Origin: a virus
Reading direction: 5' to 3' (one strand)
DNA length: 23,009 nt
Virus record (IMG/VR): IMGVR_UViG_3300020171_000136
Span: 1-23,009 of that record
Below are positions 1 through 23,009 of this stretch, piece after piece; positions within the stretch are counted from its first letter, which is position 1; each line of letters begins with the position of its first letter. Position numbers and translations under genes: made by a program. The notes beneath the pieces are model-generated. The model was not told the DNA's origin. It saw only the letters and a list, made by a program, of their open reading frames with translations, and made no database searches.

Positions 1-75
1 GGAGGCGGCGTGGGCGGCGTGGGCGGCGGCGGCGGAGGAGGCGGCGTGGGCGGCGGCGGCGTGGGCGGCGGCGGA
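1..75 (+). repeat. GGC-rich imperfect tandem repeat encoding Ala/Trp units
   Basis: The first 75 bases are almost entirely gcg/ggc units interrupted by tgg and gag at irregular intervals. Read in frame 2 they give alanine runs broken by tryptophan and glutamate (EAAWAAWAAAAEE...), which continue without a stop into a normal-looking C-terminus. Frame 1 would give poly-Gly/Val ending at a TAA after base 75. I take this as an intragenic low-complexity repeat and not an intergenic microsatellite. The local GC content is far above that of the neighbouring genes. Confidence 0.8.
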
Positions 76-139
76 TAAAAAGGAAATACAAATTAAAATC
101 CTGAATTACGGGATTGAATTATTGGAAGGGGGTGAATAA
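2..139 (+). CDS. Ala/Trp-rich repeat protein, C-terminal fragment (5' end outside window)
   Basis: Frame 2 is open from the window edge to a TAA at 137-139. It encodes about 45 residues: an alanine/tryptophan repeat followed by DKKEIQIKILNYGIELLEGGE. From memory, phage and bacterial proteins with long A-W-A-A-A/A-R-A-A-A repeats often end in a short segment of the type 'EIQ.KIL.YGI.LLE', which makes this frame much more likely than the competing Gly/Val frame. The function of such repeat proteins is unknown; the region is probably a long alanine-rich helix. The start is not visible. The stop overlaps the ATG of the next gene (TAATG), which suggests translational coupling. Confidence 0.6.
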   Translation, partial: EAAWAAWAAAAEEAAWAAAAWAAADKKEIQIKILNYGIELLEGGE

Positions 140-315
140 TGGATATTAAAGACGTTAAAGAAAACAAGCAGTCTTTAGCCTATAAAATGGAAGTATTGTT
201 GAGGGATTTTGAGCAATTAAACGGGGTGAGAATTGAGTCGATTATTGTTTTGCGATCTTTGGTTAAAAATCCCACTGATATGATTACTGGAGTTTTGATT
301 GACGTGGAAATTTAG
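139..315 (+). CDS. Small hypothetical phage protein (58 aa)
   Basis: The ORF runs from ATG 139 to TAG 313-315 and encodes 58 residues starting MDIKDVKENKQSL. The start overlaps the upstream stop (TAATG) and has a strong G-rich SD (GAAGGGGG, about 126-132). It is predicted to have an amphipathic N-terminal helix and a C-terminal beta-rich part (IESIIVLRSL...ITGVLIDVEI). No cysteine motif, signal peptide or membrane segment is seen. I do not recognise the family. Position and coupling fit an early phage operon gene. Confidence 0.65.
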   Translation: MDIKDVKENKQSLAYKMEVLLRDFEQLNGVRIESIIVLRSLVKNPTDMITGVLIDVEI

Positions 316-324
316 GAGAAAAAA

Positions 325-576
325 ATGAATAAAATTGGAGAAGTGTATAGTTTGAAAAGAAAAAGCGATAAGTTTTATCGGGAAATGCTGCTTGCCAAAG
401 CCCGGGTGTATGACGTGATATTTGAGAATACGGACGAACCGATTAACGCCGAACTGAAATCCAGGGTAATCTACTTAGAGGACGAACTAAAAAAGGTTTG
501 CCTGCAGCGGGCGCAATTAAGGTTAATGTTAGATAAATATAATCCTGTGAAAGGAGTAGAAAATGGAGAAAGATAA
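325..576 (+). CDS. Small helical hypothetical protein (83 aa)
   Basis: The ORF encodes 83 residues starting MNKIGEVYSLKRKSDKF, with an SD (AGGAGA) nine bases upstream of the ATG. It is charged and heptad-like, with Leu/Val at regular spacing in residues 38-75 (YLEDELKKVCLQRAQLRLML), so it is probably a helical coiled-coil protein of the cytoplasm. No domain is recognised. The stop TAA at 574-576 directly abuts the next ATG at 577. It belongs to the run of tiny early genes. Confidence 0.7.
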   Translation: MNKIGEVYSLKRKSDKFYREMLLAKARVYDVIFENTDEPINAELKSRVIYLEDELKKVCLQRAQLRLMLDKYNPVKGVENGER

Positions 577-717
577 ATGAATACTTGGGAGATTTTACAA
601 TCTATACGGGATAAAATAGATACAGACGAGAAGGTACCTGGAGTTAAATATTATACGGTTTTACAGAAAGGAACTCTTGAGGGCATTATAAACTACCTAA
701 AAAAGGAGGGTATATGA
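577..717 (+). CDS. Small hypothetical protein (46 aa)
   Basis: ATG 577 directly follows the upstream stop. The ORF encodes 46 residues (MNTWEILQSIRDKID...NYLKKEGI) and ends at TGA 715-717. It looks like two helices joined by a short strand. No known motif. An SD for the next gene (AAAGGAGG, 701-709) sits inside its last codons, and its stop overlaps the next ATG (ATGA), so translation is likely coupled. Confidence 0.55.
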   Translation: MNTWEILQSIRDKIDTDEKVPGVKYYTVLQKGTLEGIINYLKKEGI

Positions 718-872
718 TTAAAACGTACCAGATCAAAAAGAAAGACCGGGTACTTGGGATTGTCCGGGCCGAGAACCACACTCAGGCGCGCCGGAAGTAT
801 TTCGAGACCCAATGCCTGGTCATCAGCGAATTAGTGGAAGTAAAGACGGAAAAGGAAGGGGAACTGAGATGA
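714..872 (+). CDS. Small basic hypothetical protein (52 aa)
   Basis: The ORF starts at ATG 714 behind a good SD (AAAGGAGG) and encodes 52 residues (MIKTYQIKKKDRVLG...). It is rich in Lys/Arg in its first half, with an alternating hydrophobic pattern that suggests a small beta-alpha fold. The segment AENHTQARRKYFE resembles the helix of small phage proteins that carry 'A.s...AR..Y'. The function is unknown. It overlaps the next gene by four bases (ATGA at 869-872). Confidence 0.6.
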   Translation: MIKTYQIKKKDRVLGIVRAENHTQARRKYFETQCLVISELVEVKTEKEGELR

Positions 873-1180
873 GTAAATCAACTCCGGGCCCGTGGGAAAG
901 CATAGGAGACGCGGTTAGAATTGCTTTTGATGAAAACAACAATCATACTCATTGGCCTATAGCGAATTTATTTACAAATACTGAAGACTGGAGAGAATCA
1001 GAACAACGGAAAGCAGACGCGCAATTAATTTCCGCCGCGCCGGAGCTTTTAGAGGCGTGCAAGTTTTTGTTAGAGGGTTTGGGTTTTGTCGGAGAGGGCA
1101 GATTTACCCTAAAGGAAGGATCAATCAAAAAAATGCAGGACGCTATCCAGAAAGCCGAGGGAGGAGATGAAATAAAATGA
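869..1180 (+). CDS. TPGPW...APELLEA-type small phage protein (103 aa)
   Basis: Start ATG 869 is chosen over a longer upstream extension because it overlaps the preceding stop (ATGA) and gives an N-terminus of MSKSTPGPW. Known phage and prophage proteins share the signature 'TPGPW' near the start and 'ADA.LI.AAPELLEA' in the second half; here residues 4-8 and about 49-63 (ADAQLISAAPELLEA) match. These proteins are widespread in accessory regions of siphovirus genomes (sometimes labelled Ea22-like) and have no established biochemical role. Cytoplasmic, no membrane segment. The stop overlaps the next start. Confidence 0.8.
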   Translation: MSKSTPGPWESIGDAVRIAFDENNNHTHWPIANLFTNTEDWRESEQRKADAQLISAAPELLEACKFLLEGLGFVGEGRFTLKEGSIKKMQDAIQKAEGGDEIK

Positions 1181-1311
1181 AAATCTTTTACATCGTCCGC
1201 CGGATTGTTAGGAATTTACGAGACGAGAAAGTAAAGGAAATCTACATCAAGGACTTTGTCAGCCGGTTCAAAAAGAATTACAGGGCGGTAGAGTTCGGAA
1301 AGGTGGAATAA
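1177..1311 (+). CDS. Small basic hypothetical protein (44 aa)
   Basis: ATG 1177 overlaps the upstream TGA. The ORF encodes 44 residues (MKIFYIVRRIVRNLRDEK...), strongly basic and amphipathic. No recognised domain. The SD (GAGGAGATGA) lies inside the upstream gene, consistent with coupling. Nucleic-acid binding is possible from charge alone but is not supported by a motif. Confidence 0.55.
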   Translation: MKIFYIVRRIVRNLRDEKVKEIYIKDFVSRFKKNYRAVEFGKVE

Positions 1312-1312
1312 A

Positions 1313-1456
1313 ATGAAGAATTTAATGGTTTTAATCGTGTACCCGGATGACGCAAAAAAGAAAGTTGAAATAATGCTCAAAGCAATGGCCAACACTTTAC
1401 ACAAAGAAATCGGCGCAGATTGCGTGGTTAGAGTTACTTACTCGGAGGAGCTATGA
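1313..1456 (+). CDS. Small hypothetical protein (47 aa)
   Basis: ATG 1313 lies one base after the upstream stop, with a GGAAAGGTGGA SD. It encodes 47 residues (MKNLMVLIVYPDDAKKKVEIML...), with a beta strand, a helix and a beta strand (DCVVRVTYSEEL), which suggests a compact alpha/beta fold. It is not recognised. It overlaps the next gene by four bases (ATGA). Confidence 0.55.
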   Translation: MKNLMVLIVYPDDAKKKVEIMLKAMANTLHKEIGADCVVRVTYSEEL

Positions 1457-1614
1457 GCCAGGGTAACTGGATAGTTGACGGAGCAAAAGAGGAGACCTGT
1501 CCCAAATGCTGGGGGACAAGAACAATGAAAAAGATTTTTCTGGAAGAAGGAGAGGATAAAGATACAACGGTTACGTGTGATAGGTGTGGTGGTGGTGGAG
1601 TAATTGAGAAATAA
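1453..1614 (+). CDS. Zinc-ribbon micro-protein (53 aa)
   Basis: The ORF starts at ATG 1453 (ATGA overlap, SD GGAGGAG) and encodes 53 residues. It has two CxxC knuckles, CPKC at residues 16-19 and CDRC at 42-45, the second followed by GGGG as in DnaJ-type central zinc-finger repeats. The spacing of about 22 residues between pairs fits a single zinc ribbon that binds one zinc ion. Such micro-proteins are frequent in phage early regions, and partners are unknown. The ORF lies just upstream of the recombination module. Confidence 0.7.
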   Translation: MSQGNWIVDGAKEETCPKCWGTRTMKKIFLEEGEDKDTTVTCDRCGGGGVIEK

Positions 1615-1632
1615 AATAAAAAGGGGGAATAT

Positions 1633-2592
1633 ATGGCAGAGAAAGAATTAGCAGTAACAGAAAGAAATTTAACAGCAGTTGATATAAGGAAGCAGGTCAA
1701 CCTGATCCAAGAGGTTATGCACAATGTAATGAAAAAAGATGAGCATTTTGGTATCATCCCTGGCTGTAAAAAGCCTTCGCTTTATAAGCCGGGAGCTGAG
1801 AAGCTTATGCTGACGTTCCGGCTGGGAGCGAAGTTTGAAGAGTTACCAGGTAGCAGAGAGGGTGATGATTTAATCCTTTATAAGATTAATTGCGAGTTAT
1901 TCCATATTCCTACTGGAAATATCATCGGTAATGGCCGGGGAACTTGCAGCAGCAAAGAAAAAAAATATCGGACACGTATGGTCTATGAAAACAAGGCCAG
2001 TGATGAGGAAAAGGCTATTGGCAAACTTGAGGAAAGAACCGGAGAGGGCGGGAAGAAATATAAGGTATATATAGTACCCCAAGACCCTTGGGATGTGCAA
2101 AATACCCTTTATAAAATGGCCTGCAAGAGGGCCCAGGTAGCTGCTGTACTCAATGCCACCGCAGCCAGCGACATATTCACCCAGGACATAGAAGACCTGC
2201 CGGAAGGAACTATTATTGACGAGACCGCGGGCAAAGGTAAGCCTGCTGTTGATATGCCGCAAAGTAAATCCGCTGCCAAGCCGGAAGTTAAAATCCTTAA
2301 TATTATTGACGCACTCCAGGCCAAGATCGGGGAAACGATCAATGTCCGGGGTCAGATATTGTCCTATAAAGAGCGTCAACCTCAAGGTAAAGATATTACC
2401 GATTATACCCTGGGAAATGAGACTGAAACTGACCAGGTAATTAAAATTTCCCGGTGGGGTAAATTACACAGCGGTAGCCAGTCAGGGGATATGGCTATAT
2501 TTACCGGCGTAGTAGTCAGTGAATATAATAAAGAAAAGAAATTTACAGCGCAGGAAATAGCCATTGAGCTGCCGGAAGAGACAAATGCCTAA
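1633..2592 (+). CDS. Conserved phage recombination-module protein with C-terminal OB-like domain
   Basis: The protein has 319 aa and a strong SD (AAAAAGGGGG) before ATG 1633. Residues 20-65 contain the conserved phage signature 'LIQEVM..VM.....HFG.IPGC.KPSLYKPGAEKL'. Residues 151-187 (W..QNTLYKMACKRAQVAAVL...DIFTQDIED) resemble a segment I recall from many phage proteins in recombination cassettes, and also the KRA-V-A segment of Rad52/Erf-like annealing proteins. After a Pro/Lys linker, residues 218-312 alternate strands (ETINVRGQIL, VIKISRW, MAIFTGVVV, FTAQEIAIEL) as in an OB fold, suggesting binding to single-stranded nucleic acid. The next gene overlaps by 8 bases and encodes a nuclease, supporting a role in recombination or DNA processing. 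Annealase activity is inference; no catalytic motif is seen. Confidence 0.7.
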   Translation: MAEKELAVTERNLTAVDIRKQVNLIQEVMHNVMKKDEHFGIIPGCKKPSLYKPGAEKLMLTFRLGAKFEELPGSREGDDLILYKINCELFHIPTGNIIGNGRGTCSSKEKKYRTRMVYENKASDEEKAIGKLEERTGEGGKKYKVYIVPQDPWDVQNTLYKMACKRAQVAAVLNATAASDIFTQDIEDLPEGTIIDETAGKGKPAVDMPQSKSAAKPEVKILNIIDALQAKIGETINVRGQILSYKERQPQGKDITDYTLGNETETDQVIKISRWGKLHSGSQSGDMAIFTGVVVSEYNKEKKFTAQEIAIELPEETNA

Positions 2593-3181
2593 TATTATCT
2601 GTGACCAAGAACATCACTATTTTGCAGATGGAAAAAGAACTCCTGGGGTGAATGAAATCTTGGCTGAGGTTGGGTTAATTGATTTCAGCGGTATTAACGC
2701 TCGTATTTTAGATTTAGCCTGTGATTTAGGCACAGCGGCCCACCAGGCGACAGCCCTGGATGATATTAACGATCTTGATTTCGATACTTTATCTCCAGGG
2801 CTTTTGCCCTACGTCCAGGCGTGGCAGAAATTTAAAGCGGATTATAAAATCAGCTTTAGAAGGGAGCAAATAGAACAGAAACTATACTCCAAAAAATGGG
2901 GATTTTGCGGGACACTGGACAGGTTGCCGGTAATTATTGGCGGCAAGCTGACTTTAATTGACCTTAAAACCTCTACTGCAATGCAGAAGTATTTCAGATT
3001 AACCACTGCCGCATACGCCCTTTTAGCGGAAGAAAACTTCCCGAAAATGAAAATCAGGCAACGCTGGGGAGTACAATTATTGCCAACTGGAAGGTATAAG
3101 ATCCATGTTTATGACGATCCACGAGATAAGCAGTATTTTTTATCAGCATTAACGCTATATCAATTCAAAAAGGGGGAATAA
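2585..3181 (+). CDS. RecB/Cas4-like PD-(D/E)XK nuclease
   Basis: Start ATG 2585 (198 aa) is preferred over the in-frame upstream start at 2564, since it overlaps the previous stop by 8 bases and leads straight into the domain. RecB-family motifs appear in order: G-T-A-A-H at residues 49-53; GTLD with Asp112 at 109-112; LIDLKT with D126-x-K128, the metal-binding and catalytic core; then TTAAYALL at 140-147, equivalent to the 'Q..aY..L' helix. Phage members act as 5'-3' or ss/dsDNA exonucleases paired with annealing proteins. No helicase domain is fused. It is the second gene of a three-gene recombination module. The nuclease fold is well supported; polarity and substrate are not. Confidence 0.88.
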   Translation: MPNIICDQEHHYFADGKRTPGVNEILAEVGLIDFSGINARILDLACDLGTAAHQATALDDINDLDFDTLSPGLLPYVQAWQKFKADYKISFRREQIEQKLYSKKWGFCGTLDRLPVIIGGKLTLIDLKTSTAMQKYFRLTTAAYALLAEENFPKMKIRQRWGVQLLPTGRYKIHVYDDPRDKQYFLSALTLYQFKKGE

Positions 3182-3183
3182 TT

Positions 3184-3858
3184 ATGCAGGAAGTAGCGGT
3201 AATTGAAATTGAGAAAATAAAGGCAGAAACTAATTTGATAACCGAAGAAGTTAAGGCTTTAAATATTGCTACGGTTGATGACTACACCACGGCAATGGCA
3301 TTGGCTGTAAAAATAAAAACTTCTATAAAGAAAATACAGTCAGATTTTTTCAACATGGTGGATAAAGCGCATAAAGCTTGGAAAGAAGCAATAACTACCA
3401 GGGATAAATACATAACCCCGCGCGAGGAAGTGTTAGCTGTTCTCGATCAGAAAACAAAATCATACCGTGCTACGCTGGAGATAATAAGAGCAGAAGAGGA
3501 GCGCCAGCGCCTATTAGCGGAAGAAAAAGAAAAGAACCGGCTGGCTGCCTTGGCGGAAAAAGCCAGGGATAGGGGAGATGAAAAAAAGGCAGAAGAATTT
3601 GAAGCAAGAAAAGAAGAAATAGAAGTTACGCCAGCGGTTACAGCAGTAATCCCAAAAGTCGAAGGATTAAGAATATCTAAAATTTGGAAGGCCCAAGTGC
3701 TTGATATGACCGCATTTATTAAGGGAATTAATGACGGTATTATCCCAATAGTAATGGCTGAGCCAAACGAAAAGGGGCTAAAACAAACCGCTGTGGCAAC
3801 CAAAGGAACTCTAAAATGGCCCGGAGTACGTTTTTATTCTGAAGATAGCAGCCTTTAA
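3184..3858 (+). CDS. Coiled-coil phage protein of the recombination module (224 aa)
   Basis: It starts two bases after the nuclease stop, with an AAAAAGGGGGAAT SD. The N-terminal half (residues 1-100) is helical, with the pattern 'DYTTAMALAVKIKTSIKKI...AHKAWKEA' seen in a widespread phage family; residues 100-150 are a Glu/Arg/Lys-rich coiled coil. The C-terminus carries the family-typical 'GI..IVMAEPNEKGLK' and 'WPGVRFY' blocks. From memory these proteins sit beside RecB-like exonucleases or annealases in many siphoviruses, but no function is established; a structural or accessory role in DNA processing is inference. An in-frame open stretch follows directly after the TAA stop (see next entry). 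Confidence 0.7.
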   Translation: MQEVAVIEIEKIKAETNLITEEVKALNIATVDDYTTAMALAVKIKTSIKKIQSDFFNMVDKAHKAWKEAITTRDKYITPREEVLAVLDQKTKSYRATLEIIRAEEERQRLLAEEKEKNRLAALAEKARDRGDEKKAEEFEARKEEIEVTPAVTAVIPKVEGLRISKIWKAQVLDMTAFIKGINDGIIPIVMAEPNEKGLKQTAVATKGTLKWPGVRFYSEDSSL

Positions 3859-3960
3859 TCTCCACCAATTCCCTATAATGGTAGTGTTTGGGGAGACGCT
3901 GCAACATTAACTCAGAGCATAGATGATAAATTAAGGGAATTACAAGGGGGAAAGAAATGA
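3859..3960 (+). pseudogene. Orphan reading frame without start codon ('SIDDKLRELQ' family)
   Basis: Directly after the TAA of the previous gene, and in the same frame, 33 codons are open (SPPIPYNGSVWGDAATL..., then SIDDKLRELQGGKK) to TGA 3958-3960, which overlaps the next ATG. There is no ATG, GTG or TTG start in frame. The last part closely matches a second copy at 6157-6195 (SIDDKLKELQRGK). It is probably a remnant of a small phage gene that lost its start, or a 3' end brought in by recombination. The 3' end also supplies the SD (AAGGGGGAAAG) of the following gene, which may be why it is retained. Confidence 0.5.
3917..3955 (+). repeat. Imperfect direct repeat with 6157-6195
   Basis: The stretch encoding SIDDKLRELQGGK recurs at 6157-6195 as SIDDKLKELQRGK, with high identity at both DNA and protein level (shared GATAAATTAA and G-rich ending). 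Both copies end in a G-run that serves as the SD of a downstream gene. It looks like two paralogous gene tails and not a mobile repeat. Confidence 0.65.
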
Positions 3961-4241
3961 AAACGATTTTAATAATATTGTCAATTTTACTAATAGTAAA
4001 TATAGTGAATAGCGAAACGACTATTGATACAGAAAAATATCCACTTAGTTTTATTGACTCAACTATATCTTCCGCAAAGAGTGTGGTTTTTTATTGCGAA
4101 AAAGTCATATTTTCTGTTGGCGAGGTTGAGTTTGTTTTTGGCAAATCCCCAGGAATTTCTTTTGAGCAATACGATAAGATTGTTTTTTGGGTAGGGAATA
4201 AAGAATTTACTTACAAAAAAGAAATTAAAAAGGAGAAATAA
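3957..4241 (+). CDS. Exported or membrane-anchored hypothetical protein (94 aa)
   Basis: ATG 3957 has a G-rich SD (AAGGGGGAAAG). The first 19 residues (MKTILIILSILLIVNIVNS) form a hydrophobic signal sequence or anchor, followed by a polar domain (SETTIDTEKYPLS...). The repeated pattern 'V.FYCEKVIFSVGEVEFVFG' and 'YDKIVFWVGNKEFTYKK' suggests a beta-rich region, perhaps two similar strand-turn-strand units. One cysteine. I do not recognise it. Phage-encoded periplasmic proteins can affect superinfection, but nothing here shows that. Confidence 0.6.
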   Translation: MKTILIILSILLIVNIVNSETTIDTEKYPLSFIDSTISSAKSVVFYCEKVIFSVGEVEFVFGKSPGISFEQYDKIVFWVGNKEFTYKKEIKKEK

Positions 4242-4242
4242 T

Positions 4243-4376
4243 ATGTCAGGTGAATTTGGCAATGGCAATACATTTTTCCACAATCATATAAAAAAGCAGT
4301 TAATGAAGTTGAGCAATACCTGAACAGATATGAAAATATAGCTAAGGAGTTAATTCTTCAACAAAGGAGCAAATAA
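4243..4376 (+). pseudogene. Frame-broken small gene (MSGEFG...VNEVEQYL...), single-base disruption in a T run
   Basis: A good SD (AAAGGAGAAAT) precedes ATG 4243. The first frame reads MSGEFGNGNTFFHNHIKK... and stops at 4321-4323 (26 aa). From about 4278 the -1 frame is open with a natural-looking helical tail (PQSYKKAVNEVEQYLNRYEN, then IAKELILQQRSK) and ends at TAA 4374-4376, overlapping the next ATG. Adding one T to the T5 run at 4273-4277 would give a continuous 44-residue protein. Either a sequencing or natural indel, or -1 slippage. The ending overlap (TAATG) supports the second frame as the true C-terminus. Confidence 0.6.
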
Positions 4377-4564
4377 TGATGTTACACATCAAGTATCTCT
4401 TATGGCTTATAATTGTATTTTTAATTTTATACTTATGTTTGGAGAATAAGAAGAAGGATCAGGTGATTTATAATCTAAGTTCTGCGCTGGAGGATGAAAT
4501 CAAATATGCAACTATTACGGATTATAAAGGTCGGAAAATTTGTACGTTTGAACTTTATAAATAA
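4376..4564 (+). CDS. Small single-pass membrane protein (62 aa)
   Basis: The ORF starts at ATG 4376 (or 4379), with AAAGGAG upstream inside the preceding frame. Residues 4-24 (HIKYLLWLIIVFLILYLCL) form one transmembrane helix, followed by a charged cytoplasmic or periplasmic tail (ENKKKDQVIYNL...). The size and architecture resemble phage small membrane proteins of unknown function. It is followed after 11 bases by another short gene with an AGGAGG SD. Confidence 0.65.
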   Translation: MMLHIKYLLWLIIVFLILYLCLENKKKDQVIYNLSSALEDEIKYATITDYKGRKICTFELYK

Positions 4565-4575
4565 TAGGAGGCTTT

Positions 4576-4809
4576 ATGAAAGTTGATGAGGTGTTAGAAA
4601 GGTTATGGTATTCGGGTGAAACTGGTGATTATACTCCAAAAGAAGCCCGTCAGCAGTTGAAGGAGTGTGTGTTGGGGTGTTTGCATAAGGAGTTAATTAT
4701 ACCTACTAAAGAATGGAATGAAATGACCGAAGCACAGATGGATTATGTTAATGGCAGAAATGCTGAAAATAGAGAAGTCCGCGCCGCTATAGAAGAACTA
4801 TTCAAATAA
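4576..4809 (+). CDS. Hypothetical helical protein (77 aa)
   Basis: ATG 4576 has a strong SD (TAGGAGG). It encodes 77 residues (MKVDEVLERLWYSGETGDYT...), acidic and mainly helical, with two cysteines in LKECVLGCLHKEL (residues about 31-35). The C-terminus (NAENREVRAAIEELFK) is a clean amphipathic helix. No family is recognised. Early operon context, no membrane segment. Confidence 0.65.
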   Translation: MKVDEVLERLWYSGETGDYTPKEARQQLKECVLGCLHKELIIPTKEWNEMTEAQMDYVNGRNAENREVRAAIEELFK

Positions 4810-4819
4810 GGAGGTTACG

Positions 4820-4867
4820 ATGTTGATTGCCGAGATACGGGAGATATTGAAAGGGGGAGTGAGATGA
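4820..4867 (+). CDS. Tiny peptide ORF (15 aa), MLIAEIREILKGGVR
   Basis: A near-perfect SD (AAGGAGGT, 4807-4814) precedes ATG 4820, and 15 codons end at TGA 4865-4867, overlapping the next ATG (4864). Similar 15-20 aa amphipathic peptides ending in 'EIREILKGG' occur in other phage early regions as far as I recall. It may be a real micro-protein or a leader that couples translation of the next gene. There is no other support. Confidence 0.4.
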   Translation: MLIAEIREILKGGVR

Positions 4868-4998
4868 ATAGGTTTGTGAACTTGGAATATAAAGGAGTCC
4901 CTGATATTAACTCTTGCTCGGTAAATTATAAGCCATTTTATTGGGAGTATAAAACAGGGAATATAATTTATATTAAGGAGCCAACCAATGGCAAATAA
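4864..4998 (+). CDS. Small hypothetical protein (44 aa)
   Basis: ATG 4864 overlaps the previous stop (ATGA) with AAGGGGGAG upstream. It encodes 44 residues (MNRFVNLEYKGVPDINSCSV...) rich in Tyr/Asn and probably beta-stranded. It ends at TAA 4996-4998 and overlaps the start of the next gene by 11 bases. The function is unknown. Confidence 0.45.
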   Translation: MNRFVNLEYKGVPDINSCSVNYKPFYWEYKTGNIIYIKEPTNGK

Positions 4999-5101
4999 GA
5001 GAGTGTTTAAGTGTAAGGGTATTATTGATTATCCAAACCATTATTTTCTAAAAGACGGGTATTGTATGCGGTGTGGCATTAAAAAGAAAGCGAGGTGTTG
5101 A
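4988..5101 (+). CDS. Zinc-binding micro-protein (37 aa), paralogue 1
   Basis: ATG 4988 is preceded by an AAGGAG SD. The 37-residue product carries Cys9, His18, Cys26 and Cys29 (K-C-K ... P-N-H-Y ... Y-C-M-R-C-G), a plausible one-zinc C/H/CxxC site; the core 'KDGYC.RCG' is typical of tiny phage zinc-knuckle proteins. A second copy at 5830 keeps the same four ligands (C7, H16, C24, C27). It ends just before the next gene, whose SD lies in its last codons. Partner and function are unknown. Confidence 0.6.
   Translation: MANKRVFKCKGIIDYPNHYFLKDGYCMRCGIKKKARC
5051..5075 (+). repeat. 25-bp direct repeat (one mismatch) with 5887-5911
   Basis: The segment that starts AAAGACGGGTATTGTATG and encodes KDGYCMRC is repeated at 5887-5911 with a single substitution (C to A near the 3' part). 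It is the most conserved stretch of two paralogous zinc micro-genes about 840 bp apart, and could act as a recombination site that deletes or duplicates the intervening genes. Confidence 0.75.
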
Positions 5102-5103
5102 AG

Positions 5104-5478
5104 ATGACTAATAGTAATAATATTATTTATGAGCTATCCACGAAGATAGGATTTGGTATGCACAAAGGCAAGACAATAAAGCAGATAGTAGATGAGTCTG
5201 GGAAAGGTTATAACTGGGTTGCCTGGGCATTGAAGAACATTAAGGGTTTTAAACTAAGCGATAAGGCTTTCTCCTATTGTAAGAAGAAGGGTAAATATTG
5301 GGCAGTGGAACGAGATTGCAGTATTAGGGATGGAATGTCTCAAAGTATGTTCTACCGTAAAACAGGTCTATCTGGTGGCCCGTCTGGGGAATATGCTCAA
5401 TCATCAATGGATGAAGGAATGAGTAGGGATATTAACGAACTATTATGTGGTGGTGATAATTTTGGAGACCAAGATTAA
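5104..5478 (+). CDS. ExoX-C-terminal-like / KGK-type small phage protein (124 aa)
   Basis: Start ATG 5104 is chosen over GTG 5095 because GAGGTG (5092-5097) gives a correctly spaced SD. Residues 14-47 (GFGMHKGKTI..I.......NWVAWALKN) match the 'FG.yKGk.l.ei...Yl.W...n' pattern of the small domain found at the C-terminus of exodeoxyribonuclease X-like proteins and as stand-alone phage proteins. There is no exonuclease domain. The C-terminal third is Ser/Gly-rich and acidic, probably disordered. Family membership is by pattern only; a DNA-related role is inference. Confidence 0.6.
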   Translation: MTNSNNIIYELSTKIGFGMHKGKTIKQIVDESGKGYNWVAWALKNIKGFKLSDKAFSYCKKKGKYWAVERDCSIRDGMSQSMFYRKTGLSGGPSGEYAQSSMDEGMSRDINELLCGGDNFGDQD

Positions 5479-5494
5479 AACAAGGAGAGTTTCT

Positions 5495-5725
5495 ATGACT
5501 GACAAAATGACCGAGAAGGATTTGGAGTTGGAGAAGTTTATAAAAGATATACACGATGAATTACTTACTATTTCCTATGCAAAGGAATTACTTCTCACCT
5601 ACATCCGCAAGGAAGAGGTGAAGTTGCTGGAAAGCGTTAAGAAAGATTTTTATAGTGAAATGACAGCAGACCAATTTGTAAGTAAAATCCAGCAAGCCAT
5701 ATCCAGAATAGAGAAGGGGGAGTAG
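5495..5725 (+). CDS. Hypothetical helical protein (76 aa)
   Basis: ATG 5495 follows an AAGGAGAG SD and gives MTDKMTEKDLELEKFIKDIH...; the upstream in-frame start at 5447 lies inside the previous gene and lacks an SD. The product is charged and mostly helical (DELLTISYAKELLLTYIRKEE), ending ISRIEKGE. No known motif. It overlaps nothing; the next ATG is one base after its stop. Confidence 0.6.
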   Translation: MTDKMTEKDLELEKFIKDIHDELLTISYAKELLLTYIRKEEVKLLESVKKDFYSEMTADQFVSKIQQAISRIEKGE

Positions 5726-5726
5726 A

Positions 5727-5819
5727 ATGAAATGGCAAGATTTAGTATTCTATTGTTTGACTGGAATAATTATCGGGACACTTGTTAGTATGTGGATGGT
5801 TTCGGCAGTATATAAGTAA
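5727..5819 (+). CDS. Single-pass membrane micro-protein (30 aa)
   Basis: ATG 5727 has a good SD (AAGGGGGAG, 5713-5721). The 30-residue product (MKWQDLVFYC, then LTGIIIGTLVSMWMVSAVYK) is one transmembrane helix with short polar ends. It is the right size for a phage membrane micro-protein; no family is recognised. It stops just before the next zinc gene. Confidence 0.5.
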   Translation: MKWQDLVFYCLTGIIIGTLVSMWMVSAVYK

Positions 5820-5829
5820 AGGAAAAATA

Positions 5830-6081
5830 ATGGCTAGGGTGTTAAAGTGTATAGGAATTATCAGCTATCCCGAACACTACTACCTGAAAGACGGGTATTG
5901 TATGAGGTGTGAACACAAGAAAAAGAAGAGGGGAAGAAATATGAAGATAATTAAAAAGACTAGGGTTGAGGAACTTTTAGAAGAAGCAAATGACCTGTCG
6001 ATCGAAGATTTAAGAGATTTAGCAGATGGATTAAATGCTTTGGCGGATTGTCTTGTAATAGAGGAGAAGGAGAGAGGATAA
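5830..6081 (+). CDS. Zinc-binding domain fused in frame to a helical tail (paralogue 2, 83 aa)
   Basis: ATG 5830 (upstream A-rich, weak SD AAAGGAAAAA) begins a copy of the 4988 zinc protein with ligands C7, H16, C24 and C27 (GYCMRC). Where the first copy stops, this frame continues through a Lys/Arg linker into MKIIKKTRVEELLEEANDLS..., a helical acidic segment of 46 residues. ATG 5941 has its own SD (AGGGGAAG), so the tail may also be translated separately, and the two parts may be two genes that became continuous. Function unknown. Confidence 0.6.
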   Translation: MARVLKCIGIISYPEHYYLKDGYCMRCEHKKKKRGRNMKIIKKTRVEELLEEANDLSIEDLRDLADGLNALADCLVIEEKERG

Positions 6082-6082
6082 A

Positions 6083-6236
6083 ATGAGCGACCAGGTGGGA
6101 GATTGAGCGAGAAAAATATATAAGCCCAATGACTTATGCCGGTGGGTTAGCCGCAAGTATAGACGATAAATTAAAAGAATTGCAAAGGGGTAAAGATTAT
6201 GACCGGAAAACAGATAAAATTAAAAAGCGGGTTTGA
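6083..6236 (+). pseudogene. Frame-broken small gene of the 'SIDDKLKELQ' family
   Basis: ATG 6083 follows the upstream stop by one base, with AGGAGAAGGAGAG upstream. The first frame gives only MSDQVGD before TGA 6104-6106. The +1 frame is open from 6087 to TGA 6234-6236 and reads WEIEREKYISPMTYAGGLAA, then SIDDKLKELQRGKDYDRK. Removal of one base around 6091-6099 would give a continuous protein of about 50 residues starting MSD(R/Q)WEIEREKY. Translation of the tail from ATG 6129 is possible but has no SD. Its end overlaps the next gene by 38 bases. Confidence 0.55.
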
Positions 6237-6411
6237 AGTCTTTCTTTCTGATATGACTAAGCGTTGCGAATGTGGAGAGACAATAACCTTTGCAAAAACA
6301 GCCAAAGGTAAATTTATGCCGGTGTCTAAAGATTATCATGGTGAGTGGGAAACCCATTTCAAGGTTTGCCCTCTGGCGGATAAATTAAGGAAAGGGAAGG
6401 GGAAAAAATGA
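6199..6411 (+). CDS. Small phage zinc-binding protein (70 aa)
   Basis: ATG 6199 has a G-rich SD (AAAGGGGTAAAG). The product has CEC at residues 23-25, then 'TAKGKFMPV' and 'HGEWETHFKVCP' with His47, His53 and Cys57. The order C.CG..I.F..T.KGK.MPV...H...HF..CP is a pattern I recall from many small phage proteins, probably a treble-clef-like single zinc site. Cytoplasmic. Its stop overlaps the next ATG (ATGA). Confidence 0.7.
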   Translation: MTGKQIKLKSGFEVFLSDMTKRCECGETITFAKTAKGKFMPVSKDYHGEWETHFKVCPLADKLRKGKGKK

Positions 6412-6686
6412 AACTATCTTCAATGAGACTATTTTTAGTGGTTTATGTATTGCTGTGTGTTCTTAGTGTTTTCGTCATTGTAGTGTTAGTTATCACGGAT
6501 CATCTGCCGGTAGGGCAATACCATCCGGCCCAGGGGATTGAATCGCCTAAGCCAGATATTAAAACATCTTGTACTGATTGGGAAACGATCAGTAAGCGCC
6601 TATTAAGGGAAGACTATCACCTGGACCCGATACGCAGGGAGATTATAGAGGATTTTATAAGCAGGAATAAGGGAAGTGCGCAATGA
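6408..6686 (+). CDS. Membrane-anchored hypothetical protein (92 aa)
   Basis: It starts with an ATGA overlap behind AAGGGGAAAAA. Residues 6-30 (MRLFLVVYVLLCVLSVFVIV) form a transmembrane helix or uncleaved signal, then a polar tail with a Pro-rich linker (HPAQGIESPKPDIK) and a charged C-terminal helix. The layout (N-in anchor, periplasmic tail) resembles phage inner-membrane accessory proteins. Translation is coupled to the Wzy-like gene downstream by another ATGA overlap, so a shared membrane role is possible but unproven. Confidence 0.65.
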   Translation: MKLSSMRLFLVVYVLLCVLSVFVIVVLVITDHLPVGQYHPAQGIESPKPDIKTSCTDWETISKRLLREDYHLDPIRREIIEDFISRNKGSAQ

Positions 6687-7840
6687 CCTATCTATTTTAC
6701 CTGCTCCTGCTTATCGTCCCGCTGATTACCTATAACAAAAGCATTGATAGTTTTGTTATTAAGACCTTGCTTATCAGCATTACCGGCTTTGCGGCTTTAG
6801 GATATTGGATCACAAAAGAGTGGCGGGGGATTGCGAGTATTCCGCTGTATTTCTTTTGGTTATTAATTAGTTATATATTTTGTAAATGGCCACTGGGTCA
6901 TCCAGGAGAAGAAGTCCTTTTGATGTTGTCCTATTTGGGAATATTTTTATTATCTCGAGATTACTTAAATAGAGAATCCATTGTTAATATATTAATGATT
7001 AGTTTAGCTATCACTGTTGGGTATAATTTTTATATTAATCATTCTTTGTTTAATCAGATAAAGAATATTTATCACATGAGGATTATTTGGCATAACTCAA
7101 GCTTTGTTAATGTTCGAATATATTCTGGTTGGCTGTGTTTGTTAATCCCGCTTGTTTTCGCTAAGGCTTTAAAACATGGATTATTCTATTGGGTTTTGTT
7201 TTTCTTTTCTTTACTGGCGATAGTTTGTACAGGTGGCCGCAGTTCCATGCTTGGCCTGGCTGCGGCTTTGGCGGCTTTCTCCGCCTTTCGCTGGGGGAAG
7301 ATGGCATTGATACCTATAATTTGGTTTTGGGTCTTATTTAGCCTTTTAGGGTGGTTTTATCTTCCGCATGAAATACTTGATCCTTCCCGGGCGCATTTCT
7401 GGAGCGGGACGCTTGATCTGATGGCCAGCAACCCCTGGACTGGAAATGGAATTGGTTCATTTTCTACTGTCTACCCATTATTTAAAGAAAATATTATGCA
7501 AGGTGCTGATCCTAACCATTTACTTGTTCATTGCCATAATTTTAGTTTTGAGATGATCAGCGAAATAGGGATCATCGGACTATTGTTATTCTTGTTTATG
7601 ATTTGGAAGATTTGGAAACAAGCGGACAAGAAAGACCCGTTAAACTTGGCTTTAATCGCGGCTATGTTTGGCTGTTTAGTGGATAATTTTTATAATATAA
7701 CATTTTACTATTCAGCAGTCGGGATGATCTTTTGGCTGTATCTGGGGCTCCTGGCAAGCAACAAAAAAAGAGAGGAGAAAAAACATGAAGGTTGGATGGC
7801 GCGGATTGGTGAATGGTCTGATTATTGTTTTTATAATTAG
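6683..7840 (+). CDS. O-antigen ligase/polymerase-like polytopic membrane protein (Wzy/WaaL superfamily)
   Basis: The 385-aa protein has about ten to eleven hydrophobic helices. Superfamily landmarks are visible: 'CTGGRSSMLG' (residues 182-191, equivalent to the conserved arginine after the 'TGSRg' turn), a long periplasmic loop with 'NPWTGNGIGSF' (250-260), and 'HNFSFEMISEIGIIGLLLF' (285-303), equivalent to the HN...E...G..G motif of the Wzy_C (PF04932) domain. Family members polymerise or ligate lipid-linked glycans at the inner membrane's periplasmic face. Phage precedents exist: phage D3 encodes an alternative O-antigen polymerase that changes host serotype. This gene ends the early operon and overlaps a TPR gene by 56 bases. 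Substrate unknown. Confidence 0.85.
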   Translation: MTYLFYLLLLIVPLITYNKSIDSFVIKTLLISITGFAALGYWITKEWRGIASIPLYFFWLLISYIFCKWPLGHPGEEVLLMLSYLGIFLLSRDYLNRESIVNILMISLAITVGYNFYINHSLFNQIKNIYHMRIIWHNSSFVNVRIYSGWLCLLIPLVFAKALKHGLFYWVLFFFSLLAIVCTGGRSSMLGLAAALAAFSAFRWGKMALIPIIWFWVLFSLLGWFYLPHEILDPSRAHFWSGTLDLMASNPWTGNGIGSFSTVYPLFKENIMQGADPNHLLVHCHNFSFEMISEIGIIGLLLFLFMIWKIWKQADKKDPLNLALIAAMFGCLVDNFYNITFYYSAVGMIFWLYLGLLASNKKREEKKHEGWMARIGEWSDYCFYN

Positions 7841-8108
7841 CTTTTGCATGCTATATTTAAGTATTTTCATTAGCGGGATATTTATTTATTCAGCAGTGAA
7901 ACATACAAACAATCAAGAAATTGTCAGAGGGTGTACTGATTTAATAATCGCCAGTTACCTTAACCCTTTTAACCCCGCGCCGCGATACTTTGCCGGACAG
8001 ATACTGGCTGCAAGCGGAGATAAGAAAGGAGCATTGATATTTTACGACCAGGTTATTAAGAGAAGTCCAAACTTTTTAAGGGTAAGAGAATTAAGAAATA
8101 GAGAATAA
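7785..8108 (+). CDS. Membrane-anchored TPR protein, likely C-terminal partner of the Wzy-like protein
   Basis: ATG 7785 has an SD (GAGGAG) within the upstream gene. The 107-aa product has one transmembrane helix (about residues 9-38) and a C-terminal part with TPR-like helices (APRYFAGQILAASGDKKGAL, then IFYDQVIKRSPN). Many O-antigen ligase-like proteins carry a final membrane helix plus TPRs as one chain; here that part is in the +1 frame. The A7 run at 7763-7769 precedes it: loss of one A would fuse both parts through a natural-looking linker (LASNKKERRKNMKVG). It is thus either a separately initiated partner or the product of slippage or an indel. Confidence 0.7.
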   Translation: MKVGWRGLVNGLIIVFIISFCMLYLSIFISGIFIYSAVKHTNNQEIVRGCTDLIIASYLNPFNPAPRYFAGQILAASGDKKGALIFYDQVIKRSPNFLRVRELRNRE

Positions 8109-8143
8109 AAAAAGGCAGATAGAGAATAACTCTGCCTGCCTTT
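8107..8143. terminator. Hairpin terminator at the convergent junction
   Basis: AAAGGCAG (8111-8118) pairs with CTGCCTTT (8136-8143), and inside it AGAG (8121-8124) pairs with CTCT (8130-8133) around an AATAA loop, with a symmetric 2x2 internal loop. On the minus strand the stem is followed by seven T (complement of A 8107-8113), giving a classical intrinsic terminator for the late operon. On the plus strand only three T follow, so termination of the early operon here would be weaker. It lies directly after the TPR gene stop. Confidence 0.75.
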
Positions 8144-8191
8144 AACTCATGCGTCAGAACGCATGAGGCCAGCTAACCGAAGTTAAACTGG
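8141..8191. other. Two further hairpins in the convergent intergenic region
   Basis: CTCATGCG (8146-8153) and CGCATGAG (8160-8167) form a perfect 8-bp stem with a six-base loop. Next, CCAG...TAAC (8169-8177) pairs with GTTA..CTGG (8182-8191) across a CGAA loop with a small internal loop. In addition TTTAAC (8141-8146) is complementary to GTTAAA (8182-8187), which could close a larger structure. It could be an extended terminator, an mRNA 3'-end stabiliser or a small structured RNA. The remainder of the gap (8192-8219) shows nothing. Confidence 0.5.
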
Positions 8192-8219
8192 GATGCTATT
8201 ATTCTACACCTATTATACG

Positions 8220-8639
8220 CTACTCTTCAAACGACCACAAAACATTTGCGCTTATCCCCCAGAATTTACCGTCCACATAACTTTTCTTGAAATCACGCCC
8301 AGCAAAAAGCCCAAGTTGTAAGTCGCCAGGTAGATGATATTCTAACCGACAAATTTTAGCCAGAGTATTTACGTTCAACCCGATCCCGCCGATAAGCGGA
8401 AAACTCTCAGCGTCTGAGGTCAACACACCGATATTAAGAGAGAGTAAATCCTTCCACGAGAGGACGGAAATCTGGGCTCCCAGGCTAAAGCTATCCGTGT
8501 TGGTTAAATAGTACGTGCCGATCTGCATATCTTTCACGCCTAAAACCCACGTCTCACCTGCAACATACGTCTGATCCGCCATAACCGGCGCGACCATTAC
8601 GAATACTAACAGCAAAACTAAAATCAATTTCTTAAGCAT
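8220..8639 (-). CDS. Exported beta-rich protein, possible small outer-membrane barrel (139 aa)
   Basis: Start ATG 8639 is chosen because AAAGGGGG lies just upstream; the ORF extends further in frame but without an SD. Residues 1-21 form a typical signal peptide (MLKKLILVLLLVFVMVAPVMA) ending V-M-A before DQ. The mature part (about 118 aa) alternates polar and hydrophobic residues (SLGAQISVLSWKDLLSLNIG, LQLGLFAGRDF, FWGISANVLWSF) and ends with aromatic strand residues, as in outer-membrane beta-barrels. It is the last gene of the late operon, past the lysis genes, where phages often carry 'moron' genes that alter the host surface. Barrel topology is inference. Confidence 0.65.
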   Translation of the reverse strand: MLKKLILVLLLVFVMVAPVMADQTYVAGETWVLGVKDMQIGTYYLTNTDSFSLGAQISVLSWKDLLSLNIGVLTSDAESFPLIGGIGLNVNTLAKICRLEYHLPGDLQLGLFAGRDFKKSYVDGKFWGISANVLWSFEE

Positions 8640-8653
8640 TTTAAACCCCCTTT

Positions 8654-8728
8654 TTAGTTTGTATACAACCATATTGTTGACGCCAACAAAATGATCATCT
8701 TTGCGTCTTTCTTTTCCAGTTCTTCCAT
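8654..8728 (-). CDS. Possible tiny membrane peptide (24 aa)
   Basis: ATG (8728-8726) to TAA (8656-8654) encodes MEELEKKDAKMIILLASTIW plus LYTN. It has a charged N-terminus followed by a hydrophobic segment. No convincing SD is seen upstream, and the segment might simply be leader sequence of the beta-rich protein gene. The rest of 8640-8783 holds only the SD of that gene and no other feature. Confidence 0.25.
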   Translation of the reverse strand: MEELEKKDAKMIILLASTIWLYTN

Positions 8729-8783
8729 AGTTTGTAAAGCCACAAAAGGTTAATTCTGATAAACCACTTCTTTTGTTTGATAT

Positions 8784-9119
8784 TCATTGCATTGTCGGAG
8801 CATTGTAATCGTCTGGGGGCTGATCATTTACTTTTATTTTAAAGTCTGGTAATTTTTCAGCCATATAATTTACTAACTTACTAATCAGAAAACGGGTAAT
8901 AATGTTTACTGTTAGCAGTCCGGCCTTTCCGGCTGCGTCAACCCCTACCATTACAATATGCTTACGATCTGCTAAATCAATTACTCCGTCCTTTGCGTCG
9001 TTTTCCGCTTCCAAGATCATTGGTTCAATAATTGGCTTAACCTTAGCAATCCAAATTTTGACCGCCGCTATAAACGTGCCAATACTTACTGTAAACGCCG
9101 CTATTGAGTCCCATTTCAT
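8784..9119 (-). CDS. Holin candidate (111 aa, one TM helix)
   Basis: Start ATG 9119 (MKWDSIAAF...) overlaps the upstream stop (ATGA) and has AGGTGAT upstream. One hydrophobic helix lies at residues 6-26 (IAAFTVSIGTFIAAVKIWIA), then an amphipathic part (VKPIIEPMILEAENDAKDG) and a second mildly hydrophobic helix near 73-88. This recalls single-TM Gram-positive-type phage holins with a charged C-terminal helix, and the gene sits two genes after the endolysin. No family match is certain; it could be another membrane accessory of lysis. Confidence 0.5.
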   Translation of the reverse strand: MKWDSIAAFTVSIGTFIAAVKIWIAKVKPIIEPMILEAENDAKDGVIDLADRKHIVMVGVDAAGKAGLLTVNIITRFLISKLVNYMAEKLPDFKIKVNDQPPDDYNAPTMQ

Positions 9120-9442
9120 TTGATCACCTCTTTCTTCCAACCTTTATTGTCAAACCAGCACCATATCTCTTTCTGGCAACAAGCAGGTAGTTTAATAGCC
9201 TTTATTTTCTCCCGCACCTTATTAGAACAATACCCACTTTTAACCTGTATAAGTCGTATTTCTGTTTCGTTGGCGGCAACCACATCAAACATTCCGAAGA
9301 GGTCTATACTCAAAAACCTATGCCTAATAGTTTTCCAACGGTATGGATAATCCTTTAATTCATCATAGCAGATTTTTTCTTTGCGAGAGCCTTTTGCTAC
9401 TTTGTTAATTTTGCTTTTATCTCTCGGCTTCTTAATAATCAT
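9116..9442 (-). CDS. PD-(D/E)XK endonuclease, archaeal Holliday-junction-resolvase-like (108 aa)
   Basis: ATG 9442 has an AAAAGGGGGATTG SD. The motif order is E22 in GSRKE (18-22), D53 in SIDLFGMFD (45-53), and Q66-V67-K68 in LIQVKSG, i.e. the E...D...(E/Q)xK core of small PD-(D/E)XK nucleases such as Hjc or VRR-NUC relatives. The C-terminus (EIWCWFDNKGWKKEVI) fits the final strand that describes base or loop contacts in the family. A basic N-terminal tail could bind DNA. It is unusual in being placed between endolysin and holin candidate; resolving branched DNA before packaging is a plausible role. Confidence 0.7.
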   Translation of the reverse strand: MIIKKPRDKSKINKVAKGSRKEKICYDELKDYPYRWKTIRHRFLSIDLFGMFDVVAANETEIRLIQVKSGYCSNKVREKIKAIKLPACCQKEIWCWFDNKGWKKEVIK

Positions 9443-9500
9443 TTTTATTCAATCCCCCTTTTACTCACTTTATACCCCGTAAGTAAAAAGTTGTCAATAA

Positions 9501-9833
9501 TTATTTGCCATCTGAAGAAAAATGACAGGTGTCCCATTTGATCCACTCCTCAGAACCAGAAATCTCCATCCAGCGGGCGTGCCATTTTTCCGCCTCTGTC
9601 TTATCCCATTCATATTGCGCTTTATCATCTTTAACCAGATAAATATCTAACGCCAATCCTTGCTGATGACGTGATTTATTTATCTGTCCATCACATCTAC
9701 TTTTACCGGTAGCAAATAATCTCCGTTGCTCTTCTGCGCTGCGTAAGGCAAAATCAAAAATTGGTTGCGCTCCTGCCTCTATCATCTCCCGCAAAAGTTG
9801 GGTTATCTTGTCGGTAAATTGTCGTCTATTCAT
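9501..9833 (-). CDS. M15-family peptidase endolysin (110 aa)
   Basis: The protein contains the zinc-site signature of M15 (VanY / L-Ala-D-Glu or D-Ala-D-Ala peptidases): 'SRHQQGLALDI' at 54-64 with ligands His56 and Asp63, and 'WDTCHF' at 100-105 with His104. The helix before it (FDFALRSAEEQRRLFATGKS) matches the 'R...eQ..L...G.S' block. The protein is a bare catalytic domain with no signal peptide or wall-binding domain, which suits a Gram-negative host whose thin peptidoglycan is reached after holin action. Preceding genes are a small Cys-containing ORF and a TM/coiled-coil protein, completing a lysis region. Confidence 0.88.
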   Translation of the reverse strand: MNRRQFTDKITQLLREMIEAGAQPIFDFALRSAEEQRRLFATGKSRCDGQINKSRHQQGLALDIYLVKDDKAQYEWDKTEAEKWHARWMEISGSEEWIKWDTCHFSSDGK

Positions 9834-9834
9834 G

Positions 9835-10017
9835 CTATCCTACTTTCGGTTCAGAATACCCAATTCCTCGCATACAGTCGCCGCAATGATTCTTAAGATC
9901 GTTCATATCCTTGCAAATATGCGGGTCTTCAGGATAGTTCTCTTTGGCATAGTTCTCCGCCTGTTGCAGGATTAAATATGCCATATAGAGTTTATCTCCA
10001 AGTATTTTATATGACAT
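9835..10017 (-). CDS. Small cysteine-containing protein in the lysis region (60 aa)
   Basis: Start ATG 10017 (MSYKILGDKLYMAY...) is preferred to the longer frame because the upstream gene ends here and supplies the SD. The C-terminal half has three Cys and two His (HICKDM..LKNHCGDCMRG), forming a plausible C..HC..C metal site or disulfide pattern. No signal peptide. It stops one base before the endolysin ATG. It is not a recognised lysis protein. Confidence 0.6.
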   Translation of the reverse strand: MSYKILGDKLYMAYLILQQAENYAKENYPEDPHICKDMNDLKNHCGDCMRGIGYSEPKVG

Positions 10018-10307
10018 TATTTCACCCCGGTGTATTTTTGCAACCACTTCACGCATTCCTCTAAAGTAGATACCGACTTATTAAGGCTGCTAACGGTATC
10101 TTCTACCTTATCCTGCCTCTTACTTACCGCCTCAATAACCGCATCTTGTTTGCTGATGGCATTGCCAATAACAAAACCGATTATAACAAAAACGATACTC
10201 AGGATTGTAATTATTTGCGGCCATTTGACATAGCCATTTTTTTGTCTTTCATTTACTGCCGGCCCCCCTGGCTGTGGCTGGCGTATAAATGTTGTTTTCG
10301 GCGGCAT
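10017..10307 (-). CDS. TM plus coiled-coil lysis-region protein (96 aa)
   Basis: Start ATG 10307 is chosen because AAGGAG lies five bases upstream; the GTG two codons earlier is too close to the SD. A Pro/Gln-rich N-terminus is followed by one transmembrane helix (about 29-50, PQIITILSIVFVIIGFVIGN) and a heptad-patterned coiled coil (53-90, ...VEDTVSSLNKSVSTLEEC...). This resembles XhlA-like or i-spanin-like accessory proteins encoded next to endolysins, although the order TM then coiled coil fits a spanin inner-membrane subunit better. No partner lipoprotein was found nearby. Confidence 0.55.
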   Translation of the reverse strand: MPPKTTFIRQPQPGGPAVNERQKNGYVKWPQIITILSIVFVIIGFVIGNAISKQDAVIEAVSKRQDKVEDTVSSLNKSVSTLEECVKWLQKYTGVK

Positions 10308-10320
10308 GATCACTCCTTAT

Positions 10321-10377
10321 TTAATTTTTAATTCTATAGATACACCATTTTGCTCTGTTTAAGATTGTTTTAAACAT
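10321..10377 (-). CDS. Possible tiny basic peptide (18 aa)
   Basis: ATG (10377-10375) is preceded by an excellent SD (AAGGAGAC, overlapping the stop of the upstream gene) and is followed by 17 codons, MFKTILNRAKWCIYRIKN, to TAA at 10321. It is cationic and amphipathic. It may be a true micro-protein or a coupling leader for the gene below. It accounts for most of the 10314-10386 gap. Confidence 0.4.
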   Translation of the reverse strand: MFKTILNRAKWCIYRIKN

Positions 10378-10386
10378 ATTGTCTCC

Positions 10387-10929
10387 TTATCTAAATGCTA
10401 TATAGATAAATGTTGCAGTTCCTGTTTTTGCTCCTTCTAATGTCCACGCTATTGTAAAGCCATCAGAATCCCAAGTTACCGTTCCCTTATAATTTATCGC
10501 ATCTGCTTGCCTTATCCAAATAGCTTTTGTTGTTTCTATGTCGTAGGTTCCTGCCGAATCTGGAGTAGAGTCTCGCATATTGTAATTATCTGTACCATTA
10601 CTAAAGCCGATACTCATTTGTGATGTTCCTCCAATGTTACCAATAATAATTATATGAGATGGTTTGAAACCTATTCCCGAATAGGCAACACTACTATCAG
10701 ATACTGCTGTGTCTCTCGTAAATGTCCCTATCTTTATTCCATTCGCAAACTCTGGAGCTGTTCCTGCTGCATTGATAAATAGTTTTAAATTTGCAACCCC
10801 GAGCGCTACACTAAGCAATCCGCCGACTGCCGCCTTAAAATATGCATCATTTGCCCCGAGCTGGTTCAGCTTCTGGTAAGTCAATAAATCCTTATACGCA
10901 AACGCCGCCGAGTAATCGATATATCCCAT
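10387..10929 (-). CDS. Tail fibre / receptor-binding-like structural protein (180 aa)
   Basis: It starts MGYIDYSAAFAYKDLLTYQK, an N-terminal attachment-like segment with 'LNQLGANDAYFKA' that resembles the start of phage tail-spike and fibre genes. Residues 70-180 are beta-rich with glycine-aromatic strands ending in FIYIAFR, like a trimerising or lectin-type sandwich. It lies at the end of the tail module just before lysis genes, the usual place for receptor-binding proteins. No enzymatic motif. Host-range function is inferred from position and composition only. Confidence 0.6.
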   Translation of the reverse strand: MGYIDYSAAFAYKDLLTYQKLNQLGANDAYFKAAVGGLLSVALGVANLKLFINAAGTAPEFANGIKIGTFTRDTAVSDSSVAYSGIGFKPSHIIIIGNIGGTSQMSIGFSNGTDNYNMRDSTPDSAGTYDIETTKAIWIRQADAINYKGTVTWDSDGFTIAWTLEGAKTGTATFIYIAFR

Positions 10930-10930
10930 T

Positions 10931-11170
10931 TTATTCTCCCTTAATTATTTTAGTATCAATAGTCTTGCTTTTCTTGTTATGCCTAATACATAACTGGCAA
11001 TTAGTATCTATTTCTTTTTTCCCATACGGGCAGTCCTGGTGTAATGGTAGGCCACAATTAAAATAACACATCACAACGCTTTCCGTTGTCGTGATCATTT
11101 TTATCGACTTAACATTCGGGTTAATATTCTTTTCCATCAATTCCTGTTCAGGTGTCTTTTTTTCTTCCAT
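10931..11170 (-). CDS. Small Cys-rich protein in the tail module (79 aa)
   Basis: Start ATG 11170 has an AGGAGAATAAG SD. It is charged at both ends. The centre has five cysteines and two histidines (CYFNCGLPLHQDCPYG, then CQLCIRH), a likely zinc-binding cluster. Similar small Cys-rich genes occur between tail-tip and fibre genes in some phages, but I recognise no family. The end of the gene contains the SD for the fibre-like gene. Confidence 0.6.
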   Translation of the reverse strand: MEEKKTPEQELMEKNINPNVKSIKMITTTESVVMCYFNCGLPLHQDCPYGKKEIDTNCQLCIRHNKKSKTIDTKIIKGE

Positions 11171-11181
11171 CTTATTCTCCT

Positions 11182-12843
11182 TTACCAGATATAATATAAC
11201 GGTGCTACAACAGAACCCGTTGTAGATAAATAAGCAAATTGTTTTTGAGCGGTATTGGCGGTATCATAATTTTGCGATCCCGCCACTTCCCAACCCATAC
11301 CGTCCCCTTCGTCAACAGAAGAACCAAGAAAAGCCCAATTCATATTATATGGAGAGTCTAATGCTCTCAAATTTATTTCTTTATAATCCTGTCCTAAAGA
11401 CCTTTTAACTTGCATTACCTCTACGTATTTTTTCGACAGTCCAGATTTTGTTTCCGTAATAGTTGCGACATCACCCACTTTCGTAATAAGCCCGTCTAAC
11501 CCTGTCCCAAGTTCAATCTCTAAGGGAGCGTTACTTTCTCTATCCAGGATCCGGGTAAATAAATAAATTAAGGGGTTTGTCGTAGAGTACCATTCCGTAT
11601 CTAAACTGAATGATTTTTTTGTTTTGTATTTGGTAATCGAAGCGCTATCCGAAGTAGAATAACTGCCATTAAGGTCTGGGGTTTCATCTGTCCATTCAAA
11701 AGTGTTTGTTTTGCGGTAATTGCCGGAACAGGAATTGATCATGTTTTCAATATCGCGCCGGTAATAGAATTTGGTTATTTGCAAAGCGTCTGAGAACTCC
11801 CGCGGGGTTGTACCTAAAGACGGCCGGTAAATGTTTATATCTATATTCCCGTCTCCGTCCGCAAAGATTGCTCCCAGGCAAAGTGCTAAAAGCCCTTGAA
11901 TGGTTTCTTTGGCCCCGCTATTATATCCTACGTATCCGGTTAGTGTAATATCCGGTGAATTCGCTATTGCGGTTACGAAGTCAGTGTAATTTAAATCCGT
12001 ATTGGCGGTTGACTTGGTATGATCAAGCCCCAGGCAGGCTGCGGAAAATGCCAGAATAGTATCGGTGTCATAGTCGTACCCAGTCAATAATGCCCAGATA
12101 ATTTTTACTACATTAGTAGTCGTAAATTCTGGTAATTTGGTTACGGTTAAGGTAAAGGTGTCTCCGGAAACGAAAGCGCTTGTTCCGGCGGTGATTAAAA
12201 ATCTTATTTTATTTCCCGTTGCGGTAAACAAATTCCCCACGGTTCCTGATCCTAAAGCGCCTGAGACACTGCCGGAAACGGAAAAAGCAGAGGCGGAAGA
12301 GAAGGTAATAGTAATGGTTTCGGGGATGGTCGCGAAGGGTTTGCAGGCAATAGACGAGACTTCCCCGTTTCCAGCGTTTGACCCGCCGGCGGTCGGGATG
12401 AGGCCGGTAGGATAAATATTTAATCTTTCACTGATAATTTTATAAATACAATCGCGGCAATAAATAGATACCTGATTTGATTCTTGTTGGATTTCAATAT
12501 CCTGAATGGTAGCGGAAAATTGAGAATAATATTCTATCACTCCGGAAGGAAGTCTTATACCTAATGAATATTTTATTTTACGGTTATGATAGGTCTTACC
12601 GTAGAATAATGATGAGGCGTTGTATTCGCTGAAATATTCGTTGTGATTTGAAAAGATGAAGGTTATATCCCCGGAAGAAATCTCGTCAACATCACGTTCT
12701 TTTTCCTGGTCGAACTCACCGCCGGAGATATAGTAAGCGGTTATATCAACAGTAATATCATCCAAGACCATTTCTATCTTGGGGATTACGTGCGCGCCGC
12801 GTAAGCGGGCCATCTCAATTAAGTAGGCAGCTGACGGAGCCAA
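11182..12843 (-). CDS. Tail-tip / baseplate-hub-like structural protein (553 aa)
   Basis: A TTG start at 12843 is preferred: a strong SD (GAGGAGG) stands seven bases upstream within the end of the previous gene, and only one base separates the genes; the longer ATG frame would begin deep inside that gene. The N-terminal 150 residues describe a measurement-like domain (IEMVLDDITVDITAY..., FIFSNHNEYF). Residues about 190-240 hold a Gly/Ser-rich beta repeat (SVSGSVSGALGSGTVGNLF, then FVSGDTFTLTV), and the 'IIWALLTGYDYDTDTI' segment is typical of tail proteins that follow the tape measure. The C-terminus contains a hub-like sequence (DGLITKVGDVATIT). Exact role in tip or adsorption is inferred from order. 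Confidence 0.65.
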   Translation of the reverse strand: MAPSAAYLIEMARLRGAHVIPKIEMVLDDITVDITAYYISGGEFDQEKERDVDEISSGDITFIFSNHNEYFSEYNASSLFYGKTYHNRKIKYSLGIRLPSGVIEYYSQFSATIQDIEIQQESNQVSIYCRDCIYKIISERLNIYPTGLIPTAGGSNAGNGEVSSIACKPFATIPETITITFSSASAFSVSGSVSGALGSGTVGNLFTATGNKIRFLITAGTSAFVSGDTFTLTVTKLPEFTTTNVVKIIWALLTGYDYDTDTILAFSAACLGLDHTKSTANTDLNYTDFVTAIANSPDITLTGYVGYNSGAKETIQGLLALCLGAIFADGDGNIDINIYRPSLGTTPREFSDALQITKFYYRRDIENMINSCSGNYRKTNTFEWTDETPDLNGSYSTSDSASITKYKTKKSFSLDTEWYSTTNPLIYLFTRILDRESNAPLEIELGTGLDGLITKVGDVATITETKSGLSKKYVEVMQVKRSLGQDYKEINLRALDSPYNMNWAFLGSSVDEGDGMGWEVAGSQNYDTANTAQKQFAYLSTTGSVVAPLYYIW

Positions 12844-12844
12844 G

Positions 12845-13498
12845 TTATACCTCCTCGAAGGATAGAACCAATTCCCCAGCGTCTTCCATAGGGAGCGGTT
12901 CGGCAAAATCTACTTTCCAAATACGGTATAAATAATTAACTCCGTCTTGCGAAAGGCTTCTTTTTGCCAGGTACTTATCATCACGCATATTGTAAAATCT
13001 CTGAAACTCGGCTTTCCCGTTTACGCCGATGTAAGTTTGCCTTGAATAGTCAAGCCTGATCCTGGCTTTAACCGTGATAAACTGATTAAGTAAAGTGCCT
13101 AAAAGATTACGATTGCTTGATCGTAATAAGTTTTCGGGGATGATCTGTTCACCTACCGGATTGATTTCAAAAGCGTAAGTATCGGTAACCGTAACCGCAT
13201 TGATCAAAAGCCAACTATCACTTGCCAGGGCAACATCTGCGGCGGCGGTAGTGTCTAAGTAATAAGAATTGATTTCTTTCCAGGGACTGTAACCTGACCC
13301 TGAATTAACTCTGATTCTCCAATAGCGTTTGCTATTTCCGCCGCTGTCGGTGAAACTAACCGTGGTCCCGGTAGTCGTTCCGCTATACTCTCCCGTACCA
13401 TCGGCAAAATCGATATATTTACTGACTGCCAATTCAGTCGTTCCGGTGGCCGTCCAGGATAAAGCAATCGTCGTGTCGTTTTTAATTACCTCGTTCAA
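12845..13498 (-). CDS. Distal-tail-like protein with Fn3/Ig-like N-terminus (217 aa)
   Basis: The first 80 residues resemble a fibronectin III or Ig-like sandwich (IALSWTATGTTELAVSKYID, then YWRIRVNSGSGYSPWKEI). The remainder (VTVTDTYAFEINPVGEQI..., ITVKARIRLDYSR) is beta-rich with a 'LLGTLLNQFITVKARIRLDY' core as in distal tail or tail-tip proteins downstream of the tape measure. It overlaps the tape-measure stop by four bases (start 13498). The Ig-like domain could bind host glycans. Assignment by gene order and fold appearance. Confidence 0.6.
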   Translation of the reverse strand: MNEVIKNDTTIALSWTATGTTELAVSKYIDFADGTGEYSGTTTGTTVSFTDSGGNSKRYWRIRVNSGSGYSPWKEINSYYLDTTAAADVALASDSWLLINAVTVTDTYAFEINPVGEQIIPENLLRSSNRNLLGTLLNQFITVKARIRLDYSRQTYIGVNGKAEFQRFYNMRDDKYLAKRSLSQDGVNYLYRIWKVDFAEPLPMEDAGELVLSFEEV

Positions 13499-15549
13499 AA
13501 TGCTCCTCCGGTCTTGCCTAAATAGTTTTCCATAGCGGGTAATAAGTACTTTCTAAATACGGAGTCCATCTCCGCGCGCGTGCCTAAGAACATCCCGTTA
13601 TTAATATTCACGGTTACTCCACCCATTTTATTTAAGGGTACAATAGCCTCGGCCTGACCGGCTTCGGCTACCCTGATTAAGGTTCCGCCTGGTTGAGGAG
13701 ACACTATCCCGCCGGAGGCCATAGCGGGGATATTAAATCCTTGCATTGCAGTTCCTAAACTCTGAAAAATAGGAGTTAAAAAATCCGCTAAATTTCCTAA
13801 TAATTCTTGTATTCCCCCAATTTGAAAGTTTAAAGGTTGCCCAGCAGAAATCAATCCTGGGATACCTCTTATATAAGCCGCTACATTTTCAAGCATATAC
13901 TGAACTTCCGGCATTTGTAATATCATCGAGGCCATTATATCTGTTATTTGTTTTCTAAACATTGAAGTCATATTTTTCATAAAACTATTAAGACCTTCGG
14001 TAAGGTCAGGTAATTGCAAAGCATCAGACATTATCTGGGCGATATTCACGGCAAATTTACTCCAATACATTGTTAAACTATCTAAATAATTGGATATAAT
14101 ATTTTTATTCTCATCGATTACTACTTCCGGTGTCAAATTACCCCAGAAGATTTTTTCTATAATCGACCCGCCAAGTTGTATGGCCGCGCCGGTAACGGGG
14201 TCGAACATTCTGCTAATACCATCTACCAAAGACGTAAAGGTACTATGTATAGTCATACCGTTTTCTACAAATCCTTGAGCCATATTTATAAGCATTACGG
14301 TAGTGTCTTGCATTTTACGGTTTGCGTTTTCCTGGTGTTCGGCCATTTTTACCAGGCCATCAGTATAGAGTTTACTTTCCTGCCCTAATCCTGTAAGACT
14401 TTCCCTGTTCTTTTCCATTCTGGCCTGGCTGTCAGTTATAATTCCACTCCATTTTTCCCATTCTTCCTGTGTTTTAGGAAGAGTTTCGTAGGCCATAGAG
14501 TTTGCAACTTCCATCCATTTATTCATTTCCGCGGTAAGATTTTTGGTTGATTTGGTCGTAACTTTTATACTTTCATTCTCTTGATTAACCTGCGGTAATA
14601 GACTGGCCAGAATTTTTCTCAATTCTTCAACACGCGCGCGGGCTTTTTCATACCCCTGATTATTTAGGGTTTGGCTTTTAAGAAGAGCTTTTTGCTGTCC
14701 AAGTTCAACTACGTACATACGATATAAATCTTTTTTGGTTTTAATAACTTGCTGGTTACTATCAGTTAGATGATCCTGCGCTCCGGTCAGGGTATTTACT
14801 ACATCAATAACTTTTCCAAATAAGTTGGCGCCGTCTTTGAGTAACAGAAAGAAACCCTGCGCCGCTTGTGCGGCTAAAAGAATTGAAGGAGCAAGGTTTA
14901 TGGCTAAACTCAACCCAAAACCTAAAGTGGCTTGTTTTACCTTAACAAACTCGTCATTCAGATTATCCATTTGCTGGGCGGTATTTTTATCTATTACCGT
15001 ACCAAAAGCAGTTGCTTCATCTCCTAATTTCTTTATTTCTTCACCACCGGCTTTTAAGAAGGGTAACATATCTTTACCGGAACGTCCGAGTACCTGCATT
15101 GCCAAAGCCATTTTTTCGGTATCGTTCTTGCCGGAGGTCTGCATAAAAGTCGACAGATCCATTAGAACGTCATTAGCGTCCCGCAAGTTCCCGTTACTGT
15201 CTTTAACAGCAATACCCATTGTTTTAAAGGCAGCGGAAACCGCCGCGTTCCCCTGACTGGCGGAGAGCATATTCCTTGACAGAAAACCTAAAGAGTTAAC
15301 TAACGACCCCTGGTCAACATCAAGTATTTTAGCGGCATAAGACATCTTGGAAAGATCTTGAGTGGAGATTCCGGTAACTACGGAAAGCCGGTTCATCTCT
15401 TCGCCGTAGTTTATAGCCGCCCTGGTGATTTCTACTAAAGCAGCGGCAATAGCGGCGGCGGAAAGACTGCTTTTAATCTTCCCAAATATCCCGGAAGCGT
15501 TATCAATCGCCTCTACTATAAACTGTACCTTGCCTTGTTCGGTGGTCAT
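13495..15549 (-). CDS. Tail tape-measure protein (684 aa)
   Basis: This is the longest gene of the window. Residues 1-230 correspond to the PhageMin_Tail-type core (MTTEQGKVQFIVEAIDNASG, TGISTQDLSKMSYAAK, 'LGRSGKDMLPFLKAGGEEI'), followed by hydrophobic helices (about 205-240) and long helical stretches with heptads. The C-terminus has the common ending 'MASGGIVSPQPGGTLIRVAE.GQAEAIVPL'. Tape-measure proteins set tail length; at roughly 0.15 nm per residue it would give a tail of about 100 nm. It overlaps the chaperone ORF by one base (TGATG). No lytic transglycosylase or peptidase motif is seen in the protein. Confidence 0.93.
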   Translation of the reverse strand: MTTEQGKVQFIVEAIDNASGIFGKIKSSLSAAAIAAALVEITRAAINYGEEMNRLSVVTGISTQDLSKMSYAAKILDVDQGSLVNSLGFLSRNMLSASQGNAAVSAAFKTMGIAVKDSNGNLRDANDVLMDLSTFMQTSGKNDTEKMALAMQVLGRSGKDMLPFLKAGGEEIKKLGDEATAFGTVIDKNTAQQMDNLNDEFVKVKQATLGFGLSLAINLAPSILLAAQAAQGFFLLLKDGANLFGKVIDVVNTLTGAQDHLTDSNQQVIKTKKDLYRMYVVELGQQKALLKSQTLNNQGYEKARARVEELRKILASLLPQVNQENESIKVTTKSTKNLTAEMNKWMEVANSMAYETLPKTQEEWEKWSGIITDSQARMEKNRESLTGLGQESKLYTDGLVKMAEHQENANRKMQDTTVMLINMAQGFVENGMTIHSTFTSLVDGISRMFDPVTGAAIQLGGSIIEKIFWGNLTPEVVIDENKNIISNYLDSLTMYWSKFAVNIAQIMSDALQLPDLTEGLNSFMKNMTSMFRKQITDIMASMILQMPEVQYMLENVAAYIRGIPGLISAGQPLNFQIGGIQELLGNLADFLTPIFQSLGTAMQGFNIPAMASGGIVSPQPGGTLIRVAEAGQAEAIVPLNKMGGVTVNINNGMFLGTRAEMDSVFRKYLLPAMENYLGKTGGAF

Positions 15550-15734
15550 CAGTACCTCTTGTTCTTGTTTTTGGCTTCGGCTTCTTCCCTGGCTTTAATC
15601 GTTGCTTTAATTCCGGCTTCCCAGCAAAGAGTATCTATCTGTAAAAGTTCCAAGTCGAGATCATAAAGTTCGTGCGGTAGAACCCCGTACCTTTGAGCGA
15701 TCCCGTCAAGTATTAACGGGAGTCCCTTCTTCAC
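15549..15734 (-). CDS. Tail assembly chaperone, downstream frame (T part)
   Basis: The 61-codon frame is open from a TAA at about 15746 and ends directly at the tape-measure start. The only start is a GTG at 15734 without a well-placed SD. It encodes a helical segment (GIAQRYGVLPHELYDLDLEL) that resembles the downstream part of lambda G/GT-type chaperone pairs. It overlaps the upstream chaperone frame, in the +1 frame, so the likely product is a frameshift fusion that binds the tape measure during tail assembly, while the unshifted form is made in excess. Confidence 0.75.
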   Translation of the reverse strand: MKKGLPLILDGIAQRYGVLPHELYDLDLELLQIDTLCWEAGIKATIKAREEAEAKNKNKRY

Positions 15735-15746
15735 GAAAGGATTTTA
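15706..15746 (-). promoter_or_regulatory. Candidate +1 programmed frameshift window
   Basis: Between the TAA of the downstream frame (about 15746) and the TGA of the upstream frame (15708-15706) a switch into the +1 frame gives a single fused chaperone. The best candidate is the proline codon CCC followed by G (15720-15717), where P-site tRNA can slip from CCC to CCG, seven to ten bases before the TGA with no Shine-Dalgarno-like AGGA needed. +1 shifts on CCC-N are known for phage structural genes (for example Listeria phage PSA). No clear downstream pseudoknot was identified. Confidence 0.5.
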
Positions 15747-16098
15747 GTTCCTGCTCACCCCCGTAACACAAACTGATTAACATCGGCGCGAGAGTGTTAT
15801 ACTCCAAGTCTGATAATATCTCGTCTATGGTATCAGGTGTAATTGCCGGTTCAAGCAGGCAAGCGCATAGTAATTTATCCACCGTTCTTATGCTGTCGGC
15901 TTTTTTTTCCGGGTCCATACGCGCCCACGCGATGGTTTGCGCCCGCTTCTTCTCTTCTTCCGTTCCGGTAATCGGGGTCTCGGTTAAGGTGTTCAGTGAG
16001 AACGGGGTAAAGTCAATCTCCGCCTTCGTCAGTTGGCGGGAGTTTAACCTTCTAAATTTAAATACTCTTTCACCTATCTTTATTTCTTTTGTCTCCAT
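15706..16098 (-). CDS. Tail assembly chaperone, upstream frame (G part, 130 aa)
   Basis: Start ATG 16098 (METKEIKIGERVFKFRRLNS...) is preferred to the longer frame, as AGGAGAATTGA lies just upstream. It is a 130-residue acidic helical protein with 'R.LNSRQLTKAE.DFTPF' and 'LLCACLLEPAITPDTIDEIL', like small proteins encoded between tail tube and tape measure. Its position, size and the overlapping second frame identify it as the G-like chaperone. It keeps the tape measure soluble while the tube polymerises. Confidence 0.8.
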   Translation of the reverse strand: METKEIKIGERVFKFRRLNSRQLTKAEIDFTPFSLNTLTETPITGTEEEKKRAQTIAWARMDPEKKADSIRTVDKLLCACLLEPAITPDTIDEILSDLEYNTLAPMLISLCYGGEQELKSFREEGTPVNT

Positions 16099-16108
16099 TT
16101 CAATTCTC

Positions 16109-16315
16109 CTATTCGTCGAATTTTTTAAAGTCATCCCTAAACATCGAGTTAAAACCTTTTTTCCTGGTCTGCGGGTCTTGGGTGATCACCTGCATTTTGG
16201 GCCAAGAGTTTGGGTGAACGGAAAAGTGAAACTCAAAAAGATTATCCACCTTCTGCCCGTTCAAGAATATTTCGGTATCAGGGAATGTTCCTTTGGTAAT
16301 TATTTTTATTTCCAT
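16109..16315 (-). CDS. Small tail-module hypothetical (68 aa)
   Basis: The ORF has an SD (AGGAGAATTTA) and follows the tube gene with 17 bases in between. It is beta-rich at the start (MEIKIITKGTFPDTEIFLNG) and Phe-rich (LFEFHFSVHP), with a charged C-terminus. Such short genes between tail tube and chaperone are common in siphovirus clusters and have no assigned function. The frame is well supported by codon spacing with its neighbours. Confidence 0.65.
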   Translation of the reverse strand: MEIKIITKGTFPDTEIFLNGQKVDNLFEFHFSVHPNSWPKMQVITQDPQTRKKGFNSMFRDDFKKFDE

Positions 16316-16332
16316 TAAATTCTCCTGTATTC

Positions 16333-17289
16333 CTATGCAGTCGTGGTTAAGTTCTTAGCAGTTACGACCAGTTCCCGGGTGTTAGTGTCTGCCGCGTACG
16401 CTTTGAAGGAGCAGTTCAATTTAATCCTGCCCGCGCTGGCGACCATCGGCACTCCCGAGGTCAGTTTGATATTAGCAAAACTAAAGGTTAAACTATACGA
16501 TCCTGTCCCCGCGCCTAACGATCCGCCGGTGTAAGCAATCGAAAGCGCCCGGCTGGTGTTGTTGCGGAAGTCTAAGTACTTGGCGGTGTCCTCAAACTCA
16601 AACACCAAATTACCAGATACTTCCACGCGACCATTTCTCATCGGCTGTTTAATAAACCTCGACCCGATGAAACGTCTATCAGTGGCCAGGTTGTTATTAA
16701 GAGTAAAATCCCAACTCTCTAACAAGACTGTTCCTGTCCCATAAGTACACACCCCCATAGCGAAAGTTACCAAAGGAGAAGTTGAAAGGGTAGCGGTTTC
16801 CGCGGCTAAAGTACCTAATTCCTCAGCGACTATCCCAAACGAGCAAGCCAAAAGACCTGCGTTATTCCCTTTGACGTTCAGAGTGTTGATCATCGCGCCT
16901 TCGGCCCGGAAAGAACAGATGTCTCTGTTGACGGCCACGCTCAAAGAACCCGGCAGTTCGTCGGTAATCTTGAAAACGTGCTGGCCCATAATAGTACCGT
17001 CAGGTTGGGTAATATCTACAGTCCCCATTCCATATCGGAAAAGTCTTTCCCAGCCAGAGAACCGCATATCGAAAGTCAATTCTCCGGAGACAGTAACTGC
17101 CCCTTGCACGACCTTGTTAACATCGCTAAAAACGTTTGATAATCCGTTCGGAAAGAGTTGTTCTTCGGTTACGCCAAGTCCGTCTCCGCCGCTGTTCAAT
17201 TCCAGGAAATTAGTCGAGGCGACACCAGTACCAAAAGTCGTTTCAGTTCCAAAACCTATTGAAGCCTTGTATCCCATTCCATTAGTCAT
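16333..17289 (-). CDS. Major tail protein / tail tube subunit (318 aa)
   Basis: The protein begins with 'GYKASIGFGTETTFGTGVA', a typical start of Phage_tube_2-like tail tube proteins, followed by beta-strand-rich repeats (GELTFDMRFSGWERLFRYGM, 'SLSVAVNRDICSFRAEGAMI'). The repeated 'F.FANIKLTSGVPMVASAGRI' ending fits a duplicated tube fold in which two domains each contribute to the hexameric ring. Position just upstream of the chaperone pair is diagnostic. It overlaps the next-upstream gene by one base at 17289, consistent with coupled, high translation. Confidence 0.85.
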   Translation of the reverse strand: MTNGMGYKASIGFGTETTFGTGVASTNFLELNSGGDGLGVTEEQLFPNGLSNVFSDVNKVVQGAVTVSGELTFDMRFSGWERLFRYGMGTVDITQPDGTIMGQHVFKITDELPGSLSVAVNRDICSFRAEGAMINTLNVKGNNAGLLACSFGIVAEELGTLAAETATLSTSPLVTFAMGVCTYGTGTVLLESWDFTLNNNLATDRRFIGSRFIKQPMRNGRVEVSGNLVFEFEDTAKYLDFRNNTSRALSIAYTGGSLGAGTGSYSLTFSFANIKLTSGVPMVASAGRIKLNCSFKAYAADTNTRELVVTAKNLTTTA

Positions 17290-17483
17290 TATTTGTCACC
17301 TCTCTTCTGTTTTAGAATAATTGCTTCCTTTTTATCAAACAGTTCAAATACCGGAGAGTGTTCAATATCTCTATACTCTTCTTCGGTAATTTCAATGGGC
17401 TTTCCTTTTTTGGCTTTGATAGTTCCGAATCTAAAAAGGATTTCAACCTCCGGCTGGTTGCCGGTGTAAATTACCTTTACCAT
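17289..17483 (-). CDS. Small head-tail or tail accessory protein (64 aa)
   Basis: It has an AGGAGG SD (TAGGAGGATAAAATG). It encodes 64 residues (MVKVIYTGNQPEVEILFRFG...), a small beta-rich domain with 'KAKKGKPIEITEEEYRDI', resembling short neck or tail proteins that start 'MVKV.Y.G..P.v.v' beside tail tube genes. It overlaps the tube gene start by one base. No definite family, but co-location is consistent. Confidence 0.65.
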   Translation of the reverse strand: MVKVIYTGNQPEVEILFRFGTIKAKKGKPIEITEEEYRDIEHSPVFELFDKKEAIILKQKRGDK

Positions 17484-17492
17484 TTTATCCTC

Positions 17493-17969
17493 CTAAGAAA
17501 TATTGATTTCCGCCTCTAAAGTCAGAGTGCTTACGCTTATAAATGATTTATTATCCCCAATTCCTATGCCAAGTTCCAAAGATGAGGGGTTGCAAAGTAA
17601 AACATTATTTGAAATATTAATATTATTCCTAAAAATGCTTTCTATGTTTCTGGCCAAGTTAGTCATTTCATCATCCGCGGGGCCTACCTTACCTACTCTG
17701 CGGGTAATCCCAAATATCCGGTAAATTATTTTAGCGCCTTTTCTTTGGGAGGCTAAAAACTGTTCTTCGGGTTTACCGTCAAATCTTACAAAAATACACG
17801 GGACTCGGGTTAGAGGGACTGGTTCAACCGTGGGATCGCCTTTATCAATGTTTGTAACTACTACGGAATAGGTTAAATCTGTGTTGACCACGGTCAAATT
17901 CGCCTTTAAGAGGGTTATTATAGCGTCTCTGATAGTCAGGTAGGGGGCAAGAGCATTTGTAAGGGTCAT
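17493..17969 (-). CDS. Tail terminator / tail completion candidate (158 aa)
   Basis: Start ATG 17969 (MTLTNALAPYLTIRDAIITL...) overlaps the preceding TGA and has AGGAGAAGCCC upstream. It is an alpha/beta protein: helix (IRDAIITLLKANL), strands 'CIFVRFDGKPEEQF' and 'KIIYRIFGITRRV', then a long helix (DEMTNLARNIESIFRNN) and terminal strand (SVSTLTLEAEI). This matches the layout of tail terminator proteins (HK97 gp10/lambda gpU-like), which sit between a gpG/S-like protein and the tube. Function from order and fold pattern. Confidence 0.65.
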   Translation of the reverse strand: MTLTNALAPYLTIRDAIITLLKANLTVVNTDLTYSVVVTNIDKGDPTVEPVPLTRVPCIFVRFDGKPEEQFLASQRKGAKIIYRIFGITRRVGKVGPADDEMTNLARNIESIFRNNINISNNVLLCNPSSLELGIGIGDNKSFISVSTLTLEAEINIS

Positions 17970-18460
17970 TGGGCTTCTCCTAAAATCCAAACCTTTAATT
18001 GTTTCAGAATCCGGTCAAGAGCGTCTTTTGACATCCATAAGAATTGTCTTTGAGGGATTGCACCCCTACCGAATTGATGAGTAGCGGCTTGACGTTTATT
18101 AGTACCTACTAAAGCAAAGCCAGGGCCTACGTTCATTACATTATCTGCCGCACCCGGAACGGTTACGGACATTCTCATTAAACCTGAGTCTTGTAGTATC
18201 TTTTGTGCCTTATTTTCAGGGTGATACTTCGTAACATTACCTTTTCGGGAAAACATTGTGCTTTTTTTAAGCGGTTGCCAGCTTCCGTTCGGCCCGGACT
18301 CTTTAGAGAAGTGGTCGGCGAAGTCTTTGTACATAATAGGAATAACCCAGTTCCTAAAGAAGCCTTCCTTGTTCTGGGTACGATTTATTAATTTAGAAAA
18401 CTGATCTTTAAAGGCTTTATCATCTACCGTAATCTTTATAGGCGCTCCGGCATTTGGCAC
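17966..18460 (-). CDS. Phage virion morphogenesis protein (Mu gpG / P2 gpS type, PF05069-like, 164 aa)
   Basis: Key blocks are 'GSWQPLKKSTMFSRKG' (residues 59-74), 'ILQDSGLMRMSV' (88-99), 'ALVGTNKRQAATHQFGRGAI' (116-135) and 'PQRQFLWMSKDALDRI' (136-151). These match the 'W.pL...T...K...L..tG.L..s' and 'vgt...yA..hq.G....PaR.fl.ls' pattern of the family involved in tail completion or head-tail joining. The start ATG 18460 directly follows the connector gene. It confirms the head-tail connection module. Confidence 0.85.
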   Translation of the reverse strand: MPNAGAPIKITVDDKAFKDQFSKLINRTQNKEGFFRNWVIPIMYKDFADHFSKESGPNGSWQPLKKSTMFSRKGNVTKYHPENKAQKILQDSGLMRMSVTVPGAADNVMNVGPGFALVGTNKRQAATHQFGRGAIPQRQFLWMSKDALDRILKQLKVWILGEAQ

Positions 18461-18462
18461 GT

Positions 18463-18921
18463 TTAACTCCTATCGCTTTCAAGTTCGTCCAATTTATCCT
18501 GGTCAATAGTTTGATCTTCGGTTTCGTCCTCTCCGAAGGTCGGGGTGAAGTCCATAGTATTTGAATAAACATCATTTGAAACCTGTCTTGCTATTTCCGC
18601 GCCGGCAGAGTCGATTAATTGCTGCTTACCTTCGGCTATTTCGTCTAAAGTTTCCATGGCCTGGTCGTACATTGACTTTACCCATTTACTGTCATTCTGT
18701 TGGGACTCGGTAAAAATCATTCTCATTGCGTAGTAAGAGGTCAATATAATAGCCAGAGAGTTGATCAATGGCGGGGTAGTTGTAAAAGGTACTATATAAA
18801 CTCTTGATAGTTTTCCGTTTATCAGGTTGTTCGCCAACGTGTAAGCCAAAGTTGGAACGTCTGCAGAAACCAAGCCCCGCAGATTAGTAAGGATATCAGC
18901 CTCTACACAGTAATTACTCAT
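18463..18921 (-). CDS. Head-tail connector (gp36/DUF1320-like, 152 aa)
   Basis: The N-terminus 'NYCVEADILTNL' is typical of the Mu gp36-like / DUF1320 connector family, followed by a four-helix core (PPLINSLAIILTSYYAMRMI, SKWVKSMYDQAMETLDEIAE) and an acidic disordered tail (GEDETEDQTIDQDKLDELES). Family members form a neck ring between portal and tail. The start overlaps the stop of a membrane micro-protein (ATGA). Position next to the gpG/S-like gene supports it. Confidence 0.75.
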   Translation of the reverse strand: MSNYCVEADILTNLRGLVSADVPTLAYTLANNLINGKLSRVYIVPFTTTPPLINSLAIILTSYYAMRMIFTESQQNDSKWVKSMYDQAMETLDEIAEGKQQLIDSAGAEIARQVSNDVYSNTMDFTPTFGEDETEDQTIDQDKLDELESDRS

Positions 18922-19028
18922 TTATTCACTCCTATCCCGTACTTTAATCTTATCCACACCCACATCACCGCTAACACCGCAATCAACAAGCCCAATATCG
19001 TCCATTTTAAATCTTGATAATCATACAT
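18918..19028 (-). CDS. Membrane micro-protein (36 aa) upstream of the connector
   Basis: ATG (19028-19026) to TGA (18920-18918) encodes MYDYQDLKWT followed by one transmembrane helix (ILGLLIAVLAVMWVWI) and a basic end (RLKYGIGVNK). It overlaps the previous micro-gene by 22 bases in another frame, and its stop overlaps the connector ATG. The SD is only moderate (GGTGGCAG). Coding is favoured by the hydrophobic pattern, the Lys/Arg cap and the double overlap. Confidence 0.5.
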   Translation of the reverse strand: MYDYQDLKWTILGLLIAVLAVMWVWIRLKYGIGVNK

Positions 19029-19120
19029 ATATCTGCCACCACTACGATTACAAACACGATCCACCAGGCTACATCTTCCTTAACATCTCTTTCAAACTTA
19101 TCGTACTCGTCTCTCAGCAT
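19007..19120 (-). CDS. Membrane micro-protein (37 aa)
   Basis: ATG (19120-19118) directly abuts the stop of the 340-aa protein gene and has TGGGGGA upstream. It encodes MLRDEYDKFERDVKEDVAWW plus IVFVIVVVADICMIIKI: a charged helix followed by a transmembrane segment. Its presence between surface protein and connector genes, in tandem with a second TM micro-protein, is unusual. Its function is unknown; antiholin-like, superinfection-exclusion or simple membrane roles are possible. Confidence 0.5.
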   Translation of the reverse strand: MLRDEYDKFERDVKEDVAWWIVFVIVVVADICMIIKI

Positions 19121-20143
19121 TTAATCCCCCACATTGATAATTGAGAAGAAGGGGGGAGAGGTGGAGGAAGCGGTGTAGGTTACATAACAACTCATTCTAT
19201 ATTCTTTATCTAAATAATTGGAATATGTAAAATCTGTCCATGTAGCAGGGCAAGTAGCAACATCATCTTTAATAAATCCATAAGTTGTGCCGCCTACATC
19301 AGTAAATTTATAATTATACTGCCCAGAAACATCACTTAATCCAGCATAATAAACATTACCAGCAGTAATGGCTAAATTATAATCATCAGCACTTTGTCTA
19401 AATTGGGTGGTAGTGTTACAAGTTGTAGCATTAGTATCTATTCCAATTCTCGTAGCTGGTGACCCTGTGGTTTCACTATACATAGCAGTCTTATATGTTT
19501 TTGTTTCGCTATCTGCCTGTCCGCACCAATAAACATAATTTAAGGTTCCACTTGCAGGCGCTGCCCCTAATTGGGCAAGCATACAAACATTTACCGCTAA
19601 TGCCCCAGCACTTGCCCCTGTATTATTATATCCATATTCATCATTGGCTATAACTGGATAGGTTGCTGTATCTAAAAAATCCTGCGGTATAGTTACGGTA
19701 TAAACCCCATTTTTAATAACCAATTCACCCCAGGCAATTTTTCCATTTGCATCTATAAATCGTGGGCAGTAAATATCCCCAAACTTACCAATACCGTAAT
19801 TAGTTTTCCCTAATTCATAATTCTTTTTGGTCTTATGAAATATCTCATAACATCCTTGTACTTTTGGTTCTCGCCACGATCCCCTAATTGGCTCATCTGT
19901 TTTTCTGATATATTCAATACCGTCTTTGGTAAAAGGCTCATAGTTTTTCCACGGACGCTGGTAGAAAAAATCAAAGTCTTTCCATCCCTCTAACTTAAAA
20001 ACAAATTGATTCGTTGCTGGTTTCTTTTTGAATATCAAACCATATTTAAGGCTATCTTCCCCGTTAGGATAGGTATAAAATTCTTGCTCATCATTAGCAA
20101 TGCTTATTCTATTAACAGTTTTGGTTACTATGCCTTTGGTCAT
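19121..20143 (-). CDS. Large beta-rich surface/appendage protein (340 aa)
   Basis: The N-terminal 170 residues form a beta-rich domain with aromatic/Lys strands (NGEDSLKYGLIFKKKPAT, 'GELVIKNGVYTVTIPQDFLD') ending in 'TATYPVIANDEYGYNNTGAS', a motif I recall from phage appendage and decoration proteins ('YPV.id.tfgy...gg'). The C-terminal half is Thr/Tyr/Ser-rich with four cysteines and looks like a lectin-like sandwich. The gene overlaps an upstream signal-peptide ORF in another frame: one extra base in the A4 run (complement of 20152-20155) would fuse the signal peptide to this protein. Virion or exported location is therefore open. Confidence 0.6.
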   Translation of the reverse strand: MTKGIVTKTVNRISIANDEQEFYTYPNGEDSLKYGLIFKKKPATNQFVFKLEGWKDFDFFYQRPWKNYEPFTKDGIEYIRKTDEPIRGSWREPKVQGCYEIFHKTKKNYELGKTNYGIGKFGDIYCPRFIDANGKIAWGELVIKNGVYTVTIPQDFLDTATYPVIANDEYGYNNTGASAGALAVNVCMLAQLGAAPASGTLNYVYWCGQADSETKTYKTAMYSETTGSPATRIGIDTNATTCNTTTQFRQSADDYNLAITAGNVYYAGLSDVSGQYNYKFTDVGGTTYGFIKDDVATCPATWTDFTYSNYLDKEYRMSCYVTYTASSTSPPFFSIINVGD

Positions 20144-20226
20144 TCCATATCTTTTGTGTCAAGGACAGTCGCCCCGTGAGCCTGCGTCGCTATCAACAGA
20201 AATAGTAAGAATAGAAGTTTACGCAT
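20140..20226 (-). CDS. Signal-peptide ORF (28 aa), possibly the detached N-terminus of the 340-aa protein
   Basis: ATG (20226-20224) has AGGTGGT upstream. The product MRKLLFLLFLLIATQAHGAT plus VLDTKDME is an almost pure Sec signal peptide with a cleavage-type ending (A-H-G-A). It stops with ATGA overlapping the next start. A one-base insertion in the AAAA at 20155-20152 would continue as ...VLDTKRYG-MTKGIVTKTVNR, a smooth fusion. It may be a stand-alone leader, or a frame break. Confidence 0.5.
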   Translation of the reverse strand: MRKLLFLLFLLIATQAHGATVLDTKDME

Positions 20227-20308
20227 ACATACCACCTAAATAAAGAATTAAAAACATCCCGATTGTGAAAATCTCCAAGATTATAACCGCGTACAAAAAG
20301 CATCTCAC
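20219..20308 (-). CDS. Membrane micro-protein with GTG start (29 aa)
   Basis: A GTG at 20308 overlaps the stop of the upstream gene (GTGA). The 29-codon frame (M)RCFLYAVIILEIFTIGMFL plus ILYLGGMYA is strongly hydrophobic and ends at TAA 20219-20221, eight bases into the next ORF. No strong SD; coupling by overlap is the main support. Together with its neighbours it forms a chain of overlapping micro-genes. Confidence 0.35.
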   Translation of the reverse strand: MRCFLYAVIILEIFTIGMFLILYLGGMYA

Positions 20309-20685
20309 CTGTATAACTCCATTGTTTGCATAGTAACCGGATTACCGGTAGTCCCGGAACTGATTGCATAAAGTATGCCGGTATAACTTTCCAATTCCAT
20401 CGGCAGTCTTTCATTCTGTCCCAAGTCCCAATGTTTGGTTGAACTAATAGTCGCCTGGGTAATGGCTGTTGTGGATACACAAACGACGGTGGAGCTGTCG
20501 TTTTCGCAGTTAAAAGATGTCCGAGTTGGACGGGAAGAACAGATCGCCGCGGCGGTCGTAGTCGAAGCAGATACCTGGTCAAAATAGATATTATTTACCG
20601 GAGTAAAGATAAACTTCTGAAAAGACGTTGCCCCAAGACCAAACAGGGCTAAAAGTAAAATCGCTACTAACAGTTTAGGCCGCAT
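20305..20685 (-). CDS. Exported beta-rich protein in the structural operon (126 aa)
   Basis: It starts MRPKLLVAILLLALFGLGAT, a Sec signal peptide with probable cleavage near residue 19. The mature part (about 107 aa) is beta-rich and Thr/Ser-rich with three cysteines (AAAICSSRPT, FNCENDSS, VVCVS), and a C-terminal 'GILYAISSGTTGNPVTMQTMEL', like small jelly-roll decoration proteins. A signal peptide on a protein encoded between head genes is odd: either an exported surface modifier or a membrane-associated virion component. Start ATG 20685 follows the SD AGGAGAAATA. Confidence 0.55.
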   Translation of the reverse strand: MRPKLLVAILLLALFGLGATSFQKFIFTPVNNIYFDQVSASTTTAAAICSSRPTRTSFNCENDSSTVVCVSTTAITQATISSTKHWDLGQNERLPMELESYTGILYAISSGTTGNPVTMQTMELYR

Positions 20686-20686
20686 T

Positions 20687-20986
20687 TTATTTCTCCTTCT
20701 TTTTAGTTTTAGAATCAGTTTTTTCTTTAATAGGTGTTTCCATGAGTGTGGGTTTCGGCTCGGGTGCGGGTTTCATTCCCGCGAACGGAAAGATAACCAC
20801 CTTCCCCTTGAATAGTTTTACATCGTCTCCTTTAATCAGCCGCAGGGCAATACCCATTTTCCGCCGGATTTCCAGGGGTAGGCGGTCTTCAGGGACGTCA
20901 ATTTTTAATCCTGTTCCCCGCTCTAAATACTTACCAGATATTTTAATGTTATTTGTCACCTTGAACAGTAAATACTGACCACTCAT
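20687..20986 (-). CDS. Hypothetical head-region protein (99 aa)
   Basis: ATG 20986 has AAAGGGGGAATTT upstream and overlaps the glycosyltransferase end by 38 bases. The N-terminal 70 residues resemble a small beta-barrel of the type 'F.V...I.I.G....RG......' (FKVTNNIKISGKYLERGTGL), followed by a Pro/Lys/Glu-rich disordered tail. Not recognised; similar small proteins are encoded between capsid and neck genes. Probably cytoplasmic or virion. Confidence 0.55.
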   Translation of the reverse strand: MSGQYLLFKVTNNIKISGKYLERGTGLKIDVPEDRLPLEIRRKMGIALRLIKGDDVKLFKGKVVIFPFAGMKPAPEPKPTLMETPIKEKTDSKTKKKEK

Positions 20987-22583
20987 AAATTCCCCCTTTG
21001 ATAAAATGATATGTTCTTAACGCAGTATCGCAGACGATTTTATATCCTTTTCTGCCGGCCTTGAAGAACCACCATAAGTCCTCTGATCCAAAGCCTTTTT
21101 GGTTAGGCTCAAACGAAATATCATCTGCTACCTCTCTGGTCATCATCACACAACCCATTCCCGCGGCCCCGACTTCGTGGACTCCACCGTCTATCAGTTC
21201 AGGGCAAAACCTGAACGGGCCTAAGCCTGTATTGAAGTATTGCCAGTCCTTTGTAGCTTCCATTACTTCGAGATCAGTCTTTTCTTTCATCTGCTCTTCA
21301 TAAGTTTGTAAATCGTACTCTGCCTTCTTAGTAAATAACATCGGCTTGTTAGGTTCCGCCGACTTATACATCACTGCCCCGCAAGAAATCGGGTGTTCTT
21401 TAGTGCAGAGCTTAAATAGTCTTTCAATAGCGTCCGGGGACATCAAGACATCGCAGTCCCAGTACATTATATGCGAAACATTTAACTCTTTGCCGAGTTC
21501 TCGGACAAAGTTTCTACTGTCTACAATCGTGTTGTGTTTAATCCCGCCTATACTTACCTTTCGCGGTAAATGCACTTCCGCAAATCCCGAAGGAATAAGT
21601 TTTGTTTGGGCCGTCTCAAGAGTTTCTTCCCAGAAGTTCTCACCTGAATTATTGATAGCAAAACAAATATGAATATTTCCTTTATAGAAATTCTGCTGGG
21701 CCAGATTGTGAATTAAATGCGGCATACACCACTCGTACCTTTCAGAAATCGGAATACCTATTAAAATAGTAGGTTGTCCTTCTGGCATTTTGTCATACAT
21801 TTCCCGGTCGGGCTTGGCCACGAATTTCCAGTTATCAATAAACCTCGGTAAGTGTTTATAGACCTTGCTGTTGTCTTGGCTAAAGACTTTTTTAGAGGTT
21901 TGGGCTACCCAATGACCTACTCTGGCTTCGGCGCACTGGACTATTTTTATCCCCTTTACGCCCGCGCGCATACAAAAGTCAATGTCCTCAAACTGGTAAA
22001 AACACTCCGGGTCGGGATCGTATTCGGTTAATCCGTCCAAATTAAACCAGGTTTTTCGAGTAATCAGCACACAGGAAAAAGTCACTGCTTGCACTTCTCT
22101 AGTAATTAGTGTCCGGGGATCGAAAGGTTCGGTTCCGTAAAGTACATGAAAAGGCTGGTGTTTTTCATTAAAAGCTACGCCCGCATGAACGGTTTTAAAG
22201 TTTTCAGGATTGAACTGATAAGACCCGACTATCCCAGCCCCTTGCTCTTCGGAACATTTGATCATCTGCAATAACCAGTCTTTATTCGGGATGATATCGT
22301 CGTTCATTAAAAGAATGTATTCGCCCCGAGCGAACTTAACCGCCTGGTTATTAGCCCTTGAGAAGTCTAGGTTCTCGGTGTTTGTGATTATCCGAAAATC
22401 TCTAAACGTCTTTTCGGCGAACTTACAGAACTCTTTGGTCTTTTCGTCCGCCGCGTTGTCAATGAGCAAGATTTCAAAATCCTTAAAGTTATTAATCTTC
22501 TCTAAGTTATAATAGAGCAGGTTAATAGTTTTTACCAAACAATCGTAATTATCGTGAGTCGGGATGATTATTGATACTTTCAT
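20949..22583 (-). CDS. Two-domain family 2 (GT-A) glycosyltransferase (544 aa)
   Basis: Domain 1 (residues 1-240) is a standard GT2: 'KVSIIIPTHDNYDCL' start, LLIDNAADEKT, 'SRANNQAVKFARGEYILLMNDD' with the N94-D95-D96 metal site, and 'FYQFEDIDFCMRAGVKGIK' with the E/D catalytic block (198-203), then VGHW. Domain 2 (about 270-540) is a second GT-A fold: 'PTILIGIPISERY', DSRNF, 'MYWDCDVLMSPDAIERLF' with D376-C-D378, and 'GFGSEDLWWFFKAGRKGYKI' (498-515) plus YHF. No membrane segment, so cytoplasmic. Genes around it are virion or exported proteins. It may glycosylate phage structural proteins or build a host-surface sugar; acceptor is unknown. Confidence 0.9.
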   Translation of the reverse strand: MKVSIIIPTHDNYDCLVKTINLLYYNLEKINNFKDFEILLIDNAADEKTKEFCKFAEKTFRDFRIITNTENLDFSRANNQAVKFARGEYILLMNDDIIPNKDWLLQMIKCSEEQGAGIVGSYQFNPENFKTVHAGVAFNEKHQPFHVLYGTEPFDPRTLITREVQAVTFSCVLITRKTWFNLDGLTEYDPDPECFYQFEDIDFCMRAGVKGIKIVQCAEARVGHWVAQTSKKVFSQDNSKVYKHLPRFIDNWKFVAKPDREMYDKMPEGQPTILIGIPISERYEWCMPHLIHNLAQQNFYKGNIHICFAINNSGENFWEETLETAQTKLIPSGFAEVHLPRKVSIGGIKHNTIVDSRNFVRELGKELNVSHIMYWDCDVLMSPDAIERLFKLCTKEHPISCGAVMYKSAEPNKPMLFTKKAEYDLQTYEEQMKEKTDLEVMEATKDWQYFNTGLGPFRFCPELIDGGVHEVGAAGMGCVMMTREVADDISFEPNQKGFGSEDLWWFFKAGRKGYKIVCDTALRTYHFIKGGIYEWSVFTVQGDK

Positions 22584-22610
22584 ATTCCAATTCTCCTTTA
22601 AATCTGTAAT

Positions 22611-23009
22611 TTAAGATTGTCCGCCAACAAGAGTCCAAGAACCGGTTCCGGTTGATTCGGCTATATACAGCTTTCCAACTGTAGAAATATACATATCTCC
22701 AATAGCAGTTGCGGTCGGACTGGAAGCGCACATACCCCATAATTTAACAGTCGTAGCCCCAGCAGTGCCGGACGAATACGACACGCCGCCAGTTATATCA
22801 ATAGGTTTTGAAATTGCCAACCCATTAGTACTATCCGTAACCGTGGTATTGGTAAATACGAGCAAGGTTTTTGACAGATAGGTTGACGTGCTGGTATAAA
22901 GCGTCTCTAAAGTAGGCAACTGTGCCAACCAAGCCTTCAAACTCATGTGTACAGAAGATGACTGTACCAAACTGGTCAAGGCAAAGGTCAGCATAAAAAC
23001 CAGAGTACA
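22611..23009 (-). CDS. Exported/structural protein, 5' end outside window (at least 133 codons)
   Basis: The frame is open from the window edge to TAA 22613-22611. The upstream-most residues (CTLVFMLTFALTSLVQSSSV) look like the hydrophobic core of a signal peptide, so the true start is probably beyond 23009, although ATG 22994 lies in frame. The C-terminus 'AIGDMYISTVGKLYIAESTG, then TGSWTLVGG' is a beta motif common in phage virion and fibre proteins (G.ly..t.gklyi...g....W..vg). A Ser/Thr-rich Gly-containing middle fits a decoration or fibre-like protein. Intergenic 22584-22610 holds only the SD of the glycosyltransferase gene. Confidence 0.6.
   Translation of the reverse strand, partial: CTLVFMLTFALTSLVQSSSVHMSLKAWLAQLPTLETLYTSTSTYLSKTLLVFTNTTVTDSTNGLAISKPIDITGGVSYSSGTAGATTVKLWGMCASSPTATAIGDMYISTVGKLYIAESTGTGSWTLVGGQS

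What the first reader, a model, noticed from the sequence alone, without database searches (positions are those of the whole stretch)
20949..22583. Tandem GT-A glycosyltransferase embedded in the virion gene operon
Two complete GT-A-like domains, each with acidic metal-binding motif (NDD at 94-96; DCD at 376-378), in one protein within the late operon between structural/exported genes. Known: a few phages glycosylate virion or DNA components. Inference: transcription with structural genes suggests the acceptor could be a capsid decoration or tail component, or an exported protein such as those encoded on both sides; combined with the Wzy-like gene the phage has two glycan-active loci.
Basis: partly seen in the sequence, partly recalled or inferred. 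Interest (0 to 1): 0.6.

Follow-up and report, generated by a model that had tools for sequence, protein, structure and literature searches.

The report
Two-domain sugar transferase in capsid module
This phage carries, wedged among its particle-building genes, an enzyme made of two sugar-attaching domains whose active sites and gene position are kept in distantly related phages, so it most likely decorates the virus particle itself with sugar, an uncommon but already documented habit among phages.

Summary
ORF 20949-22583 (-) encodes 544 aa with two GT-A domains: an N-terminal GT2 domain (Pfam E 5e-28) and a divergent C-terminal domain related to phrog_1574, STIV A197, Mnn9 and collagen galactosyltransferase. 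Both domains keep DxD-type, ED and His residues in all five full-length family members (homologues 33-40% identical to the window protein). An AlphaFold model (pLDDT 84) shows two GT-A folds. In all five phages the gene lies just upstream of the head-tail adaptor gene, downstream of the major capsid gene wherever the contig reaches that far. It diverges in step with the tail tube gene (r=0.97 over 10 non-independent pairs), so it behaves as a core gene, not mobile cargo. Single-domain relatives of the C-terminal half sit in the same capsid-adaptor slot in unrelated podo-, sipho- and archaeal viruses and in mycobacteriophage Thibault, whose cluster was reported in 2013 to carry glycosyltransferases there, including a two-domain one (Omega gp16). 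Best reading: a two-step enzyme that glycosylates a virion protein. Fold, motifs and synteny are shown; activity, sugar and acceptor are inferred. It is a new variant of a known kind.

The parts
20949..22583 (-). Tandem GT-A glycosyltransferase, 544 aa
   Evidence: ORF; Pfam GT2 5e-28; four full-length homologues; AlphaFold model pLDDT 84, pTM 0.72
21792..22583 (-). N-terminal GT2 domain (residues 1-264)
   Evidence: PF00535 1.8e-22; VIA-align Z 22 to polypeptide GalNAc-transferase 2 over 243 residues
20952..21791 (-). C-terminal GT-A domain (residues 265-544), phrog_1574/A197-like
   Evidence: phrog_1574 3.9e-7; separate model pTM 0.83; Z 20 to COLGALT1 and Mnn9, Z 16.9 to STIV A197; family profile to A197 1.6e-6
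22296..22304 (-). NDD metal-binding motif, residues 94-96
   Evidence: invariant in the five family members
21978..21989 (-). EDID motif, residues 199-202 (catalytic-base region of domain 1)
   Evidence: invariant in the five family members
21912..21914 (-). His 224, metal-ligand position of domain 1
   Evidence: invariant in the five family members
21450..21458 (-). DCD (DxD) motif, residues 376-378
   Evidence: D376 and D378 invariant in the five family members and in the ten-row C-domain alignment
21078..21083 (-). ED motif, residues 501-502 of domain 2
   Evidence: invariant
21006..21008 (-). His 526, metal-ligand position of domain 2
   Evidence: invariant
22593..22597 (-). Ribosome-binding site AGGAG of the GT gene
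   Evidence: sequence
22611..23009 (-). Upstream ORF, 5' end cut by the contig edge; C-terminal repeat shared with exported fibre-like proteins of a related phage
   Evidence: weak BLASTP 0.009-0.016 to L032 763-1194 and 11456-11773
20687..20986 (-). 99-aa protein overlapping the GT 3' end by 38 nt; small ORFs sit in the same place in L008 and L032
   Evidence: L008 and L032 versions are related to each other, similarity of the window copy to them is by eye only
20305..20685 (-). 126-aa protein with a signal-peptide-like N-terminus, 25% Ser+Thr
18463..18921 (-). Head-tail adaptor (Gp36 type), the conserved downstream neighbour
   Evidence: phrog_195 3e-11; PF07030 1.4e-10
16333..17289 (-). Tail tube protein, used as divergence yardstick
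   Evidence: PF18906 6e-23; pairwise identities

Best explanation
A cytoplasmic, soluble (no obvious membrane segment in sequence or model) two-active-site glycosyltransferase made late with the head and tail genes. Each GT-A domain binds a nucleotide-sugar and a divalent metal; one domain probably puts the first sugar on a side chain of a virion protein and the other extends it, giving a short glycan on the particle. The donor sugars would come from the host, since no sugar-nucleotide genes were recognised in the window. The most likely acceptors are the proteins encoded beside it: the major capsid protein, the small proteins between capsid and GT, or the adaptor/tail tube. Shown here: fold (predicted), catalytic motifs, gene order, matched divergence. 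Inferred: activity, sugar identity, order of the two steps, acceptor.
For: (1) Both domains keep DxD-type, ED and His residues in the five family members (homologues at 33-40% identity), and both halves are conserved alike. (2) Same gene position in all five: small ORF(s) - tandem GT - head-tail adaptor - neck - terminator - tail tube, with the capsid gene (phrog_1005 5e-76, 5e-65) upstream in L008 and L035, and a 5'-truncated protein in L032 that matches the L008 capsid by eye. (3) GT identity tracks tail tube identity, r=0.97, mean 39.5% against 42.0%. (4) Single-domain relatives of the C-terminal half lie between capsid and adaptor-like genes in podo-like phages and L129, and in the head-tail interval of a Methanobacteriales virus; a wider set of 86 loci (20 clusters at 80% identity) mostly shows capsid - ~105-aa ORF - GT - ~207-aa structural protein. 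(5) Thibault gp11, directly after the capsid gene, belongs to that family (E 2e-15); LittleE gp15 in the same slot is 41% identical to Che8 gp108, and Che8 virion proteins are reported as glycosylated (PMC12363180). (6) STIV A197, the best-scoring solved relative by sequence, is an essential viral GT proposed to glycosylate the STIV capsid protein (PMC10551542).
Against: No glycan has been seen on any of these phages; all five are metagenomic contigs. Gene position argues for function in the virion but does not name the acceptor. The GTs tied experimentally to mycobacteriophage virions (e.g. Che8 gp110) are not specific homologues. Some single-domain relatives sit next to tail-fibre rather than capsid genes. 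Broader tail-tube relatives L121 and L122 lack a recognised GT in this slot, so it is optional beyond this clade.
Confidence: 0.64

Rival explanations
1. The enzyme acts on host glycans (capsule, LPS or S-layer) to block superinfection or change receptors, and is merely transcribed with late genes.
For: Domain 1 is of the same GT2 type as bacterial polysaccharide-locus enzymes; a Wzy-like membrane protein is encoded elsewhere in the window; a late-module GT in 'Gratiaviridae' was interpreted this way (PMC8008677).
Against: Fixed slot next to the adaptor in five divergent phages and matched divergence with the tail tube are unusual for cargo genes; no membrane anchor or lipid-carrier partner gene recognised beside it; late expression leaves little time to change the surface (inference).
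Confidence: 0.17
2. The enzyme glycosylates the phage's own exported, Ser/Thr-rich small proteins before Sec export, or builds an oligosaccharide that the Wzy/ligase-like protein transfers to them.
For: Signal-peptide-like proteins lie next to or near the GT in four of five phages; the Wzy-like protein also matches an O-oligosaccharyltransferase model weakly (TfpM 2e-6).
Against: L035 has the GT but the two genes beside it lack convincing signal peptides; single-domain relatives in podo-like phages sit by capsid genes; the Wzy-like gene is in a different transcription unit.
Confidence: 0.1
3. The enzyme glycosylates modified bases of phage DNA.
For: Phage GTs of this role exist (cited in PMC12619734).
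Against: No hydroxymethylpyrimidine or other base-modifying gene was recognised among the window genes scanned, though the contig is partial; the closest folds act on proteins or glycans.
Confidence: 0.04
4. A catalytically dead GT-A protein retained as a structural or assembly factor.
For: Position beside capsid and adaptor genes.
Against: Metal and catalytic residues of both domains are invariant at 17-40% identity.
Confidence: 0.05

Closest known systems
Omega gp16 and the GT cluster of Cluster J mycobacteriophages (PMC3706429; Thibault and LittleE read)
   Same: Two GT catalytic domains in one protein, located between major capsid and head-tail connector genes
   Different: LittleE gp15/gp17, which match the two Omega gp16 domains, score best against the GT2-type profile and poorly against the C-domain profile; the cluster also holds several GTs, methyltransferases and a kinase. 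Omega gp16 itself was not in the collection, so it was not compared directly.
STIV A197 (PDB 2c0n), putative capsid glycosyltransferase of an archaeal virus
   Same: C-terminal domain family is related by sequence (profile E 1.6e-6) and fold (Z 16.9, rmsd 2.4 over 171 residues)
   Different: Single domain, tailless membrane-containing virus, different gene context
phrog_1574 (unknown function)
   Same: C-terminal domain matches (3.9e-7); stand-alone members share the capsid-adaptor slot
   Different: Stand-alone genes of about 210 aa without the GT2 half
E. coli K4 chondroitin polymerase K4CP / Pasteurella heparosan synthase 2
   Same: Two tandem GT-A domains; top full-length Foldseek matches (1e-18)
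   Different: Polysaccharide polymerases; 12-13% identity and whole-chain rmsd about 20 A, so shared domain packing is not shown
Che8 gp108-110, GTs of a phage with glycosylated virions
   Same: GT enzymes of a phage reported to glycosylate its virion (PMC12363180)
   Different: Encoded near the genome end; gp110 is not a specific homologue

Membership tests
GT-A glycosyltransferases (GT2 clan) | GT2 profile match above curated cut-off | tested here: met
   PF00535 98.5 bits for the protein, 80.5 for domain 1; domain 2 alone 21.9 against 23.3
GT-A glycosyltransferases (GT2 clan) | GT-A fold with acidic DxD-type metal motif and acidic catalytic base | tested here: met
   predicted models and their matches; invariant motifs
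GT-A glycosyltransferases (GT2 clan) | sugar transfer activity | not testable with these tools
   needs biochemistry
phrog_1574 / A197-like family (domain 2) | profile match and the seven residues invariant in the family alignment | tested here: met
phrog_1574 / A197-like family (domain 2) | slot between capsid and adaptor genes | tested here: met
   adaptor downstream in all five phages, capsid upstream where the contig reaches; the window contig itself ends before the capsid gene
Omega gp16-type two-domain GT | two GT domains in one protein in the capsid-connector interval | tested here: met
   PMC3706429
Omega gp16-type two-domain GT | orthology of both domains | tested here: inconclusive
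   Omega gp16 not held; LittleE gp15 and gp17 match GT2-type profile A1 (1e-5, 5e-10); against C-domain profile A5 gp15 scores 0.045 and gp17 is not listed
Virion-glycosylating phage enzymes | glycan on a virion protein dependent on the gene | not testable with these tools
   metagenomic contig
Bifunctional polysaccharide polymerases (K4CP, PmHS2) | two GT-A domains in one chain | tested here: met
Bifunctional polysaccharide polymerases (K4CP, PmHS2) | same relative packing of the two domains | tested here: inconclusive
   whole-chain rmsd about 19-20 A although single domains fit at 3-4 A; inter-domain placement in the model may be unreliable

The most novel reading that the evidence does not exclude
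The phrog_1574/A197-like domain marks a widespread, unrecognised virion-glycosylation enzyme held in one fixed slot between capsid and adaptor genes across podo-, sipho- and archaeal tailed viruses and shared with the tailless archaeal virus STIV; the window phage clade fused it to a second transferase to build a disaccharide on the particle.
Probability: 0.38. Interest if true: 0.75.

Novelty: new variant of a known kind. Interest (0 to 1): 0.52.

Why it matters
In the papers read here, glycosylated tailed-phage particles are documented mainly in mycobacteriophages. A catalytically intact transferase family locked beside capsid genes in unrelated environmental phages would mean particle glycosylation is much more common, would give a testable function to phrog_1574 (unknown function in PHROGs v4), and links it to the essential but uncharacterised A197 of STIV.

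Tried and rejected
Single-sequence scans of viral and GTDB contigs found no relatives. Hits in the phage collection looked like bacterial polysaccharide loci in unannotated records and were not counted as phage homologues. The alignment-based GTDB scan returned 80 loci that match only the N-terminal part of the query (residues up to about 305), none full length. 'Moron' cargo was considered and disfavoured by matched divergence. dN/dS was not usable: dS saturated. Che8 gp110 and gp109 were compared and give no specific relationship. Omega and Corndog records were not held under the accessions tried. A literature search for phrog_1574 by name found nothing. The L008 gene 2708-3346 looks GT-A-like by eye but matched no Pfam or PHROG family, so it is not used as evidence.

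Full report
Check of the observation. Pfam finds a GT2 domain at 5e-28. Taken alone, the N-terminal half scores 1.8e-22 and the C-terminal half 1.8e-4 to GT2, just under the curated cut-off, with Anp1 at 2e-3. The halves match each other at E 3e-5 in the segment holding the ED and His residues. The motif positions given (NDD 94-96, DCD 376-378) are right.

Homologues. The window is a whole IMG/VR record of 23,009 bases with no near relative in the phage collection. A seeded alignment scan recovered four full-length homologues in viral contigs: L008 and L032 (about 40%), L009 and L035 (33-34%). All keep N94 D95 D96, E199 D200 D202, H224, D376, D378, E501 D502 and H526. N- and C-terminal halves are about equally conserved. 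The 80 best GTDB loci match only the N-terminal part, so full-length tandem proteins were seen only in viral contigs, within the limits of a pattern-seeded scan.

Gene context. In all five phages the gene stands before the head-tail adaptor, directly (L009, L035), after one small ORF (L008, L032) or after three ORFs (window), followed by neck, terminator and tail tube. The major capsid gene lies upstream in L008 and L035 (phrog_1005 at 5e-76 and 5e-65); L032 begins inside a protein that matches the L008 capsid by eye; L009 and the window end before reaching it. GT identity rises and falls with tail tube identity (r=0.97), adaptor (0.91) and terminator (0.93) over ten non-independent pairs from five phages, with nearly equal means (39.5% against 42.0% for the tube). 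This is what a vertically kept structural-module gene looks like, not a recently acquired cargo gene.

Structure. AlphaFold2 on the five-row alignment gave pLDDT 84 and pTM 0.72. Domain 1 fits polypeptide GalNAc-transferases at Z about 22 over 243 residues. The C-terminal domain modelled alone (pTM 0.83) fits COLGALT1 and LH3 at Z about 20, Mnn9 at 19.6 and STIV A197 at 16.9 with the lowest rmsd of the listed rows, 2.4 A over 171 residues. Full-length Foldseek leaders are the two-domain enzymes K4CP and PmHS2, but whole-chain rmsd is about 20 A, so only the domain count is shared with confidence. Fold neighbours do not prove an acceptor.

The C-terminal domain family. It matches phrog_1574, a PHROG of unknown function. 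Stand-alone members were read in annotated podo-like genomes (the records themselves are titled Myoviridae, but carry P22/T7-type stabilisation and tubular protein names), where the order is capsid, about 100-aa ORF, GT, adaptor-like protein, in a Methanobacteriales virus and in L129. Ten rows at 17-60% identity to the first share seven invariant residues including both Asp of DxD, ED and His. A wider scan gave 80 loci; with six others they form 20 clusters at 80% GT identity. Among 26 upstream proteins from these, 8 match capsid family phrog_1328 and 4 match phrog_10 (families may overlap in members); among 17 immediate downstream proteins, 7 match virion structural family phrog_2941 and 4 neck family phrog_5223. 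The tool gave counts, not per-locus tables, and the 80 loci are the best hits to one query, so this is an estimate from a biased sample; a few loci sit by tail fibres instead. By sequence profile the best solved relative is STIV A197 (1.6e-6), then Mnn9. A197 is reported as essential and proposed to glycosylate the STIV capsid protein (PMC10551542).

Known precedents. Cluster J mycobacteriophages were described in 2013 with 8-10 genes between capsid and connector, many of them GTs, and Omega gp16 with two catalytic domains like chondroitin synthase (PMC3706429). Reading LittleE and Thibault confirmed the placement. Thibault gp11, annotated hypothetical in the record and directly after the capsid gene, belongs to the phrog_1574-like family (2e-15). 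LittleE gp15 is 41% identical to Che8 gp108; Che8 virion proteins are reported as glycosylated, with gp110 named as essential for it (PMC12363180, which cites the primary work; that paper was not held). This ties the slot to virion glycosylation by association, not by direct test.

Verdict. The best account is a late, soluble, two-step glycosyltransferase acting on a particle protein with host-supplied sugar nucleotides. Activity, sugar, order of steps and acceptor remain inferred. It is a new variant of a known kind; the broader point worth following is the fixed capsid-adaptor position of the phrog_1574/A197-like domain.

Noticed in passing
window 20140-20226 (-) and 19121-20143 (-): A 28-codon ORF that reads like a signal peptide (MRKLLFLLFLLIATQAHGATVLDTKDME, then stop) ends in an ATGA overlap with the start of the 340-aa gene: translational coupling, a frameshifted exported protein or a sequencing error.
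   Followed up: partly
L032 763-1194, 1256-2026, 11456-11773, 11773-13326; L008 7023-7978; window 20305-20685: Fibre-like or small late-module proteins in these phages begin with signal-peptide-like sequences, odd for particle components assembled in the cytoplasm.
   Followed up: partly
window 6683-7840 (+): Wzy_C/O-antigen ligase-like membrane protein (Pfam 2.5e-9; weak TfpM and IctB matches) in the + strand block, followed by a small protein at 7785-8108 that looks TPR-like by eye.
   Followed up: partly
L122 3201-3929: Sulfotransferase-like ORF (weak, PF13469 E 0.012) in the head module of a tail-tube relative: another possible modifying enzyme among structural genes.
   Followed up: no
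L123 6693-7490; L129 1729-2400; L008 2708-3346: Further GT-A-like ORFs inside head modules: after the capsid gene in L123 (weak GT2, 6e-4), between portal and protease in L129 (GT2 2.5e-23), and after the portal in L008 (by eye only).
   Followed up: partly
window 8220-8672 (-): Exported 150-aa protein that looks by eye like an outer-membrane beta-strand protein, hinting at a diderm host.
   Followed up: no
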